Shown here in pieces: positions 1 to 64,000 of a stretch of 64,000 nt of DNA. Source of the DNA: Desulfurococcales archaeon. GTDB taxonomy: Archaea > Thermoproteota > Thermoprotei_A > Sulfolobales > Desulfurococcaceae. Location of the stretch: positions 62,001 through 126,000 of the forward strand of contig JALVYU010000031.1 of NCBI GenBank assembly GCA_027022365.1, read 5' to 3'. Position numbers and translations under genes: made by a program. Numbering within the stretch: the first letter of the stretch is position 1; the number at the start of each line of letters is the position of its first letter. The notes under the pieces were generated by a model. It worked only from the letters and a program-made list of their open reading frames with translations, was not told where the DNA came from and made no database searches.

Positions 1-510
1 ATAAAAATACTTGATCAGCCCAGCATAATACTAACACGCAATATGATACGTAGCATTATTGATATGTTCATTAAGCATGGAGGCTATGCTGATCTTGGAA
101 CTAGGAACACTCTCAGAACGATCGGTCATGGAATAGGGAGGCAGCTCTATGAGTGCATATCCAAGATAGAGACTGAAGTTGGGGAGGGAATAGAAGAGTA
201 TAAGGTCGCGTTAGACTTGTTAAGAGATATCTATGAGTCCTTGGGATTCGGAACAATGGACATCATTGAAGTAACTCCAATGATGAGGTATACCATAAGG
301 ATAAAGAACAATATGGAGTGTGCCGCTGCACGTGATCTCCACATAATCGATTTCACGGGATATATCACGAGAGGAATACTAGAGCAGTTCTTTGCCGATC
401 TTTTCGGACGACGTGCAGTAGCCAAAGAAACAAGATGCATAAACCATGGCGATGAAATAGATGAATTCAAAGTTGACGTGTACGAGTCCACAACAATATT
501 CTTAAGATAA
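1..510 (+). CDS. V4R-domain-like protein, 5' end outside the window
   Basis: The reading frame is open to the first base of the window, so the first ATG at 43 is probably internal and the protein begins upstream. The visible C-terminal part shows the layout of a V4R (4-vinyl reductase) small-molecule-binding domain: a Gly-rich helical stretch (FTGYITRGILEQFF) followed by a cysteine-bearing segment (ETRCINHGDE) and a final beta strand ending DEFKVDV. V4R domains bind small ligands or metals and often act as sensors attached to regulators. The gene stops at 508-510, with a T-rich stretch (GTTGTTTTTATC) 35 bases later. The family assignment is by eye from a weak pattern; the second cysteine often present near the end of the domain is missing. 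Function unknown. Confidence 0.6.
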   Translation: MKILDQPSIILTRNMIRSIIDMFIKHGGYADLGTRNTLRTIGHGIGRQLYECISKIETEVGEGIEEYKVALDLLRDIYESLGFGTMDIIEVTPMMRYTIRIKNNMECAAARDLHIIDFTGYITRGILEQFFADLFGRRAVAKETRCINHGDEIDEFKVDVYESTTIFLR

Positions 511-664
511 AACTTTATCGCTAACAGACAGAGAAACGGGGTTGTTTTTATCAGTTCTATATCCTTTAATGGAGGATGTTGCGGTATAAATAACCTATTA
601 ATTTACAATTAATTCCTTTGACGAATACAATAGCGAGATACAATAGAGAAAAGAGAATGATGAA

Positions 665-2461
665 TTACATGCCGAGCTCTCTTGTGCGTTCGAATAACTC
701 CTTTGTAGCTTCACCAACTTCTTTTGTGCCTGAAACCAGTTCTGCTGTTTCTGCAGCTTCTGTTTCAGGCGCCATTGGAAGTACTTCAACCTCTGTCCCT
801 GTCTCTTTTAGCTCTTCTACCGCACGCTTATAGACCGCTGCGGGGTCGTAGTAGTAGTTGAATATTATTCTCGAGACATCCCATACATTAGTTACCCCCT
901 TGTACAACATCCAGTTCAATATAGTTGCCTTCCTGTAGATCTCGTCAATAATGTCCTCGAGGTCGAGGCCGCGCTTCATAGCGATATCTCTCAAGTGTAT
1001 GCTCTTCTCAAGATCTACTCTGAACGCGTCCTCCTTAGGATCCCATTGCGCCACTGTTATGTAGCGGTTATAGTCCTCAACCTCCTGCACGATAGTGACT
1101 CTTCTCTGCACCTTCACAACTCCTTTCTCAATACGCGTGATCACACGCCGCAAGTGTATGAACACGTTCATTAGCTTCATATAGGTAGGCGGGATATTCA
1201 TTGGCGGGCTCGTCAGCCTCTTGATAGCATAATCAAGCGTCTCGGCGTGAATGGTCGATAAACCTCCGTGTCCCGTGGCTAGTGATTGGAAGAGCACGAA
1301 TGCCTCCTCGCCACGGACCTCGCCGACGACGATGTAGTCTGGACGGTAACGTAGGCTGAGCTTCACGAGATCGAAGAGCCTGATGCTTGTACCGCCGGAT
1401 GAGCCTACTAGGTAGCTCTCACGGCTCGTAAGCTGTACCCAGTTGGGGTGGGGGAGGTTGATCTCAGGGGTGTCCTCAACCGTTACTATCTTCATACCGG
1501 GCTTGATGAACATCGAGATAACGTTTAGCAAAGTGGTCTTGCCGGTACCAGTACCGCCTGCGATCATCGCTGTCTTGGCGTGCTCGATCAGTTCCCATAG
1601 ATAAGCCGCTACGAGAGTGTTGAGCTCTCCCGACTGTATTATCTCTGTCACGCTGAATGGTCTCTCGCGGAACTTACGTATTGTGAATGTTGGTCCTTTA
1701 ACCGATACTTCTCTGCCGAAAGTTGCCGCTAGCCTGTGCTTCTCGGGTAGCATCGCGTCTAGGATTGGGAACGCAATACTGATGTGTTTACCCGCCATGT
1801 GTGCCATTTTCATGATGAACTCGTTCAGGTAGTCTTCGTCGAGGAAGGTAATGTTTGTAGGTATGCTCTCATACTTTTTGTGCCATACATAGATCGGTAT
1901 ATTTACGCCGTTACAGCTTATATCCTCGATATTCGGATCCTTCATGAGCGGGTCTATCGGTCCGTAGCCCAGCAGGTTTCTCTCGATATAGTAGAGCAAT
2001 TTGATACGTCTAGCACCTACTAGGCCTAGCTTCTGCTTATACTTGTCGGCTATACGCTCTGCTTCCCTGAAAACATATCCCTTTAGATCCTTGATGTCCT
2101 CGGGCCTTGTGGGTGGCTTGATCTCGTCCATAAGGATCTCTGTCAGCTTCTCGAGAACGGCCCTGTCCGTGGGTGTTAACCCGTACTCCTCGACAAAGTA
2201 CATAGGTCCTTGGGGTGTTTCAGCGATAACCACCTTGACGAATGGCTTATAGACATAGTAGCTCTCCATTATCCTCCAGCTAGGATCGCGGCGTGCGACC
2301 TGTATCGGCTCGGTAGGCATGATGACGTGACGTATTGCCTCCATCTCCCTCTGGCCAGCGCGGAGCCCCCTGGGCTTTTTCTTCTTTCCTTTCCCCAGCG
2401 CTACTCTTCTCTGTAAAATCTCCTTAAGCGAAGGCAATAGTAGACGCCCCACTCCAAACAC
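665..2461 (-). CDS. Type IV pilus assembly ATPase (GspE/TadA/ArlI family)
   Basis: Hexameric secretion ATPase expected to sit on the cytoplasmic side of the membrane and drive pilin assembly. The 598-residue protein has a basic N terminus, an N-terminal domain to about residue 260, Walker A (GGTGTGKTT, 302-310), an Asp/His-box region (VEDTPEINLPHPNW) and Walker B (YIVVGEVRGEE) followed by a His box (ATGHGGLSTIHAET), as in archaeal PilB/TadA-like ATPases. An acidic C-terminal tail of about 40 residues follows the conserved core. The start used is GTG at 2461. The gene is divergent from the platform protein at 2629, sharing a 167-base intergenic region, so the two probably form one machine. Length and motifs fit adhesion-pilus ATPases better than the archaellum, because no other archaellum genes are nearby. 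Confidence 0.9.
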   Translation of the reverse strand: MFGVGRLLLPSLKEILQRRVALGKGKKKKPRGLRAGQREMEAIRHVIMPTEPIQVARRDPSWRIMESYYVYKPFVKVVIAETPQGPMYFVEEYGLTPTDRAVLEKLTEILMDEIKPPTRPEDIKDLKGYVFREAERIADKYKQKLGLVGARRIKLLYYIERNLLGYGPIDPLMKDPNIEDISCNGVNIPIYVWHKKYESIPTNITFLDEDYLNEFIMKMAHMAGKHISIAFPILDAMLPEKHRLAATFGREVSVKGPTFTIRKFRERPFSVTEIIQSGELNTLVAAYLWELIEHAKTAMIAGGTGTGKTTLLNVISMFIKPGMKIVTVEDTPEINLPHPNWVQLTSRESYLVGSSGGTSIRLFDLVKLSLRYRPDYIVVGEVRGEEAFVLFQSLATGHGGLSTIHAETLDYAIKRLTSPPMNIPPTYMKLMNVFIHLRRVITRIEKGVVKVQRRVTIVQEVEDYNRYITVAQWDPKEDAFRVDLEKSIHLRDIAMKRGLDLEDIIDEIYRKATILNWMLYKGVTNVWDVSRIIFNYYYDPAAVYKRAVEELKETGTEVEVLPMAPETEAAETAELVSGTKEVGEATKELFERTRELGM

Positions 2462-2628
2462 GTAAATGGGCTAAACTCATAATACTACCTTATAGGTTAT
2501 AGGTCTTAAACATATAGCTAAATAAGGCTATTGCCTTTGCGGGTTCTTTTAATAATACTTGAATAGGGGGTATGCTAAAATATATGTTGGCACGACAATA
2601 ATAACCTAAAGATACACGGACGGATGCG

Positions 2629-4425
2629 GTGTTTGCGTTGGGTTTCTGGGACTGGGTTTATATGGTTTTTGAAAAGCCCGGCAAGAAGATCTTAGAGATA
2701 TATCCGCATCTCCCAGAACAGATAAGAAAAAGCGGTATGCACATGTATCCAGAAGTCTACGCGTCATTTGTAGCCTTTATGACATTGGTTCTTACTGGTT
2801 TTTCCGCGGTTCTTGCCGCTATTTTTATCGTGGTTAGACTACAATATCTCATATTTATACCGATCTTATTACCTGTTTTCGGCTTTGTTTTTCTTGTTTA
2901 CTTCCCATCAATGCTGGCCAGTAGCCGTGCGGGAGGAATAGAGGGTGAATTTCCATATACTGTGGCTTACCTTAGCATGATGGTAATGAGCGGCCTCTCA
3001 CCATATAGTGCCTTTGAGAGAATCACGAGAAGCAAAAGAGTCTTCATTAAAAGTAGCGAGCTAAGTCAGCGCTTCATACTCCTAGTTAGGGTTCTGGGCC
3101 GCGACCCCTTATCGGCTTTCGCAATGCTAAGTGCCCGTACCCCCAGCGCGACTGTACGTGATCTATTGATGGGCTATGTTACCACCGTACGTGCCGGTGG
3201 TGATGTAGCGGATTATTTGACGAAAAAAGCTAGGCTCCTGTTTTCAGAGATAATAGTTAAGATGAAGATTATCGCTGATAAGCTGGCCAGTATATTGGAG
3301 GCATATCTTGCCTTAGCCTTATTATCAATGATAAGCCTTACAGTCATGTACTTTGTAACGGTATCATTCGTATCAGTTGTTCCATTCGGCCTAAGTCCGG
3401 GCGGGATGTTCCTGTTCCTCTACGTGATGATGCCGATGATGTCCGCTATGATAATCTATCTCGCCGACCTCATACAGTACAAGGAGCCGTGGGTCGACTA
3501 CCGCCCATACATGGTTTTCGCGGGGCTATCACTACCCATTGCCGCTTACCTCTCGGTTTTCGGTATCTTCCTGCCAGGAGTGCTTCCACCTGGGAATAAG
3601 CTCAGGGAAAGTTTTCTTGTAAAGGGACTACACGATCTCTTGGCGCTCCCCGCCTCTATAACTCATGCACCAGGCTATGTTGTATCAAGTATACAGTTCG
3701 CCCTCGTCCTCCTTATCGCGACTTTCCCAGCAATGATTTATTACGAGTATGTTTCACGGGAGTACAAGGTGGTTAACGGGATAACGCTCTTCCTAAGAGA
3801 CCTCGTAGAGGTTAGAAAAACCGGTTTGTCGCCGGAGAGATCGATTATTGAGTTGTCCCGCAGAAACTATGGTGCCTTCACGAAGTATTTGAGGAAAATG
3901 GCGCTCCAGCTCAGCCTAGGAGTGCCGTTATCCAAGATAATAGATGATCTCTTCAAGAAGATCATTGTTTGGAGGGCAAAGGTACTGCTGTATGTCCTAA
4001 CCGATGCTATCGAGGTGGGAGGAGGGACGATCGAGGTCATGGAGAACCTGGCGTGGTTCGCCGAGAGCATAGACGCTATAGAGGATGAGCGTAAAAAGAA
4101 CCTCCGCACACTACTCATAGTACCCTACATGGGAGGCATACTAACAGCAGCAACAGTAGTAATGCTAACGGCATACTTAGGAAGTCTCCCGCTAAGCTTC
4201 GGGGCTTTTTCTACGGCCGCCGCAATGACCCTGCCGTCGATTATACTTAACACGTACTTCATGGGGCTAGTGGCAGGGAAAGTATCGGCGGGAAGCGTGG
4301 CTGCAGGATTCAAGCACGCGTTCCTGCTGACACTGATATCTCTGTTTCTCTTACTGGCGTCCGGAATAATAGGTTCTCACCTAATGATCATGCCTTCGAG
4401 TCACGCAGTAGTGCCTGGAGGATGA
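2629..4425 (+). CDS. Type IV pilus inner-membrane platform protein (TadC/ArlJ-like)
   Basis: Integral membrane protein of 598 residues on which pilin subunits are assembled; it would be the partner of the divergent ATPase. About nine hydrophobic segments are visible: a pair near residues 50-100, a group near 220-345, one near 370-395 and a cluster after 500. Two cytoplasmic stretches rich in charged residues (about 105-215 and 400-495) match the duplicated T2SSF (GspF) domain of archaeal TadC proteins. The start is GTG at 2629. The final codons contain GGAGGATGA, which serves as ribosome binding site for the pilin-like gene 7 bases later, so expression is coupled to the downstream operon. Confidence 0.85.
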   Translation: MFALGFWDWVYMVFEKPGKKILEIYPHLPEQIRKSGMHMYPEVYASFVAFMTLVLTGFSAVLAAIFIVVRLQYLIFIPILLPVFGFVFLVYFPSMLASSRAGGIEGEFPYTVAYLSMMVMSGLSPYSAFERITRSKRVFIKSSELSQRFILLVRVLGRDPLSAFAMLSARTPSATVRDLLMGYVTTVRAGGDVADYLTKKARLLFSEIIVKMKIIADKLASILEAYLALALLSMISLTVMYFVTVSFVSVVPFGLSPGGMFLFLYVMMPMMSAMIIYLADLIQYKEPWVDYRPYMVFAGLSLPIAAYLSVFGIFLPGVLPPGNKLRESFLVKGLHDLLALPASITHAPGYVVSSIQFALVLLIATFPAMIYYEYVSREYKVVNGITLFLRDLVEVRKTGLSPERSIIELSRRNYGAFTKYLRKMALQLSLGVPLSKIIDDLFKKIIVWRAKVLLYVLTDAIEVGGGTIEVMENLAWFAESIDAIEDERKKNLRTLLIVPYMGGILTAATVVMLTAYLGSLPLSFGAFSTAAAMTLPSIILNTYFMGLVAGKVSAGSVAAGFKHAFLLTLISLFLLLASGIIGSHLMIMPSSHAVVPGG

Positions 4426-4432
4426 CAGTCCT

Positions 4433-6289
4433 ATGAGGAAGAGATCTATGAGAACATGTAAGGGTGTGAGCGAAGTCATATCAACAGTTATACTCGCCGC
4501 CACCATAATCATGATATCACTAGTGGTATTCTACTATGCTATGTACGCGTTCCAGACAAGCAGTCTCGCAACACAGTTCGGCTACACAAAATCGGTTCTA
4601 CTAGATCTCGCCTCGAACCTCAACTATGTGATCTCCGGTAACCAGTACTACGCCAACATACCGTCAAAAACAGTGGGTGTAGGATACAATGAGTCCAGTA
4701 CATACACCATATCGATAGGAGTGCCAGCCTACAACATAACGATAACTATAAACAACCCGCTAACAACCCCCCTCACCAACTACCAGGTAATGGTATGGCT
4801 CAACCAGACAAACTTCGCGGGCTGGAACTACCTGAACATGACAGGTAACACCACGGACTTCATATTTGTAGACCCCTACTACCACATACTCAGCTTCTAC
4901 GTACAGGAGTTTGACCCACTCAACAAGGTTGCCAAGATATGGGTAAAGGTACCATATATTCCCGGCGGCGGCTCAACAAAGATAATAATGTTCTATGGAA
5001 CCCCGCTCCTCAAGGGCCATAGCGACTTCTACTCAGTATTCGACAGGTTCTACGACGACTTCACAACCAGCCCATATAATAATGGGAAATGGATCATATA
5101 CAAGGCGGCGGGAACAAATTACACCGCAGAATTCGTCTGGGATCCCAAGCAGGGGGTAGTTAACCTGACCCTACCATACCCGGATCTCGGGGTAATGGCC
5201 TTCGCCGCGGAAAACGGCAGGCCTATCCAGGGCCTCCCTGTACTCGCGATCATAAGGTACAAGGGCGGTAATCCGAGCGCCACACCAGCCGATGGCTTCG
5301 CTTTCGCTTTCAATAAAGACATATCGGTGTATGAGCGGTACGCGGGTACTTTTGGTGGTACGGGAGGCTCTCTCGACCTAGAGTTGCTCAGCCCCTCGGG
5401 CACGATCATATCAGATGGATACGCGTTCGTCATGGATGCGTACCAGGACACAGGCACGTACCCCGATCCTGCTCCAAACTATACAGCTATAGAACGTACA
5501 AACGTTACATACCCCTACCCAAAAATAGATAACAAGTACTACCTTACAGACGCCGTATCCGATCTTACATGGCATGTTCTGACATTATCAATAGAGCCCG
5601 ATTACTCTTATGCAAACATAAGCATAGATGGCTCTCAGGTATTGACAAACGTTGCTCTCCCAACGAAGCTACCGTATACAGGGTTCGGCATCTCGGCGTC
5701 CACCCATAGTCTATCAGCATACTACACGGTAGATTATATCGAGGTGTATTATAGGAAGTACTACGGGCTCGACCCAACAGTATATATTAACCCAGTCAAC
5801 GGCACAGGGTTCGCGCCAATCTACACTATGAACTATGTCGGAATATATACGGCGGCATACGCTGCTTTCACGACGACAAGGCAGATCATCTATGGAACCA
5901 GCAACTATACAGTCGACGACATACGGTTGATCCCCAGAGTCACACAGTTCTACCTGAACGGCTTCACTTATGCCGAACTAGATACTTTCAGATTCTTGGT
6001 TAATCCCTATGAAGTAGTCACAGCCAGTGGAATAACATACACAATAAGTATCACGGGTGCCGAACTGCATCCACAGGTAATATCGTCGTCCCCCTCTCAA
6101 CTCATAGCCTCGTATGCGGGGATAACGTATTCGAATACGTTCAATACGACAAGGGTAGCGATCATAGTATCGTTGAATGGATACCTGCAAGTGATCGATA
6201 TAACGTCATCGCTGACAGGATACAATCCAGCGACATCCCATGTACAAGTATTCATTACGATTAAGAAGGTTAATTTGGTGTTTATCTAA
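4433..6289 (+). CDS. Pilin-like adhesin with class III signal peptide and DUF2341 domain
   Basis: Large (618-residue) surface subunit. The N terminus has a basic leader and a type III (prepilin) peptidase site, CKG|VSEVI at about residues 14-15, followed by a 25-residue hydrophobic helix (ISTVILAATIIMISLVVFYY), so it should be inserted in the pilus like a pilin. Residues 90-450 hold a lectin-like beta-sandwich region; the segment IIMFYGTPLLKG...VFDRFYDDFT is typical of DUF2341, which occurs in archaeal and bacterial surface proteins and is thought to bind glycans. Many N-glycosylation sequons are present. Its stop overlaps the next start (TAATG). It may be a tip adhesin; the ordinary major pilin is encoded at 10062. 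Binding specificity is not predictable from the sequence. Confidence 0.8.
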   Translation: MRKRSMRTCKGVSEVISTVILAATIIMISLVVFYYAMYAFQTSSLATQFGYTKSVLLDLASNLNYVISGNQYYANIPSKTVGVGYNESSTYTISIGVPAYNITITINNPLTTPLTNYQVMVWLNQTNFAGWNYLNMTGNTTDFIFVDPYYHILSFYVQEFDPLNKVAKIWVKVPYIPGGGSTKIIMFYGTPLLKGHSDFYSVFDRFYDDFTTSPYNNGKWIIYKAAGTNYTAEFVWDPKQGVVNLTLPYPDLGVMAFAAENGRPIQGLPVLAIIRYKGGNPSATPADGFAFAFNKDISVYERYAGTFGGTGGSLDLELLSPSGTIISDGYAFVMDAYQDTGTYPDPAPNYTAIERTNVTYPYPKIDNKYYLTDAVSDLTWHVLTLSIEPDYSYANISIDGSQVLTNVALPTKLPYTGFGISASTHSLSAYYTVDYIEVYYRKYYGLDPTVYINPVNGTGFAPIYTMNYVGIYTAAYAAFTTTRQIIYGTSNYTVDDIRLIPRVTQFYLNGFTYAELDTFRFLVNPYEVVTASGITYTISITGAELHPQVISSSPSQLIASYAGITYSNTFNTTRVAIIVSLNGYLQVIDITSSLTGYNPATSHVQVFITIKKVNLVFI

Positions 6290-6801
6290 TGGTAGCCCCG
6301 ATCATAACCCACGTTATAGGAATTACTGCCCTCATAGCTATTATGGTGATCATAATTATATATGTCGGCTTCATGACGCAGGCGATGATGTATGAGAATG
6401 TCCAGAGAAACCTAGAGTATGTCTCTCAATCGATATCAATGCAACTGCTGTATGCGATAACATCTGACACCAACATGACGATCCAGCTAAACTATCCAAT
6501 AGTGGTTGGGAAAAACACTTTCTACAACATCTACATAGGTAACACATCGTATGTTTTACAGGTGGCCCCCTTCCTCAATGACAAGTTATCGCCGTCCACC
6601 CTCTATGTTTTAACAATGACGCCCGACAAAACCGTCTACGCGTACACCCCCGTATGCAATATAACGTATAACGGTAAGCTTATCCTCGTGGAGAACAACC
6701 TGCTGGTTATTGGTAGCGGTACAGTTACAACATTAGCGATAAACATAAACACCACTAATATTTACATATCAATATATAAGATGGAGGTCAGATATCCTTG
6801 A
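6289..6801 (+). CDS. Minor pilin-like membrane-anchored protein
   Basis: A 170-residue protein with one N-terminal hydrophobic helix (residues 5-30: IITHVIGITALIAIMVIIII) and an extracellular beta-rich, sequon-rich domain, the architecture of archaeal minor pilins. It lacks the [KR][GA] prepilin-peptidase site, so it may stay uncleaved in the membrane or be a pseudopilin processed differently. The ATG shares a base with the upstream TAA stop, and the next gene begins in its stop codon, so it is translationally coupled on both sides. I recognise no family beyond this architecture. Confidence 0.75.
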   Translation: MVAPIITHVIGITALIAIMVIIIIYVGFMTQAMMYENVQRNLEYVSQSISMQLLYAITSDTNMTIQLNYPIVVGKNTFYNIYIGNTSYVLQVAPFLNDKLSPSTLYVLTMTPDKTVYAYTPVCNITYNGKLILVENNLLVIGSGTVTTLAININTTNIYISIYKMEVRYP

Positions 6802-8129
6802 AGGAAATCATAGAATACATTTTAGCCGCTTTAATAATAATTTCGATAATACCAGTCATAACATACGTAGAGAACACTGTCTACGCACCTAGGCCAAGGA
6901 GCGTTGAGCCGATAGTTCAAGTTCTATTTGCAAATAAAATATTTGATGAAATAAACAAGATATTTACGGCAGGTAATCTCACTTTATTTCAATCCAATAT
7001 ATTTAATACAATAATCGCTCAAGAACTATCACCATATAACAATTACGGCTACAACATAACTATTAGACCATACGCTATCAAGATCGATAGTGTTGGATGG
7101 ACGATCAACGTCACATCAATGTATAACGGAACCATTTCCCTCCTTGTAGTATCCACGGGCCTAGCTGTAAGGACGATAAACACTCCGCGCTACACGTTCC
7201 TCCTGCAGAACGGCACATACAAGTATGTATTCGCCAACCCGTTTAGCCCGACATATACGATGATGGTTATAGCGATCCTGGACATCGGTACTGCGAAATT
7301 TATTGATTATAAAATAACACAGAGCAGCGTCAACAAACTCACCCTAGTTAATATAAACGGAAAAGTATATCTTCTAGCACCGACATCCCTCAGCACGCCG
7401 CTGACATCATCTCCGGGCCAGGCGATAGTATGCTATTATGATCCTGCGACGAATAACTACTATTATTACGGCAGTATAAATTACAACTACATAAAAAGCA
7501 TAAGCTATTACAGGGCACCAAACTATTTCTTCGGGACATTATACAATAGTACAACAAGATACACTGAATACAGCAAGATAAGATACGATGTATCTTATGC
7601 AGGAGTTATAACGCTTTATGGAAATACATACAATATGTTCGGACTCTACTCCTACACAAACCAGTCCACCGGGTACTTTCACGGCAACTATTATTTCACA
7701 GGAACAGTCGTTACCAATACTGTTTCAACATCTACAACCACCGTTATCAACACAATAACCTATACTTCTCGTTGGTGGTGGTGGATAACAATAACAGGCA
7801 CATATACGACGACGCTGCCCGTAGAAGCGAACATCACCGCTACATACCCCAAAATAACAAGCACTACCCTCACAGCGAGCTCGACGACCTCGTACATAAC
7901 ATCCTCGGCAACGGCAACATATCCAATATACTATCCACTATTAAATGTCGTTGCGATAATTGTCGTGGATTCTAGCGGTAACATATATGTGGCGCTACCC
8001 TACTTCAACTATCTGACCGCTGGCTCCACTATACCTGCGAACTGGCCCGTCAGCCATGAAGCCTACTGGTTCAGGATAGGAATGTTCACTTATTATGTAC
8101 AGATAACTATTTGGAGGAAATCGATATGA
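6798..8129 (+). CDS. Minor pilin-like surface protein with Ser/Thr-rich stalk
   Basis: A 443-residue protein starting at TTG in the TTGA overlap with the previous stop. Residues 5-25 (IIEYILAALIIISIIPVITYV) form the only membrane helix. The ectodomain is rich in Asn, Tyr and Thr with many NxS/T sequons, and residues of about 310-385 form a Thr/Ser-dominated stretch interrupted by four tryptophans (SRWWWWIT), probably a glycosylated stalk. There is no clear prepilin cleavage site. Position inside the pilus operon suggests a pilus-associated or cell-envelope subunit. No known family was recognised. Confidence 0.7.
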   Translation: MKEIIEYILAALIIISIIPVITYVENTVYAPRPRSVEPIVQVLFANKIFDEINKIFTAGNLTLFQSNIFNTIIAQELSPYNNYGYNITIRPYAIKIDSVGWTINVTSMYNGTISLLVVSTGLAVRTINTPRYTFLLQNGTYKYVFANPFSPTYTMMVIAILDIGTAKFIDYKITQSSVNKLTLVNINGKVYLLAPTSLSTPLTSSPGQAIVCYYDPATNNYYYYGSINYNYIKSISYYRAPNYFFGTLYNSTTRYTEYSKIRYDVSYAGVITLYGNTYNMFGLYSYTNQSTGYFHGNYYFTGTVVTNTVSTSTTTVINTITYTSRWWWWITITGTYTTTLPVEANITATYPKITSTTLTASSTTSYITSSATATYPIYYPLLNVVAIIVVDSSGNIYVALPYFNYLTAGSTIPANWPVSHEAYWFRIGMFTYYVQITIWRKSI

Positions 8130-8509
8130 GGTCACAGTCGGTTATCATCTCGGCGTACATGGCTGTAGCGTTGCTGGTAATTGCTATGGCGACCATTTAT
8201 GTATATGTGTTGCCACATACACAATCGTACTTATCCTCATATTCGTCACTGGATGTGAGAAGCATTGTTTATAGCAGGTACTCGTGGACCGCGAAAATCC
8301 TTGCAAACGAGCTTTACAGAGAGCTCAACCTGAAATACGTCTATGTGAACATAACGACATACAATATCACCACGGGCAGAATAATCAGTACCGACTACTA
8401 TATAATACGTCCCGCCAGAAACACTAGCCTCATCTATATCACATATAACCTCACCAGCTTCAATCCCGACGGGATTATGTATATCTACAACATAAAGGTG
8501 GGAAGATGA
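8126..8509 (+). CDS. Small minor pilin-like protein
   Basis: A 127-residue protein with a single N-terminal hydrophobic helix (about residues 5-30) and a short extracellular domain with several sequons. The start is placed at ATG 8126: GGAGG at 8113-8117 is at normal spacing, and the ATG overlaps the upstream stop (ATGA), the pattern of the whole operon. A TTG at 8111 would lie on top of the Shine-Dalgarno sequence and is rejected. The next gene again begins in an ATGA overlap. Likely a minor pilus subunit by position and shape; no family recognised. Confidence 0.7.
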   Translation: MRSQSVIISAYMAVALLVIAMATIYVYVLPHTQSYLSSYSSLDVRSIVYSRYSWTAKILANELYRELNLKYVYVNITTYNITTGRIISTDYYIIRPARNTSLIYITYNLTSFNPDGIMYIYNIKVGR

Positions 8510-9858
8510 AGGGACAGCTACCGATAATTATTGCCTTCACAATAATAATGGCTATTGTAATCTCCACTGCAATATATATTTCAACAATCCCTGTAAACGT
8601 GAAGTTCAGCTATACCGGCAAACAATATAGTGACTGGGAAATATATGATCAGGAACTGACCCAGCTAATACTCTACATGCTTAAACAAGGGGTCACGGCC
8701 GCAACCCCTCTCATCGAAAATTACATTAAATCGAACATATTTACCCAGAGCATCACCTACACGCGTGTCTACGCACCCCTAACAGCCTATCTCACCTATG
8801 GATTCTGGTATTCCGAGTACTTCAACGTATATGTGCCGACGGGAAGAGAATATGTTTCGATCACACCATCATACTATACAGGAACCGTTCTTTCAGAAGT
8901 GAGTGTCTTAGCGACAAAAACACTGAACTCCACGGCATACAAGATCCTGACGAGCTGGATAAACAGCATGAAGAAGCTAGGTCTAAGAATAATTATAGAC
9001 AATTTCATAACAGCCTATAATCTAAGCCTAACATCAACGGGAACAACAGCCATTGGCATGGCTAACGCCTCGGTAAACTTCACCATAACTATATTCAACT
9101 CTCTAGGCGAATACAGGGTTTACACGAAGACATCACTGTTGCACTGCCAAGTCAATTTCACACACGGATACTACTCGGGCGCAGACTCAATCAGTGGAGG
9201 ATTTGTCCTACCCCTCGTCATACAGACATATATAATGATCGACGGGACACGCTACTATTATGTCCTCTCGCCCAGAGACGTGACCACGTACTACTACTCA
9301 CAATTATTCTCCACACTACCATCCTTTGCCGCGAAATACGGTGGCTCACCCCTCGCCAAAGCCTACGTGATAAACAATGGGCAGGCGGCGTTCTACAGGG
9401 GAAACGGATTAACGAATGTAACATTGATTATAAGGTACAATACTTACGACGAATTCCTCGTCGACTGGATCAAATACGTTCATTTCTCCTCTATAATAGG
9501 GCTCATAAAATCAACAGACCTAGACTGGAACAACGTATTCTATGTATTCAACTATATGACATGGGATCTAAGCTACTGGGGCACCACAAATGTTACGACC
9601 TTAGTGTCAGAAGATAGCATTAACCTGACAGACATAACAGGCAATAACGTCGAAGTATCGTATTACACCCAGTCTATATCACCATACGTTAACTACACGA
9701 AAGTTCTCACCTTCTATGTACCGGGATATTCGAGAATAGATGTTAACGGAGTACCGGTTATCGTGCCGACACAGTTCTACATCTACTACTCCGGAGAATA
9801 TCTAGCATACTCCTTCCTATATGCATACTCCTTCGACATTAATATTAGGGGTAGATAA
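8506..9858 (+). CDS. Pilin-like surface protein with prepilin cleavage site
   Basis: A 450-residue protein. The N terminus MKG|QLPIIIAFTIIMAIVI matches the archaeal prepilin-peptidase pattern (KG followed by Gln-Leu) with an immediate hydrophobic helix, so cleavage after residue 3 is expected. The remainder is an extracellular, aromatic and sequon-rich domain without recognisable homology. It is the last gene of the coupled run 2629-9858 and is followed by a T-rich stretch (9912-9930). It is much longer than a normal major pilin, so it is more likely a tip or minor subunit. Confidence 0.7.
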   Translation: MKGQLPIIIAFTIIMAIVISTAIYISTIPVNVKFSYTGKQYSDWEIYDQELTQLILYMLKQGVTAATPLIENYIKSNIFTQSITYTRVYAPLTAYLTYGFWYSEYFNVYVPTGREYVSITPSYYTGTVLSEVSVLATKTLNSTAYKILTSWINSMKKLGLRIIIDNFITAYNLSLTSTGTTAIGMANASVNFTITIFNSLGEYRVYTKTSLLHCQVNFTHGYYSGADSISGGFVLPLVIQTYIMIDGTRYYYVLSPRDVTTYYYSQLFSTLPSFAAKYGGSPLAKAYVINNGQAAFYRGNGLTNVTLIIRYNTYDEFLVDWIKYVHFSSIIGLIKSTDLDWNNVFYVFNYMTWDLSYWGTTNVTTLVSEDSINLTDITGNNVEVSYYTQSISPYVNYTKVLTFYVPGYSRIDVNGVPVIVPTQFYIYYSGEYLAYSFLYAYSFDINIRGR

Positions 9859-9910
9859 GCCAGCACATAATCCACTGATCATTGGCATGAGCTTCCCTCA
9901 GTAAATATAG

Positions 9911-9931
9911 GGCGTTTTTCCCTTATTTTTA
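9911..9931 (+). terminator. T-rich putative terminator after the pilus operon
   Basis: Two oligo-T runs (GTTTTTCCC and TTATTTTTAT) lie about 55 bases after the last pilin-like gene. Archaeal RNA polymerase stops at such T tracts. Assigned from position and composition only. Confidence 0.4.
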
Positions 9932-10011
9932 TACCTAAAAACTCGATCATAAAATGCAACCAATGATTATACGTTGAGCAACGCAGATAAAATGTTGCCT
10001 ATATCAAGACA

Positions 10012-10055
10012 TAAGCTTTTAATTTCCTATGTCACTATCATATTGTAAGAGGTGA
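10012..10055 (+). promoter_or_regulatory. Promoter and ribosome binding site of the major pilin gene
   Basis: An AT-rich box AGCTTTTAATT (about 10013-10024) has the position of a BRE/TATA element, predicting a transcript start near 10044-10046. GAGGTGA at 10049-10055 is a strong Shine-Dalgarno sequence six bases before the ATG at 10062. A promoter of its own would let the major pilin be made in excess over the minor subunits. Confidence 0.55.
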
Positions 10056-10061
10056 ACAAGT

Positions 10062-10493
10062 ATGCGTGCAATATCCCCAGTAATAGCAACAGTAATAATA
10101 GTATCAGTCGCTATTGCCATTAGCATCGCAGTAGCCCTATGGCTGACTGGTGTTACCAGCGGATTTACTCAGACTGAGAATCTGCAAATAGTATCAAGTT
10201 ACGCCACAGCTGTTGATACCCCGGTTAAGGGATGGAACATTACTATAGTGTTAAAGAATACAGGTACTGTTGCAGCGACCATTGATAACATATTCATAAA
10301 CGGCATTCCTGCTCAGAACAATACTAACGGTGTCTACTGGCTCAATGGTACCGGTACAACAATCGAACCCGGCAAGAGTATAAGGATAATAATAGTGTTA
10401 AAACAAGGACAATTCTCATCAGGCCAGATGGTGAATATCAAGATACATACTGCTAGCGGTAGGGACTACCCGACAACAGTTACTCTGCCATAA
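10062..10493 (+). CDS. Major type IV pilin (adhesion filament subunit)
   Basis: Structural subunit of the pilus: 143 residues with leader MRA|ISPVIATVIIVSVA, a typical crenarchaeal class III signal peptide cleaved after Ala3, then a 20-residue hydrophobic helix (to about residue 28) and a compact beta-sandwich domain. The segment of about residues 30-50 (GVTSGFTQTENLQIVSSYA) and the Ig-like strands after it resemble the adhesion-filament pilins of other crenarchaea. Three glycosylation sequons (NIT, NNT, NGT) are visible. It has its own promoter and strong ribosome binding site, unlike the coupled minor subunits. The 3' end overlaps the convergent K+ channel gene by 14 bases. Confidence 0.85.
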   Translation: MRAISPVIATVIIVSVAIAISIAVALWLTGVTSGFTQTENLQIVSSYATAVDTPVKGWNITIVLKNTGTVAATIDNIFINGIPAQNNTNGVYWLNGTGTTIEPGKSIRIIIVLKQGQFSSGQMVNIKIHTASGRDYPTTVTLP

Positions 10494-11517
10494 GGTTTTG
10501 CTTTCTTGCTTTAACTATAACTATTTTTTCTCCTTTCTCGGCTTTTCTCTGGGGCGGTGGTAATATCGTTATTGCGGTTTTTGTTTTTACTGCGATGATC
10601 TTGTATGTGTGGTTCGGATCTTGCTTGTTTAGTTCATGTTCTATTTCTGCTAGGGTTTTCTCTGCCAGGTTCTCTGTTATTGTTTCTTCTATGAGGTCTG
10701 CTTGTCCTTGGCGTGTTGTTAGTTCTTTGATTACTTCTAGGACTGCGGGCTCGAACACTGAGCTTGCTATTGTTCTTCCTAGGAGGCGCGTTGATAGGGT
10801 GTAGTGTGCTCCTGCTTGCCTTAGTAGTTCTTCTGTCTCGGCGTTCTTTGCTATTGCTGAGATCCTTGTCTCGGGGTTTATTTTGCGTACTAGTAGTGTT
10901 AGGTGTATTGCTTGGCTGTCTTCACGGGTGCATATTATTACGTGTTGGGCGCCCCCTACTCCTGCTTTGCGGAGTGTTTCCTCGTCGGCTAGTTCTCCCA
11001 CCATGTAGTCTATCCCGGGGTCTCTCTTGGGCTGTGATGCCGTGATCCATCCCGTCTCCTTGTCTAGCTCGTTCAGACGTAGCTCGTCTATTATCTCGTA
11101 GCAGGACTCATCATCACCTATAACCAGGATCTTCTTTTTCTTCAAGGGTGCCAGCCCCAGTAGTTTCTTCATGCTTGCTTGTAGGAAGGCATCAGCTATA
11201 ACTGATACTGTGAGGGTGTAGGCCAGGATACCCATTACTGCGGTGAATCCCGCGACGAGCCATCCCGCCCCTCTCGTCGGGACTATGTCGCCGTAACCTA
11301 TTGTTGCCATAGTTATGATGCTCCAGTAGAGGCTGGCCCAGATGTCTATGTCTCTCCTCCCGGCGACGACGTGCTCGGAGTAATAGAATAGCAGTGCGCA
11401 CACTACCCACATGGTGAGGAAGAAGCCCGCTACAAAAAACAGCCTGGATCTCATGATCTTCTTTGCCCGTCTACGCATCAGCTTCCTCAGTAACCTATGG
11501 ATAATGCTTATCGCCAA
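10480..11517 (-). CDS. Two-TM potassium channel with RCK (TrkA-N) domain, MthK-like
   Basis: Ligand-gated K+ channel in the cytoplasmic membrane. Residues of about 25-45 and 78-112 are the two membrane helices, with the pore helix and selectivity filter TIGYGD at 72-77. From about residue 127 a Rossmann-type RCK domain begins (KKKILVIGDDESCYEII), followed by a TrkA-C-like lobe at the C terminus, as in calcium-gated MthK. The filter is intact. The start used is TTG at 11517, which is uncertain; the Met residues at 14 and 22 are alternatives. The gene converges on and overlaps the pilin gene by 14 bases, with no sign of shared function. Confidence 0.88.
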   Translation of the reverse strand: MAISIIHRLLRKLMRRRAKKIMRSRLFFVAGFFLTMWVVCALLFYYSEHVVAGRRDIDIWASLYWSIITMATIGYGDIVPTRGAGWLVAGFTAVMGILAYTLTVSVIADAFLQASMKKLLGLAPLKKKKILVIGDDESCYEIIDELRLNELDKETGWITASQPKRDPGIDYMVGELADEETLRKAGVGGAQHVIICTREDSQAIHLTLLVRKINPETRISAIAKNAETEELLRQAGAHYTLSTRLLGRTIASSVFEPAVLEVIKELTTRQGQADLIEETITENLAEKTLAEIEHELNKQDPNHTYKIIAVKTKTAITILPPPQRKAEKGEKIVIVKARKQNLMAE

Positions 11518-11680
11518 TTATCAGTCACCGTTCTAGCCTATTACCTGGGAGAAGGAGACAAGCCTTTCTATTCATGGTAAGGGTGTTGGGTGGCGTATTT
11601 CAACTTGTCGGATCAAATTTAATAACCCATAACGGATCATCATATTATTTGGATCAGAGTAGTCGGGTAGGTGGATAAGT

Positions 11681-11878
11681 ATGAGCAGCAAGAAAACAGC
11701 CAAGGAGATAATCCTTGAGGTACTCAAGAAGGAGAAAAGACCCCTCACCCCCAAGGAGATACAGAAGCTTACCGGGCTAAACTACAACACCATACGCGGC
11801 AGACTACAGGATCTCAAGAACGCAGGGCTAGTGGTGCGAACAGAGCAGGGCTGGATATACAAGGAGTACGCCAAGTAA
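11681..11878 (+). CDS. Small winged-helix DNA-binding protein
   Basis: A 65-residue stand-alone winged helix-turn-helix. A Lys-rich N terminus (MSSKKTAKEIILEVLKKEK) leads into the HTH (LTPKEIQKLTGLNYNTIRGRLQDLKNA) and a beta wing (GLVVRTEQGWIY). Such minimal proteins are transcription regulators or chromatin-associated factors in crenarchaea; the target is unknown. GGTGG lies about 7 bases before the ATG, and an AT-rich box (AAATTTAATAA) lies 55-65 bases upstream. It is followed by a short T-rich stretch. Confidence 0.8.
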   Translation: MSSKKTAKEIILEVLKKEKRPLTPKEIQKLTGLNYNTIRGRLQDLKNAGLVVRTEQGWIYKEYAK

Positions 11879-11967
11879 ACACTAGCCGTTTGTTTTTACA
11901 AACAGGGCCCGTAGAGGCAATGGGGGTAAACCACATATCTTTTTCACCTAAAAACAATTGCTTTATG

Positions 11968-12330
11968 CTATCCTAGTACCAGAGAAGATAACGCAATAAT
12001 GGCTACAGTATAAGCGGTGCTCACAACAACGTCTATAACCAGGGTCTTCCTACTCGGAGGCTTAACGCTGAAATGCATCATGATCATCCCGAGGAAATTC
12101 GTGGCGAGATATGCTCCGCCGAAAAGCCATGGAAAACTAGTTGTTGGAAATAAGCGTGAGGCAATCCACGCGATCAAGTATGCGAGGGGGATATTGACAA
12201 ATGCATCATTCCACCACGAAGCCGGGCTCAAAATATAGCCTAGTACGAAGACAATTGAGCGGGCCACCCCACGGGGGGTTGTCAATACTGACAATATCCT
12301 TGAAAACCTTGTAGAACCGCGTAGAGCCAA
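11968..12330 (-). CDS. Small integral membrane protein, unknown function
   Basis: A 120-residue hydrophobic protein with about three to four membrane segments (about residues 22-42, 45-62, 66-86 and 96-118) and a basic N terminus. No motif suggests an activity. It is transcribed alone on the minus strand and diverges from the HD-domain gene at 12586. Coding potential is supported by composition and by the absence of a better frame. Confidence 0.6.
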   Translation of the reverse strand: MALRGSTRFSRILSVLTTPRGVARSIVFVLGYILSPASWWNDAFVNIPLAYLIAWIASRLFPTTSFPWLFGGAYLATNFLGMIMMHFSVKPPSRKTLVIDVVVSTAYTVAIIALSSLVLG

Positions 12331-12429
12331 GAAGTACTACACCGGCTAACCGTATCAACACGGTATTACCTTAAAAAGTATGGGGCCCAATAAATCCTCT
12401 AAGAAGGAACACAGCCAATATATTATCTG

Positions 12430-12502
12430 GTGGATGAGGGGGACGGCAGTCTCACTGAAGACCGTGATGATTTGGCCCCCTCCCCGACACCGCTCTTCTG
12501 AT
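12430..12502 (+). ncRNA. Candidate structured small RNA with C/D-like boxes
   Basis: A GC-rich island in an otherwise AT-rich intergenic region. GAGGGGG (12436-12442) can pair perfectly with CCCCCTC (12476-12482). Inside it, ACGG/CCGT plus TCT/AGA form a second stem. The segment CTGA-AGACC-GTGATGA (about 12454-12470) matches a D'/C' kink motif of archaeal C/D sRNAs; TGGATGA upstream resembles a C box and CTGA at 12498 a D box, but guide spacings of 17 and 27 bases are longer than usual. ACA at 12487-12489 would also fit an H/ACA-like end. The class is uncertain, and the strand is inferred from the boxes. Confidence 0.35.
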
Positions 12503-12585
12503 CGATAACGGTTCTGTTTAAATAGTAATACTAATAAGGGAGGAGGAGATCAACTTTTACATAGTCGATTAAAAGGTGTATGGGA

Positions 12586-14154
12586 ATGACAGAAGCAGTA
12601 GAGACGACGATGCGGTACAGGAACAAGTTCACATGGAAAGAAATAAGTGACCCCATCTACGGCTACGCCTACTTCAACAAGGAGATAGAGGAGGAGATAA
12701 TCAACAGCCTCCTCATACAGAGGCTACGCTATATCCTCCAGCTCCAAACAGCTCATCTAGTCTATCCAGGAGCAGTGCATACCAGGTTCCAGCACAGCAT
12801 AGGCACGATGCACCTGGCAGGCCTAATGGCCGAGGATACCATACTAAAGCTTAAGAGCTTCTACGACGACAACGTGTTCCAGGGCTACAAGCCGGAGACA
12901 CTGATACAGGCGGTTAGGCTGGCGGGCCTACTACACGATGCCGGGCACGCCGCGTTCGGCCACGCGTTCGAGGAATCCCTCCTGTGGACTAGGAACGATA
13001 TACCCGATCCCGTCGCCAACCATGAGAAGATAGGCTCTATGCTGGTCGAGATACTGTTGGAGGACAAGATAAGGAGCTACGAGGCACACTATGGGCTGGA
13101 CGGCCTATATGATGTGCTAAAAGCAATCCTGGGCCCCGAAACCCCTAAGGAGCCGATCCTACAGGTCATGAGGTGGCTCGTCAAGGACAGCCTCTATCCC
13201 AGCGACATACTGGACTTCCTCAGACGGGACAGCTACTACACTGGGACAAGCGAATACGGCTACATCAATCACGAGCGGCTCGTGAGGAACACATACCCCT
13301 ACTTCGAGGACGGGAAAGCACTACTGCTCCTAGACAGGAATAGCTGGGGGGAATTCAGGCGATACCTCTACGCAAAAGCCAGCATGTTCGAACACGTGTA
13401 CTATCACAGCGTAAACCGGGCGTTTGACCGACTCCTCAAAGAAATACTCGGGCTACTCGACGAGGAACTAGGCCTAGTAGATGCTGTGAAGAAGGTAGCG
13501 GAGCTAGACCCCTACCCATACCTCATGATAACAGATGTGAAACTATATAATGCAATGCTAGAGCACGCGGTCGCCAAGAAGGATAGGCTGGGGAGGCTAT
13601 GCCACAAACTCCTGGTTGAGCGTAAGCCCGAGTGGAAGCGTGTTGGGCGCGAATACATACTGACAAGCTACAAGGGACCACAAGTACTCAAGCCAATGCT
13701 CCGCCTAATCTTCGACCAGGAGGAGAGGAAGAGAATAGCGTCAATCCTCGAGGAAAGCCTCTACGAGAGACTATCACCGAAAGGCGTGTCGAGAAACGAT
13801 GTATGGGTGGATGTCCTAACCATAAGCCCCATACCCAAGAGCACACTCATACCTGGCAAGGAGACAAGGGGGCGGGGACTACTCACGCTCTTCATGGGTA
13901 AGAGGACGCGCCACGGAATAGTGAAGGATAGGGACATAAACCTTATCGAAGAAGGGATACCGTTAATGGTTATCTTCAGAGCCTACATCAGGAGAGGACT
14001 ACATAGGCCGGGATACGAAGGACTAGTCACCGAGATCCTCAAAGAAACAATCGAGGCAGAACTAGACATTAAGGACGAGTTCACGGAGACGGCGAGGAAA
14101 ATATACGAGACAATAAAGTCCGAGGAACTCGAAAAACAGAGAATAACAATGTAG
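12586..14154 (+). CDS. HD-domain phosphohydrolase (SAMHD1/dNTPase-like)
   Basis: Metal-dependent HD phosphohydrolase of about 522 residues. The conserved set is visible: RLRYILQLQTAHLVYPGAVH before HTRFQHSIG (first His), LLHDAGHAAFGHAFE (HD pair) and DILDFLRRDSYYTG (last Asp), arranged as in SAMHD1 and bacterial dGTPase-like enzymes; dNTP hydrolysis is therefore likely but not shown. The start is set at ATG 12586, because AAGGTG (12573-12578) is seven bases upstream; an in-frame ATG at 12580 lies too close to it. A diverged paralogue is encoded at 39893-41542. Both retain the active-site residues but differ in their C-terminal halves. Confidence 0.85.
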   Translation: MTEAVETTMRYRNKFTWKEISDPIYGYAYFNKEIEEEIINSLLIQRLRYILQLQTAHLVYPGAVHTRFQHSIGTMHLAGLMAEDTILKLKSFYDDNVFQGYKPETLIQAVRLAGLLHDAGHAAFGHAFEESLLWTRNDIPDPVANHEKIGSMLVEILLEDKIRSYEAHYGLDGLYDVLKAILGPETPKEPILQVMRWLVKDSLYPSDILDFLRRDSYYTGTSEYGYINHERLVRNTYPYFEDGKALLLLDRNSWGEFRRYLYAKASMFEHVYYHSVNRAFDRLLKEILGLLDEELGLVDAVKKVAELDPYPYLMITDVKLYNAMLEHAVAKKDRLGRLCHKLLVERKPEWKRVGREYILTSYKGPQVLKPMLRLIFDQEERKRIASILEESLYERLSPKGVSRNDVWVDVLTISPIPKSTLIPGKETRGRGLLTLFMGKRTRHGIVKDRDINLIEEGIPLMVIFRAYIRRGLHRPGYEGLVTEILKETIEAELDIKDEFTETARKIYETIKSEELEKQRITM

Positions 14155-14330
14155 ACACCGCTTCTCCCCGCCACATACATAGTCCTCTTTCCTTACACAG
14201 GCATCCCCTATCATGGCACCGTACACGGTTCTAGATCAGTATTTATGTTTACCCGGTACATACATTAGCTACATGGGAGGAAAACTCTCTGTAAATACCC
14301 GGCAATCCACGGCCTAGGGGATGAAAAGTC

Positions 14331-14873
14331 TTGGAGAATGTTCCCTCGTGGTGGTACAAGCTCTTGCATCCTAGGCCCGTCTATATTATTGCCGCCGCAC
14401 ACGGGGATAAGCGATCCGTCATGGCGGCCTCATGGGTTATGCCTGTCTCCGAGGAGCCGCCGAGGCTGGCTCTAGCTATAGACACGGAGTCCTACACGTA
14501 TGGTTTGATCAGGGAGAGCAGGTATTTCAGCGTAAACATATTGTTTGCCGACGCGCTCGACATGATATGGCGGGCGGGAACAATATCAGGACATGATGTC
14601 GAGGATAAACCCAGCGCTGTAGGCCTCGATCTCATCATGAGTGATTATGCCCCAATAGTAAGAGGGGCTGCAGCCGCAATAGTATCGAGGGTCTGGAAGA
14701 CAATAAGTCTTGGTGACACGGACCTAGTCATAGGAGATGTTCTAAAAGCGGAGCTTTTCAGGGAAGACGTGTTCGATAAACGATATGGTTGGAGGCCCGG
14801 CAAAGCAACTATACCGATGCATTTAGCGGCGAAAGGATTCGTGCTACCCGGTAAACTAGTCATAGCGAAGTAG
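14331..14873 (+). CDS. Flavin reductase-like FMN-binding split-barrel protein
   Basis: A 180-residue protein with the pattern of the flavin reductase-like domain: RPVYIIAAAHGDKRSVMAASWVMPVSEEPPRLALAI near the N terminus, then a segment (YGLIRESRYFSVNI) seen in flavoredoxin-type proteins. It probably binds FMN and reduces flavin or serves as an electron carrier; the partner is unknown. The start is TTG 14331 with GGGGATGA (14317-14324) six bases upstream. Its 3' end overlaps the convergent small gene by 14 bases. Confidence 0.8.
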   Translation: MENVPSWWYKLLHPRPVYIIAAAHGDKRSVMAASWVMPVSEEPPRLALAIDTESYTYGLIRESRYFSVNILFADALDMIWRAGTISGHDVEDKPSAVGLDLIMSDYAPIVRGAAAAIVSRVWKTISLGDTDLVIGDVLKAELFREDVFDKRYGWRPGKATIPMHLAAKGFVLPGKLVIAK

Positions 14874-15123
14874 AGCCTCTGGCCGGGACTACGAGTTCGC
14901 CCCTAACAACAACCTTACCCATCAACGATAAAAGACCCAGAGCAGCATCAACCTCGGGGCTACGGGGATACTCGCCGAGCCATACCCATGAATGACGGGG
15001 CAACACCCCTTTTTTCTCCAGCTCATAGACCTTTCTATGGAGGCTCCAAATATTTGCCGGTGCGCAATCACTGATAAGCCTCAATATATATGCAAGCCAT
15101 TCGTCGTCAAAAACCTCCACCAC
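14860..15123 (-). CDS. Hypothetical 87-residue protein
   Basis: A small protein with a helical N-terminal half (EWLAYILRLISDCAPANIWSL) and a C-terminal part that could be a winged-helix-like fold (EVDAALGLLSLMGKVVVRGELVV). No family recognised. The gene is supported by a good upstream region on its strand: an AT-rich box (ATAAATATG) and GGTGGTGA just before tandem GTG codons at 15123 and 15120. It converges on the flavin-reductase gene with a 14-base overlap. Confidence 0.55.
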   Translation of the reverse strand: MVEVFDDEWLAYILRLISDCAPANIWSLHRKVYELEKKGVLPRHSWVWLGEYPRSPEVDAALGLLSLMGKVVVRGELVVPARGSTSL

Positions 15124-15244
15124 AGTTCACCACCCCACATATTTATTGAAAATAGGGATTTAAGCCGCACCCCCGATCCTGTGGAGGACCATTTATTATT
15201 AGTCTCGCCCATACATGAAATGGGCAGTGGAGTAGAGGGTGCGG

Positions 15245-15493
15245 ATGAAATTGAAGATCTTTGTAAGCCTAAAGCATAAGCCGGAAGAATATATTGTCAA
15301 GCTGAGGATATACGACGATCAGGGCAAACTAGTGAATTCCAGAGAGTATGAAGGCGTGAAACAGCTCGTCATAAGGGCCCGGGAGACAAGGATATCCAGA
15401 CAACTAGCCCCCGAACCATATACTTTGGTCATAGATGTTGAGGAGCCGAGGATAGAGCTGAAGGAAAACACCCTCCTATATATAGAGGGATGA
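15245..15493 (+). CDS. Hypothetical 82-residue protein, first gene of an unknown cluster
   Basis: A small, probably beta-rich protein (KLKIFVSLKHKPEEYIVKLR, then alternating charged and hydrophobic strands) without known motifs. ATG 15245 is preferred over GTG 15239, because GAGGGTG (15235-15241) then acts as ribosome binding site. An AT-rich box (ATTTATTATT, about 15190-15199) is at promoter distance. Its stop overlaps the next start (ATGA), so it heads a run of four same-strand genes of unknown function ending at 17135. Confidence 0.6.
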   Translation: MKLKIFVSLKHKPEEYIVKLRIYDDQGKLVNSREYEGVKQLVIRARETRISRQLAPEPYTLVIDVEEPRIELKENTLLYIEG

Positions 15494-15933
15494 GCTTGCC
15501 AGAGATCATAAGCGGCCTCAGGATAGAGTCCTCGAAGAGCAGGACAGGCAAGCATGTCCTCAAAAGCACAGTCCTAATCTACAAGAAGGACAAGGGGTTA
15601 CTAAGCATCAATAAGCACCAGGAAGCAGTCGTTGGCGAGGAACAGGTGAAACCAACATATAGGAGGGGCTGGTCAAAGAAAATAGATGTAAAGCTAGATC
15701 ACGGCGACTACTTAATCCATATCTGGTTCGTCAAAAACCTATGGGGGAAGGTCAAGGGATACATATCAATATACAACCACAGAGGAGAACTCGTATACCG
15801 CGCAAAATACGTTGACGGCGACCTAAGGAGGAGTACAGGAGACCCCATATATGCATGGCTAGTAAGACTCGTCGCCCAACAGCTCAAAATCCCGGTTAAA
15901 AGGACAAGGCTAGGGGATGAGAAGAATGAGTGA
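15490..15933 (+). CDS. Hypothetical 147-residue protein
   Basis: A basic protein starting in an ATGA overlap with the previous gene. The middle (DVKLDHGDYLIHIWFVKNLW, then KGYISIYNHRGELVYRAKY) looks like a beta-rich core; the C terminus is Lys/Arg-rich. No domain recognised. Its end overlaps the following gene by 8 bases. Coupled translation suggests it acts with its neighbours. Confidence 0.6.
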   Translation: MSLPEIISGLRIESSKSRTGKHVLKSTVLIYKKDKGLLSINKHQEAVVGEEQVKPTYRRGWSKKIDVKLDHGDYLIHIWFVKNLWGKVKGYISIYNHRGELVYRAKYVDGDLRRSTGDPIYAWLVRLVAQQLKIPVKRTRLGDEKNE

Positions 15934-16351
15934 GGAGGAAAAGATCACGGAGTACATAGAGAGAATGATCAAGGCCCTGAAGCACTTCGATTGTTACGTG
16001 TTCGAGAAAGAAGACCTTGAAATAGTGAGCAAGATAGCCGAGCTCGCCGGGATAAGGAGGATGGTCACTATCAGGAGAGCCGATCCGAGATACGAGTACA
16101 TATATGTCCTTGCTCCGCGGAACATAGACCTAGAGGACGAATGCAGGTTAAAGGCACGGCAATTGCTGGCTGAAGGCAAGATAGACAGGCTCCAGTACAA
16201 GAAGTACTTCGATTACTTCGTAGTACAGTGCATAAGACATAAAGAGAGGGAACGTGTAAAGGAAATAATATCAAGACTGGAGCATTACATACGTGGTGTA
16301 AAGGGTGGAGCACCGTCCAGAATTGAAAGAATTTCCTTCGGCTTTACGTAA
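15926..16351 (+). CDS. Hypothetical charged helical protein
   Basis: A 141-residue, highly charged, mainly helical protein (EEEKITEYIERMIKALKHFD...KERERVKEIISRLEHYIRG) with three cysteines. The start is set at ATG 15926 (GGGGATGA at 15913-15920 is five bases upstream); ATG 15917 is inside that sequence. No family recognised. It overlaps both neighbouring genes of the unknown cluster. Confidence 0.6.
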   Translation: MSEEEKITEYIERMIKALKHFDCYVFEKEDLEIVSKIAELAGIRRMVTIRRADPRYEYIYVLAPRNIDLEDECRLKARQLLAEGKIDRLQYKKYFDYFVVQCIRHKERERVKEIISRLEHYIRGVKGGAPSRIERISFGFT

Positions 16352-17135
16352 GGTATTCATGCTCGGATACATCATCAGAATAATACCTCTCGTACAATTC
16401 ATTGGTGCCTTCCTGACAGGGATGTCATGGTATCTCCTAGGGAAGAAATGGGGAAAGAACAAGGCGTACATTGTAGCAGCGGTGGGCAGCTTCATAGTAT
16501 TCGCAGGCTTCATACTCTCTATAGTCCAGGGCTTGATATCGCCTAAAATAGTTGCTCCCTGGCAAGAGCTCTTAGCAAACACCACCAGTCCAAGTATGAA
16601 TGCAACGCTCAGTGGATCTGCCCTAGCCTCCTATCTCGAGAAAATAGCCGAGCAGGATGGCTCTCCCCTTAATTATCTCTCGCCACTACTTATAGCCGTG
16701 GGGTTATTCATAGAATCAATAGGGTTCAAGAGGCTCAGCATAGACACTGATCAGGCGATGCCGAGATATCTCTACATGCTGTTCATAGTGCTGGGGATTT
16801 TCAGTATACTCCAGCTACCCGCGATATGGTTTACCGTTGCCAGCTTGAAACATTACGCGGCTATATTTAGTACAAAGACTTCTATCACGTTGAAGGAAAT
16901 ATTCACAACGCTCATAACTATCTCGGCGCCTTTAACGATTGTCGGACTACTAGTATTTGTGATGGGGCTGATCATATACATTATAGCGGTCTATAAGTTC
17001 TATAAACTCGGCAAGATAATCGAGGAGGAGATAATCCTGGAAGAAGCACAGGAGGTTAAAGGAACAGGTACTGAGGGAGAAGAAAAGGAGCTAGATATAG
17101 AGTTCGAGGAGGAAAACGGGGAAGAAGAAATATAG
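16305..17135 (+). CDS. Multi-spanning membrane protein, DUF996/DUF973-like
   Basis: A 276-residue protein with about six membrane helices: two near the N terminus (LGYIIRIIPLVQFIGAFLTG and AYIVAAVGSFIVFAGFILSI), two near residues 125-180 and two near 205-245, then a strongly acidic cytoplasmic tail (EEKELDIEFEEENGEEEI). The N-terminal pair resembles archaeal DUF996/DUF973 proteins, whose function is unknown. GTG 16305 has GGTG six bases upstream but overlaps the previous gene by 47 bases; ATG 16359 is a plausible alternative. The acidic tail is antisense to the Ser-rich end of the convergent gene. Confidence 0.65.
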   Translation: MEHRPELKEFPSALRKVFMLGYIIRIIPLVQFIGAFLTGMSWYLLGKKWGKNKAYIVAAVGSFIVFAGFILSIVQGLISPKIVAPWQELLANTTSPSMNATLSGSALASYLEKIAEQDGSPLNYLSPLLIAVGLFIESIGFKRLSIDTDQAMPRYLYMLFIVLGIFSILQLPAIWFTVASLKHYAAIFSTKTSITLKEIFTTLITISAPLTIVGLLVFVMGLIIYIIAVYKFYKLGKIIEEEIILEEAQEVKGTGTEGEEKELDIEFEEENGEEEI

Positions 17136-17542
17136 CCTGTATTAAAACGGCAAGCATATGAGAACAAAACATGATATCTGCGTCCATTGACAACTACGGA
17201 TATATAACCGATGCCGGGATCACAGGTCTTGTTTAAGGGTACATAAATAACCATAGACTCCCCGGAGAGAAGGGTCTTATTCACATACACCCTATTCTCC
17301 TTATTCTCCCCGGTCTCGACAAACTCGATCAAGATTGTTCTATTCATAAGATTAGTTATGTTTAAGACAAGACCACGACCGTTATGATTTGCCGAGACAT
17401 ACACATCAGGAAATACTACGGGAGTAATTACACCGCCCGGCACAGGATGGATGATCCCCGGGAGGTTAACGGCTAGAAAGAAGAATAATGCCATTACAGA
17501 GAGGATAACATAAGGTTTAGCTAGTACATCCTTGCCGGCCAA
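17000..17542 (-). CDS. Membrane-anchored hypothetical protein with extracellular beta domain
   Basis: An N-terminal signal anchor (residues 10-30, PYVILSVMALFFFLAVNLPG) is followed by an extracellular domain of about 100 residues with sequons (NITN, NRT, NKT) and two cysteines (KTCDPG...FSYACRF) that may form a disulfide. The last 45 residues are almost all Ser/Pro and lie antisense to the acidic tail of the gene ending at 17135, so that part may be incidental overlap, although no earlier stop exists. The start is TTG 17542. Function unknown. Confidence 0.55.
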   Translation of the reverse strand: MAGKDVLAKPYVILSVMALFFFLAVNLPGIIHPVPGGVITPVVFPDVYVSANHNGRGLVLNITNLMNRTILIEFVETGENKENRVYVNKTLLSGESMVIYVPLNKTCDPGIGYISVVVNGRRYHVLFSYACRFNTGYISSSPFSSSNSISSSFSSPSVPVPLTSCASSRIISSSIILPSL

Positions 17543-17570
17543 TCCATGACCCCATAACTATAGGGGAGGT

Positions 17571-18221
17571 TTAAAACATGTGGAATGCCCCAATATAGAG
17601 GATTATGCCCGCTGCAACTATCATTATGATCCAAATAAGGGGTTTCCACGCTATTATTTTGCTGCCATCTAGAGGCGGTATCGGGAGTAGATTGAATATC
17701 GCTACCCAGCCATTGATCTGGGTATTAACTACCAAGAACCACGCAAGCACGATTATCCAGTAGGATAGGCCATCCATATGGATAAGCCATGGTATTAGGA
17801 AATGATAAGCCAAAATACTGGCAACACCGAGAACAATATTGACTAGAGGACCCGCATAGCTCACTATACCGTTAACTCTCTTATTTATAACGGGGTCATA
17901 GTACGGGCTCGAGACAACAACGTAGCCTGGCATGAGAAATCTTATGGGTAGGTATGGTATGGCTGAAACAAGCGTTATCAATAGACCAACGGGTGACAAG
18001 ATATATCTTGCATAGCATCCCAGCCGTACAGCGCTATACTTATGTGCCAGCTCATGGGGGATACTAGCAAGGAAAGCGGCGATCCCAACTATAGCGAATA
18101 CCTCAATCTCACCTCGTATGAGATACGATGATCCAAATGCAAGCATAATGGCCGCCCCACCTATAAGGAGGCTTACTGGCTCGCTGATCTTGAATACATC
18201 CAATGCCCACACCTTTCCCAA
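17571..18221 (-). CDS. M50-family (site-2 protease type) membrane metalloprotease
   Basis: Intramembrane zinc protease of the S2P/Rip family. The zinc site HELAH is at residues 56-60 (LASIPHELAHKYSAV), and the third-ligand motif LLPIPPLDGSKI lies near residue 185. About five to six membrane segments fill the 216 residues, the minimal length for the family. No PDZ or CBS domain is present. Its substrate may be a membrane-bound regulator; none is evident nearby. TTG 18221 is used, but the TATA-like box (TTTATAGA, about 18240-18247) suggests a start further in, for example TTG 18203 behind GGTGTGG. Confidence 0.88.
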   Translation of the reverse strand: MGKVWALDVFKISEPVSLLIGGAAIMLAFGSSYLIRGEIEVFAIVGIAAFLASIPHELAHKYSAVRLGCYARYILSPVGLLITLVSAIPYLPIRFLMPGYVVVSSPYYDPVINKRVNGIVSYAGPLVNIVLGVASILAYHFLIPWLIHMDGLSYWIIVLAWFLVVNTQINGWVAIFNLLPIPPLDGSKIIAWKPLIWIIMIVAAGIILYIGAFHMF

Positions 18222-18263
18222 ACAATATTATATTCTCTATAAAGCATAGATTCAAGACAAGAA

Positions 18264-18288
18264 TAGGGCTTCAAGCCCTAAATTAATT
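18264..18288. promoter_or_regulatory. Perfect palindrome abutting the NMN adenylyltransferase TATA box
   Basis: TAGGGCTT-C-AAGCCCTA (18264-18280) is a perfect 8-1-8 inverted repeat. It is directly followed by AATTAATT (TATA-like), predicting a transcript start near 18305-18310, downstream of GTG 18294 but upstream of ATG 18327. It occupies the BRE position, as expected for a repressor operator. It also lies upstream of the divergent M50 protease gene. Confidence 0.45.
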
Positions 18289-18326
18289 GTTGGGTGCAGG
18301 GATTGCTTGGCCCTGATGACCGGTGT

Positions 18327-18857
18327 ATGATGATCGCGAGGTTCCAGCCACTACACTACGGTCACTTCAACGCGATCAAGTACTGCTACAAGCGCTTCGA
18401 AGAAGTAATAGTAGTCATAGGTATGGCGAGCCAGAGCCATACACCGGAAAACCCGTTCACTGCTGGCGAGAGATTATTGATGATCAGGGAGACGCTTAGA
18501 TGGGCTGGCCTACCACTGGACAAGCTTGTCACAGTAACACTGCCTACCATGGAGGTCAGCAAAGTAGCTGTCCACTACGTCAAATTATATTCTCCGCCAT
18601 TCACACACGTCATAACACTGAACCCGATTATCCAGAGAATATTCATGGAGGAAGGATATAACGTAATAACACCCGAGGTACTTCAAAGAGACAACTATAG
18701 GGGCTCCGTTGTTAGGAGGCTCATGGCCGAAGGAAACGATGATTGGAGAAAACTGGTTCCTCCACCTGTCGAGAAGATTATCGATGAGATAGACGGTGTA
18801 CGGAGAGTACAGATGCTGTACCGCGAGAAGATACCGGGATACTATGTGACGGCCTAA
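18327..18857 (+). CDS. nadM: Nicotinamide-nucleotide adenylyltransferase (archaeal NadM type)
   Basis: Makes NAD+ from NMN and ATP in the cytoplasm. The nucleotidyltransferase signature RFQPLHYGHFNAIKY (HxGH) is near the N terminus, VVIGMASQSHTPENPFTAGER is the archaeal NMNAT segment, and YRGSVVRRLMAEG near the C terminus corresponds to the second ATP-binding motif. I prefer the ATG pair at 18327/18330 over GTG 18294, because the conserved domain normally starts within about ten residues and the predicted transcript begins near 18305. A 17-base palindrome at the promoter suggests regulation, perhaps by an NAD-related signal (inference). Confidence 0.88.
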   Translation: MMIARFQPLHYGHFNAIKYCYKRFEEVIVVIGMASQSHTPENPFTAGERLLMIRETLRWAGLPLDKLVTVTLPTMEVSKVAVHYVKLYSPPFTHVITLNPIIQRIFMEEGYNVITPEVLQRDNYRGSVVRRLMAEGNDDWRKLVPPPVEKIIDEIDGVRRVQMLYREKIPGYYVTA

Positions 18858-18880
18858 ACATTGATCCGGTAGGCGGTAGC

Positions 18881-19543
18881 GTGTTGAAGACGTTCCAGTG
18901 CACGCTGTGTGGTCTGTGCTGCAGGTCATCGCCCATATCGATCCTCCCACACGAAGACTATATTCTCCGTATTCTTGCCAGACATCTAGGCGTAAAGTAC
19001 AGGTCAAGGCCTGGATACAGGGTCTTCGATAAGAGGACAGGCAGAGATATAGCGTTGTCTTATGTGATGGAGCTCGTTGATGGGAGGTGCCCCTTCCTAC
19101 GGCAAGACGATCTCTGTATGATCCAGGACGTATATAAGCCGCTGATCTGTCGGAGCTTCCCCTACGTACCAAAACAAGTAAGGTATATCATCAGCAATGA
19201 GCTGAAACTAGTATTCACCAAGGTAGAATACGGCATCAGCAGTGCCTGCCCAGTTATCAGGCAGGACAAGGATATAATAATGGGGCTCATGGCCGCCACG
19301 CCGTTGTGGCATAGACTCTATTTTCCACGAGAATATGTAGCGGCTATGGAGATGGAGGAAAAGAGGACATTAATGCTTCGATTGCTATCGAAGCTATGGT
19401 CGTCAGGAATAGTTGAAATCGACTCCGATCATGGAGGAAAACATAACATTATCAATTTATATGAGCTCCTCAGAACATATTTCCCGAACCTACCATATAT
19501 TATGGGGCTGGGTGAAACCATAAATAAGATCAGGGGAAGGTGA
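18881..19543 (+). CDS. YkgJ-family cysteine-cluster (Fe-S or zinc) protein
   Basis: A 220-residue protein starting at GTG 18881. The N terminus has the cluster CTLCGLCC (residues 7-14) and, further on, CPFL...CMIQ...PLICRSFPY, the arrangement of YkgJ/UPF0153 proteins that bind an iron-sulfur cluster or zinc. The C-terminal half is helical without motifs. It is followed after 7 bases by the biotin ligase gene and may share its transcript. The molecular role of the family is not established. Confidence 0.8.
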   Translation: MLKTFQCTLCGLCCRSSPISILPHEDYILRILARHLGVKYRSRPGYRVFDKRTGRDIALSYVMELVDGRCPFLRQDDLCMIQDVYKPLICRSFPYVPKQVRYIISNELKLVFTKVEYGISSACPVIRQDKDIIMGLMAATPLWHRLYFPREYVAAMEMEEKRTLMLRLLSKLWSSGIVEIDSDHGGKHNIINLYELLRTYFPNLPYIMGLGETINKIRGR

Positions 19544-19550
19544 GTATGGA

Positions 19551-20450
19551 GTGATCGATTTAAAGACTGCGGTCAAGATCCTAGCCCTATATAAGCTCAT
19601 CAAGAACAATGACTGGTTGATAAGGGATCTTGCATGGGAGATAGGAGTTAAGGAGAAAATACTTGTTGAGGCGGTGGAAGAGCTCTCTAAGAACTACTTG
19701 ATAACAATCGATGAATCCCACATTATCTGGAACCCTGCAGATATCCCCTCAATGCTTAAACCATGGGGATGGGAACTAGTACACGAGCCCATCCTAGGCT
19801 CCACGCAGGAGGCGGCCAGAGGCCTGGGTCCTTGGAGCATAGTGGTTGCTGAGTACATGCTGATGGGGAGAGGTAGGCACGGAAAAACATGGAAGACGGG
19901 GCTCGGGGGCCTATGGGTAACGTTTAAGATAAGCACGAACCCTGAGACCGCGGCACTTATGCCGATTATTGTCCCCGTTATTCTGACGAGGATCTTGAGG
20001 ACGAGCCTGGACATCAATGCTCGGATAAAGTGGCCCAACGACATAGTGGTAAACGGCAGGAAATTAGCTGGAATACTTATCGAGGCCGAAGCATTCAGGA
20101 ACAAAATGATCATCTACATCGGCATAGGCTTGAACGTCAATAACGAGCCACCGATCGAGAAAGCAGTATCCATCAAGCAGATAAGAGGGATGACCCCGAG
20201 GAACAAGATCCTATCCATGATGATAGGATGGATATCAAGAGCCAAGAAACTCGCAGAGGAGCCCGAGAAACTCAGGGAGCAGTACCTAGAGTACCTGGAT
20301 ACTCTCGATAAGATTGTGACTGCGAAGACGAGGGAAGGAATAGTTCAGGGCTTAGCTGTGGATGTCAATGATTTAGGGTATCTCGTGTTGGAGACCGAGA
20401 ATGGGAGAAAAATACTTGACCCAACAATCACCTACGAGGTACGATACTAG
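19551..20450 (+). CDS. birA: Biotin-protein ligase with N-terminal helix-turn-helix (BirA)
   Basis: Attaches biotin to carboxylase carrier domains. Residues 1-60 are a winged-HTH-like region (NDWLIRDLAWEIGVKEKILV), so it could also regulate transcription. The catalytic domain follows: GSTQEAAR, the biotinyl-AMP loop GRGRHGKTW, IKWPNDIVVNGRKLAGILIE and GIGLNVNN, all intact. A C-terminal SH3-like domain (about residues 250-299) completes the 299-residue length. The start is GTG 19551 behind GGTGAG (19539-19544). No biotin operon or carboxylase gene lies in this window. Confidence 0.92.
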   Translation: MIDLKTAVKILALYKLIKNNDWLIRDLAWEIGVKEKILVEAVEELSKNYLITIDESHIIWNPADIPSMLKPWGWELVHEPILGSTQEAARGLGPWSIVVAEYMLMGRGRHGKTWKTGLGGLWVTFKISTNPETAALMPIIVPVILTRILRTSLDINARIKWPNDIVVNGRKLAGILIEAEAFRNKMIIYIGIGLNVNNEPPIEKAVSIKQIRGMTPRNKILSMMIGWISRAKKLAEEPEKLREQYLEYLDTLDKIVTAKTREGIVQGLAVDVNDLGYLVLETENGRKILDPTITYEVRY

Positions 20451-20454
20451 CTCT

Positions 20455-21831
20455 TCATCTTCCCGCAACATCTACGTTTCTTATAAGCACGGCTGGAGCA
20501 TGCACATCGCCCAGCGGAACCACTTTATCCCCTACACCTATTAGATCCCTCCCCAACCACTCATAGATATTGCCTCCTATGACGACGCCTTTTATGGGGC
20601 CCTTGACTTCGCCGTCTTCTACTAGTAAGCCGTGGGTTACGGTTGCCTGCGTACCCCCGTTCACGAAGTTGCTTGTCCAATAGCCTATGACGCCATACAC
20701 TATGATGCCCTTCTTTATCTCGCCTATCAGTTCCTCCCACTCCATCGTGTTCCTGCCCGCTACATACATGTTCGTGAAGCCGGGAGACGGTGGGCTAGAC
20801 ACAGACCTTCTGAATCCATTGCCTGTAGAGTACCTGTTTTCGCGTCTGGCAGTATAGTGGTCGTAGAGATATGTCTCCAGTACTCCACGGCTCACAACAT
20901 ATTTTCTCGAGGTAGGTATTCCTTCATCGTCAAAACTACACGAACCAACAGCCCAATTTATGGATGGATCATCAAGAATATCGATGTTCTCGCTCAGAAC
21001 CTGTTTATCGATCTTATCCTTCAAGGGGCTCCTACCACGCTGGACGTGAAGCGCTGAGAACGCCGGAGCGAGAACAGTCGCCAAGAACTTGGCTGTCACA
21101 TGCGGGTGGAGGAGTACCTCGTACTTGCCTGACTCGACGGGTTTCCCTCCCACGAAGCGTGTCGACAGCTTTGCAGCCTCGACTGTTTCTCTCAGAATCT
21201 CGTCCTCATCGAGCCGCCTAGAGCCATACTCCAGATAGAATGTTGATTCACTGCCGTCTCTCCTACTCTTTATCTCCAGCCATGCCGACATCATCGTGTT
21301 CTCTTCATAAAGATGTTCACCAAAGCTATTAACGACTAGTTTTCCACCATCAATTACCTCTAGTCCTCCCTGCGTCACTATTGTTTCGTCAGCACCAGCT
21401 CCTCTTCCCGCATCCCCCGCTGTATCGACCACGTTTTTCAAAAGACCAGCAATACCCTCGGGATCTAGCTCGGCTATTTTTTCATCATATGTGCTGGATA
21501 GCACTCCACGGGAATAGTTTGTGGCGAACCCTGGAAAGTCCCTGTCTTCAGGTGCGTTCCGCGCGATCTTGACAAGGGTCTCCGCCAACTTATCAATATC
21601 CGGCGATAGATCGCTCAAGCCTATGCTGGCCAATCGCTTACCAACAGCTACTCTGATCCCATACTTACCAGCGTCAGATACACTTATTCTCTTGATCCTA
21701 CCGTCGGATATCTCGGCAGCCCTTACCCTGGCCCATGAGCCAAAGAACTCTGCTTCGCTAGCTCCTTTTTCAAGTAGTTTATCAATGAAGCGCTTAGCCA
21801 GGTCTAGAAGAACATCTCTCACGGTGATCAC
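20455..21831 (-). CDS. tldE: TldE/PmbA-family protein
   Basis: Partner of TldD in the heterodimeric TldD/TldE metalloprotease, which unfolds and degrades peptides through a narrow channel. The 458-residue sequence has the family's conserved C-terminal half (NSFGEHLYEENTMM, SCSFDDEGIP, YVAGRNTMEWEELI, GVIGYWTSNFVNGGTQATVT) but lacks the HExxxH metal site, as expected for TldE. The start is GTG 21831, overlapping the TldD stop as GTGA with GGGAGG just upstream, so the two subunits are translated together. Confidence 0.9.
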   Translation of the reverse strand: MITVRDVLLDLAKRFIDKLLEKGASEAEFFGSWARVRAAEISDGRIKRISVSDAGKYGIRVAVGKRLASIGLSDLSPDIDKLAETLVKIARNAPEDRDFPGFATNYSRGVLSSTYDEKIAELDPEGIAGLLKNVVDTAGDAGRGAGADETIVTQGGLEVIDGGKLVVNSFGEHLYEENTMMSAWLEIKSRRDGSESTFYLEYGSRRLDEDEILRETVEAAKLSTRFVGGKPVESGKYEVLLHPHVTAKFLATVLAPAFSALHVQRGRSPLKDKIDKQVLSENIDILDDPSINWAVGSCSFDDEGIPTSRKYVVSRGVLETYLYDHYTARRENRYSTGNGFRRSVSSPPSPGFTNMYVAGRNTMEWEELIGEIKKGIIVYGVIGYWTSNFVNGGTQATVTHGLLVEDGEVKGPIKGVVIGGNIYEWLGRDLIGVGDKVVPLGDVHAPAVLIRNVDVAGR

Positions 21832-23246
21832 CTCCCGCCTCCAATCGTTATCCTGGATACACGGACATGTGGGCCCCCATCTCCTACCCGCACCATCTGG
21901 CCTCCTTTGCCACAGCCTCCGAAAACGGATGTCTTGACTTTGAGATCGTTCGCCACCATGTCGACGTTCTTTAGCGTCTCGAGAATCATTCCTGAGAGCA
22001 TTACTCCTCTGACCATGTTCTTGATCTCGCCGTCCTCAATGATATAGCTTGGACCAGCTATGAAGGTGAAGGTACCCATGGCAGGGTTGACTTCTCCGCC
22101 AAGGGCCCCCCTACCCCTAATGTATACTCCGTGCTTGACATCCTCGAACAACTCTTCAGGCTTAGCCTCACCAGGAAGCATGAAAGTGTTGGTCTGTCTG
22201 ACGAGGACAGGGTAGCTATAAGACATTGCGCGCGCATTGCCTGTTGGTTCCCCGCCGACACTCTTGGCCGTCGTGAGGCTGTGGAGGAATCCCTTGAGGA
22301 CTCCCTTCTCCACGGTTGCCACCCGCTTCTTCGGTGTCCCCTCGTCATCATATGGTATCCAGAAGCCTCTCTCGACCAGTCCATCATCAACTATTGTTAC
22401 GAGGGAGCTTGCCACCTGCTGGCCTATCCTCCCCTTCAATATGCTTCCATTAGCTTCTACCTCGTCTGCCTCGGTTGCATGGCCGAACGCCTCGTGCAGC
22501 ATGAGGCCGACCATCTCGTTGTCGAGGATAGCCGTGTATACGCCGGGCTTTATCGCCGGGGCTTTACTGGCCTCTGAAGCTAGCTTCCCTACTTCTTCGG
22601 CGAAGATCCCCCAGTCTCTAGACTCTATGAATTCCCAGCCAGCCACGGCTGAGTCGGCATCGTATACTCGCTCCATGACCTCTCCATGTCTCCCTATGGC
22701 GAGTACACCTATACCGATCAGCCTCGTCTCCACTCGGACATCGTCGCCCCAGCTCGAGACATAGTGTCTCTTGTCGTGCTCATAGCCATACCTGATCAGG
22801 GCAGATACTATGCCTTCAACGCTCCTGCACCTCTTATAGGCTTCCACGACAATGTTTATCTTCATCGACGGGTCCACGTTTTCGGCTGAGATCTTATACG
22901 CACTTGTCCTAGAGTCCTTGTTGGTCTTCCTCTCATACAGCTCCTGCTTCTTTCCGGTGAGACGCATGGCTTTAGCAGCGCGTAGCGCATCCTCTACGGT
23001 CTTCTTAACTGATTCCCAGTCTGGCTTATTAGTTGAGGCGAACCCCATGTATCCGTCAAGATAAATTCTTACACCAACACCGTAAGTCTTATCAATACTG
23101 TATTCTCTGAGAACACCATTGTCCAAGTGTATTGTCTCGTAGAGCCTGCGTTGAACCCTTACATCAGCGAAGTCCACGCCTAGTTTCTCCGCGTAAGAGA
23201 GTATAGCGTAGGGGTCGAAGGGGTCAGGCATAATCTTGTACACCAC
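21828..23246 (-). CDS. tldD: TldD-family zinc metalloprotease
   Basis: Catalytic subunit of the TldD/TldE protease. The metal-binding helix LMLHEAFGHATEADE (HExxxH) is near residue 255 of 472, with a third-ligand region near the C terminus (TSVFGGCGKGGQMVRVGDGG). The N-terminal half carries the segment YGVGVRIYLDGYMGFASTN typical of the family. The start used is GTG 23246, the first of two tandem GTG codons. In other archaea and bacteria the complex processes small peptides and modified peptide natural products; no such precursor was noticed next to it. Confidence 0.92.
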   Translation of the reverse strand: MVYKIMPDPFDPYAILSYAEKLGVDFADVRVQRRLYETIHLDNGVLREYSIDKTYGVGVRIYLDGYMGFASTNKPDWESVKKTVEDALRAAKAMRLTGKKQELYERKTNKDSRTSAYKISAENVDPSMKINIVVEAYKRCRSVEGIVSALIRYGYEHDKRHYVSSWGDDVRVETRLIGIGVLAIGRHGEVMERVYDADSAVAGWEFIESRDWGIFAEEVGKLASEASKAPAIKPGVYTAILDNEMVGLMLHEAFGHATEADEVEANGSILKGRIGQQVASSLVTIVDDGLVERGFWIPYDDEGTPKKRVATVEKGVLKGFLHSLTTAKSVGGEPTGNARAMSYSYPVLVRQTNTFMLPGEAKPEELFEDVKHGVYIRGRGALGGEVNPAMGTFTFIAGPSYIIEDGEIKNMVRGVMLSGMILETLKNVDMVANDLKVKTSVFGGCGKGGQMVRVGDGGPHVRVSRITIGGGR

Positions 23247-23377
23247 GCAATATTATCCACTATAGGTTATAGTATTGACCCGGAATAACAATCTTCTCCT
23301 ACGAGACAGGCCAGCATAAGCCTTGGTGGTGAACATATTATTGATACGGCCACATAGTATATTCTGGGTGTACAAGA

Positions 23378-23608
23378 TTGGCCGAGAAAACCTGTAGTGT
23401 TGAGGGCTGTGGGAAAACGGCCGCTCGAGAACTAAGTTATCCTGACGCCAAGGTATTAGAGGAGAAGGCTGGAATCAAGCTCAAAGTATATCATGCAAGG
23501 CCCCCGCGCAGGCCGGGAGTAGTCTATCTCTGCGAGGAACACTATAAGCTATGGAAGAGACTGAGCAGAGAAGAACGCAAGATCAGGGATATGGTTCTCA
23601 AGTCCTAG
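23378..23608 (+). CDS. Small zinc-binding protein
   Basis: A 76-residue protein with likely metal ligands Cys6, Cys11, Cys52 and His55 (TCSVEGCGK ... YLCEEHYKLW), spaced like a small zinc finger, and a basic C terminus. The start is TTG 23378. The gene ends 12 bases before the helicase gene on the same strand, so the two may be co-transcribed. No experimentally known family recognised. Confidence 0.65.
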   Translation: MAEKTCSVEGCGKTAARELSYPDAKVLEEKAGIKLKVYHARPPRRPGVVYLCEEHYKLWKRLSREERKIRDMVLKS

Positions 23609-23620
23609 TCTCCTCCGGCT

Positions 23621-25912
23621 GTGTGGAGCAATATGTATGAACCGTTGCTGGAAGAACTATCAGTTCTCATCAGGAGGACATGGGGGCAGGCAGGAGCCGG
23701 TATACGTCATGTATATGTAGAAGAAACTAGTGAGCCCGAGCTAGGCCCGTATATAGAGGATATAGGGCTACCACAGCCAGTCGTTAATGCTCTGAAGAGC
23801 AGGGGCATAGAGAGACTATATAGGTTCCAGTACGAGGCAATAAAGAAGATCATGAATGGATATAACGTGGTCATAGTTGCGGGCACAGGCACGGGTAAAA
23901 CCGAGGCTTTCCTAATACCTCTGATCAAATTGGGCCTCGAGGAGAAGGCGAGGCCGGTATCACTCCTGCTTTATCCAACAAAAGCACTTGCCAGAGACCA
24001 GCTCGCAAGGATCCATGGAGTACTTGGCTTCGGCGGTGTAACTGCCGCAGTATATGATGGTGATACACCGGCTAGGGATAGGAGGAGGATAAGCGCTAGT
24101 CCTCCGCATATACTGGTGACGAACCCGGACATGATACATGTAGGCCTAGTACTGAGTCCCGCGATTAGATCATTTGTTCGTTCGGCCAAGATAATGGTTT
24201 TCGACGAGCTCCACGTATACGAGGGGGTACTCGGCGCTCATGTCAGAGCTATAGTTGAGAGGATTAGGAGGCATAGAAGAGGGAAGAGGCCCCAGTTCAT
24301 AGGGGTCTCGGCAACCATAGGTAATCCAAAGGAGCACGCCGAGACATTATTTGATGCCCCTGTTGAGGTTGTTGAGGGGCCGAGGAGGAGGAAGGGGACG
24401 GCCTACCATGTACTGGTTTCGGCGGGAAAGCTTAGCAGGTGGACAGTCGCGGCGGGCCTAGCATCCATGCTTATAGACTTGGGCTTAAGAGTGCTAGTCT
24501 TCACGGATTCTCAGCAGATGGCTGAGCTCGTATCTAGGATCGCTAGGAGCTATGGCAAGCAATTGCTTGTTCACCGAGCAGGCCTAAAGCCTGAAGATAG
24601 GAGAATGGTTGAGCAAAAGCTTAGGACGGGCGAAGCTCGGGGTGTGGTTGCAACCCCGACCCTTGAGCTAGGCATAGATATTGGTTATCTGGACGCCGTG
24701 ATAATGGTGGCGCCTCCTCCCAGCTACGCGAAATACCTGCAGAGAGCAGGTAGAGCTGGGAGGAGGGGGCGTAAAGGCTATGTTTTCACAATCCTCGGCG
24801 ACGATCCGATCGATGCCTATTATGAGCGTAACCCGGAGCGGTTCTATGGGCAAGAAATACCTCCTAGCTACTTGGAGCCCGACAACGAGGAAGTGCTCAA
24901 GATACATGCTCTTGCACTCCTCCTGCAGGAGAAGCGGGTATTGGCAAAATATCTTAGAGATCCTTGGAGAAGAGCTCTGGATAGCCTCGTCTACGAGAGG
25001 CTCGCCGTTAAAATTGTTGATAGGTACGTGGTGAACTGGAGGCCGGCCTTCAAGGTCTTCCGTGAAAACTATGTATCGATAAGGGGTGCAGGGCCGCAGG
25101 TCAGGATAATAGATAGAGATACTGGCGAAGTGATCGGATACCGTGAGCTCCCACAAGCGATTCTCGACCTCCACAAAGAGGCAATATACCTGTGCTCAGG
25201 CAAGATCTATGAGAGCCTGGAAATAGATCCTAAGAATAGAGTCGCGTATGTCCGGAGACTACCGGACGACACACCATATTATACGAGGCCCCTCTACAGC
25301 GTGGACGTCGTGGACTACGACACGATCATGGAGCGTACAACCGATAGGGGTATACCACTGGCCTATGCGAGGGCTGTATTAAAGATAATTGTCGAGGGAT
25401 ACGTACTGAGAAACTACTATGATACCGGGAAGAAAGGCTACAAGAACTGGCTAGACGAACCAGTATCCTACAGCTACGTGACAAGAGCCGTTTTCGCCAA
25501 GTACCCGGTCAACGGGGAATGGGACTGGATTAGCAATGCGGAGGCCTTCCATGCAATCGAGCATGCAGTGATCAGCGCTGCCCGGCCAGTCTGCGGCGCA
25601 GGACTGGGAGATATGGGCGGGATAAGCTATCCCAGCGGCGACATCGTCTTCTACGATGCAGCTCCAGGAGGCTCCGGTCTCGCCAGGCTATTGTATGATA
25701 GATACGAGAAGGCCGAGGACATAGCATACGAGATCATGGCTCGATGCGACTGCCTGGACGGGTGCCCAAGATGCATATACAGCCCTTACTGTGGCAACAA
25801 CAACCAGGTCCTCTCGAGAACAAAGGCTCTCCATGTACTGGGCCTTGTCAGGAAGAACAGGTATAAGCTTCCAGCTCCCCTCGTGGATAAGTATGGTAAG
25901 GGGATCGTGTAG
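23621..25912 (+). CDS. SF2 DExH helicase with C-terminal DUF1998 cysteine cluster (MrfA/YprA-like)
   Basis: ATP-dependent 3'-5' DNA helicase of the Hrq1/MrfA branch, expected to act in DNA repair. Motif I is VAGTGTGKTE (about residue 87), motif II DELH, motif III SATIGN, and motif VI QRAGRAGRRG; the second RecA domain extends to about residue 400. The C-terminal MZB/DUF1998 domain ends with the four-cysteine metal site CDCLDGCPRCIYSPYCGN, as in Bacillus MrfA, which removes interstrand crosslinks. The start is GTG 23621. Length 763 residues is normal for the family. Confidence 0.92.
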   Translation: MWSNMYEPLLEELSVLIRRTWGQAGAGIRHVYVEETSEPELGPYIEDIGLPQPVVNALKSRGIERLYRFQYEAIKKIMNGYNVVIVAGTGTGKTEAFLIPLIKLGLEEKARPVSLLLYPTKALARDQLARIHGVLGFGGVTAAVYDGDTPARDRRRISASPPHILVTNPDMIHVGLVLSPAIRSFVRSAKIMVFDELHVYEGVLGAHVRAIVERIRRHRRGKRPQFIGVSATIGNPKEHAETLFDAPVEVVEGPRRRKGTAYHVLVSAGKLSRWTVAAGLASMLIDLGLRVLVFTDSQQMAELVSRIARSYGKQLLVHRAGLKPEDRRMVEQKLRTGEARGVVATPTLELGIDIGYLDAVIMVAPPPSYAKYLQRAGRAGRRGRKGYVFTILGDDPIDAYYERNPERFYGQEIPPSYLEPDNEEVLKIHALALLLQEKRVLAKYLRDPWRRALDSLVYERLAVKIVDRYVVNWRPAFKVFRENYVSIRGAGPQVRIIDRDTGEVIGYRELPQAILDLHKEAIYLCSGKIYESLEIDPKNRVAYVRRLPDDTPYYTRPLYSVDVVDYDTIMERTTDRGIPLAYARAVLKIIVEGYVLRNYYDTGKKGYKNWLDEPVSYSYVTRAVFAKYPVNGEWDWISNAEAFHAIEHAVISAARPVCGAGLGDMGGISYPSGDIVFYDAAPGGSGLARLLYDRYEKAEDIAYEIMARCDCLDGCPRCIYSPYCGNNNQVLSRTKALHVLGLVRKNRYKLPAPLVDKYGKGIV

Positions 25913-26032
25913 ATGATCCTGTAGGATTACGTTATATTATAGTGGAGCACAATATTTCTTCCATGCGGGATGACCGGGGCCTCTACTAGCTGAGCAATGA
26001 TGTATTCACGGACCGGGGGACCGTTGAATAAT

Positions 26033-26503
26033 TCATTTCTCGCCCTGATAGTAGCCATTATAGGTCTTCTTAGTCTCGCCCGTCATCCTGAACAGGACGA
26101 GCTGGGCTATCTGAGCCCCTTTATCAATGATTATGCCGTGGGGATTATGCACTACCAGGAGCCCGGATCCCCTTCCTCTATACCCTGGATCCCATACCGC
26201 GGTGTAGAGGGTTGCCCCCATCCTTATGAGGCTGGATCTCTGTATCGCCAAGCCCATATAGCCGTTCGGTATCTCGATCCACTCCTTGTACTTGACATAG
26301 TATGGGCCGGGATCGAGCTTGAACGAACCGTTATCCGGGGTGATTTCACGGTACTCTGGGAGAACACGTTCTTCCATTCCTAAACGACCATGTGTTTCTA
26401 GGACGTATACCCTGTCTAGATGTAGTTTAAGGCCCGCACAGTCGGTCTCCTCATAACTAGCTCCAAGAAGTTCAACTAGATCCTCGGGCCTCAGCACCAC
26501 CAT
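26033..26503 (-). CDS. dUTPase/dCTP deaminase family protein
   Basis: A 156-residue enzyme of deoxyuridine nucleotide metabolism. Motif IQRSSLIRMGATLYTAVWDP is the family's RSS...VxDPGYRG core, and DKGAQIAQLVLFRM is the conserved strand near the C terminus. The catalytic Glu found in dCTP deaminases (LEF/LEY after the DPG loop) is not present here (GLLVVHN), so dUTP hydrolysis is more likely than dCTP deamination. The usual motif Asp of the first block (GxDL) reads GLKL, which is unusual. The start is ATG 26503, followed by two GTG codons. Confidence 0.8.
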   Translation of the reverse strand: MVVLRPEDLVELLGASYEETDCAGLKLHLDRVYVLETHGRLGMEERVLPEYREITPDNGSFKLDPGPYYVKYKEWIEIPNGYMGLAIQRSSLIRMGATLYTAVWDPGYRGRGSGLLVVHNPHGIIIDKGAQIAQLVLFRMTGETKKTYNGYYQGEK

Positions 26504-26540
26504 TCTTTTCTCACCATTCCTATTGATTGGATGGGATTAG

Positions 26541-26578
26541 GTTTAATAGTATGGAACCAAATACTGTGCAATAGCACA
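26541..26578 (+). promoter_or_regulatory. Promoter and TGTGC-N4-GCACA operator of the NifX-like gene
   Basis: TATA-like GTTTAATAGT (26541-26550) predicts a transcript start near 26570. Exactly there lies the inverted repeat TGTGC-AATA-GCACA (26565-26578). The same element, in two copies, flanks the TTTAATAGT box of the gene at 35838, suggesting control by one regulator. Confidence 0.5.
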
Positions 26579-26603
26579 TAAAACAAAGAGAGGTGCATAG
26601 CGC

Positions 26604-27089
26604 ATGGCATGGAACGGTTACAGCCAGCCGAGAGGACAGGGAAGAGGAGGCTACGGCTACGGTAGAGGAGGCATGGGCAGAGGAGCCGGATGGAGAGGCC
26701 AGGGGGGAGGCCCGCCACTGATAAACCTTCCACCCATAAAGCCCCCGGCACCGGGAGCAATAAGGATAGCCGCAATGGTCAATACTCCCCACGGCCTAGA
26801 AGCAACACTAGCACCCCACTATAGGAGAGCACCATATATAGTACTGGTTGACATAGCAGGCGGAAAACCCGTCTGGGTAACCAGTATCCCGAACCCAGCC
26901 GCTACAACGCATGGTGGTGGAGGGATTCTTGCCCAGTGGCTCGCATCCATAGGGGTTAAGTATGTTGTCTCAGGCCATATAGGGCCATCAGCTGCAAGAA
27001 CACTGGTATCGCTAGGAGTGACTATAAGGGTACTACCGCCGGGGACGAGGCTAGTTGACGCACTTAGACAACTAGGATTGCTGGCCTAG
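26604..27089 (+). CDS. NifX/dinitrogenase iron-molybdenum cofactor domain protein with Gly/Arg-rich N terminus
   Basis: A 161-residue protein. Residues 1-35 are Gly/Arg/Tyr-rich and low complexity (MAWNGYSQPRGQGRGGYGYG...). Residues of about 52-160 match the NifB/NifX/NafY cofactor-binding fold common in archaea without nitrogen fixation (RIAAMVNTPHGLEATLAPHY; HGGGGILAQWLASIGVKYVV). These proteins are thought to bind metal clusters. The downstream DUF134 gene is its usual genomic partner. The first residues (MAW..GY..RG) resemble those of the small protein at 35838, and the two genes share an operator. GAGAGGTG lies before the ATG at 26604. Confidence 0.82.
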   Translation: MAWNGYSQPRGQGRGGYGYGRGGMGRGAGWRGQGGGPPLINLPPIKPPAPGAIRIAAMVNTPHGLEATLAPHYRRAPYIVLVDIAGGKPVWVTSIPNPAATTHGGGGILAQWLASIGVKYVVSGHIGPSAARTLVSLGVTIRVLPPGTRLVDALRQLGLLA

Positions 27090-27162
27090 TAGATCATCGG
27101 GTAATAGAATCAATAATTAATCATTGTTTTTCCAAATAATATTCCCTGGAGGTTATATAGAG

Positions 27163-27519
27163 ATGAACATGATGGGTCCTAGGAGATGGAGATGGGGCCG
27201 CCGAGGCCCGGGCAGACCGCCGAAGCCCAGGTGGATATGGGGATTTCCTGGGAGACTGAGCTTCATACCGTTCGATGAGACAGGCCAGCCCATCAATGCA
27301 GAACCAGTTATTCTCAGGCCGGACGAGGTAGAGGCTCTGAGGCTAGTCTACTATGAGGGCCTCAACCAGGAAGAAGCAGCAAAGAAAATGGGTGTCTCGA
27401 GGGGAACCCTCTGGCGTGCACTGGCGAGTGGTAGGAAGAAAGTCGTCCAGGCCCTTATTGAGAGAAGACCCCTGGTTATAGGCTACTGGGGGGACAGAAT
27501 AGAGCAACAGCCCGAATAG
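27163..27519 (+). CDS. DUF134 helix-turn-helix protein
   Basis: A 118-residue DNA-binding protein of family DUF134, typically adjacent to NifX-like cofactor proteins. A basic N terminus (RPPKPRWIWGFP) is followed by the conserved region and a sigma-70-region-4-like HTH (LRPDEVEALRLVYYEGLNQE then EAAKKMGVSRGTLWRALASG). The start is placed at ATG 27163, because GGAGGT (27148-27153) is nine bases upstream; earlier in-frame codons have no such signal. It is a candidate regulator of the TGTGC-N4-GCNCA operators seen at 26565 and 35774 (inference). Confidence 0.85.
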   Translation: MNMMGPRRWRWGRRGPGRPPKPRWIWGFPGRLSFIPFDETGQPINAEPVILRPDEVEALRLVYYEGLNQEEAAKKMGVSRGTLWRALASGRKKVVQALIERRPLVIGYWGDRIEQQPE

Positions 27520-27602
27520 CATTATGAGTAAACACGAGTAATGTATTATTTTGTCAAAAATGAATTTACAGGTTATTTGATGTATAGGAAAACATGATTG
27601 TT

Positions 27603-28889
27603 TTATCGCTTATTTAGACCTACGAGGCTGAGTATTCTCGGCAGTAACAGCCATCCATGCTCTATGATCCCCAGCCTGCCCTTAACGCATTTCTTTTCAA
27701 CAAGCTGATCCACGTCGTCGGGCTCTATCCCTGGGGCATAGACCGCCACCGGCACAGGATCGTCCGTGTGCGCTCCAACGCTCGGCGGTGTGGCATGGTC
27801 TGCCGTTACTAGGATCGCCGTATCGCTGGGCATTCTCTCGAGGAATGGCCGGACGAAATACTCGTCTATCTCCTCTATCCTCTTCTTCTTCAGCTCCATA
27901 TCCTTATCGTGTCCCGGCTCGTCGGGGCCCTTTAGGTGAACGTAGACAATGTTGTATGTTTTTAGGAGCTCGAGTGTTTTCTCAAGCCTTATACTGTAGA
28001 TCTCCTTTGGATCCCCTATTGGTGGTTCGAGGGCGACAGTGTCCGCACCAAAGATCCTTCCTATACCGATCTCCACGGGCATTTCTGCTAAAACGGCGAA
28101 TTTGAGACCGTATTTCTCGGGTAAGGGTGTTGCACGCGGTATTTTTCCGCCAGCGTCCCTGAGAAGTATGGCATTTGCTGGTAGTAGCCCCTTCTTCCTC
28201 CTAGCCTCATTTACCGGATGTTTATCTAGTATCTGGATGGCTTTCTCAGTGAATATGTTTGCTAGCTCAGCAGTTATCCTAGCCTCAATCGTGTCTTCAA
28301 GAGGCTCGATCTTCTTTACGTATGGCTCGAACTCCTTTACTGCTACACTGAGAAGACCTTTACGGGTGTACGCCGGATCACTATTGCCTACATATGGGCT
28401 GAGCCTATGTGTCCTACTACCTATTATGACTACCGCACGATGCCCAACAGTAGCCTTCACTCTTGCGTAGCCATCATATTTTCCGAGCTCCATACCGTCC
28501 AGCGCTTTTGCAAGTTCTCGGGCTTCCTCCGTCTCAAGGTTTCTGCCTACACGCCTATCAATCAACTTCTTGGTACTCGGATCTATTGTCGCGAAATTAG
28601 CTCTGAAAGCTATCTCGTAGCCCTCCTTAATGGTCATTCCCGCACCAACAGCCTCGATCGGCCCTCTCCCGGTATAGACTTCATGAGGATTATATCCTAT
28701 TATCGATATAACCGCCTCATCGCTCTCCGGCGCGATCCCTTTCTCAACAGTATACATGGCTCCACAAACACCGTCCCTAGCGATCCTGTCAAGACCCGGT
28801 TTATAGGCCTTCTCAAGAGTCGTCACAGGATCAGATAATCTATCAGCCATGCCGTCCAGAACTAGGTACAGAAGCCTCTTAACAACCAT
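27603..28889 (-). CDS. apgM: Archaeal-type cofactor-independent phosphoglycerate mutase, copy 1
   Basis: Interconverts 2- and 3-phosphoglycerate in glycolysis/gluconeogenesis. The 428-residue alkaline-phosphatase-superfamily protein has the N-terminal metal Asp (LYLVLDGMADR), the nucleophile region GIAPESDEAVISIIGY (Ser) with YTGRGPIEAVGAGM, HLKGPDEPGHD and TADHATP with the metal-binding Asp/His residues near the C terminus. All expected ligands appear present. A second copy is encoded at 34355-35647 with a Thr at the nucleophile position. It stands alone between the DUF134 gene and the TrmB/KaiC pair. Confidence 0.88.
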   Translation of the reverse strand: MVVKRLLYLVLDGMADRLSDPVTTLEKAYKPGLDRIARDGVCGAMYTVEKGIAPESDEAVISIIGYNPHEVYTGRGPIEAVGAGMTIKEGYEIAFRANFATIDPSTKKLIDRRVGRNLETEEARELAKALDGMELGKYDGYARVKATVGHRAVVIIGSRTHRLSPYVGNSDPAYTRKGLLSVAVKEFEPYVKKIEPLEDTIEARITAELANIFTEKAIQILDKHPVNEARRKKGLLPANAILLRDAGGKIPRATPLPEKYGLKFAVLAEMPVEIGIGRIFGADTVALEPPIGDPKEIYSIRLEKTLELLKTYNIVYVHLKGPDEPGHDKDMELKKKRIEEIDEYFVRPFLERMPSDTAILVTADHATPPSVGAHTDDPVPVAVYAPGIEPDDVDQLVEKKCVKGRLGIIEHGWLLLPRILSLVGLNKR

Positions 28890-28989
28890 AGCCGCAACAC
28901 CACATGATCATGTTTCTGGTCAAAGCTATATAGAATGGTGCTAATAACATTAATTCCTGTTTCCTAAAGAAAATATTGTAAGTAGTAAG

Positions 28990-29673
28990 CTAATCTAGAC
29001 ATCTCTGCATAATTTCGTGGAGAGGTCTAGACTGAGACACTATCATGTAATCATATCTTTTCTCGCCCGCAACCTCATAAATTATTGTTATCTCATCACA
29101 CGAGATCAGGATAGATGGTGTATCTATTATTTTCAAAGTCTTGATATGATCTTTGTAAAGGTCGAGGAAATCCCTTATTTCTGGATAATCTACGGCTTTT
29201 CTTGTATAATATATTGTGAAGTTATCTCTACCGGTCAAGAACCTCTTAAGATAGTTTAGAATGACGTGTCTTCCCCGTAGACAAATTGTTTTTTCACGGG
29301 GTACGAATCCCTTCTTATATTTCGATAATAGGTCCCGGATTCTCGCTATGTTTTCCTCTAGTTCTCTGAGTTTTGAGACAAGTTCTTCTCTTAGTTTGGC
29401 TATATAGTTTGAGAGCGCTATTCCTGGATCTAGGGCCTCGAATTTTAGGGGTCGACCCGGTATACTGGCTACGAAGCCCTTTTCCTCAAGCTGGTTCAGT
29501 ACATCGTATACCCTGGTATAAGGTATGCCGCTGAGATCGCTTATCTCGCTGGCCGTTGCGGTTCCTCTTATGAGTAATGTAAAGTATACTTTTGCCTCGT
29601 AGAGGGATAACCCTATTCTCTGTAATTCTTCTATAATAGTCTTTTCAGTACTCTTGACCAATCTCCGTGGCAC
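28990..29673 (-). CDS. TrmB-family transcription regulator
   Basis: A 227-residue regulator. Residues 10-75 are the TrmB winged HTH (LQRIGLSLYEAKVYFTLLIR, SEISDLSGIPYTRVYDVLNQ, LEEKGFVASIPGRPLKFEAL), followed by a coiled coil (about 95-120) and a C-terminal phospholipase-D-like effector region (to 227) shorter than in sugar-binding TrmB proteins. The start is GTG 29673 preceded by a G-rich stretch, 12 bases after the KaiC-like gene, so the two are co-transcribed. The two palindromes in the divergent promoter region (30501-30583) are its most likely targets; the adjacent transporter substrate would be the effector (inference). Confidence 0.85.
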   Translation of the reverse strand: MPRRLVKSTEKTIIEELQRIGLSLYEAKVYFTLLIRGTATASEISDLSGIPYTRVYDVLNQLEEKGFVASIPGRPLKFEALDPGIALSNYIAKLREELVSKLRELEENIARIRDLLSKYKKGFVPREKTICLRGRHVILNYLKRFLTGRDNFTIYYTRKAVDYPEIRDFLDLYKDHIKTLKIIDTPSILISCDEITIIYEVAGEKRYDYMIVSQSRPLHEIMQRCLD

Positions 29674-29685
29674 CCCCCTGCGTGT

Positions 29686-30429
29686 CTAGTATACGAGCTT
29701 CTCTGGCTTCTCGACGACGATACCGTTTCTTGTTAAGTGGTATTTGAACGGGTTCCTTGGATACCTTGTCTTGATACACCTTGTGATCTCGAAGTACCTA
29801 ATCGTCTGATCCAGATCTGATATCCTGTGGAGGGTGATGACCACGTCGGGCAACTGCTTCATAAAAGTCTCCGTATACTTGTCTTTGACTCCTTCTGTAT
29901 AGACCAGCATGTATATTCCATTGTATTTCCGGGCCTCAGCATGTAATCTCTCTATGAAGTATGGTATTTTCTCCTTCGGCGCCGTGAAGAATATAGTTGA
30001 AACATGGCTGAATACGAGCCGTGCTTTCTCTGCGTCCTCGAATACTTCTCTTTCCGCCATCACTATTGTCCTGATCACTTCGTCTAGGTCGAAGGGGTTT
30101 TCGAGAAGGTACTGGGCGCTGCTCTCAACACCCACTCTTGGAGAGAACCCATCTATAAATACTAGTTTATCCTCGTAGAAGAACTTCCGGGCATCCCATC
30201 CATACTTAGCCATGTTATCTAATAGGTCGTCGGGGAAAGCATCAACTGTAATGTATATTGCTTTCTCCCCGTGTTTTAGACCGTGATACATTATCTGTTG
30301 TGCGAACGTATTCTTATTAGTGCCTATGTCGCCTGTGATGAGCACAGAGGACGGTCTTGGGAACCCGCCTTCGAGGATCTCGTCTAGGGCGGGGATCCCT
30401 GTAGATGCACGATCTATGGTTTTGGCCAT
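29686..30429 (-). CDS. KaiC-like RecA-superfamily protein with degenerate nucleotide site
   Basis: A 247-residue single-domain protein with the KaiC/RAD55 opening RASTGIPALDEILEGGFPRP. The Walker A position reads GDIGTNKNT (33-41) instead of GxxGxGKT[T/S], so the Ser/Thr after the lysine is Asn. The Walker B region reads RLVFSHVSTIFF, without the usual Asp. The fold is otherwise complete to the C terminus (TRYPRNPFKYHLTRNGIVV). It may be an inactive nucleotide or ligand sensor. It is the first gene of an operon with TrmB and diverges from the DASS transporter. A TATA-like element (about 30458-30473) precedes ATG 30429. Confidence 0.82.
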   Translation of the reverse strand: MAKTIDRASTGIPALDEILEGGFPRPSSVLITGDIGTNKNTFAQQIMYHGLKHGEKAIYITVDAFPDDLLDNMAKYGWDARKFFYEDKLVFIDGFSPRVGVESSAQYLLENPFDLDEVIRTIVMAEREVFEDAEKARLVFSHVSTIFFTAPKEKIPYFIERLHAEARKYNGIYMLVYTEGVKDKYTETFMKQLPDVVITLHRISDLDQTIRYFEITRCIKTRYPRNPFKYHLTRNGIVVEKPEKLVY

Positions 30430-30500
30430 GACCTACTACCATACCTTATATTTTAAATAATATTTTAAATATCCCTGTATTAATGCTGTGCTGTTTTTGT

Positions 30501-30583
30501 TTTTCACTCAATAGTGAAAATCTTATATATTGAAGGAATACAGATCATAATATAATAGAGCTATTTTCACTACAGGGTGAAAA
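30501..30583. promoter_or_regulatory. Twin palindromic operators between KaiC/TrmB and the DASS transporter
   Basis: TTTTCACT-CAAT-AGTGAAAA (30501-30520) is a perfect 8-4-8 palindrome. TTTTCACT-ACAG-GGTGAAAA (30564-30583) is the same element with one change. Their centres are 63 bp apart, six turns of B-DNA, so dimers would bind the same face. AT-rich boxes (CTTATATATT and ATAATATAATA) lie between them, and the second copy covers the predicted transcript start of the transporter gene. Confidence 0.7.
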
Positions 30584-32067
30584 GTGTCTTGTCGATAGCC
30601 AAGGACAAGCCTAAGAGCGAGAAAATCCTAAACATGATCGGGTTCCCGATAGCACTAATAGTGTTCGTCGCCATTCTTCTCATGCCAACGCCTGCAGGCC
30701 TCACGGCCCAGGGTCAACGAGCACTGGCGGTGTTCTGGCTGGCCTTCGTCCTATGGCTGACAACACCCATACCAGTCTGGCTTACATCGATGTTAGCAAT
30801 AGTTCTTCTAGCACTGACTGGTGGATGGGACTACAAGCAAGCATTCTACCAGTTCGGACAAGAAGTCATATGGCTAATGGTCGCCGCATTCATAATCGCG
30901 AGTGCTCTCGAGAGGAGCGGTATTGGTAAAAGAATCGCTTATAGCATGGCATTATGGTTCGGTCGTTCAGCAAAAATGACTCTATTGGGCTTCATAATAC
31001 TAAACATAGTCCTAGCATTCGTTGTCCCAAGCACTACAGCACGTGCAGCCATAGTTTTACCAATAGCTCTTCTCATGGCTCAGGCGTATGGCGCCAAGCC
31101 CGGTGAGAGCAAGTTCGGCAAACTCCTCATGCTACAGCAGCCGATAGCGAACAACCTAGCCACGGCGATGATATTAACAGCTACAGCTCCACAGATAATT
31201 GCATGGGGCTTCATATCGACTCTGGCCGGCGTAGAGGTCCCATGGATCACATGGCTCATTGCTCAGGCACCAATAGTATTGATAACATTATTCCTGATGT
31301 GGCTCGTCGGCCTCAAACTATGGAAGCCTGAGGTCGATAAGCCTCTAGGGGGAATCGATAAGATAAGGGAGGAGCTAAGAAAGCTTGGGCCTATGACCAG
31401 AGAAGAGAAGACAGCGCTAGCGATATTCGCCCTAGTAGTATTCCTATGGGCTACCGACAAGATACAGCCACTCATGTTCTGCGGCCTCAAGATACCTTAT
31501 AGCGTGGCAGCAGTGATAGGTGCGATACTATTGTTCATGCCGAAAATAGGGCCTCTCAAGAGTTGGAAAGACGCCAAGATACCGTGGGACCTAATGGTGT
31601 TCAGTGCCGGAGCATATGCTGTAGGCATGGCGTTAGAGGATACTGGCGCGGCCAAGTGGATGGCCACCGCTCTGATCAACGCCACAGGGCTCTCACAGGG
31701 CGTACACCCGTATGTCGCGTACGTTATCCTAGTAGGCATAATGATGTACAGCCACATAATATTCAGTAGCAAGACGGTTAGAACGGTAATATTTATACCG
31801 TTGTACATCATACTTGCCGAGAGCCTCGGCATACCTCCAGTAATGATAGCGCTGCCTGCTGCATTCACTATTGCCTGGACCATAAGCCTGCCGTTCAACT
31901 GTAAGCCTAACCTAATATACTATGGTACCGGATACTTCAATGTCACAGACGAGTTCCTATACGGTATCATAACGTGTACGATCGGCTATATACTGTACCT
32001 GACGATTGGCTGGGCATGGTTCAACTTCCTAGGAGGAATAGGAATGATACCTGGCTGGACAGGGTGA
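30577..32067 (+). CDS. DASS (SLC13) family anion/dicarboxylate transporter
   Basis: A 496-residue ion-coupled transporter for dicarboxylates, citrate, sulfate or similar anions. About 12 membrane segments are visible, with the family features LVWL...TTPIPVWLTSMLAIVLLAL, the substrate-binding hairpin tip VVPSTTARAAIVLPIAL (about residues 145-161) and a second-half repeat ending FNCKPNLIYYGTGYF. The exact substrate cannot be read from the sequence. GTG 30577 lies inside the second operator; TTG 30589 behind GGTGA is an alternative start. The following gene, 6 bases later, encodes a membrane-anchored extracellular protein that may be an accessory subunit. Confidence 0.88.
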   Translation: MKSVLSIAKDKPKSEKILNMIGFPIALIVFVAILLMPTPAGLTAQGQRALAVFWLAFVLWLTTPIPVWLTSMLAIVLLALTGGWDYKQAFYQFGQEVIWLMVAAFIIASALERSGIGKRIAYSMALWFGRSAKMTLLGFIILNIVLAFVVPSTTARAAIVLPIALLMAQAYGAKPGESKFGKLLMLQQPIANNLATAMILTATAPQIIAWGFISTLAGVEVPWITWLIAQAPIVLITLFLMWLVGLKLWKPEVDKPLGGIDKIREELRKLGPMTREEKTALAIFALVVFLWATDKIQPLMFCGLKIPYSVAAVIGAILLFMPKIGPLKSWKDAKIPWDLMVFSAGAYAVGMALEDTGAAKWMATALINATGLSQGVHPYVAYVILVGIMMYSHIIFSSKTVRTVIFIPLYIILAESLGIPPVMIALPAAFTIAWTISLPFNCKPNLIYYGTGYFNVTDEFLYGIITCTIGYILYLTIGWAWFNFLGGIGMIPGWTG

Positions 32068-32073
32068 TAAGCC

Positions 32074-32997
32074 ATGAGGAACCTGATAATAGCCTACATA
32101 CTCCTCGTCGCAGTAATATTCTCGATGATATTGCCCCTGGCATCATCGGGAACAGTGATAAGAGGAGTACTGTATAGGTTCGACGTACAAAAGATCGTTA
32201 AACTAACGCATAGTGGAAAGAGCTATGGAGGAATAGTCTTCTACCTCACCGTAACCTTCAGGATAGCGAACTATACTGATACAAACCTAGTAGTACCGCT
32301 AGGAATACCGTTCGTGACATCCTCCAAGTACAAAGGAGCAGTTGATCCGAAACTCGTGTCATACCAGGTGATCTATGAGGGCAAGAACATAGCGGAGTCA
32401 GCAACATTCATCTACAAACCACTCTCAAGAGTTGAGATTAAGCTATCCAAGCCTATAACAGGGCAGGACTACGCTATTGTAAACATAACAGTACTAGGAA
32501 CAGTAAAGTCGACCTCTAAGCTATATGTGACAAAGGATTATAAGTATTATAAAGACTACAAGCCAGCCTCCAACAAGATCATGGCCCTGGACATCATTAA
32601 CTTCTGGTACAGCACAACATGGTGCACAGACACGATCAATGGAGAGAAGGTCCCCGGTATAAGAGTAGTAGTTCTAGCACCCAAGGGTTGGCAGATACTC
32701 TACGCAAGAACATCATTATCTTCCAAGCTAAGATACATGGACATACACAAGATATATGAGAAGGACGATAGACAAGTAGTAGAGCTATGGTATCTCAGCT
32801 CAAAAACGATCAAGCCTACTAGCTTCAAGCCAGGTTCAGTATTCACTATCGAGATAGGCTTCACACCATTCTCAGACTACCGCAGCCCCGTAACACTAGC
32901 AGTATCAATAATCCTACTGATCCTAGCCGGGTTCTTCGCATGGTACTATAGAGACATATGGAAATACACGACACGCAAGACTAGTCTACAAAAATAA
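32074..32997 (+). CDS. Membrane-anchored extracellular protein linked to the DASS transporter
   Basis: A 307-residue protein with an N-terminal signal sequence (residues 3-24, NLIIAYILLVAVIFSMILPL), an extracellular beta-rich domain of about 245 residues (several sequons; one cysteine in the segment STTWCTDTING), and a C-terminal membrane helix (about 277-298, PVTLAVSIILLILAGFFAWY) with a basic cytoplasmic tail. GGTGA lies six bases before ATG 32074. Only 6 bases separate it from the transporter gene, implying a shared function, perhaps substrate capture or complex stability. No known family recognised. Confidence 0.75.
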   Translation: MRNLIIAYILLVAVIFSMILPLASSGTVIRGVLYRFDVQKIVKLTHSGKSYGGIVFYLTVTFRIANYTDTNLVVPLGIPFVTSSKYKGAVDPKLVSYQVIYEGKNIAESATFIYKPLSRVEIKLSKPITGQDYAIVNITVLGTVKSTSKLYVTKDYKYYKDYKPASNKIMALDIINFWYSTTWCTDTINGEKVPGIRVVVLAPKGWQILYARTSLSSKLRYMDIHKIYEKDDRQVVELWYLSSKTIKPTSFKPGSVFTIEIGFTPFSDYRSPVTLAVSIILLILAGFFAWYYRDIWKYTTRKTSLQK

Positions 32998-33004
32998 TTT
33001 TTTC
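32995..33004 (+). terminator. Oligo-T terminator after the DASS operon
   Basis: The stop codon is followed at once by TTTTTTTCC, a T tract suited to archaeal termination. The next gene then needs its own transcription start or read-through. Confidence 0.4.
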
Positions 33005-33046
33005 CTTCATAGAGCACTTTATCACCGCGATGGAGGTGCCTGAGGC

Positions 33047-34348
33047 ACGGAGCTCACATTTCTCGGAGGATACCGTGAACAGGGGCGCTCCTCTCTCCTA
33101 ATATCTACCAGGAGGACAAACGTTCTCTTAGATGCTGGTATTAAGAAGGAGTATAGCGGTAATTACTACGGCGTCCCCCCGTACCTGGACATGGTTGATC
33201 CCGAGAATCTCGACGCGGTATTTGTGTCGCATCTACATGAAGACCATATGGCTATGATCCCCTACCTGGTTAGGAGAGGATATAGTGAACCAATATACAT
33301 GACAAGGCCAACCCGAGAACTAGGCGTCAAACAATGGGTTAAATGGGCAAGGATACTCGAGGAGGATGGACGCAGTCTATACAGCGTAACCGACGCCGTT
33401 AATGCTGAGAGGCTGATCAGGGAGGTAAGGTATGGCGATGTAATAGAAATAGGGGATCTAAGGATCACTATAGGCCTCGCAGGACATGCTCTAGGTTCAG
33501 CCCACTTCCTGGTAGAGGAAAAGAAGGGAAAGAAACTCCTATACCTCGCAGATGTGAATAAGGGATCCCATGTTCTCCGAGACTTTGAAGAACCCAAGAC
33601 CAGACCTGACGCAATGATCATTAATGCTTCTTATGGAGACAATATCATAGACATGGAGGCGACTAAGAGGAAGCTCGCCGAGATACTGGGTCATACTCTC
33701 CTTGAGGGCTCTGTCCTGTTCCCGGTAACTCCGACTGGTAGGGCCCAGGAAACACTTATGATCCTATATAGTATCAGAGATAAGATCAAGGACACAACGA
33801 TAATAGCTACAGAAAAGATCAGGAAAGCCACCGAAACCCTTAACAAATACCAGGGCGAGCTGAAGGAGACATATATGGAACAAATAAGAGAGGTTCTTGA
33901 AGACATTGTCTTTGCTAAGGAGGAGGAAATACTCGAAGCCGCTGGAAAGCCTGGCTACATTATCTTGGCGGAAGACCTCATGATGATGGGGTTCTCCCGC
34001 CGTATATTCATGGAGATAAAGGATGACCCGAGATCAGCGGTCATACACACTGGCTACAAGGCCCCGGGCACGTTCGCAAGACAACTAGTAATGGCTAGGA
34101 ATACAATGTGCTTCACATGGAATAGTGAACCACTAGTCTTTAGAACAAGGGTTTACGACATACCGATCAAGATGCACTTCGATCTGCATGACAACATATC
34201 CCTGGTTGAAAGTATGGGTAGGCCTCTCCTAATCCTCCATCACGGTGAAGAGCCACGTAGCCTGAGATTGGCCCTAGCCCTCTCAAACTATGTGGAACCC
34301 AAGCGTATCCTGCTTCCAAGTACCCCCTCAAAAACATTCTTGGGGTGA
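33047..34348 (+). CDS. MBL-fold (beta-CASP-like) metallohydrolase, apparent ACG start
   Basis: Metallo-beta-lactamase-fold protein related to the RNase J/CPSF nucleases. The metal motif HLHEDH is near residue 63, GHALGSAHF and YLADVNKGS give further ligands, and a beta-CASP-like insertion and C-terminal His (LILHHGEE) follow. The frame is open from a TGA at 33041-33043. The conserved N terminus (ELTFLGGYREQGRSS...LLDAGIKK) begins at 33050, and no ATG, GTG or TTG precedes it. GGAGGTG (33032-33038) is eight bases before ACG at 33047, exactly where a start belongs. Either ACG is used, or the base is a mutation or sequencing error. ATG 33191 would remove 48 conserved residues. Confidence 0.8.
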   Translation, partial: TELTFLGGYREQGRSSLLISTRRTNVLLDAGIKKEYSGNYYGVPPYLDMVDPENLDAVFVSHLHEDHMAMIPYLVRRGYSEPIYMTRPTRELGVKQWVKWARILEEDGRSLYSVTDAVNAERLIREVRYGDVIEIGDLRITIGLAGHALGSAHFLVEEKKGKKLLYLADVNKGSHVLRDFEEPKTRPDAMIINASYGDNIIDMEATKRKLAEILGHTLLEGSVLFPVTPTGRAQETLMILYSIRDKIKDTTIIATEKIRKATETLNKYQGELKETYMEQIREVLEDIVFAKEEEILEAAGKPGYIILAEDLMMMGFSRRIFMEIKDDPRSAVIHTGYKAPGTFARQLVMARNTMCFTWNSEPLVFRTRVYDIPIKMHFDLHDNISLVESMGRPLLILHHGEEPRSLRLALALSNYVEPKRILLPSTPSKTFLG

Positions 34349-34354
34349 CCTGCT

Positions 34355-35647
34355 TTGCCCAAGCCCAAATGGGAGGCCAAGAAAACATATAGAGCCATAA
34401 TCCTCATCCAGGACGGAGTAGGAGATAGACCTGTCCCAGAGCTAGGCGGCCGCACGCCCCTCGAGGTCGCCCGGAAACCACACATGGACACAATAGCATT
34501 GCTCGGAGCAACCGGCCTCATGGACTTGATTGAACCCGGTGTACGGCCCGGCACCGATACCGGACACCTAGCTTTGTTCGGCTACGACCCATACAAGTAC
34601 TATCCGGGAAGAGGACCGCTCGAGGCCGCTGGTATAGGTGTACCCCTTAGGCCCGGCGATGTCGCGCTGAGATGCAATATAGCAACAGTAGAGGAGAGGA
34701 ATGGAGAACTAATAGTAATTGATAGACGTGCGGGCAGGATCAGGGGCGATCATGTCAAAATACTTGTCGAGGCACTAAACAAGGCGATAAAAGAAGTAGA
34801 TGGTGTGAAGATAGAGTTCTACCCCGCCACCGAACACCGCGTAGTAATGGTTCTCCGCGGAGAAGGCCTTTCACCCAAGATATCTGACAGCGACCCTGGC
34901 ACGGCTATGGAGGGACACCCGATAAGAAAGGTCGTACCCCTCGACGACACCGAGGAGGCCAGGAGAACCGCAGAGATAGTCAATAAGGTGGTAAGACTGG
35001 CACATCAGGTACTCAGAAACCATCCGCTCAACAAGGAGCGCGTTGAGAAGGGCTTGCTCCCCGGCAACGCCATAATAACTCGTGGAGCTGGAATGATTCC
35101 GAGAGACCTGAAGCCATACCACGAGGTATTCAAGACTAAAGCCTATGTCGTTGCCGAGGAGGCAACCATAGTTGGGATCGCGAGGATCCTCGGCATGGAT
35201 GCAGAGATACCGCCCGGCGCCACAGCGACTCTAGATACGGATCTAGACTCAATACTGGAGTCAGCTCTCAAAGCATGGAAGCAGGGCTACGAGATAGTAT
35301 ACATACATGTAAAAGGCCCAGACATAGCCGGGCATGATGCAGACCCTCACGGCAAGATAAAGATAATCGAGAGGACAGACCAGATGCTGGGAAAACTAAT
35401 GAAGCAGATAGACTTGAGAAACACCGTGATAGCCCTAGCAGCAGACCACTCGACACCATGTACAGTGAGAGACCACAGTGGGGATCCAGTTCCAGTAGCA
35501 ATATATGCGCCAACAATACGCAGAGACCACACAAGAAAATACGACGAATACACATGTAGCCAGGGAATGCTGGGAAGAATAAGGGGAACGGATCTCTTAA
35601 AGATAATACTAGACCAGATGAACAAACCCCTAAAATGGGGTGCGTAA
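34355..35647 (+). CDS. apgM: Archaeal-type cofactor-independent phosphoglycerate mutase, copy 2
   Basis: A 430-residue paralogue of the enzyme at 27603. Metal-site segments are intact: IILIQDGVGDRP, HVKGPDIAGHDAD and LAADHSTPC. The nucleophile loop reads GVRPGTDTGHLALFGY, with Thr in place of Ser; both occur in this superfamily. YYPGRGPLEAAGIGV matches the substrate loop of the family. The start is TTG 34355 behind GGGGTGA, 6 bases after the MBL-fold gene, so the two are likely co-transcribed. Having two copies suggests division of labour or that one uses another phospho-substrate. Confidence 0.85.
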   Translation: MPKPKWEAKKTYRAIILIQDGVGDRPVPELGGRTPLEVARKPHMDTIALLGATGLMDLIEPGVRPGTDTGHLALFGYDPYKYYPGRGPLEAAGIGVPLRPGDVALRCNIATVEERNGELIVIDRRAGRIRGDHVKILVEALNKAIKEVDGVKIEFYPATEHRVVMVLRGEGLSPKISDSDPGTAMEGHPIRKVVPLDDTEEARRTAEIVNKVVRLAHQVLRNHPLNKERVEKGLLPGNAIITRGAGMIPRDLKPYHEVFKTKAYVVAEEATIVGIARILGMDAEIPPGATATLDTDLDSILESALKAWKQGYEIVYIHVKGPDIAGHDADPHGKIKIIERTDQMLGKLMKQIDLRNTVIALAADHSTPCTVRDHSGDPVPVAIYAPTIRRDHTRKYDEYTCSQGMLGRIRGTDLLKIILDQMNKPLKWGA

Positions 35648-35653
35648 ATACCA

Positions 35654-35662
35654 TGATTTTTT
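35654..35662 (+). terminator. Oligo-T terminator after the phosphoglycerate mutase gene
   Basis: A run of six T residues lies within ten bases after the TAA stop codon. It separates this operon from the Trp/Tyr-rich cluster that has its own promoter. Confidence 0.4.
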
Positions 35663-35773
35663 AACATTTCCAGCCAGATAGTTCGATTCTGCGTGACATT
35701 CTATTTATGTTATATAAAGAACTGGATGTGAGATCAGGCGGGTTCTTTGTCCTATTAGTGTGTTTCTGTGATA

Positions 35774-35816
35774 ATTTTGTGCGTTTGCGCAAAATTTAAT
35801 AGTGTGCTATAGCTCA
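35774..35816 (+). promoter_or_regulatory. Promoter with two TGTGC-type operators before the Trp/Tyr-rich cluster
   Basis: ATTTTGTGC-GTTT-GCGCAAAAT (35774-35795) is an inverted repeat with one mismatch, overlapping the BRE side of the TATA box ATTTAATAGT (35794-35803). TGTGC-TATA-GCTCA (35803-35816) follows on the other side. Both contain the TGTGC-N4-GCNCA core also found at 26565-26578. The predicted transcript start is about 35822. Confidence 0.55.
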
Positions 35817-35837
35817 AAATACTTATGGGTGATAGAA

Positions 35838-36092
35838 ATGGCCTGGTTCCCTGGTTATGGTTGGAGAGGAGGCTGGGGCTGGAGAAGAGGCTGGAGAGGC
35901 CCATGGCCTGGTAATGGGCCATTCAGCTATCTACCGCCATGGCAGAGACCTGGATGGCTATTTGGAAGAGGATCGTGCTGGTGGCTATTCGGCGGCCCAT
36001 GGGGATACTGGGCTAGGACTTGGTACCCCTACCCAGTACCCTATCCGTATGTCCCTCCAGCATACTACCCGTACTATCCATGGGGATGGTGA
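35838..36092 (+). CDS. Trp/Gly/Tyr/Pro-rich small protein (DUF5320-like cluster, 1)
   Basis: An 84-residue protein made almost entirely of aromatic residues, Gly, Arg and Pro: a Trp/Gly/Arg-rich first half (MAWFPGYGWRGGWGWRRGW) and a Tyr/Pro-rich end (YPYPVPYPYVPPAYYPYYPW). ATG 35838 is chosen because GGTGAT lies a few bases upstream; GTG 35802 lies before the predicted transcript start. Low-complexity small proteins of this kind (DUF5320 and relatives) often occur near NifX-like and DUF134 genes. The opening residues resemble the Gly/Arg-rich tail of the NifX-like protein at 26604. Function unknown. Confidence 0.65.
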   Translation: MAWFPGYGWRGGWGWRRGWRGPWPGNGPFSYLPPWQRPGWLFGRGSCWWLFGGPWGYWARTWYPYPVPYPYVPPAYYPYYPWGW

Positions 36093-36100
36093 TAGGTACA

Positions 36101-36301
36101 ATGTACTGGTGGTATTACCCACCAGTATACACACCGTACTACATGTATGATCCCATGGCCATGATGGCATACATGATGCAGTGGATGACTATACCATATT
36201 ATTATGCACTATACATGGAGATGTTTAGGGCAACTCTAGATGCATGGAGGAAAGCCATAGAGGCAATATCAGCTAGTATATCGCAGAAAGCAAAACAGTA
36301 A
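36101..36301 (+). CDS. Tyr/Met/Trp-rich small protein (cluster, 2)
   Basis: A 66-residue protein: a Tyr/Trp/Met-rich first half (MYWWYYPPVYTPYYMYDPMA) followed by an amphipathic helix (EMFRATLDAWRKAIEAISAS). ATG 36101 lies eight bases after GGTGA, which itself ends the preceding gene, so translation is coupled. The layout, a low-complexity aromatic head followed by a helical tail, is shared with the third member. Function unknown; an oligomeric scaffold or membrane-surface association is possible. Confidence 0.6.
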   Translation: MYWWYYPPVYTPYYMYDPMAMMAYMMQWMTIPYYYALYMEMFRATLDAWRKAIEAISASISQKAKQ

Positions 36302-36451
36302 TGCTCCGCCAAAAACAACTCATTGCGTAGGCCTCAGACGAAAAGATCTTGTCGTTAAATCATTTTTTATCAAGTAAACATAATGTAATACATGTGTATA
36401 TCAATAAGGACCTATATGATCGGAGATCAAAAACAAGGAGGGAGACCGGCT

Positions 36452-36775
36452 TTGTCCTGGTGGTATAGGTTTATGAGGAGAATGTATTATTGGATGCCGC
36501 CACCCTACCCCATATATCCTGCACCATCACCGACCCCCTACCAACCATACACTAGCCAGCCAAGCGGACAGGCACAGATGCAACAACCAGTAACCCCGCC
36601 ATACATGCCGCCCTATTTCCCCCCGCCACCCTACCCGCTGCGTCCGGAAGACGAGCTAGCAATGCTCGAGGACTATAAAAGGATTCTCGAGGAGGATCTT
36701 AGGGAGATACAGGAGGAGCTCAAGAGTGTAGAGGAAAGGATCAAAGAGCTTAAGAGAATGCTCGGCCGGGAATGA
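36452..36775 (+). CDS. Pro/Tyr-rich protein with C-terminal coiled coil (DUF5320-like, cluster 3)
   Basis: A 107-residue protein. It starts, like its neighbours, with an aromatic segment (SWWYRFMRRMYYW), continues with a Pro/Tyr/Gln-rich linker and ends with a coiled coil of about 43 residues (DELAMLEDYKRILEEDLREI onward) of the type found in DUF5320. TTG 36452 is preferred because GGAGGGAG (36438-36445) is six bases upstream; ATG 36416 is an alternative. An AT-rich region (36355-36390) could hold a separate promoter. Confidence 0.65.
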   Translation: MSWWYRFMRRMYYWMPPPYPIYPAPSPTPYQPYTSQPSGQAQMQQPVTPPYMPPYFPPPPYPLRPEDELAMLEDYKRILEEDLREIQEELKSVEERIKELKRMLGRE

Positions 36776-36882
36776 TGCAATCATAGATACTACTTTATAT
36801 TCATCAATCTTTTTTAATTGAATAAATGAGAAGAACATAATTTTCTCAAACTATTTCTTTTATGCATTGGTGCGAATAGGAA

Positions 36883-38130
36883 ATGGATAATATTTATGAA
36901 AAACTATACAAGTATGTTGAACCCTTTGAAGCTGTATCGACATTAATAGAAGGGTTTAAAAGGAAGACAATAAGGTTAAGGCCGGAGAAAAGCATAGGTT
37001 ATATTCTCGCGGAGCCTGTTTATGCAGAGATAGATAGGCCTTATGCTAATCTATCTCATGTTGACGGATGGGCTGTTAGATCAATAGATACATTGAGTGC
37101 TTCTTCAGAGAGCCCTGTCAAGCTTAGAGTAAGAGATAATGTGGATTCCCGGAGAGCAGATCAGGTTGAGCTTCGGCCCGGTGAAACTGTTTTAGTAGAG
37201 ACAGGGTTTCCTATACCCGTTAACGCGGATGCAGTCATACCGGTAGAGTCAGCCCGTAAAATCGGAAACAATGTCTACATCTACGCACCGGTAGCCCGAG
37301 GATACAACGTCTTCCCTAGATCCAGTGATTTCAGGAAAGGAGAAAAACTACTAGATAGAGGCACGAGGATCACTTATTATGCCGTGAAATTATTAATGGA
37401 TGCCGGTGTTTGGAGGATAAAGGTCTATGATAAACCTAAAATAGCAGTTTATAGCACGGGCGTCGAGCTCAAAGAAGAACCAGCAATGTCTGGGCAATCC
37501 TACATACCTGACTCATCCAGGCTATTCATAAACCATGTGATCGAAGAACTCGGAGGAAAAATAATCGACACAGCCAATATACCCGATTCTCACGAATCAA
37601 TAGCCGAAGTGGTAGAGGGGATCATGGATGATGCCGACCTCGTGGTAACGATAGGAGGTGTATCCATGGGCCCACGTGATATGACGTGGACAGGGATAAA
37701 GAAAAGGATAAGGTACAGCAGGGTCTTTAGAGGAGTAAAAATGCATCCAGGAAGGTCAACAAGCGGTTTCAAGACAAACACGGCATCTATACTCAATCTT
37801 CCAGGACTACCGCAGTCAACCATAGCCGCGACGATACTAGTACTAGCTCCAGTCATAAGATACATGTCCGGAGCCGAGCCAATAATTGATAAGCCGAAAC
37901 TGTACGCTAAGCTTGCCGAGGACTACCGGAGCGATAAATATCTAGGTTTCTACAGGATGAGATATGTTGAGATCATTAATGGAGAAGCAGTCATATGGGA
38001 AGATAATCCTTCCTATAACGTCTTCACACCACTGAAAAGCAGTGGCATAACAATAATACCCCCAGGTAAAAAACCATTAAAAGGCGAATCGATACCGATC
38101 TATAGACCCAGCTCTATCTATCCCGAGTAA
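36883..38130 (+). CDS. moeA: Molybdopterin molybdenumtransferase MoeA
   Basis: Inserts molybdenum or tungsten into adenylylated molybdopterin in the cytoplasm. The 415-residue protein has the MoeA order: N-terminal domain with ILAEPVYAEIDRPYANLSHVDGWAV, the domain with TGFPIPVNADAVIPVE, the MoCF-binding domain with VVTIGGVSMGPRDM and the C-terminal beta-barrel. In a fermentative archaeon it would serve tungsten or molybdenum oxidoreductases, none of which is in the window. The Tfx-family regulator 70 bases downstream on the same strand supports metal-dependent control. Confidence 0.92.
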   Translation: MDNIYEKLYKYVEPFEAVSTLIEGFKRKTIRLRPEKSIGYILAEPVYAEIDRPYANLSHVDGWAVRSIDTLSASSESPVKLRVRDNVDSRRADQVELRPGETVLVETGFPIPVNADAVIPVESARKIGNNVYIYAPVARGYNVFPRSSDFRKGEKLLDRGTRITYYAVKLLMDAGVWRIKVYDKPKIAVYSTGVELKEEPAMSGQSYIPDSSRLFINHVIEELGGKIIDTANIPDSHESIAEVVEGIMDDADLVVTIGGVSMGPRDMTWTGIKKRIRYSRVFRGVKMHPGRSTSGFKTNTASILNLPGLPQSTIAATILVLAPVIRYMSGAEPIIDKPKLYAKLAEDYRSDKYLGFYRMRYVEIINGEAVIWEDNPSYNVFTPLKSSGITIIPPGKKPLKGESIPIYRPSSIYPE

Positions 38131-38200
38131 ACCTAGACCTCAAAATTAATTAAGTCCCTAAGCACAAGTGTATATCAAAGTAAATTATCCTTGATAGATT

Positions 38201-38689
38201 ATGGAGGAGAACACTTTGAAACTCGGGTTTTTCACAGAACGGCAGATAAAGATCCTATATCTCCGGAATAAAGGACTCTTACTAAGAGATGTTGCGGAGA
38301 TCATGAAGACGAGCTACCAAAACATATCATTGATCGAGAAACGTGTCTACAGGAACGTTAAATTAGCCAAAGACACGATCCTCATATACAAGATCATAAC
38401 ATCGCCTGTAAAGATATTGCTTCCGGTAGGCTCACATCTGGCAGAGATCCCAAGAAAGGTTATACTAGAGTGCGATAAGAAAGGAGTGAAGCTCAAAGCG
38501 GACTTCACGCTCATCTACAAGCTCATAAGGTTTAGGACATCCGAGAACATAAGGGGACAATACATAATCAAGCCCATACTCCTTTTAGTCGATCTCCAGG
38601 GACAACCATACGTCTATGACTACGAGAGTGTAGAACCCTACATTAGGGAGATAGAGAGGATCATAGGAGAAAAGATAATAGAGCAGTAA
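38201..38689 (+). CDS. Tfx-family DNA-binding protein
   Basis: A 162-residue regulator with the N-terminal Tfx HTH (FFTERQIKILYLRNKGLLLR, then DVAEIMKTSYQNISLIEKRV) and the family's C-terminal domain. The founding member, from a methanogen, binds DNA near molybdenum formylmethanofuran dehydrogenase genes. Together with the adjacent moeA gene this points to a role in molybdate/tungstate-dependent regulation (inference). ATG 38201 has no Shine-Dalgarno sequence, and the TATA-like AGTAAATTAT is about 25 bases upstream, so the message is probably leaderless. Confidence 0.85.
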   Translation: MEENTLKLGFFTERQIKILYLRNKGLLLRDVAEIMKTSYQNISLIEKRVYRNVKLAKDTILIYKIITSPVKILLPVGSHLAEIPRKVILECDKKGVKLKADFTLIYKLIRFRTSENIRGQYIIKPILLLVDLQGQPYVYDYESVEPYIREIERIIGEKIIEQ

Positions 38690-38757
38690 AAGCCGTCGGC
38701 CTCCGGCTTCTCCACATCCTCGGACGAGCTTCGGAGACTCCCTTGCTCCCCATTCAC
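38690..38757. ncRNA. GC-rich structured intergenic block, candidate RNA or element remnant
   Basis: Between convergent genes, a GC-rich stretch stands out from AT-rich surroundings. On the plus strand GCCG...CGGC arms (38692-38708) could act as a hairpin after the Tfx gene. On the minus strand the run GAAGCTCGTCCGAGGATG followed by TGGAGAAGCC resembles the conserved right-end sequence downstream of archaeal IS200/IS605 tnpB genes, but no tnpB is present. Class and strand are uncertain. Confidence 0.25.
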
Positions 38758-38805
38758 AATGAATGATCTATCCTATAGAAAATAATGTTAACGGGAGAAA
38801 TAGAA

Positions 38806-39123
38806 CTATCTGTTACGCCTGGTTTTATAGGTCTTCATGGCCTCAATTACTGCTTTGTAGGGCTGGGAAGCCGCGTCTGTACACTCCCCGGTTGTCAGGC
38901 TCGAGTCCCTACAAACCCTTACCAGACCCTTCTCAATCAGCGTCGAAACTATGTCCTCGATCTCTGGGCAATACATCCCCGTGTAGGTGAGCCTCCAATC
39001 ACAATCCTCGAAACAAGGAGTTAAACCATACTTAAAGGTATACAAGTAGATCAGATTATGGAGAGTTATCCTCGATGGCTTATAGATCTCTATAAGCTCC
39101 AATATTATCTTCGTCTGCAACAT
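38806..39123 (-). CDS. Hypothetical 105-residue cysteine-containing protein
   Basis: A small protein with an N-terminal helical segment (LELIEIYKPSRITLHNLIYL) that may be HTH-like, and five cysteines (PCFEDCDW, MYCPEI, RVCRDS, GECT), which could bind a metal. No family recognised. ATG 39123 has GGGAGGG six bases upstream, part of an inverted repeat CCCTCC/GGAGGG (39129-39149), and an AT-rich box (CTTAAAAAAG) at promoter distance. Confidence 0.6.
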   Translation of the reverse strand: MLQTKIILELIEIYKPSRITLHNLIYLYTFKYGLTPCFEDCDWRLTYTGMYCPEIEDIVSTLIEKGLVRVCRDSSLTTGECTDAASQPYKAVIEAMKTYKTRRNR

Positions 39124-39414
39124 CTATTCCCTCCCTGTATATAGGAGGGTCTAGTCTTAAAAAAGAGGAGCTGGCAAAAATACCTTCTAAAACCTCGGAA
39201 GTAAGAAAAGCGAGAATTAAATATCAACTACTGGTACTGACTATATGATCATATGCTTAGGGTGCATTATGATTTCTTGAATAATTTATTTATATCCTAA
39301 TGGTAGAGTTATACATATGATATGCGAATAGAGCAATATTGTATTATTCATTACTATATTATTCATTGTATCTACGCGGCAATAACGTGACTACATAGTT
39401 GTGGGTGCGGTTTA
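39124..39414. other. Longest gene-free stretch in the window (291 bases)
   Basis: AT-rich divergent intergenic region. It holds the promoter and CCCTCC/GGAGGG repeat of the minus-strand gene at its left end, and AATTTATTTATAT (about 39284-39296) with further AT-rich boxes towards the gene at 39415. I see no RNA gene or repeat family in the rest. Confidence 0.5.
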
Positions 39415-39867
39415 ATGCGGTACCGAGTATTATTCGATCTTCTTCTTTCGTGTTTCTCCCTCAGCTCAATAGCTGTCCTATTGTATCTTCTCGTATCATT
39501 TCCAGCGACCCTTGCCCGCCTATTTTTCTATCTTATCTTAATGTTTGTTCTCGCTCTGATCGCATATGATCTATTTATTGATGCTTTTAGAACAATGAGA
39601 AGATTGTATAGGGATAGTTATCTGGAATACTTTCTGGCCACGATACTAGTCGTACTTCCTTTACTAGTTATGCCTAGTGTTTACATGTACTTATGGGCCC
39701 CGAAGATTCTTTCAGGCTGGAAGCAGTTGGGGGATTTTTATCCAACAGATATTTATGCGTTGTACTTGATGGGCCTCAATGCGGCTGTGTACATTACGTA
39801 TTATTATCTTGATAAATTAGTATTGTCAAGAACTGGTGTTATTGCTAAGAGAATAAATGAACGGTAA
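39415..39867 (+). CDS. Small four-helix membrane protein, unknown function
   Basis: A 150-residue protein with four likely membrane helices (about residues 6-28, 32-54, 70-93 and 110-130) separated by short charged loops (RTMRRLYRDSYLEY). No motif indicates a function. ATG 39415 is preceded by GGGTGCGG. The gene converges on the HD-domain gene with a gap of about 25 bases. Confidence 0.6.
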   Translation: MRYRVLFDLLLSCFSLSSIAVLLYLLVSFPATLARLFFYLILMFVLALIAYDLFIDAFRTMRRLYRDSYLEYFLATILVVLPLLVMPSVYMYLWAPKILSGWKQLGDFYPTDIYALYLMGLNAAVYITYYYLDKLVLSRTGVIAKRINER

Positions 39868-39892
39868 ATGAACGGGTAGACGCCTTCCATAA

Positions 39893-41542
39893 TTAGCTTG
39901 TCTCGGGTGGTTTCTCCTCGGCACTCCTACCTATAGCTTCATCAATGATCTCCTTGGCCAGCCCTGTTGCAGCAGCTATTTCGCTGCTGGAGAGCTCCTT
40001 GTATTTCTCCCTATTGATATAGATAAGGAATATTGCTTCGGGGATTATTCCGTGTTCTTTAGCAAACTTGTCGAGCGGTATCTCATAGCGGTCCACTATT
40101 TTTCCCGCCACGGTCTTCGCTACTAGGATGTAGCTGAATAGATCTTCGGCGGCCGAGGGAAACACGTCTATAGATATTATGGTAACCTTTATGTCTTCAA
40201 CACGGAAACCTTTCTCACCGAGGAGAGCCGAGAGCTCCGTGCTTATCTGCTTGTTTATCGCTGCTTGTATGACTTCCTTGAAGCGCCTGGAGAATATGTG
40301 GCGTGCGTCATTCTTGTTTATAGTGTATTTCGCGAGAAGCTTCCATGCTGGTTTTCTTATGTAGAGAAGGTTTTTGAGGGCCTGGCGTCCAAGCTCCCTG
40401 TAGGTTTCACCACAGACAGCGCCTATGTCCCCTCTCGCCATGATGTTTTGTAGTAGCCCATATATGCTGTAATCTGTAAGGGCCATGTAGGCTTCTAGTT
40501 CGCCGTCAACAACCCTGTCGATTATCCCCGCGATGTAGTGTTTGAGGCATCCGAGCAGTATGCCTATGGTCTCGATGAAGGCAAGGTTGACATGGTGTAG
40601 ATAGACGTTCTTGTACATGAATTTCCTTGCATTCAGGAGCCTTACAAGGTCATCAACAGCCTTCGCCTCGATCCCGGGTATTAAGAGATTCTCGTAGGGG
40701 ATTAGGTAGGTGTTGAGTATGAGCCAATCAATATTGATCTCGCCGATAGGAAGTCCCGTGTAGTAGCTGTCCCGCTTAAGATAATCGAGTATGTCGGCGG
40801 GGTAGAAGAAGTCTCTGACGGCTAGTCTAACAACCATGTGAGGGGCGAGATCGGGGCTTGGCTGGAAATAGTCTTCACGGCCGAGGAGACCCTTCTTGCC
40901 GAGATCAGTGTATTTAGCCATGCTGTACGGAGGCTTCATAGCTACATCCAATAACTCTATGACAGTATCAGCGTCGATACCCTTGTTACTCTCCTTCACA
41001 ACGCGGTGGATAATACGGCGTAGATAATCCCTGTAGATCAGGTACCCCATGACCTCGTGATTCCCGAACCTATAGCCGAGGAACCCGGGGTTGCCGAGAA
41101 CGTACTTGTCGAAAGCATGGCTGAAGGGGCCGTGCCCCACATCATGGAGGAGCCCGGTGATACGTGCTGCAAGCATTAGTTCACGAGCGTGGCGGATCAT
41201 GTACTTGCCGGTATCGCCCAGATGAGCATCCAGTAGCTCGAGGCTCCTGAGGAGTTGATCCATGAACCTATAGGCGATATGCATCACGCCGAGACTGTGG
41301 TTGAAACGCGTATGGGTTGCCGATGGATAGACGAAATGCGCAGCCTGTAGCTGGAGAATATATCGTAATCTCTGCAAAGGCCAGGTATCAATAATCCTAT
41401 CCTCCAAACCCTTGACATACCTTATATAGTTGTAAACCACATCCCTTATCTGCGCATCAAAAGGCATTAACCAGAGCAGGCTAACCTCTCTACCACTACT
41501 TTCCTCTTGCTTTGTAGCCCTAACATGTCGCTGTGCTGTCAC
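39893..41542 (-). CDS. HD-domain phosphohydrolase, second paralogue
   Basis: A 549-residue relative of the protein at 12586. The signature residues are kept: RLRYILQLQAAHFVYPSATH then HTRFNHSLGVMH, LLHDVGHGPFSHAFD (HD) and DILDYLKRDSYYTG. dNTP triphosphohydrolase or related activity is likely. The start is set at GTG 41542 with GGTGGT six bases upstream; TTG 41560 is the furthest possible start. The C-terminal third differs strongly from the first copy. Two inverted repeats (41591-41618 and 41666-41684) lie in its upstream region. Confidence 0.85.
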   Translation of the reverse strand: MTAQRHVRATKQEESSGREVSLLWLMPFDAQIRDVVYNYIRYVKGLEDRIIDTWPLQRLRYILQLQAAHFVYPSATHTRFNHSLGVMHIAYRFMDQLLRSLELLDAHLGDTGKYMIRHARELMLAARITGLLHDVGHGPFSHAFDKYVLGNPGFLGYRFGNHEVMGYLIYRDYLRRIIHRVVKESNKGIDADTVIELLDVAMKPPYSMAKYTDLGKKGLLGREDYFQPSPDLAPHMVVRLAVRDFFYPADILDYLKRDSYYTGLPIGEINIDWLILNTYLIPYENLLIPGIEAKAVDDLVRLLNARKFMYKNVYLHHVNLAFIETIGILLGCLKHYIAGIIDRVVDGELEAYMALTDYSIYGLLQNIMARGDIGAVCGETYRELGRQALKNLLYIRKPAWKLLAKYTINKNDARHIFSRRFKEVIQAAINKQISTELSALLGEKGFRVEDIKVTIISIDVFPSAAEDLFSYILVAKTVAGKIVDRYEIPLDKFAKEHGIIPEAIFLIYINREKYKELSSSEIAAATGLAKEIIDEAIGRSAEEKPPETS

Positions 41543-41590
41543 AGTATTACCACCGATCAATTATTGGTTTGAGATCATTATAAAGTTTTC

Positions 41591-41684
41591 ATAGATATAA
41601 CCACGAGTCTATATCTATAGGGCGTTAAGGCCTCATGGATAATTCTACCTATGGATTGCGGGACTTATTTTACATGATAAAATA
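41591..41684. promoter_or_regulatory. Two inverted repeats upstream of the second HD gene
   Basis: ATAGATATA (41591-41599) and TATATCTAT (41610-41618) form a perfect 9-bp inverted repeat with a 10-base spacer. TATTTTA (41666-41672) and TAAAATA (41678-41684) form a 7-bp repeat with a 5-base spacer. Both lie in the divergent region between the HD and LysRS genes and may be operators; AT-rich chance palindromes cannot be excluded. Confidence 0.3.
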
Positions 41685-41760
41685 TTCAATATAGGGTGCA
41701 GGAATAACATTATTAGTCCGTATCGGTCTTCTGAGAGATAATTCTTTTAGGACTATATCG

Positions 41761-41798
41761 GCTATTTATTGCATACATAACACGTGATGTTTGCCTGG
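41761..41798 (+). promoter_or_regulatory. Promoter of the lysyl-tRNA synthetase gene
   Basis: GCTATTTATT (41761-41770) is TATA-like and predicts a transcript start near 41792. This lies downstream of the GTG at 41784, and leaves GGGTGTGG as ribosome binding site for ATG 41808. Confidence 0.45.
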
Positions 41799-41807
41799 GT
41801 GTGGTTC

Positions 41808-43442
41808 ATGGCGAATAAGCACTGGATTGATGAACTTGCCGACATCCTCGAGGAAAAGCTAAGGAGCAGGAGTAAAGATGTCCTAGTATTTAATGGGGGT
41901 CTCAGTGTTTCGGGTCTACAGCATGTCGGCCGCCTACGCGGCGAGATCATTATCCCAGAGACTTTAAGGAGAATTCTATCGCGCAGGGGATTCAAGATTA
42001 AACAGTACTTGACGCTCTACACGCAGGATGCATGGAAGGGTAAGGAGAGCCAACGCAGGGCCTTCAGGGATCCTGGTGAGGCCGAGAAGTATACAGGATG
42101 GCCATTGATAAGGGTTCCTGATCCTAAGGGGTGCCATGCTAACTGGGTGGAGCATTTCTGGGAGGACTTCGGCCCCTATATCAAGGAATTCACGGATGGA
42201 AATATAGAGGTCGTAACTACGACTGACCTCTACGCCGGGAAGCTCAGGGAATTTACTAAGAAGACATTCGAACTGAGAGACAAGGTCAGAGAGATTATCA
42301 ACAAGTACAGGGGGAGGAAGAAGTATCCCGAGACATGGATACCGTTCGAGCCAATATGCGATGGATGTGGTAGGATCGATAGTACTGAGGCAACCAGGGT
42401 AATCAATAGCGAGAAAGTAGAGTATAGGTGTAAGAAATGCGGTCATAGCGGAGAGACCAGTATTGTTAACGGGAAATTAAACTGGAGAATAGAGTGGGTT
42501 GGTGTTTGGTGGGCTTTAGGCGTTGATTTCGAGCCATATGGAAAAGACCATGCAACCCCCGGGGGGAGCAGGGACAGCTGTGTTGACCTGGCCATTAATG
42601 CTTATGGAATAATTCCTCCCGAGGGAATACCCTATGAATGGGTAGCAATGAGGACCAGGGACAAGAGAATAGTGGACATGTCGAGCAGTGACTTCACAGG
42701 GTTCACGCCAAGGGAGTGGTACGATGTCGCGCATCCCCATATATATAGGTTCCTCGTCCTAAAGACGCCTCCCATGAAGAAGCTTGTTGTAAGCCTTTAT
42801 GAGATACCACAGTATTATAGCCAGTACTACCAGGCGGAGCGGATATACTATGGTGTCGAGGATCCTGGTGACGAGGAAAAAAGGGTATTGCTGTCAAGGA
42901 GCTATGAGCTAAGCTACCCCGATGGGGAACCACCGGAGAAAATGCCGGAGCAGGTGCCGTATACTCATTTAGCCGTGCTCGTCCAGCTGGTTCCCCGCGA
43001 GCTATGGGGTACGGAGGGGCTGAGGAGGCTCAGGAACAGCGGCCACCTGCCCGAAAAGCCCACCGAGTATGGTGTCAAAAGGATACTCGAGACCATGGAG
43101 AGGGCAAGCAGATGGGTTGAAAAATACGCTCCCGACTATCTGAAGATAAAACTTCTAGAAGAGCCCGACCCGAGGATAATCGGGGAGATACCATGGGAGC
43201 ACCGCGAGATACTGTATAGAATGGGTGAAATGCTCGAAGAACTTGAGGAGTGGAGTGAAGACTCGATAAAGAACGTTATGATCGAGGCTACCAAAGACCT
43301 TAGCCCGAAGGAGAGGCGCGCCCTATACCATAGCTTCTACAAGTTATTCCTAGGAAGGCCAAGCGGGCCACGCGCGGCTCCATTAATAGCGTTGATAGGT
43401 AGAGAGACGAGCGTGAAGTTCCTGAAAGCGGTTAAAAAATAG
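41808..43442 (+). CDS. lysK: Lysyl-tRNA synthetase, class I
   Basis: Charges tRNA-Lys. The 544-residue enzyme has the class I signature HIGH as QHVGR (about residue 40), a four-cysteine zinc ribbon (ICDGCGRI...YRCKKCGHSG, about 183-215), GKDHATPGGSRDS and the KMSKS equivalent VDMSSSDFTGF, typical of archaeal class I LysRS. The start at ATG 41808 (MANKHWIDEL) matches the usual beginning just before the conserved HW; the earlier GTG at 41784 lies before the predicted transcript start. Confidence 0.92.
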   Translation: MANKHWIDELADILEEKLRSRSKDVLVFNGGLSVSGLQHVGRLRGEIIIPETLRRILSRRGFKIKQYLTLYTQDAWKGKESQRRAFRDPGEAEKYTGWPLIRVPDPKGCHANWVEHFWEDFGPYIKEFTDGNIEVVTTTDLYAGKLREFTKKTFELRDKVREIINKYRGRKKYPETWIPFEPICDGCGRIDSTEATRVINSEKVEYRCKKCGHSGETSIVNGKLNWRIEWVGVWWALGVDFEPYGKDHATPGGSRDSCVDLAINAYGIIPPEGIPYEWVAMRTRDKRIVDMSSSDFTGFTPREWYDVAHPHIYRFLVLKTPPMKKLVVSLYEIPQYYSQYYQAERIYYGVEDPGDEEKRVLLSRSYELSYPDGEPPEKMPEQVPYTHLAVLVQLVPRELWGTEGLRRLRNSGHLPEKPTEYGVKRILETMERASRWVEKYAPDYLKIKLLEEPDPRIIGEIPWEHREILYRMGEMLEELEEWSEDSIKNVMIEATKDLSPKERRALYHSFYKLFLGRPSGPRAAPLIALIGRETSVKFLKAVKK

Positions 43443-43478
43443 CTTGTTTTTGGAGTATTCAACACTCATTCATTGTGC

Positions 43479-46400
43479 TCATTTCTTCTTGACAAGACCC
43501 AGAACTATCACTGCCGCTAGGACTATAGCTGACAAAGCTATTCCCGCTTCACTATAGAGAGTCGTCGTTGATAGTTTATCCTCTAGGCTTGTGATGTTCT
43601 GGCTTAGCGAGGCAATACCGTTCATTACGGCTTGTTTAGCGCTCCCTATGTCGCTCATTATCCTGCCTGTATTGGACTTTATCGTCTCCACTGTTGGTAC
43701 GAGTTTGTCGAGTGTTGTGTTCACCTGTCTTAGCCCCGACTTGAGGTCTGCGAGAACTGATTCGATGCTGGAAAGCCTTGACCTGACCTCCTTGATCTCT
43801 TCGCCATTAGTCTTTATCGCGTCTAAGACGCTGGTCTTTAACATGGTCGATAGGCTCGTGAAGTTTTCGCCTACACTATATGCAAGGCTATGTAGCTCGC
43901 CATAGACGTTCTGGAACCCATTGTATAGCGATGTAACTGCAACTACGGAGAAGCTCGTGTAACCTCTCAGAAATAAGAAGCTGTTGTTTCTCGTAGCCTC
44001 CACGTATATCGTGTAGCGCCCCGGATTTGTAGCGTTAAATGATATGATATAGGCTCCATTGCCTAGGCTCTTTATCCCCGGTTTTATTGTCCCCGTAGGC
44101 CCTGTCACATTGATTTTTAACATAGCTTCAACCGGCTCGCCCTTGTAGTAGGTGCGGAGAAATATGCTGACCTTTCTCCCGGTCTCCACGACTGGCGGCG
44201 CATTACTTGTTATCGTGAGACTGTTTCTACCGATAATGCTTATCCGGGCCTTCATGAATGGCTCTACCGCCGTTAATACATCGGGCGAAACATAGCTTGT
44301 TGGGAGCACGGTAACATTATATGCTCCCGGAGCCAAGTAGGGTAGCGCCAGCCTCCATGATGTTGAGCCGTAGGTTAGCTGCAGGTTCTGAACCAGTAGT
44401 CTGCCGGCAACATAGATGTTCACAGTCCTTGCCCCCACAAGATCCATGCCGTACGCCTTAATGATTATCGGTTCTCCGGGGCCCGTGGCAGACGGCTGTA
44501 CAAGTACCCCGATGGCGCCGAGAAATACCCTTACTTCACCCCAGCCGTACAGGCTGAACTTAACGAGTACTAGGCCGTTAACCCGGTCGTTGAACCTCAT
44601 CGTGTAGTTGTATTCTCCTGTGGCTGGCAGAGCTATGTTTGTCTTATTAACGACGTACAGTCCATATAGGAAGCCGTAGCTATTGACAAGCTTGACATTG
44701 GTGACCGTGGCAGTGTTCTGGCCCCCGACTACATATATCCAGGCCTTCTGGGATACACCATAAAGTGGGAGGTATCCCCGCGCAAAATATGATGTTATCT
44801 CGGCGGGTAGTTTGGAGACATAGTTTCCGAGCCTAGCGACACTGATTCCAGTTTTCTCGGCCGGGCTACTCCAGACGGGTAGTATGAGGTTGGAGTCTCC
44901 GAGCAGTGTTAGCTTGAATACTTCGCCGAGAACATAGGGGTCGGTGCCTGGAACGCTTGCAAGATAATCGGTTATTCCCTGCGCCACTACGTAGCCGAGG
45001 CTCGTCTCGTTCGTTCTGCCCATTAGCGAGCTGTATGCCGCCAGTATGTTATAGTGGAGATAAGTTGCCCCGTAATAGAAGGTGTACTCAATACCGTCCA
45101 TTAGATAGAACATTACGCCTAGCTCCGCGGCCACTCTTGCACTACCAATATACGCTATTCCTCCGGCAGGCGACATTAGTGTCGCTTCTCCAAAGCTCGG
45201 TGGGCGGAAGTATGGCGAGGGTATGTTGTCGTCCCACGCAGCGTTCATACAGGCAACGCTCGATACTATCGGTACGCTCGGATTGTTTTTCATAGCCATT
45301 AGATCCGATACTGACGCTAGTATTTCGAACGCCATAACAGTCTGGCCGTTTTCCTGGAGCAATAACCTATCAGCCAAAGCATTGCCTGAGCCATGGCATA
45401 ATGCGAAATACCATAGTGCGCCGCTGTCGCCGCTCAGTATCTTTAATACGGCGTTTCTATCATAGTTCATACTCGTCCTTGTAAGCATATGTACTCTGAA
45501 CATTGATAGTTGTCCCTTCATGTTCATCATCGATAGTGCTGACTCGCCGAACATTAGGGTTAGGCCGAACGGGTAGCCACCGGTCATGTATAGGTCTCTG
45601 CTACTGCTTGCCTCCGAGCCGTACCAGGCTATGATCTTGTTTATTACGTACTCTACGATTGACGGGTTGCTGAAAGGTATTCTCCCGACATATATGTTGG
45701 GGGCTAGGTCAAGGTCTGGGCTGGCGTAGAAGAAGTCTGTTGGAACCCAATCATTGTAGGAATCGTAGATCTTGTAGTGGTAGTAGAAGCTTGGAGGTAT
45801 GTCGCTGGCATTCCCTATGATCAAGAGGTTACTGTATTCTCCGAGAGTCTTGTTGAGATAATCTATTATTTTGAGGGCTAGCGTCCAGTTATAGGTCTTC
45901 GCAATAATCCCGTAGTAGGTGTCATTGAATAACGGGTTGTAGAATCCGGGGTACTGGGTGATATTGTTTATAGGCTTATAGTTCTTCCATATATAGCTCG
46001 TAGTGACAATAGTGACATTATAGCCTTTATTCTTGTAGAAGTCGGCAAGCCTCGTAACGTTTCCCACTAGCTTATCTGTTGTGAGAATAAGGAGTGATTT
46101 ATCAGCATATGTTACGGGGATGGGGCTCGGGTAATCAATATACACCGACGCCTTGTCAATGTAGAATAGCGTATTGGTTACGGGATCATATTGTGCCGGA
46201 TAGTATCTTACGATAATTATTGTTTTTCCATGCATGCCATGCCATACATTGACGTCTAAGAGTTTTCCGGGATAGTATTTATCTGTCGAATATATTTCTT
46301 TGTCCACAATATAACGCAGTGTCTGGTTGCCTAGCCCATATAGGAGAGGCTGAGGTGCTGGGACCACGGGGTCAACGAGATATTTTACACCTACTTGTTT

Positions 46401-46754
46401 GATGTAGACATATGCGTGAACCTTATCGGCGGGAACGTAGCCGTTAACCTCGATCTTATAGGTGTACACGGGCAGCATTGGGTGTCCAGGCGTCACTATG
46501 TATGAGCGTGCGCCATCGGCTACGATGAATGTATAGTTTCTCAGCACAGCCGTGAAACTGTATTTATAGTCGGCGGTAAAGCCTAAGGGCGTGTTTAACG
46601 GGTGATCAACATATGGTCCAATGATTCCATGTCGGCTCAGCACATGGTATGGTTGTGGAGGAGCATATCCTACCGCCTGTAGAGGTGCTACGATCATTGT
46701 TATAACTAGAAGTGATATGAGTAGATATTTGGACAATGCATTCATTTGTTTCAC
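43479..46754 (-). CDS. Surface-anchored C25 (gingipain-like) cysteine protease with coiled-coil stalk
   Basis: A 1091-residue extracellular protease. Residues 8-28 are a signal peptide. The catalytic domain (about 215-640) has the clan CD dyad: His454 in WYFALCHGSGNAL and Cys502 in VPIVSSVACMNAAWD, with LLIIGNASDIP and VGRIPFSNP segments typical of C25 peptidases. Beta-sandwich domains follow (about 700-920), then a Ser/Leu-heptad coiled coil (about 930-1060, LSSIESVLADLKSGLRQVNT) and a C-terminal membrane helix ending LVKKK. The protein would stand off the cell surface like S-layer-associated proteases. The start is GTG 46754 behind GAGG; TATA-like AAATTTAAAT is about 45 bases upstream. Confidence 0.88.
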   Translation of the reverse strand: MKQMNALSKYLLISLLVITMIVAPLQAVGYAPPQPYHVLSRHGIIGPYVDHPLNTPLGFTADYKYSFTAVLRNYTFIVADGARSYIVTPGHPMLPVYTYKIEVNGYVPADKVHAYVYIKQVGVKYLVDPVVPAPQPLLYGLGNQTLRYIVDKEIYSTDKYYPGKLLDVNVWHGMHGKTIIIVRYYPAQYDPVTNTLFYIDKASVYIDYPSPIPVTYADKSLLILTTDKLVGNVTRLADFYKNKGYNVTIVTTSYIWKNYKPINNITQYPGFYNPLFNDTYYGIIAKTYNWTLALKIIDYLNKTLGEYSNLLIIGNASDIPPSFYYHYKIYDSYNDWVPTDFFYASPDLDLAPNIYVGRIPFSNPSIVEYVINKIIAWYGSEASSSRDLYMTGGYPFGLTLMFGESALSMMNMKGQLSMFRVHMLTRTSMNYDRNAVLKILSGDSGALWYFALCHGSGNALADRLLLQENGQTVMAFEILASVSDLMAMKNNPSVPIVSSVACMNAAWDDNIPSPYFRPPSFGEATLMSPAGGIAYIGSARVAAELGVMFYLMDGIEYTFYYGATYLHYNILAAYSSLMGRTNETSLGYVVAQGITDYLASVPGTDPYVLGEVFKLTLLGDSNLILPVWSSPAEKTGISVARLGNYVSKLPAEITSYFARGYLPLYGVSQKAWIYVVGGQNTATVTNVKLVNSYGFLYGLYVVNKTNIALPATGEYNYTMRFNDRVNGLVLVKFSLYGWGEVRVFLGAIGVLVQPSATGPGEPIIIKAYGMDLVGARTVNIYVAGRLLVQNLQLTYGSTSWRLALPYLAPGAYNVTVLPTSYVSPDVLTAVEPFMKARISIIGRNSLTITSNAPPVVETGRKVSIFLRTYYKGEPVEAMLKINVTGPTGTIKPGIKSLGNGAYIISFNATNPGRYTIYVEATRNNSFLFLRGYTSFSVVAVTSLYNGFQNVYGELHSLAYSVGENFTSLSTMLKTSVLDAIKTNGEEIKEVRSRLSSIESVLADLKSGLRQVNTTLDKLVPTVETIKSNTGRIMSDIGSAKQAVMNGIASLSQNITSLEDKLSTTTLYSEAGIALSAIVLAAVIVLGLVKKK

Positions 46755-46841
46755 TCTGCCTCAATTGTTTGGAAATATTAATGAATTCGTAGACATTTAA
46801 ATTTTCCCATAAAATCAGCGCATCAACAATCACGTATTACA

Positions 46842-46878
46842 TTGATATAATACTACAACTATACAGTCTATAGGAGGG
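46842..46878 (+). promoter_or_regulatory. Promoter and ribosome binding site of the alcohol dehydrogenase gene
   Basis: TTGATATAATAC (about 46842-46853) is a TATA-like box predicting a transcript start near 46873. GGAGGG (46873-46878) is a strong ribosome binding site nine bases before ATG 46888. Confidence 0.45.
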
Positions 46879-46887
46879 ACAGGTAAA

Positions 46888-48051
46888 ATGCTCGAGAAAT
46901 TCACCGTTTATAACGGCGGGGTCAAATTATACTTCGGCCCAGAAGTCATAGGGAACCTCAAGAAGCATCTGAGAAACCACAAAAAGCTCCTCATAGTCTC
47001 GGGGAAAAGATCAGCCGATATATCGGGGGCTTTCCCCGAGCTCAAAAAGATCCTTGATGAACAGGGAATAGAGTATGTTAGATATACAGATGTGAAGCCT
47101 AATCCTACCGATAATATCGTAGAGACTATTAGGCGGGTCTACCTCGATGAGAACTGTGACGGCATAGTGGCCATAGGGGGCGGAAGCCCGATAGACTCTG
47201 CTAAAGCCGCCCGCGTGCTGATCGCTGGAGGCGGAAGTATAAAAGAGTATCTATACGGGCTAAGAAAACCACCGGCACAACAGCCTCCACTCTACGCCAT
47301 AAACCTCACACATGGAACGGGAACGGAGATCGATAGGTACTCCGTCGTCACAATAACTGAAACACGCGAGAAAATAGGTTTCGGGCCCGGATACCCTACA
47401 GCATCAATAGATGATCCTAGGTACCTAGTGACACTACCCACGAACCAGACAAGATACACCGCCCTGGACGCATTCGCGCACGCGGTCGAGTCCAGTACCT
47501 CGTCGCTAAGCAGCCCGTACTCCAGATTATTATCGAGGGAAGCGGTAGCCCTGATCGTCAAATACCTCCCAGTAGCAGTAGAGAAGCCCGATGATCTCGA
47601 GGCGAGGTACTGGCTACTATACGCTTCGATGCTCGCAGGCATAGCAATAGATCATGGCGTAACACAGCTTGGCCACGGACTAGAACACGTGTTATCAGGC
47701 CTGAAGCCGGAGCTACCCCACGGTGCAGGACTGGCGATACTGTACCGGGAGCTTATAAGGCATTTCTACCGCGAGAGACCATTGGAGATGAAATATGTTC
47801 TTGAACCACTCGAGCCAAGCCTAAAACCAGTCCCCGAAGATGCCGACAAGGCTCAGGAAGCATTCAATAAGTTCCTCGAGAAAATAGGGTTTACCGAGAC
47901 GCTATCAACCTACGGATTCACGAGAGAAGATGTCGATGAAATAATAAGGCTACTCTACGAGACAAACCTGCGTAAACGCTACGAGCCCCTAACTCCGTAT
48001 GGTCTGCCGGATAAGGACTACCTGAAGCAACTCATCATCAAACTCCTTTAG
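46888..48051 (+). CDS. Iron-containing alcohol dehydrogenase family protein
   Basis: A 387-residue NAD(P)-dependent group III dehydrogenase. The nucleotide-binding segment GIVAIGGGSPIDSAKAARVL and the metal-ligand regions DAFAHAVES, LGHGLEHVL and LPHGAGLAI are all visible, giving the Asp/His/His/His iron site. It probably reduces aldehydes made from amino-acid or sugar fermentation to alcohols, or the reverse; the substrate cannot be read from the sequence. It has its own promoter and a strong ribosome binding site. Confidence 0.9.
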   Translation: MLEKFTVYNGGVKLYFGPEVIGNLKKHLRNHKKLLIVSGKRSADISGAFPELKKILDEQGIEYVRYTDVKPNPTDNIVETIRRVYLDENCDGIVAIGGGSPIDSAKAARVLIAGGGSIKEYLYGLRKPPAQQPPLYAINLTHGTGTEIDRYSVVTITETREKIGFGPGYPTASIDDPRYLVTLPTNQTRYTALDAFAHAVESSTSSLSSPYSRLLSREAVALIVKYLPVAVEKPDDLEARYWLLYASMLAGIAIDHGVTQLGHGLEHVLSGLKPELPHGAGLAILYRELIRHFYRERPLEMKYVLEPLEPSLKPVPEDADKAQEAFNKFLEKIGFTETLSTYGFTREDVDEIIRLLYETNLRKRYEPLTPYGLPDKDYLKQLIIKLL

Positions 48052-48158
48052 TCCTCCAGCCATTGAACGTGTTGGGGCCGGGCATAAAAGCAATTATTTA
48101 TTTTTCCGCATAATTCAAGACCAAAACAACGAGGGTATCGGGCGAGGGAGAAACTGTT

Positions 48159-51065
48159 TTGCACCGAGCAGATTTCCTAGAACATCTAAGGATGATCGAG
48201 GCTAAATGGCAGAAGAGATGGACGGAGGACCGTGTATTCGAGCCTCGGCCCGAGGAGGGCAAGGAGAAATACTTCATCACGGTTCCCTACCCATATACTA
48301 ATGGCCCACTGCACATTGGTCATGGGAGAACCTATACCATAGGAGATATTGTGGCTAGGTATAAGAGGCTCAGAGGATATAATGTCCTGTTCCCTATGGC
48401 TTTCCATATCACGGGCACCCCGATCATAGCTATATCTGAGAGGATAAGCCGGGGCGATGAAAAGGTAATCCAGATGTACAAGCACTATGTAGGTGTATAC
48501 GTTAGTGATGAGGAGAAAATAGATGAAATAGTCAAGGAGTTCAAGGATCCCCTAAGACTAGCCACTTTCTTCGCTGAGAGAATACATAGCGACTTCTCAG
48601 CACTAGGATATAGCATTGATTGGAGACGGAAATTCCACACCGGTGAACCAATATATAACGCTTTCGTCACATGGCAGTTCCTAAGACTAAGAGACTTGGG
48701 CCTAATTACTCAGGGAGACCACGTGGTAACATACTGTCTGCTCCACAGACAACCCGAGGGAGAAGACGATATCAAAGACGCCGACACTAATCCCGTCGAG
48801 ATCCTCGAGTTCACGGCCATAAAGTTCGAGCTAGCGGATGAGCCGAGGACTTATCTTGTGGCCGCTACCCTCAGGCCTGAAACGATATTCGGTGCCACGA
48901 ACTTGTGGGTGAACCCTGATGCCATGTATGTGGTTGTGGAGTGGAGGGGTGAAAAGATAATATTATCGGATGAGGCTCTCGTCAAGCTACGGCACCAGCA
49001 CCCCGAGGACGAGATCAAGGAGCTGAAAAAGCTCAGGGGAAGAGAGCTGGTAGGTAAGATTGTCTACTCGCCTCTCGGGACAAAGCTCTATGTACTCCCG
49101 GCCAGGTTTGTTGACCCGGATAACGCGACTGGAGTGGTCTACTCCGAGCCGAGCGATGCCCCATACGACTATGTAGCGCTTATGGAGCTCAAGAAGAACA
49201 AGGAGATCCTGAGAGAATATGGTCTCGACCCTGCGATAATGGATTCAATAGAGCCCATAAAGATCATTGATGTCCCGGGAATAGAGGGTCACCATGCCGC
49301 TAAAGTTGTTGAGGAAATGGGTATAAGCAGACAGGATGATGCCAGGCTGGAGGAAGCGACGAAGAAGGTGTATAGGGAGCAGTACTATCGCGGCAAGATG
49401 ATCGTTGAGCATCCCGAGTTCCGTGGAATGCCTGTTAAAGAGGCAAAGGACAAGGTAAGATCATGGCTGATCAGGAACGGCTTTGCCTTCATATTCTATG
49501 AGCTAAACAGGAAGGCAGTATGCAGGGCTGGCGGAAAGATAATCGTTGCCAAGATAAAGGGGCAGTGGTTCATAGACTACAGTGTGCCGTGGTGGAAGGA
49601 AAGAGCGAGAAAATACCTCACGGAAATAGTCAAGATACTGCCCGAGAAATACAGGAAGGCTTTCCTAGACATAGTTGACTGGATAGAGAAGAGGCCATGT
49701 GCACGTAGGAGAGGCTTAGGGACAAGACTACCATTTGACCCGGAATGGATTATCGAGAGCTTATCGGACTCAACTATCTACATGGCGTTCTACACGATCG
49801 CCCACATAATTAGGCGGGAGAACATAAAGCCTGAACAACTCAAACCAGAGTTCTTCGACTACGTCTTCCTAGGCAAGGGAGAACCAGAGAGGGTAGCTGC
49901 CGAGACAAGGATATCGAGGGAGACAATAGAGGAGATGAGGAGAGAATTCACCTACTGGTACCCTGTGGATCAGAGGCACACGGGAATAGCGCATATAAGT
50001 AATCATCTCACGTTCTTCATATTTCATCACCTCGCATTATTCCCTGAACACCACTGGCCACGCATGATATCCCTGAACGAGATGGTGATACGTGAAGGAG
50101 TAAAGATGAGTAAGAGTAAGGGCAACGTAATACTTCTGAGAGACATCGTGACCAAGTACAGTGCCGACCTCTTCCGCCTTTATATAGCTGGAACGGCTAA
50201 TCTAGACTCAATACTAGACTGGCGCGAAGCAGAAGTATCAATGACAATAGATGCGTTGAGGAGGTTCTACAGCCTCTGCCTCAAAGCAGTAGAGGCCGAG
50301 CCCCTGGACAAGAGAGACAGGCTTATCGATAGATGGTTCTTCTCGAGATTCAACAAGATAATAGATGAAGCGGCAAAGCACCTAGACAAGATGGAGATCA
50401 GGGACTACGTCCAGACCATCTTCTACAAGGCCATGTCCATCATAGAGCACTACAGGGAGAGGACAAGCCAAGAAGAAGCCGTTAGAGCGGTAAGGGCGGT
50501 GCTCAACAAGTGGCTGGTAGCACTCAACCCTGTAATACCTCATCTCACCGAGGAGATAGGCGAGAAGCTCGGCTATAAACAGTACGTGTCCCTGATGAAG
50601 TGGCCTGAGCCGAGCAGTGAGGAATACGACGATGTAGCTGAGCTCATCGAGGACAGCATAGTGTCCTTCATTGACGATGTTAAGAACGTGCTTAACGTGA
50701 TAAAGGAGAAGCCAACAAAGATAACTATCGTCATAGCTGATCAGTGGAAGCGCGAACTAGCAAGGCTCGTGGAGGAAAACAAGTCTCTGAGAGAGACAAT
50801 ACGGATTCTGAGGGATAAGTACGGGCTACGTGGTAAGGAGAAAGAGATTGTTGCTGCCTACAATATGCTTAAGAAGAACAAGATACCGGGCTCGTGGCGT
50901 ATAGGGTTAGAGGAGGAGATGAAAGGCTATATGGAAGCTGCTAGCTATATTGCGAGGAAGACAGGGCTCGAGGTAGAGATACTGAGCGAGCAGGAGGCCA
51001 GGGCTAACGCTGTACCTAAGGCGGATAAAGCTCTTCCATTGAGGCCGGCCTTCTATATAAAGTAA
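48159..51065 (+). CDS. leuS: Leucyl-tRNA synthetase
   Basis: Charges tRNA-Leu. The 968-residue archaeal/eukaryotic-type enzyme has PYPYTNGPLHIGHGR (HIGH) near residue 50, a CP1 editing insertion (LRPETIFGATNLWVNP, then TGVVYSEPSDAP), the KMSKS loop GVKMSKSKGNV near residue 650 and the anticodon-binding and C-terminal tRNA-binding domains. The start is TTG 48159 with GGGAG eight bases upstream. No unusual features. Confidence 0.95.
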   Translation: MHRADFLEHLRMIEAKWQKRWTEDRVFEPRPEEGKEKYFITVPYPYTNGPLHIGHGRTYTIGDIVARYKRLRGYNVLFPMAFHITGTPIIAISERISRGDEKVIQMYKHYVGVYVSDEEKIDEIVKEFKDPLRLATFFAERIHSDFSALGYSIDWRRKFHTGEPIYNAFVTWQFLRLRDLGLITQGDHVVTYCLLHRQPEGEDDIKDADTNPVEILEFTAIKFELADEPRTYLVAATLRPETIFGATNLWVNPDAMYVVVEWRGEKIILSDEALVKLRHQHPEDEIKELKKLRGRELVGKIVYSPLGTKLYVLPARFVDPDNATGVVYSEPSDAPYDYVALMELKKNKEILREYGLDPAIMDSIEPIKIIDVPGIEGHHAAKVVEEMGISRQDDARLEEATKKVYREQYYRGKMIVEHPEFRGMPVKEAKDKVRSWLIRNGFAFIFYELNRKAVCRAGGKIIVAKIKGQWFIDYSVPWWKERARKYLTEIVKILPEKYRKAFLDIVDWIEKRPCARRRGLGTRLPFDPEWIIESLSDSTIYMAFYTIAHIIRRENIKPEQLKPEFFDYVFLGKGEPERVAAETRISRETIEEMRREFTYWYPVDQRHTGIAHISNHLTFFIFHHLALFPEHHWPRMISLNEMVIREGVKMSKSKGNVILLRDIVTKYSADLFRLYIAGTANLDSILDWREAEVSMTIDALRRFYSLCLKAVEAEPLDKRDRLIDRWFFSRFNKIIDEAAKHLDKMEIRDYVQTIFYKAMSIIEHYRERTSQEEAVRAVRAVLNKWLVALNPVIPHLTEEIGEKLGYKQYVSLMKWPEPSSEEYDDVAELIEDSIVSFIDDVKNVLNVIKEKPTKITIVIADQWKRELARLVEENKSLRETIRILRDKYGLRGKEKEIVAAYNMLKKNKIPGSWRIGLEEEMKGYMEAASYIARKTGLEVEILSEQEARANAVPKADKALPLRPAFYIK

Positions 51066-51193
51066 CATATTTTGTTAAAGAATTTTATACAGATTACCAG
51101 TTTCTTTATCCCATTTCTTTCCCACATCACAGAATTTAATACCTCCTTAAAAAATTATAGATACACGAACAGTAGCTGGGAGGCTGAGCTGAA

Positions 51194-52423
51194 ATGATAA
51201 GGATGATCAGGCTCCGCCGGCTACTGGTGAGAAGAGCAGACATATTGACCTTTGTCGTAGGATTCGCTATTGGAGCAGGCATACTGGGACTACCAGTAAA
51301 ATTCGGTACAAGCGGGGCAGGCTTCCTGCCCAGCGTAGCCATGCTTATACTGGCGCTGACATTCCAGATAATAACGGCCGTATACGTTGTCGAGGGACTA
51401 GACGTTCTCGGCCCTTCAGAGTATCCTAAGCTCATGGAGAAAGGGCTCGGGAAATGGGCGGCTATAACGGCCTATATAACTATAGCAATAGACCTCATAG
51501 GAGCTATGACTGCATACATAATATTCGGCGGGGAGGCAATCTATACTCTCAGTCACGCCTGGATAGCTGTATGGCTCGGCATGATAATCTACTGGATAAT
51601 AGGTGTAGCGATCACGATAGGTGGGGCGAAAATAATAGCCAGAGCGGAAGAAACGATGGTCGCTATAATAATCCTACTACTATTCATAAACGTGTTTCTA
51701 TGCCTATCAACACCCTATGTGAACATAAACAATCTGCTCTGGGGAGACTGGAGCAAGATGTTTAGCGTCTTCGGCATAGTGTTGTTCGCCTACGCAATAC
51801 ATTCTGCAATACCAACGGCTTACAGGACTTTCGGAATGGATGAACGCTACGACAGGCTCTTATCCCTCGGCCTAACGATATCGGCGGTAGTCTATATTAT
51901 ATGGTCGGCGGCATACATGTCTATACTAACACCACAGGACTATACGAGGACATTTGTCGGCGCACTCACAGGGAAAGTACACCATGGCCTCTACGGATTA
52001 CCAGCACCAATAGCTGTTGCTGAGCTAGGCAAACTCAAGGTGGCGGCACTACTAGGCTATATCTTCGGATTCTTCACAACACTTACAAGCTTCATCGCGG
52101 CAGCGCATGCGTTGACGCAGATAAATCTCGAACTAACAAAAGCTGGGTCGAGACGTAATATGAATTTAGTATTACTACTAACCTGTATCATACCATTGGT
52201 TCTCGCACTTCTCAGGCTGGGAAGCTTCATACAGTGGCTTAACTTCGCTGGAGCGATCGGAGCGGGAATATTCACGGGGATACTACCATGTCTACTGGCG
52301 CTGAAATTCAGGATAAAGAAGCCGGAAGGCTTCAAACCACTTATGCCGGGAGGAATACCGGTCGTGATCATTACTCTGCTGTTCTACGCCTACGGCATAG
52401 CCTGGTTCCTTATCCACGGCTAA
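51194..52423 (+). CDS. Amino-acid permease (HAAAP/AAAP-like)
   Basis: A 409-residue secondary transporter with about 11 membrane helices. The N-terminal helix carries the unwound substrate-site motif GFAIGAGILGLPVKFGTSGA typical of amino-acid/polyamine/organocation transporters, in a form like tryptophan/tyrosine or serine permeases. It would import amino acids, consistent with peptide fermentation and the surface protease nearby. ATG 51194 has GGGAGG about ten bases upstream. The 3' end overlaps the convergent thioredoxin-CcdA gene by 4 bases. Confidence 0.85.
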   Translation: MIRMIRLRRLLVRRADILTFVVGFAIGAGILGLPVKFGTSGAGFLPSVAMLILALTFQIITAVYVVEGLDVLGPSEYPKLMEKGLGKWAAITAYITIAIDLIGAMTAYIIFGGEAIYTLSHAWIAVWLGMIIYWIIGVAITIGGAKIIARAEETMVAIIILLLFINVFLCLSTPYVNINNLLWGDWSKMFSVFGIVLFAYAIHSAIPTAYRTFGMDERYDRLLSLGLTISAVVYIIWSAAYMSILTPQDYTRTFVGALTGKVHHGLYGLPAPIAVAELGKLKVAALLGYIFGFFTTLTSFIAAAHALTQINLELTKAGSRRNMNLVLLLTCIIPLVLALLRLGSFIQWLNFAGAIGAGIFTGILPCLLALKFRIKKPEGFKPLMPGGIPVVIITLLFYAYGIAWFLIHG

Positions 52424-53634
52424 AGGATGCTCGCACCGATCATAATGATTATGAGGCTAGTGATGATCTGTATTGACCGGAGAAGTCTTGCCGGGATTTT
52501 TTCCATTAATCCCCTCCTGCCCAGGACACCCAGGACAACGTACGTAATGATCAGTGGAAGCAAAAATATCGCTACATAAATTGGTAGAAGAAGATATGCT
52601 AGGCCGGGCATATTTGTCTTCAGTACAGCTATAAAGGCCACGAGAGGCCCGCTCGTACACGGGAGGAGGACAGACACGCTTATCAGCGAGAGTATGAGAG
52701 CCATAACGTACGGATTACCCATAGCCTTGCCGAGGCCCGATAATTTGTCGCAGACCCTGCACTTGTACTCCTCACCGCCTCTTACAACGTCGAGTATATT
52801 GTATGCGCCGAGAATAATCGCGAGCAGGCCAAGTATTTTCTGCGGAATATACATTGAAAGATAGAATAGGCCAAGACCGATGACAAGGTAGCCAGAATAA
52901 ACAATGGCGAGGAATAGGAGGCCCGGCCCGACCACTCTCTTCTTCATCGAGAGCTCTCCAAGGAGGAACAAGCCGTAGATGGTCAATGTACATGGATTGA
53001 CGCTGTCGAGTAGTGCGAGGAAAACCATTAGACCCAGGAGCTCTGGCAAACCTATGGTAGCGGCCCTACCAGCTGCTCCAGCGGGAGACCATTCTATCGA
53101 TGCATTGCTGGATGAAATAGTTGCTGGGCAAACGGTAGCTGCTCCTAATGGATGGTATGGTGCATAGTATGATACAAAGCCGTGCTGGCCCAGCCTAGAA
53201 GCATTGATATAGCCTATAATCATTCCACCCGTATATACTGGTATCTTGTCCGAGGGATTAGTGTGTAAGAGGCTATCAAAGAAGGTCTTGTTCTCGTACT
53301 CGCCGATAACTATGGCGGAAGCCGTGTCGTTGTACACGACGATGATGAATGGGACGCCTAGAACGAGGCCCGTATTGGAGAAATCCTCGAGTTTCCTGAA
53401 ACAAGGATTATCCATTGTTTCCGGTAGGATGTTGCAGAAAACAACGTGGTCCTCGCCATAAGTCTTGGACAGGAATTCATGCATAGCTATGCAGTGCGGG
53501 CAGGTGTTCTCACCATAGATATAGAAGTAGTAGAGCGGGGTTCTCGATGCCCCAAAGACTAGGGTTATTGAGGGGATCAGAATTAAGAGGAGAAGAGGAA
53601 TAAACAGTATTGTTCTTCTCGGCATTGTCTTCAA
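52420..53634 (-). CDS. Thioredoxin-like domain fused to CcdA-type membrane electron carrier
   Basis: A 404-residue fusion. A signal or anchor helix (residues 8-28) is followed by an extracellular thioredoxin-like domain with the redox site ENTCPHCIAMH (about 38-48), then a CcdA/DsbD six-helix membrane domain with the conserved cysteines in VNPCTLTIYG and LLPCTSGPLVAF. It would carry reducing equivalents across the membrane to keep extracellular thiols reduced. An extra pair CRVC lies in the loop between helices, unusual for CcdA. The start is TTG 53634 behind GGTGA. It follows the mbh cluster by 15 bases on the same strand, so read-through is possible. Confidence 0.85.
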   Translation of the reverse strand: MKTMPRRTILFIPLLLLILIPSITLVFGASRTPLYYFYIYGENTCPHCIAMHEFLSKTYGEDHVVFCNILPETMDNPCFRKLEDFSNTGLVLGVPFIIVVYNDTASAIVIGEYENKTFFDSLLHTNPSDKIPVYTGGMIIGYINASRLGQHGFVSYYAPYHPLGAATVCPATISSSNASIEWSPAGAAGRAATIGLPELLGLMVFLALLDSVNPCTLTIYGLFLLGELSMKKRVVGPGLLFLAIVYSGYLVIGLGLFYLSMYIPQKILGLLAIILGAYNILDVVRGGEEYKCRVCDKLSGLGKAMGNPYVMALILSLISVSVLLPCTSGPLVAFIAVLKTNMPGLAYLLLPIYVAIFLLPLIITYVVLGVLGRRGLMEKIPARLLRSIQIITSLIIIMIGASIL

Positions 53635-53649
53635 GTATTATTCACCGGT

Positions 53650-54651
53650 TTAGGCGTAGAGGTAGATCATGGCCAGTATTAGCGCCACTATTGCAGGTAT
53701 TAGCGCGTACTTGAATATAGTATTGAGTGCCTGCTCTATCCTATACCTACCGAAAGCGTTCTTGATAATGGTAGCCACAGTTACTACCGCCATATATTTT
53801 ATGATCAGCAGTACTATGCCTGGAACGCTTAGGTGAGGGAATGGATAGGGGCCTCCAAGGATCAAGTACGTTATAGCTATCGCTGTTACCGCGATGTCCA
53901 TGTCGTGCATGAGGCTTGCGAGTCCTAGTAGGGGGCCGGAGAACTCGGTCTCATAACCAGCAATTATCTCCTGCTCGGCCTCCGGGATGTTGAATGGCTG
54001 GAACATCGCCTTGGCCTGTAGCACGACTATTGCTGCTACTAGGCTCAGAACCATAACCGGTAATAACACTGGGTTGGCCCAGCAGTATATTACGTTCTTG
54101 CTCGCTTCAAGCACACTGTAGGGGATCCCCGTCCTAGCGGAGGCGAGTGCTACAGGGGCTAAGAGGGCTGCGAAGAAGCTAGGCTCTATCAACGTTATAA
54201 ATGTTAACAGCCTCGACACACCAGTGCTCGTGTATGGGCCTGGCATTGACAGGCTCATTATGAGCATACTCAGCGGGACCCAGAGGCTCACAAGATATAT
54301 GAATACCAGGAAGTCATAGGGGCCGGTCACATGGTACGGGCTCAGCGGAAACAATAGTAGACTGACGACTAGAGCGGATATTCCCAGCAATCCGAAGAAC
54401 TGCGCGAGGCTCGGCAAGCTATACTTGTTCACAGCCATCTCCTTAACATGTATTAGCTTCCATAGATCCATGAGGGGCTGCAGCAAGCCCGCCGGCCCAA
54501 CATAAGTCGGGCCCATACGGTTCTGTAGCCTCCCACTGAGCTTACGGTAATACCACTGGGTGAACAGCGATAGGCTTATCAAGAACAATATGCCCGGGAA
54601 TACGAGTATGCTTACTGCGAGCATTATCCATTCGATCATGGCTATCACCAT
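53650..54651 (-). CDS. mbhM: Membrane-bound hydrogenase subunit MbhM (NuoH-like)
   Basis: A 333-residue membrane protein linking the hydrogenase arm to the ion pump, homologous to NuoH/ND1 of complex I. About eight helices are present, with the family segments RLQNRMGPTYVGPAGLLQPL and FQPFNIPEAEQEIIAGYETE (acidic residues lining the junction channel). It is the last gene of the cluster, overlapping mbhI by 7 bases. Confidence 0.9.
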   Translation of the reverse strand: MVIAMIEWIMLAVSILVFPGILFLISLSLFTQWYYRKLSGRLQNRMGPTYVGPAGLLQPLMDLWKLIHVKEMAVNKYSLPSLAQFFGLLGISALVVSLLLFPLSPYHVTGPYDFLVFIYLVSLWVPLSMLIMSLSMPGPYTSTGVSRLLTFITLIEPSFFAALLAPVALASARTGIPYSVLEASKNVIYCWANPVLLPVMVLSLVAAIVVLQAKAMFQPFNIPEAEQEIIAGYETEFSGPLLGLASLMHDMDIAVTAIAITYLILGGPYPFPHLSVPGIVLLIIKYMAVVTVATIIKNAFGRYRIEQALNTIFKYALIPAIVALILAMIYLYA

Positions 54652-55001
54652 TTCAACAAGTATATTATCCCGACTATGATCGCTATAATGAGGAGCAAGC
54701 CATACCAGCCCGCCATGAAGTTAACCCAGTCCTGTAGATTACCGGTGTGGACCTTGTCTCTCAACTGCTTGTATAATCCGTAGGCAAACTTCTTCAGGAA
54801 CCCCCAATAGAGATTGGCGGGGCTCGGGCTTGGCTTGTTGACAATACTCTCCGGCTCACCGGACAGGTAGACATCCGTCCTTCTGACACGATTGTTTCTA
54901 ACGGCAAGATATATGAGTGCAAGCACTCCGAAGACAACCCACATGAGCAGGCTCAGGACCAGGGCAACTGTACCGGGATCACCCGCCATTAGCCCATACA
55001 C
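54645..55001 (-). CDS. mbhI: Mbh small membrane subunit MbhI
   Basis: A 118-residue protein with an N-terminal membrane helix (residues 10-35), a cytoplasmic or lateral amphipathic middle (TDVYLSGEPESIV...WGFLKKFAYGLYKQLRDK) and a C-terminal helix (about 92-115). This matches the layout of MbhI, which braces the antiporter and hydrogenase modules. It lies between the MrpD-like and NuoH-like genes, as expected. Confidence 0.8.
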   Translation of the reverse strand: MYGLMAGDPGTVALVLSLLMWVVFGVLALIYLAVRNNRVRRTDVYLSGEPESIVNKPSPSPANLYWGFLKKFAYGLYKQLRDKVHTGNLQDWVNFMAGWYGLLLIIAIIVGIIYLLKW

Positions 55002-55007
55002 GGATTA

Positions 55008-56615
55008 TCACCTCCCAAGCAATGCATGGAAAGCCCTTACGAAGGCCTCCTGGTACTCCCTCACACCAGGGCCTATGAGAGAGGAGTTAGCCACATGTAT
55101 AAGGCCCTGGCTGATCCACGGGTAGAGGACTCCGAGTAGTATTAGGCCGACAGCCATTAGGGCTAGCATGTAGTGGATGCCGTGGAGCTTTATCTCACGA
55201 TGCTCCCTTGTTGGTGTAGCGAATACCACACTGTACATCGCCTTAGCGTATCCCAGGACACTAATGGCGGATACAACGATCACCGCTAGGGCTGGAACTA
55301 GCATGCCAGCATCCATGAAGGCCTGGTAAAGCATAAGCTTGCTGAAGAACCCTCCAAGAGGCAGAAGACCCATCAGGCTCAGGAAGCCGATTATGAAGGA
55401 GGCACTGACCAACGGGTACTTCCTGCCAACACCGGCTAGTCCATCGAGATCCCTCGTCCCCGCACTATCGATAAATACCCCGCTCGACATGAAGAGCAAC
55501 GCTTTGCCCAGCCCATGGGTAAGCACATGATACGTCATCGCGGCAAGACCCAGAGCCACGGCCGCCTGTGGCACACCGCTCATACCTATGGCTAGAGCCA
55601 TGTACAAGAGCCCGGTATGGCTTACAGTGCTGTATGCAAGCAGTCTCTTCAAGTCTTTCTGCGCCATCATCATTATAGCTCCTATGAAGGCGCCCGCAAA
55701 CCCCATAATGAATAATGCTGTAAGCACTGCGTCGCGATAATATGGTGCAATCATGCTGGCCGGCCCGAATATCGTGTACATGAACCTGGCAACAGCATAA
55801 ACACCGATATTAACAACAAGACCTGAAAGAGCTGCAGAGACAGGTGTCGGGGCCTCCGGGTGTGCGTCGGGGAGCCAGAAGTGATTGGGGAACAACGCCG
55901 ACTTATATGTAAACACCCATAAGGCGAGGCTAACGGCTAGGAGGGTTGCAACCCCTATGCTGGCAATGAGGTCTGGTCTGCGATAATATATTTCGGCATT
56001 CAGTAGTGATAGCTGGCCCATGTTCAGTGTGCCGTATACACCGTAGATGATAACTAGGCCGATGAAGTATAGTGTGGTAGCAGTTGCTCCGATGATACCA
56101 TATTTTATCGCTGCCTCTATCGCTTCTCCCCTGTTCTTATGGTACGCTACCAGCGCGTAGGCAGATATGCCTAGAACCTCTATCATTACGAACAAGTTGA
56201 AGGCATCACCAGTGTATAGGCATCCCAGCATTCCTGCTTCTAGGCCTATTAATAGTATGTAGTACCATTCTGGCTCGTCGAAGTGCCTATTATACCATAG
56301 GCTATAGATTGTTATCAGGACCATTATCCATGCAGTGAACACGGCTATTACAGCATTGAACGGGTCAACTTCATAGCTTATACCTATTGGGGGCGGCCAG
56401 CCGCCGAAACCGTAGACTATATCCTTACCTGTGCTCCATACCACCGTGAAAATATAGGTAGACATGACCGCAGCGACAACGCTTGCTATGAGCGCCCATA
56501 TACCTGGGAACTTCTTCTCGCCGAAAACCTTTGCTAGCAATGGAAGCGTGAAAGCGAATACTGCCAGTAGAGGTACGACCGCGCCCGTTATGAGCTCAGG
56601 GATATTCCACGCCAT
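55008..56615 (-). CDS. mbhH: Mbh antiporter subunit MbhH (MrpD/NuoN-like)
   Basis: The ion-translocating antiporter subunit, 535 residues, about 14 membrane helices. Conserved features of the Nuo L/M/N family are seen: the helix with WYYILLIGLEAGMLGCLYTG (Glu), SALFPNHFWLPDAHPEAPTP and the Lys-bearing KDLKRLLAYSTVSHTGLLYM. Only one such subunit is encoded, as in Mbh rather than the two-subunit Mbs/Mbx systems. It is separated by 20 bases from the mbhA gene and 6 bases from mbhI. Confidence 0.9.
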   Translation of the reverse strand: MAWNIPELITGAVVPLLAVFAFTLPLLAKVFGEKKFPGIWALIASVVAAVMSTYIFTVVWSTGKDIVYGFGGWPPPIGISYEVDPFNAVIAVFTAWIMVLITIYSLWYNRHFDEPEWYYILLIGLEAGMLGCLYTGDAFNLFVMIEVLGISAYALVAYHKNRGEAIEAAIKYGIIGATATTLYFIGLVIIYGVYGTLNMGQLSLLNAEIYYRRPDLIASIGVATLLAVSLALWVFTYKSALFPNHFWLPDAHPEAPTPVSAALSGLVVNIGVYAVARFMYTIFGPASMIAPYYRDAVLTALFIMGFAGAFIGAIMMMAQKDLKRLLAYSTVSHTGLLYMALAIGMSGVPQAAVALGLAAMTYHVLTHGLGKALLFMSSGVFIDSAGTRDLDGLAGVGRKYPLVSASFIIGFLSLMGLLPLGGFFSKLMLYQAFMDAGMLVPALAVIVVSAISVLGYAKAMYSVVFATPTREHREIKLHGIHYMLALMAVGLILLGVLYPWISQGLIHVANSSLIGPGVREYQEAFVRAFHALLGR

Positions 56616-56635
56616 AAATACTCACCCCGTCATGT

Positions 56636-57142
56636 TTAATCGAATACTTTCTTCGCGTATTCCTCGAAGGCGAGAGAGATCTTCTTTCTAGCTTCATACG
56701 GATCGGTTGTCTCAACATCGATCCAGTGAACGTAAAACATTTTCTTCTCAGGCTTAATGTCTACGACCACTGTTCCAGGAGTATTGGTTATTGAGTTGGC
56801 CACGGCGGTGACCGCATAATCGGTCTCGACATGGTACGGCACCCTAACTATTCCGGGCCTCACCGGCATTTTGGGATGCAGTATTCTATACATGACGTCC
56901 AAGTGGCTCTTGACTTCTGCTACGAAGAAATAGTATAACGCATATGCGATCAGATAAGCCCATCGAGCAGGGTTAAACACCTTGGATGGATTCTCAACAG
57001 TTACTGTAGCGAATAATCCTCCTACAACAAGGCTTACGGCTAGCCCTGTCACTATGTCATATGGTGTTACACTACCTGTGAAAACTATATACGCTATGAA
57101 CGCAAGCACTGTTACGACAAACCAGCTCAGCGGCTTGTTCAT
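56636..57142 (-). CDS. mbhA: Mbh antiporter subunit MbhA (MrpE-like)
   Basis: A 168-residue subunit with two to three N-terminal membrane helices and the cytoplasmic MrpE domain (AEVKSHLDVMYRILHPKMPV, then NSITNTPGTVVVDI). In Pyrococcus mbhA is the first gene; here it sits in the middle, between the MrpC-like and MrpD-like genes. Confidence 0.85.
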   Translation of the reverse strand: MNKPLSWFVVTVLAFIAYIVFTGSVTPYDIVTGLAVSLVVGGLFATVTVENPSKVFNPARWAYLIAYALYYFFVAEVKSHLDVMYRILHPKMPVRPGIVRVPYHVETDYAVTAVANSITNTPGTVVVDIKPEKKMFYVHWIDVETTDPYEARKKISLAFEEYAKKVFD

Positions 57143-57149
57143 ACTATGA

Positions 57150-57557
57150 TCACCCCTTCAATTTCCTAATATCCCTCATATCGACGGACCTGTAGATCTT
57201 CCAAGCCTGTAGTGTCAGGAAAACAAGGAAAAGAGTGACAGCTAATCCTATAACGATAGCTGTGAGCACTAGCGCCTGTGGTAGGGGGTCGACAGCAGTC
57301 TTAGTAAATACAAGCAATAGTAATGGATTGTTGCTTCTCCACTCGGTGAAGACCGGCGGCCTCGACGGTACTCCCGCCACCCACATCCTATATCCTATGA
57401 TTAATGCGAATGTATTCGCAGTATCTCCCAGTATCGTCAACGCTATTATCTTCTTTATTAGATTCGGCTTGAAAAACACGCCATAGAGTGCGAGGCCTAG
57501 GTTTACTATCATACATGTTATTAGTATTGTCATGAAGTATTCGGACAACGTGATCAT
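57150..57557 (-). CDS. mbhG: Mbh antiporter subunit MbhG (MrpC/NuoK-like)
   Basis: A 135-residue, three-helix subunit homologous to MrpC/NuoK. The third helix contains DPLPQALVLTAIVIGLAVT, the family signature. The ATG overlaps the upstream mbhEF stop (ATGA). Confidence 0.88.
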   Translation of the reverse strand: MITLSEYFMTILITCMIVNLGLALYGVFFKPNLIKKIIALTILGDTANTFALIIGYRMWVAGVPSRPPVFTEWRSNNPLLLLVFTKTAVDPLPQALVLTAIVIGLAVTLFLVFLTLQAWKIYRSVDMRDIRKLKG

Positions 57558-58381
57558 TTTTCTCCACCCTCCGCTGCGCGTTTTTCTTCCTTAGTCTCCG
57601 CCAGTTTCTCAGGAAGCGTTATCAGGAGGAAAACTATTGTGAAGCCAGCCGCTACAGCTAGGAACTCGAAGAAGTTGAAGAACCAGAGGCTGCCACTGAT
57701 GAGTTGGCCTCCCACGAATGCTGGCAAGGAAATGTTTGGGGCTAAGGGTTTTGGCTGGTTTTGTAGCACGAATGCATAGTGTCCTGTCGCCAATCCTATT
57801 AGTACCGCGGCGAAAGCTGTTATGCCTATACCTGTTAAGCCTATGCTTCTCAGAAGTAGCATCGAGTTCTTGTTGACGCCTCTCTTGAGGAGGTAGAACT
57901 GGCTGAAAACAACGAGTATGAGGACTGGTGCAACAGCTGCTGTTGCGCCTCCCTGGAATCCTCCACCAGGCGTTAGGTGTCCGTGGAGCGCTATGCTCCC
58001 GGCAACGGCTATGATTAGAACGGGCGCTATCTTCGTCACTGTTTTGACGATGAGACTAAGACCCGGTTCTCCCTTTATCTCCTTAGGTGGTTTTAACGGG
58101 ACTCCCCTGGCTAGGGCTATCGCCCCGATGATGGCTAGGTAGAACACCATTGTCTCGAACACTGTGTCGAGGCCACGGAAATCCCATACTATACTGGTAC
58201 ATGCCTCGGGAGACATTGCCGTGAAGTACTTATCCCACGGATAGTAGGTGTACTTCAAATATATCTCGGCTAGAGTCCTAACATTAGTTGATGGTAAAAG
58301 TACGTTGATATTAGCAGCTACCACGAATGATATGGCCAGTATTGTTAGTATGAGTACGCATATGCCTATCCAGTGCTTCAT
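57554..58381 (-). CDS. mbhEF: Fused Mbh subunit MbhE-MbhF (MrpB-like)
   Basis: A 275-residue protein combining two subunits that are separate in Pyrococcus Mbh. Residues 1-95 correspond to MbhE (signal-like helix, TVRTLAE-type loop, then GLDTVFETMVFYLAIIGAIA). Residues of about 100-260 correspond to MbhF/MrpB, including GHLTPGGGFQGGATAAVAPV. About six membrane helices are present. It overlaps the genes on both sides by 4 bases. Confidence 0.82.
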   Translation of the reverse strand: MKHWIGICVLILTILAISFVVAANINVLLPSTNVRTLAEIYLKYTYYPWDKYFTAMSPEACTSIVWDFRGLDTVFETMVFYLAIIGAIALARGVPLKPPKEIKGEPGLSLIVKTVTKIAPVLIIAVAGSIALHGHLTPGGGFQGGATAAVAPVLILVVFSQFYLLKRGVNKNSMLLLRSIGLTGIGITAFAAVLIGLATGHYAFVLQNQPKPLAPNISLPAFVGGQLISGSLWFFNFFEFLAVAAGFTIVFLLITLPEKLAETKEEKRAAEGGEK

Positions 58382-58641
58382 GGTTTCTCCTCCCTCGTGG
58401 TCTTCTTGATCAAAGCAATAATTACGGCAGGGTATAGGCCGACGGCCACAGGTATATAGACAAGATCTATGTCTGGGGCCATGAGCATGTAGTAGATGAA
58501 AGCATAGATTGTGCTCTGAATAGCGCTGAAGATCACTGCTTTGAGCAGGTCTCTCTCCATTATAGCCATGTAAGTCGCTATAGTGGAGAATATAGCCGCC
58601 AACGCCGTTATTCCTAGGAGGAATGCTTCACCATAGCTCAT
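58378..58641 (-). CDS. mbhD: Mbh small subunit MbhD (DUF4040)
   Basis: An 87-residue, three-helix membrane protein with the DUF4040 pattern (AIMERDLLKAVIFSAIQSTI; YMLMAPDIDLVYIPVAVG), equivalent to part of MrpA. It overlaps both neighbours by 4 bases. Confidence 0.85.
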   Translation of the reverse strand: MSYGEAFLLGITALAAIFSTIATYMAIMERDLLKAVIFSAIQSTIYAFIYYMLMAPDIDLVYIPVAVGLYPAVIIALIKKTTREEKP

Positions 58642-59060
58642 TGGCTCTCACCCCCTTCTTCTCCTATTTCTTGTTTCTCTTGAGAAGTGGGCATGGATTC
58701 GTCTTCTTCAAGATGATCAACGACTTTAGGTTCCACCGGAACTATTCCTGAACGATGGGTTCCCCTTGCAAGAGCATGTGATCCGGCCGGGCCGAGTATA
58801 AGTATTATGAATGCTGTGATCAGAGCGCCGCCAGCCATGAACCATCTATATTCTCCTAAACACTCGCATCCAGCTGCGACGAAAGCTGCTCCTATTAACG
58901 GGAGGAAGGCCCCCCATATAGTGCCTATGGTAGCAGCATGTAATCTGAGGTAGAAGTTGGGGAACCTATTAATTCCTATGGCTGCTATCAAGTCTGCTAG
59001 TGCACCTATGCCTATCATGATCTCCCCGATAACGATAAGCACGATATCGAGTAGAGTCAT
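58638..59060 (-). CDS. mbhC: Mbh antiporter subunit MbhC (MrpG-like)
   Basis: A 140-residue MrpG-type subunit with three helices and the segment IGINRFPNFYLRLHAATIGT typical of MnhG. The C terminus is extended by an acidic tail of about 35 residues (EEDESMPTSQEKQEIGEEGG) not usual in the family. It overlaps mbhD by 4 bases. Confidence 0.87.
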   Translation of the reverse strand: MTLLDIVLIVIGEIMIGIGALADLIAAIGINRFPNFYLRLHAATIGTIWGAFLPLIGAAFVAAGCECLGEYRWFMAGGALITAFIILILGPAGSHALARGTHRSGIVPVEPKVVDHLEEDESMPTSQEKQEIGEEGGESQ

Positions 59061-59062
59061 GG

Positions 59063-59347
59063 CTACTCACCCAGCTCTTTTCCTTCGAGATACTTGGAAA
59101 CATATATGTCTAGGCTATAGATCCAGAGGGCGAGCGCTATCGCCACGGGTATAAGTATGGGTTGTTTGAAGTAAATGGCCAGGATGACAAGGAAAGCCGC
59201 AAGGTCATAGCTCATAGCGTCTATGGCTAGAACCATGTCGCTAATGCTTGGGCCGCGGAGAGCTCTGAGGGTGTACAGTACGAATGCTACTACGTAGATA
59301 GGCAGTATTGCGAGAATGAACATCTGTATCTCGGTCATCCCCGTCAC
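59063..59347 (-). CDS. mbhB: Mbh antiporter subunit MbhB (MrpF-like)
   Basis: A 94-residue, three-helix MrpF homologue with the segment RALRGPSISDMVLAIDAMSY. The start is GTG 59347, placed by GAGGGGTGAGG at the end of the preceding mbhN gene. MrpF and MrpG are adjacent, as in all Mrp operons. Confidence 0.87.
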   Translation of the reverse strand: MTGMTEIQMFILAILPIYVVAFVLYTLRALRGPSISDMVLAIDAMSYDLAAFLVILAIYFKQPILIPVAIALALWIYSLDIYVSKYLEGKELGE

Positions 59348-59356
59348 TGGGACGCC

Positions 59357-59758
59357 TCACCCCTCGGCTTTCTTCTTGAGCGTGGATAAGCTGAGCTCCT
59401 CACTGGTTATGTGCTGAGTATCCGCCAGCTCAAAATAGTTCGTGGTTGTGAAAGCACGTACGGGGCAGACGGTCACGCACCTATAGCAGTACACGCACTT
59501 CATATAGTCAATGACAGGGAAGAGGCGCCTAGCATTTTTCTTCGGAACCTCGTACTCGCCCGGTATTTTCTTCATAGCTATTGCGTCGGCCGGGCACTCG
59601 ATCCTACAGAGGCCGCAGCCGATGCATTTCTGTAAGTCACTGTATTGGCGGCCGCGGAAATCAGGCTCTACCCAGGGCTTCTCCCGGGGATACTGTATAG
59701 TGGCTGGCTTACTGATCAGGTTTCTCAATATCAGAGAGAGTATCTTGGATTTACCCAT
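59357..59758 (-). CDS. mbhN: Mbh ferredoxin-type subunit MbhN (two 4Fe-4S)
   Basis: A 133-residue electron-transfer subunit of the NuoI type. Two cluster motifs are complete: CIGCGLCRIECPADAIA (about residues 43-59) and CVYCYRCVTVCPVRAF (about 88-103). It accepts electrons from ferredoxin and passes them to MbhJ. It starts 28 bases inside the end of mbhL with a G-rich ribosome binding site. Confidence 0.92.
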   Translation of the reverse strand: MGKSKILSLILRNLISKPATIQYPREKPWVEPDFRGRQYSDLQKCIGCGLCRIECPADAIAMKKIPGEYEVPKKNARRLFPVIDYMKCVYCYRCVTVCPVRAFTTTNYFELADTQHITSEELSLSTLKKKAEG

Positions 59759-60951
59759 TTCTTGCCCCCTCCCGCGAGTTCTTTCATGGGGACTTTTCTA
59801 CGTTCCCCGGTCCTGAGATCAATTATGGTTAGTCTTTCCATACAGGATATGCATGGATCCCAGCTGGTCAGGATCACTGGAAGGTCTGCTATGCTGTACC
59901 CGATATAGAATTTCGCGGTATTCAATATGTTGTGGACGCTCGGAGTCCTTATCTTGACGCGGTAGGGCATAGGCTTGCCGTCGCTCATGACATAGTATAT
60001 GAGCTCGCCTCGTGGAGCCTCAACACGGGTATACGCTTCGCCCGGCGGGAATCTCCTGGGGAGCCTCCTCTCATCGGGGACGGCTTTCCCGTCTTGCGGC
60101 AGGTGGTCGAGAACATATTTTATTATCTTAGCGCTCTCAAGGGCCTCGTCCCAACGCACCATCATCCTAGCCCATGCATCGCACTCGTTCCTCACAATCA
60201 CATTGAATGGTATTTCGCCGTAAGCATCATACTTATCGCTCGCCCTAGCGTCTATTTTTACCCCGCTCGCCCTCGCTACTGGCCCTAATAGTCCGTATAA
60301 TGTCGCCTCACTAGGCTTTACAACACCTACATCCACGAGTCGTTTGAGAATCGTTTCGTCCTCCATGAATAGCTTCTTGTAGTACTTGATCCTAGGTATG
60401 ACGCGGTCTATGAGTTTTCTAAGCTTGTCTATTTTATCGGAGCTGAGATCACGTCTTACACCACCAAATATCATGTAGTCGGCTGAGACCCTGTTCCCCG
60501 TGACTATCTCCTTGGACTTCATGATGTATTCTCTATCACGCATAATGTTCATGAACAAGCTATCAAATCCTATTATCTCGGCCATCACGGCATTGATAAG
60601 CATGTGGCTATGCATACGTTCCAGCTCCATGGCGAGAACTCTGAGGTACTTCGCCCGAGGACTGGGCTCGATGCCGAGTATCTGTTCTACAGCCCTTACA
60701 AAGCAGTTGGCGTGGACACCATTACAGATACCACAGACCCTGCTCACGATGAATATGTCTCGATAAAAGCTGTTCTTCTCAGCCAGCTTCTCGATACCTC
60801 TATGATTATAGCCGGTATGCACCTCGACCTTGACGACCTCTTCGCCATCAGCATACGCCTTGAGTAGGATCGGCTCATGGAGGGCTGGATGCTGCGGACC
60901 TACAGGTATTTCGAGAGCATATGGGACCTCTATCACCTTATCGATCGCCAC
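59731..60951 (-). CDS. mbhL: Mbh [NiFe] hydrogenase large subunit MbhL
   Basis: Catalytic subunit reducing protons to H2. Both nickel-binding pairs are intact: RVCGICNGVH (Cys 73 and 76 counted from GTG 60951) and SWDPCISCMER (Cys 367 and 370), so this is a true hydrogenase rather than a sulfane reductase-like homologue. A 33-residue tail follows the DPCxxCxxR motif; whether it is cleaved on maturation is not evident, and no protease gene is nearby. ATG 60969 is an in-frame alternative start overlapping mbhK; GTG 60951 has GGGTG at better spacing. HypF is encoded at the head of the region. Confidence 0.92.
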   Translation of the reverse strand: MAIDKVIEVPYALEIPVGPQHPALHEPILLKAYADGEEVVKVEVHTGYNHRGIEKLAEKNSFYRDIFIVSRVCGICNGVHANCFVRAVEQILGIEPSPRAKYLRVLAMELERMHSHMLINAVMAEIIGFDSLFMNIMRDREYIMKSKEIVTGNRVSADYMIFGGVRRDLSSDKIDKLRKLIDRVIPRIKYYKKLFMEDETILKRLVDVGVVKPSEATLYGLLGPVARASGVKIDARASDKYDAYGEIPFNVIVRNECDAWARMMVRWDEALESAKIIKYVLDHLPQDGKAVPDERRLPRRFPPGEAYTRVEAPRGELIYYVMSDGKPMPYRVKIRTPSVHNILNTAKFYIGYSIADLPVILTSWDPCISCMERLTIIDLRTGERRKVPMKELAGGGKKWVNPRYSL

Positions 60952-60955
60952 GGCT

Positions 60956-61405
60956 CTACACCCTTGCATCCTTCCTCAATGGATAGATGCCTTTCTCCAC
61001 TAGTTCCTCCGGGACGAAGAACGGCCTACGCAGCGCTGGGTTGCCTTTGAAAACAACGCCTAACAGGTCATGTATTTCGCACTCCGGTGCCAGGGCCGCA
61101 GGGATAAGGTCCAGAATACTATTTATCTCTGGGTTGTCCCTGTCAACATATGTTCTCAACACAATAGTCGTTTCTTCAGGCAACACCACGACATAATAAT
61201 CTAGCCTTATCTTCTTGTCTTTCAGAATGTCTGTACCAACAATTGTTGCTAGATAGAATCCTTTCTCTCCAAGACGCTCGAGTAATTGTTTAAAGATCTC
61301 TCTAATTCTTTCATGGCTGAACTCGTATAATTCTCTATTAGGCTTAATGGTTCCCACTTCTTTTAGCAATCCTTCTTTAACCAGTTCATTTATTTCTTCG
61401 ATCAA
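60956..61405 (-). CDS. mbhK: Mbh subunit MbhK (NuoC-like)
   Basis: A 149-residue peripheral subunit homologous to NuoC/30-kDa of complex I. The signature is LAPECEIHDLLGVVFKGNPA then LRRPFFVPEE. An N-terminal extension of about 30 charged residues precedes the domain. It supports the large subunit at the membrane arm. The gene order J-K-L is as in other Mbh clusters. Confidence 0.9.
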   Translation of the reverse strand: MIEEINELVKEGLLKEVGTIKPNRELYEFSHERIREIFKQLLERLGEKGFYLATIVGTDILKDKKIRLDYYVVVLPEETTIVLRTYVDRDNPEINSILDLIPAALAPECEIHDLLGVVFKGNPALRRPFFVPEELVEKGIYPLRKDARV

Positions 61406-61425
61406 GAAAGCACACCTCCAGCAGA

Positions 61426-61866
61426 TTATGATTGTTCCAGTTTTTTCAGAAGCTTAGCTATACCATCGATAATTGCCTCAGGCCTTGGCGGACACCCAGG
61501 AATATACATGTCTACGGGAACGACCTTGTCAGCACCCGCGTAAACGCTATAGCTCTTGGCGAAAACTCCTCCAGTACAGGCACAAGTGCCAACGGCAATG
61601 ACGAATTTCGGGCCAGGCATTTGCTCGTATAGTCTCTTCAATCTTTCCCCGGCCTTCTTCGTCACAGCACCTGTTACTAGAAGTATGTCTCCATGTCTTA
61701 TGCTGGGGGCCAGCTTTATCCCAAATCGCTCTACGTCGTAAAACGGGGTTAAAGCGGCTAAAACCTCTATGTCACAGCCATTACATGCACCAGTATTAAA
61801 ATGGACGAGCCACGGGGTATACCTTATTATCTTGGCTTTCCCGTCGCTCTTATTTTCTTTTTCCAT
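61426..61866 (-). CDS. mbhJ: Mbh hydrogenase small subunit MbhJ (NuoB-like)
   Basis: A 146-residue small subunit carrying the proximal 4Fe-4S cluster. Cluster ligands are Cys28 and Cys31 (GACNGCDIE), Cys95 or 97 (VGTCACTGG) and Cys125 (PGCPPRPE), the NuoB pattern. It hands electrons to the NiFe site of MbhL. It is the first gene of the 13-gene mbh cluster, with its own promoter 36-46 bases upstream, 94 bases after HypF. Confidence 0.92.
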   Translation of the reverse strand: MEKENKSDGKAKIIRYTPWLVHFNTGACNGCDIEVLAALTPFYDVERFGIKLAPSIRHGDILLVTGAVTKKAGERLKRLYEQMPGPKFVIAVGTCACTGGVFAKSYSVYAGADKVVPVDMYIPGCPPRPEAIIDGIAKLLKKLEQS

Positions 61867-61875
61867 GAAAATCTT

Positions 61876-61912
61876 CCCCGGTTAAGGCTTATTCCTTCAA
61901 TGAATATAAAAT
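61876..61912 (-). promoter_or_regulatory. Promoter of the mbh cluster
   Basis: On the minus strand ATTTTATATT (61903-61912) is a good TATA box, predicting a transcript start near 61881. CCGGGGAAG supplies a ribosome binding site before ATG 61866. The repeat TTGTTATAAAAGCTT / TTGTAAAAGCTT lies just upstream at about 61947-61981, across the HypF stop codon. Confidence 0.5.
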
Positions 61913-61960
61913 CATAATGTTAGGACAGCCTAATAGGAACGATATTTTGTTATAAAAGCT

Positions 61961-64000
61961 TTAATCTCGTTGTAAAAGCTTCTTCGAGGAAACGATAAGA
62001 TCAGCGGCTATGACCTGTCCGAAAGCTATACCTCCATCTCCTAGCGGTGTCTTCCTGGGCAGGAATACCCTGTCGGCCGCGCTGCGTATGCCCCTAACGA
62101 TCAACGAGTTTACTCCCGCACCTCCAGACACGACTATTCCGTCACACCCATACTTCTCACAAATAATCATGGCTGCTTCGCCGAGCGCGTGTCCGAGAAC
62201 ATACTGTACCGTGTATGCTATTCTCCCGCGGCTATAGCTATGATTATACAGGAGATCAATAGCGGACTCTATGATTGGATCTGTGTCAATTATGATCTTA
62301 CCATTATCAGAGATGATCTCCGCACTTACGTCTTTAATTGGAGGGGGCTTGGAATTATTCTCGAGCATGATCGCTGGTTCTCCCTCATATGTCCTTTCCC
62401 AGCATATTCTAAGCAATGAGCTTACAGCGTCCAGAAACCTACCAGTACTCGTTGTAAAGATACTGTGCCCCATCTCGATGAGTCGAGAGACTGCCTTATA
62501 TTCTTTCAGCCCCCCTGATACAAGGTCTTCTAGGCCAAGCCTCTTAACTATTGTATTTGCCTCTACACCGTATATGTCGAGAAGAATGCTGTAGAGGTAT
62601 CTCGCCGGATACACCACGTCTCTTTCGCCAGTGATCCTGTGTGGTTTTAGATGTCCCGCTCTCTCATACCATGGGCTACGCGTGTCGAACACTATGATCT
62701 CCCCTCCCCATATGCCCCCATCATCACCATAGCCTGTCCCATCAATAGCTATCCCAACAATAATTCCCTCTAACCCGACATCATAAGCCGCACCAAGAAC
62801 ATGTGCGTAGTGGTGCTGGACAGGGATAGCATCTAGATCTTCCTCCTCAGCATAGCGCTTGGCTAGCCCACTGCTAAGGTAGCCGGGATGCTTATCATAC
62901 GCTATAACGGGTCTCTCTACCCTATAGGCTCTCCTTAGAAAACCTATCTCGTACAGGAGATCCTCCTGCGCCCTTGGATGATCCATGTCCCCGATATAGG
63001 GTGTTAGAACTATTTTGTCCTCGAAACCAATCGCTGCAGCATTGGACTGGTCTGCACCGAAGCCAATTATCTCGCGTGAAAGACTCCTTTTAATCCTTAT
63101 CCAGAGGGGTGCATAGCCCCTGCTCCTCCTGATAAATACTGGTTCCCCATCAGTGAATCTCATCACACTATCATCGACACGATGAACTATCTCTCTGTCA
63201 TGGACGAGAAAATAATCGGCTATTCCTGAGAGCTTTTCCTTCACGCATTCTTCGTCTCTGCACATGGGTTCTCCATGGATGTTACCGCTCGTCATTATAG
63301 CGAACCGGTCCCGGGTTTCCATGAGGAATAGATAATGGAGACCAGTATAGGCGCGGAATACTCCCTCGTATGCCATCCCTGGGCTTACGAGCTTGCTTAC
63401 GGGCGTATCTTTTCTCTTAGGAAGCAATAGTATTGGGGCCTGAGGTGATTCTAGAAGCCTCCGGGCCTTCTCGTCTAGATAAACGAGTTTCTCAGCTATA
63501 ACAGTATCAAGCACCATTACGGCGAATGGTTTGTGAGGCCTCTTTTTCCTCTCACGAAGCCTCCTAACTATGTCGTCATCACTTGCTAGTGCAGCTAGGT
63601 GATAGCCTCCAAGCCCCTTGATCGCGACAATGTATCCGTCGTCTAGGATTTTTGCTGCTTCTCTTATCGGATCCTGTGCCCTTACTTCGTCCCAATTACT
63701 ATCGTAGAGTTTGAGTCTGGGGCCGTCCACTGGACAGCTGATTCCCTGGGCATGATATCTTCGAGTGTTTCCTAGATCACTGTATTCTTTCAAGCACTCA
63801 GGGCAGAGCCTGTATTTCTTCATGCTCGTGTTTACGCGATCATACGGTATATCATACATCATCGAGTATCTTGGGCCGCACCAAGCACAGCTGTTGAAAG
63901 CGTATCTATACCTCCTGTTGCCCGGGTCGAGTATTTCTCTTAGACAATCGCTACATATTGCAAAGTCTGGTGGAATGTTGCTTCTTCTGATGAGCTTCCT
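61961..64000 (-). CDS. hypF: [NiFe] hydrogenase maturation protein HypF, N terminus outside the window
   Basis: Carbamoyltransferase that supplies the CN ligands of the NiFe site. The frame is open to the window edge; 679 residues are visible, lacking the N-terminal acylphosphatase domain. In order: zinc-finger domain (CSDC, CAWC, CPEC and then CPVD, where a fourth CxxC is usual), YrdC-like domain (TSGNIHGEPMCRDEECVKEK), and Kae1-like domain (VQHHYAHVLGAAYDV, IAIDGTGYGDDG, VVSGGAGVNSLIVRGI). The last zinc ligand reads Asp instead of Cys. It is the only hyp gene in the window, immediately upstream of mbh. Confidence 0.93.
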   Translation of the reverse strand, partial: RKLIRRSNIPPDFAICSDCLREILDPGNRRYRYAFNSCAWCGPRYSMMYDIPYDRVNTSMKKYRLCPECLKEYSDLGNTRRYHAQGISCPVDGPRLKLYDSNWDEVRAQDPIREAAKILDDGYIVAIKGLGGYHLAALASDDDIVRRLRERKKRPHKPFAVMVLDTVIAEKLVYLDEKARRLLESPQAPILLLPKRKDTPVSKLVSPGMAYEGVFRAYTGLHYLFLMETRDRFAIMTSGNIHGEPMCRDEECVKEKLSGIADYFLVHDREIVHRVDDSVMRFTDGEPVFIRRSRGYAPLWIRIKRSLSREIIGFGADQSNAAAIGFEDKIVLTPYIGDMDHPRAQEDLLYEIGFLRRAYRVERPVIAYDKHPGYLSSGLAKRYAEEEDLDAIPVQHHYAHVLGAAYDVGLEGIIVGIAIDGTGYGDDGGIWGGEIIVFDTRSPWYERAGHLKPHRITGERDVVYPARYLYSILLDIYGVEANTIVKRLGLEDLVSGGLKEYKAVSRLIEMGHSIFTTSTGRFLDAVSSLLRICWERTYEGEPAIMLENNSKPPPIKDVSAEIISDNGKIIIDTDPIIESAIDLLYNHSYSRGRIAYTVQYVLGHALGEAAMIICEKYGCDGIVVSGGAGVNSLIVRGIRSAADRVFLPRKTPLGDGGIAFGQVIAADLIVSSKKLLQRD

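Follow-up and report, generated by a model that had tools for sequence, protein, structure and literature searches.

Among the closest described counterparts of the locus analyzed here is P. furiosus TrmB at malE (TM operon), where a protein with the same Pfam winged helix-turn-helix (HTH) domain lies beside the transporter it controls and represses it from a palindrome at the BRE/TATA box, TACT-N3-AGTA (PMC4158304). TrmB operators coincide with the BRE/TATA box or with the point where transcription begins, and those downstream of the promoter confer repression (PMC4158304, PMC4706686). KaiC-like ATPases, in turn, have been proposed as archaeal signaling hubs, inactivated iKaiC forms included (Makarova et al. 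2017, as cited in PMC5847659). The window, that is, the whole 64,000-nucleotide stretch of Desulfurococcales DNA analyzed, carries a palindrome that is likely the operator of an adjacent short TrmB-family protein, which would shut the promoter of a DASS transporter until a signal arrives, with a KaiC-like protein as the probable carrier of that signal. Sequence comparison supports the operator reading well, and it makes the link to TrmB strong but circumstantial, because the motif accompanies the TrmB-KaiC pair whichever of two unrelated transporters lies next to it and is missing from genomes that lack the pair.

Domain searches agree with the original prediction that genes for a TrmB and a KaiC-like protein are divergent from a DASS gene. 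The TrmB-family regulator (28990-29673, minus strand, 227 residues) matches the TrmB-type winged HTH (PF01978, 5.2e-25, 87.5 bits against a cut-off of 25.6), while its scores against the NCBIfam TrmB, TrmBL1 and TrmBL2 equivalogs (75, 73 and 52 bits) fall below the respective cut-offs of 600, 650 and 530. Its architecture is TrmBL2-like, comprising the winged HTH, a coiled coil and a C-terminal domain that is predicted to be folded; the predicted model (mean pLDDT 85, pTM 0.45) combines a winged HTH with a long helix and a small alpha/beta domain. Orthologs show almost no variation in the recognition helix, GIPYTRVYDVL, which keeps the Tyr50/Asp51 pair of P. furiosus TrmB (RVYD aligned; Y55/D56 invariant), which is important in the recognition helix of that protein (PMC4158304). 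The effector-binding domain PF11495 gave no match at 0.001 in the window TrmB, nor at 0.01 in two orthologs; therefore, this TrmB may not bind sugar itself.

The KaiC-like protein (29686-30429, minus strand) is identified by the KaiC domain (PF06745, 1.5e-33) and by similarity to PDB KaiC chains (5e-33). The signature of an active KaiC ATPase (GxxGxGK[ST], the Glu pair and the Walker B Asp) is absent: the window protein has GDIGTNKN in Walker A, VDAF for FEES and FSH for IDS. Across loci, the KaiC-like partners carry VDxx at the catalytic Glu pair and FSH at the Walker B Asp-Ser, and Walker A differs by class, reading GTNKN or GSKKN in loci with a DASS transporter, with GTGK[ST] retained in loci with an ABC transporter. 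These partners lack catalytic residues and are therefore probably not ordinary ATPases.

The twin palindromes described in the original prediction are found where it placed them, between kaiC and the DASS gene. Predicted operator site 1 (30501-30520, unstranded), TTTTCACT-CAAT-AGTGAAAA (in full TTTTCACTCAATAGTGAAAA), is a perfect palindrome, with 8 of 8 complementary pairs around a 4-nt spacer, and represents an extra copy. Predicted operator site 2 (30564-30583, also unstranded), TTTTCACT-ACAG-GGTGAAAA (in full TTTTCACTACAGGGTGAAAA), has 7 of 8 complementary pairs and occupies the position that is conserved in other loci. The site centers (30510.5 and 30573.5) are 63.0 bp apart, or 6.0 turns at 10.5 bp per turn, again as predicted. 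Scanning the window for the palindrome pattern with up to three mismatches returned only these two sites (shuffles average 0.62 matches), and throughout the 1.74-Mb genome TTTTCACTNNNNAGTGAAAA occurs at up to two mismatches only at sites 1 and 2, with two further places at three. When the intergenic region was dinucleotide-shuffled 1,500 times, no perfect match arose, and the best shuffle had three mismatches. A separate inverted repeat with mismatches, ATATTTTAAATA-A-TATTTTAAATAT (30448-30472), lies in the probable kaiC promoter and is possibly just AT-rich promoter DNA.

The accompanying claim that the sites lie around the promoter boxes of the transporter holds for the probable TATA box of the DASS operon (TTATATAT, about 30523-30530, plus strand, assigned by eye from consensus reasoning), which falls between the two sites, but not for site 2, which is not a promoter element and probably lies in the 5' leader. 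Transcription of the DASS operon is expected from sequence to start near 30550-30555. The Shine-Dalgarno sequence of the DASS gene, GGTGA (30576-30580, plus strand), is contained within the right arm of site 2, whose center is 15.5 bp upstream of the TTG start. This TTG (30589) is probably the true start of the gene; GTG 30577 is unlikely because the corresponding GTG in G324, where the same GGTGA occurs, is out of frame with the TTG start. A bacterial promoter/terminator scan detected no terminator and three weak sigma-70-like matches where one was expected, a result that is not meaningful for an archaeon.

Repression rather than activation is favored because the positions of the sites fit the known rules for TrmB, by which a site at BRE/TATA or downstream represses and a site clear upstream activates. 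With one site on each side, the window could also hold a two-way switch, in which TrmB activates DASS or kaiC-trmB from site 1 and represses from site 2, just as P. furiosus TrmBL1 activates upstream of BRE/TATA and represses downstream (PMC4706686). Such a switch is unlikely: instead of lying clear of the probable BRE of the DASS promoter, site 1 touches or overlaps it with its right arm, and the upstream site is found in this genome only, every other locus having a single site. The same distribution gives no support to the cooperative binding to twin sites put forward in the original prediction, which is possible over six helical turns in this genome but is rejected as the general mechanism and is not a conserved property.

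Site 2 could instead act as RNA, forming a hairpin in the DASS leader that hides the Shine-Dalgarno sequence and works as a translational switch or thermometer. A U-G pair completes an 8-bp stem, which at -6.1 kcal/mol (37 °C) outscores all 200 shuffles and is preserved in G072 and G324; however, modeling at 85 °C, close to where such archaea are likely to grow, leaves this stem unfolded. Furthermore, site 1 is not part of the mRNA, as it precedes the probable TATA box, and the site overlaps the probable TATA box in the three loci with an ABC transporter. A hairpin as the main function is thus rejected for site 1 and for the ABC loci, and for site 2 we regard it as improbable.

Whole genomes were searched with the TrmB, KaiC-like and DASS proteins. 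Eight archaeal genomes proved to carry the TrmB-KaiC pair, and all eight close TrmB homologs are encoded beside this KaiC. Genomic neighborhood analysis distinguishes two classes of loci. In four genomes (the window genome, G072, G146 and G324, the last from a different class of archaea than the window genome), the pair is divergent from a DASS operon, and the same genes lie downstream of DASS, encoding a membrane protein, a beta-CASP protein and a phosphoglycerate mutase. In three others (G059, of the same genus as the window, G066 and G067), it is divergent from the operon of an ABC transporter that resembles 2-aminoethylphosphonate-type PhnSUT systems, with scores below curated cut-offs. 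The contig of the eighth, G065, is broken upstream of kaiC, leaving the gap unreadable; G065, G066 and G067 belong to a single genus and are not fully independent. A phylum-wide search for further copies added only G324 and G513. The latter (L081, 5754-6494) encodes the same unusual type of KaiC, with LSH in place of Walker B and GVGKN in Walker A, and has neither a TrmB neighbor nor the palindrome. In the ABC cassette of G059 (L076, L102), a 465-residue protein (LIDGEHY...) adjoins a phosphoglycerate mutase; it has no Pfam or NCBIfam match and may resemble cyclic 2,3-diphosphoglycerate synthetase. G066 (L077) encodes the beginning of a similar protein.

Conservation of the palindrome at orthologous loci had been set beforehand as the test of the original prediction, and the palindrome is indeed present in six of the seven readable gaps, centered about 12-33 bp before the transporter start. 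With the promoter boxes placed by eye, it coincides with the BRE/TATA box of the transporter gene or with the start of its transcript. Besides the window, the sites read TATTCACT-TGTT-GGTGAAAA in G072, TTTTTCAC-GCTAG-GTGAAAAA in G324 (with the spacing between conserved halves 1 bp shorter), TTTTAACT-CTAG-AGTTAAAA in G059, TTTTAACT-AGTG-AGTGAAAA in G066 and TTTTAACT-CTGG-AGTGAAAA in G067, and the seventh gap, G146, has only a degenerate site, TACTAACT-AGTA-GGTGAAAA. The shuffle test on the seven gaps used the window motif as fixed in advance and is not circular: five gaps contain the motif with 0-2 mismatches out of 16, a match equaled by none of 1,500 shuffles. The G324 gap matches once the spacer is allowed to vary by one (0 of 600 shuffles as good), and G146 has three mismatches (8 of 1,500 shuffles as good), its recognition helix being unchanged despite the degenerate site. 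The pooled motif TTTTMACTNNNNRGTKAAAA is matched exactly five times in the eight pair-bearing genomes, each time between KaiC and the transporter, and not once in 20 relatives that lack the pair, four of them of the same genus, although these counts are partly circular in that M and K of the motif were picked after viewing the ABC sites. The best match of G072 to the pooled motif is also in the KaiC-transporter gap.

Half of each conserved site falls on a general signal (TATA or Shine-Dalgarno), as would be expected had the palindromes arisen by chance in AT-rich intergenic DNA from such common signals. In the DASS class, the right arm GGTGAAAA is accounted for by the GGTGA preceding the TTG start; in the ABC class, the left arm TTTTTAACT occupies, as judged by eye, the expected place of the TATA box, ∼30-40 bp ahead of the ATG. 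Because the right arm overlaps the Shine-Dalgarno signal, the left arm was tested alone, and with the right arm taken as given its chance probability is 5e-5 in the window, 0.002 in G072, 4e-4 in G324 and 0.06 in G146, so that the left arms are improbable even with the Shine-Dalgarno sequence granted. Together with the shuffles, the whole-genome scans and the control genomes, this leads us to reject a chance origin as extremely improbable. Deviations from perfect symmetry would instead reflect overlaid signals, Shine-Dalgarno in the DASS class and TATA in the ABC class; site 1, which is free of both, is the perfect palindrome.

Many winged-HTH dimers bind palindromes of 16-20 bp, and another cellular regulator (e.g. 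MarR-like or Lrp-like) might be the protein that binds here, leaving TrmB as a bystander. Against this stands the distribution of the palindrome, which in the genomes scanned, the 20 relatives without the pair included, occurs solely beside the TrmB-KaiC pair and persists where KaiC and the transporter have been swapped and TrmB kept. We therefore give a different regulator little credence.

The swap is seen at a single chromosomal site. The original prediction described a self-contained three-part module; the unit is larger, an island of ∼6.8 kb (28960-35770, unstranded, ends approximate; L105, L106) that adds a membrane protein, a beta-CASP protein and a phosphoglycerate mutase. The DASS-family anion symporter (30589-32067, or from 30577, plus strand; PF00939; TIGR00785, 263 bits against a cut-off of 198.6) is always followed in DASS-class loci by a protein (32074-32997, plus strand) with no Pfam or NCBIfam match, in which an N-terminal signal-like segment and a C-terminal membrane segment can be discerned by eye. 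Next are a metallo-beta-lactamase/beta-CASP protein (33056-34348, plus strand, by homology in frame) and, as the last island gene, a second copy of 2,3-bisphosphoglycerate-independent phosphoglycerate mutase (34355-35647, plus strand). In the beta-CASP gene, in-frame homology (TFLGGYREQGRSS...) begins at ∼33056 and the first in-frame ATG, GTG or TTG is at 33191; either the start codon is non-standard or the 5' end has been damaged. Two phosphoglycerate-mutase-like proteins (27603-28889 and 34355-35647) flank the module, the former scoring highest, below cut-off, against the phosphonoformyl-transferase model PhpG.

The island is absent from the same site in the close same-genus relatives G060 and G063, where the gene at ∼35,800 comes immediately after that of the first phosphoglycerate mutase. 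G059 has at this site a TrmB 68% identical to that of the window and a second mutase (the last gene) 88% identical, with a KaiC just 42% identical and a transporter of the ABC type. Phylogenetic trees concur: the TrmB proteins of the window and G059 cluster together (support 100/100), and the KaiC of G059 clusters with the ABC-class KaiCs (support 100/99, with a program warning of long branches for G059 and G513). The type of KaiC goes with the transporter and TrmB goes with the chromosome, and the predicted operator is present in both forms. Such a pattern is to be expected with TrmB as the reader of the operator and a KaiC suited to the transporter or to its signal. A more speculative reading is a plug-in design, in which TrmB and its operator would be a fixed socket, each transporter would be exchanged at one site as a unit with the catalytically dead KaiC sensor that matches it, and the form of KaiC would set which transporter's signal TrmB obeys.

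For the operator reading, the proposed mechanism is as follows. A TrmB dimer would grip TTTTCACT-N4-AGTGAAAA with its two winged helices. Bound at site 2, it would mask the beginning of the transcribed region along with the ribosome-binding site and, at site 1, the edge of the BRE, such that the DASS promoter would stay shut until a signal frees TrmB. Site 2 would be the ancestral, conserved operator, and site 1 an additional copy, perhaps for tighter repression or for autoregulation of kaiC-trmB. The signal is probably carried by the KaiC-like partner, which always accompanies TrmB and apparently cannot hydrolyze ATP in the usual manner; we infer modulation by KaiC, as we do repression.

To our knowledge, almost no targets of short TrmB-family proteins are known in Crenarchaeota, and the role of KaiC-like proteins in archaeal signaling is a proposal with few concrete outputs. 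The present locus is compact, with candidates for the operator, the DNA-binding protein, the signal carrier and the controlled gene all together, and it includes a swap experiment already done by nature. With it, purified proteins and a DNA fragment of 120 bp are enough to put the idea of KaiC as a hub to the test.

Compared with P. furiosus TrmB at malE, the operator sequence and spacing differ (PMC4158304), and the window protein has a KaiC-like partner in place of a recognizable TrmB effector-binding domain. The glycolytic motif of TrmBL1/Tgr in Thermococcales, TATCAC-N5-GTGATA, shares the half-site TCAC/GTGA, and its sites likewise occur up- and downstream of promoters (PMC4706686). The motif as such is not reproduced: the DASS class has TCAC-N6-GTGA (N5 in G324), with different, A/T-rich outer arms. 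Unlike the global regulator TrmBL1/Tgr, the present system is local, with one locus per genome. TrmBL2 (PDB 5BPD, 5BOX) is the best full-length fold match to the predicted model (winged HTH, long helix and C-terminal domain) at a TM-score of just 0.4-0.5; it is described as a chromatin protein, whereas a site-specific operator is predicted here. As in the KaiC hub proposal, in the form in which it is cited, a KaiC-fold protein with missing catalytic residues is found beside a DNA-binding regulator. No description of a fixed TrmB-KaiC pairing with a conserved operator and swappable transporters was found in the portions of the TrmB and KaiC literature searched. TrmB operators are already known as a kind, and the predicted one described here would represent a new variant, with KaiC pairing and swappable transporters.
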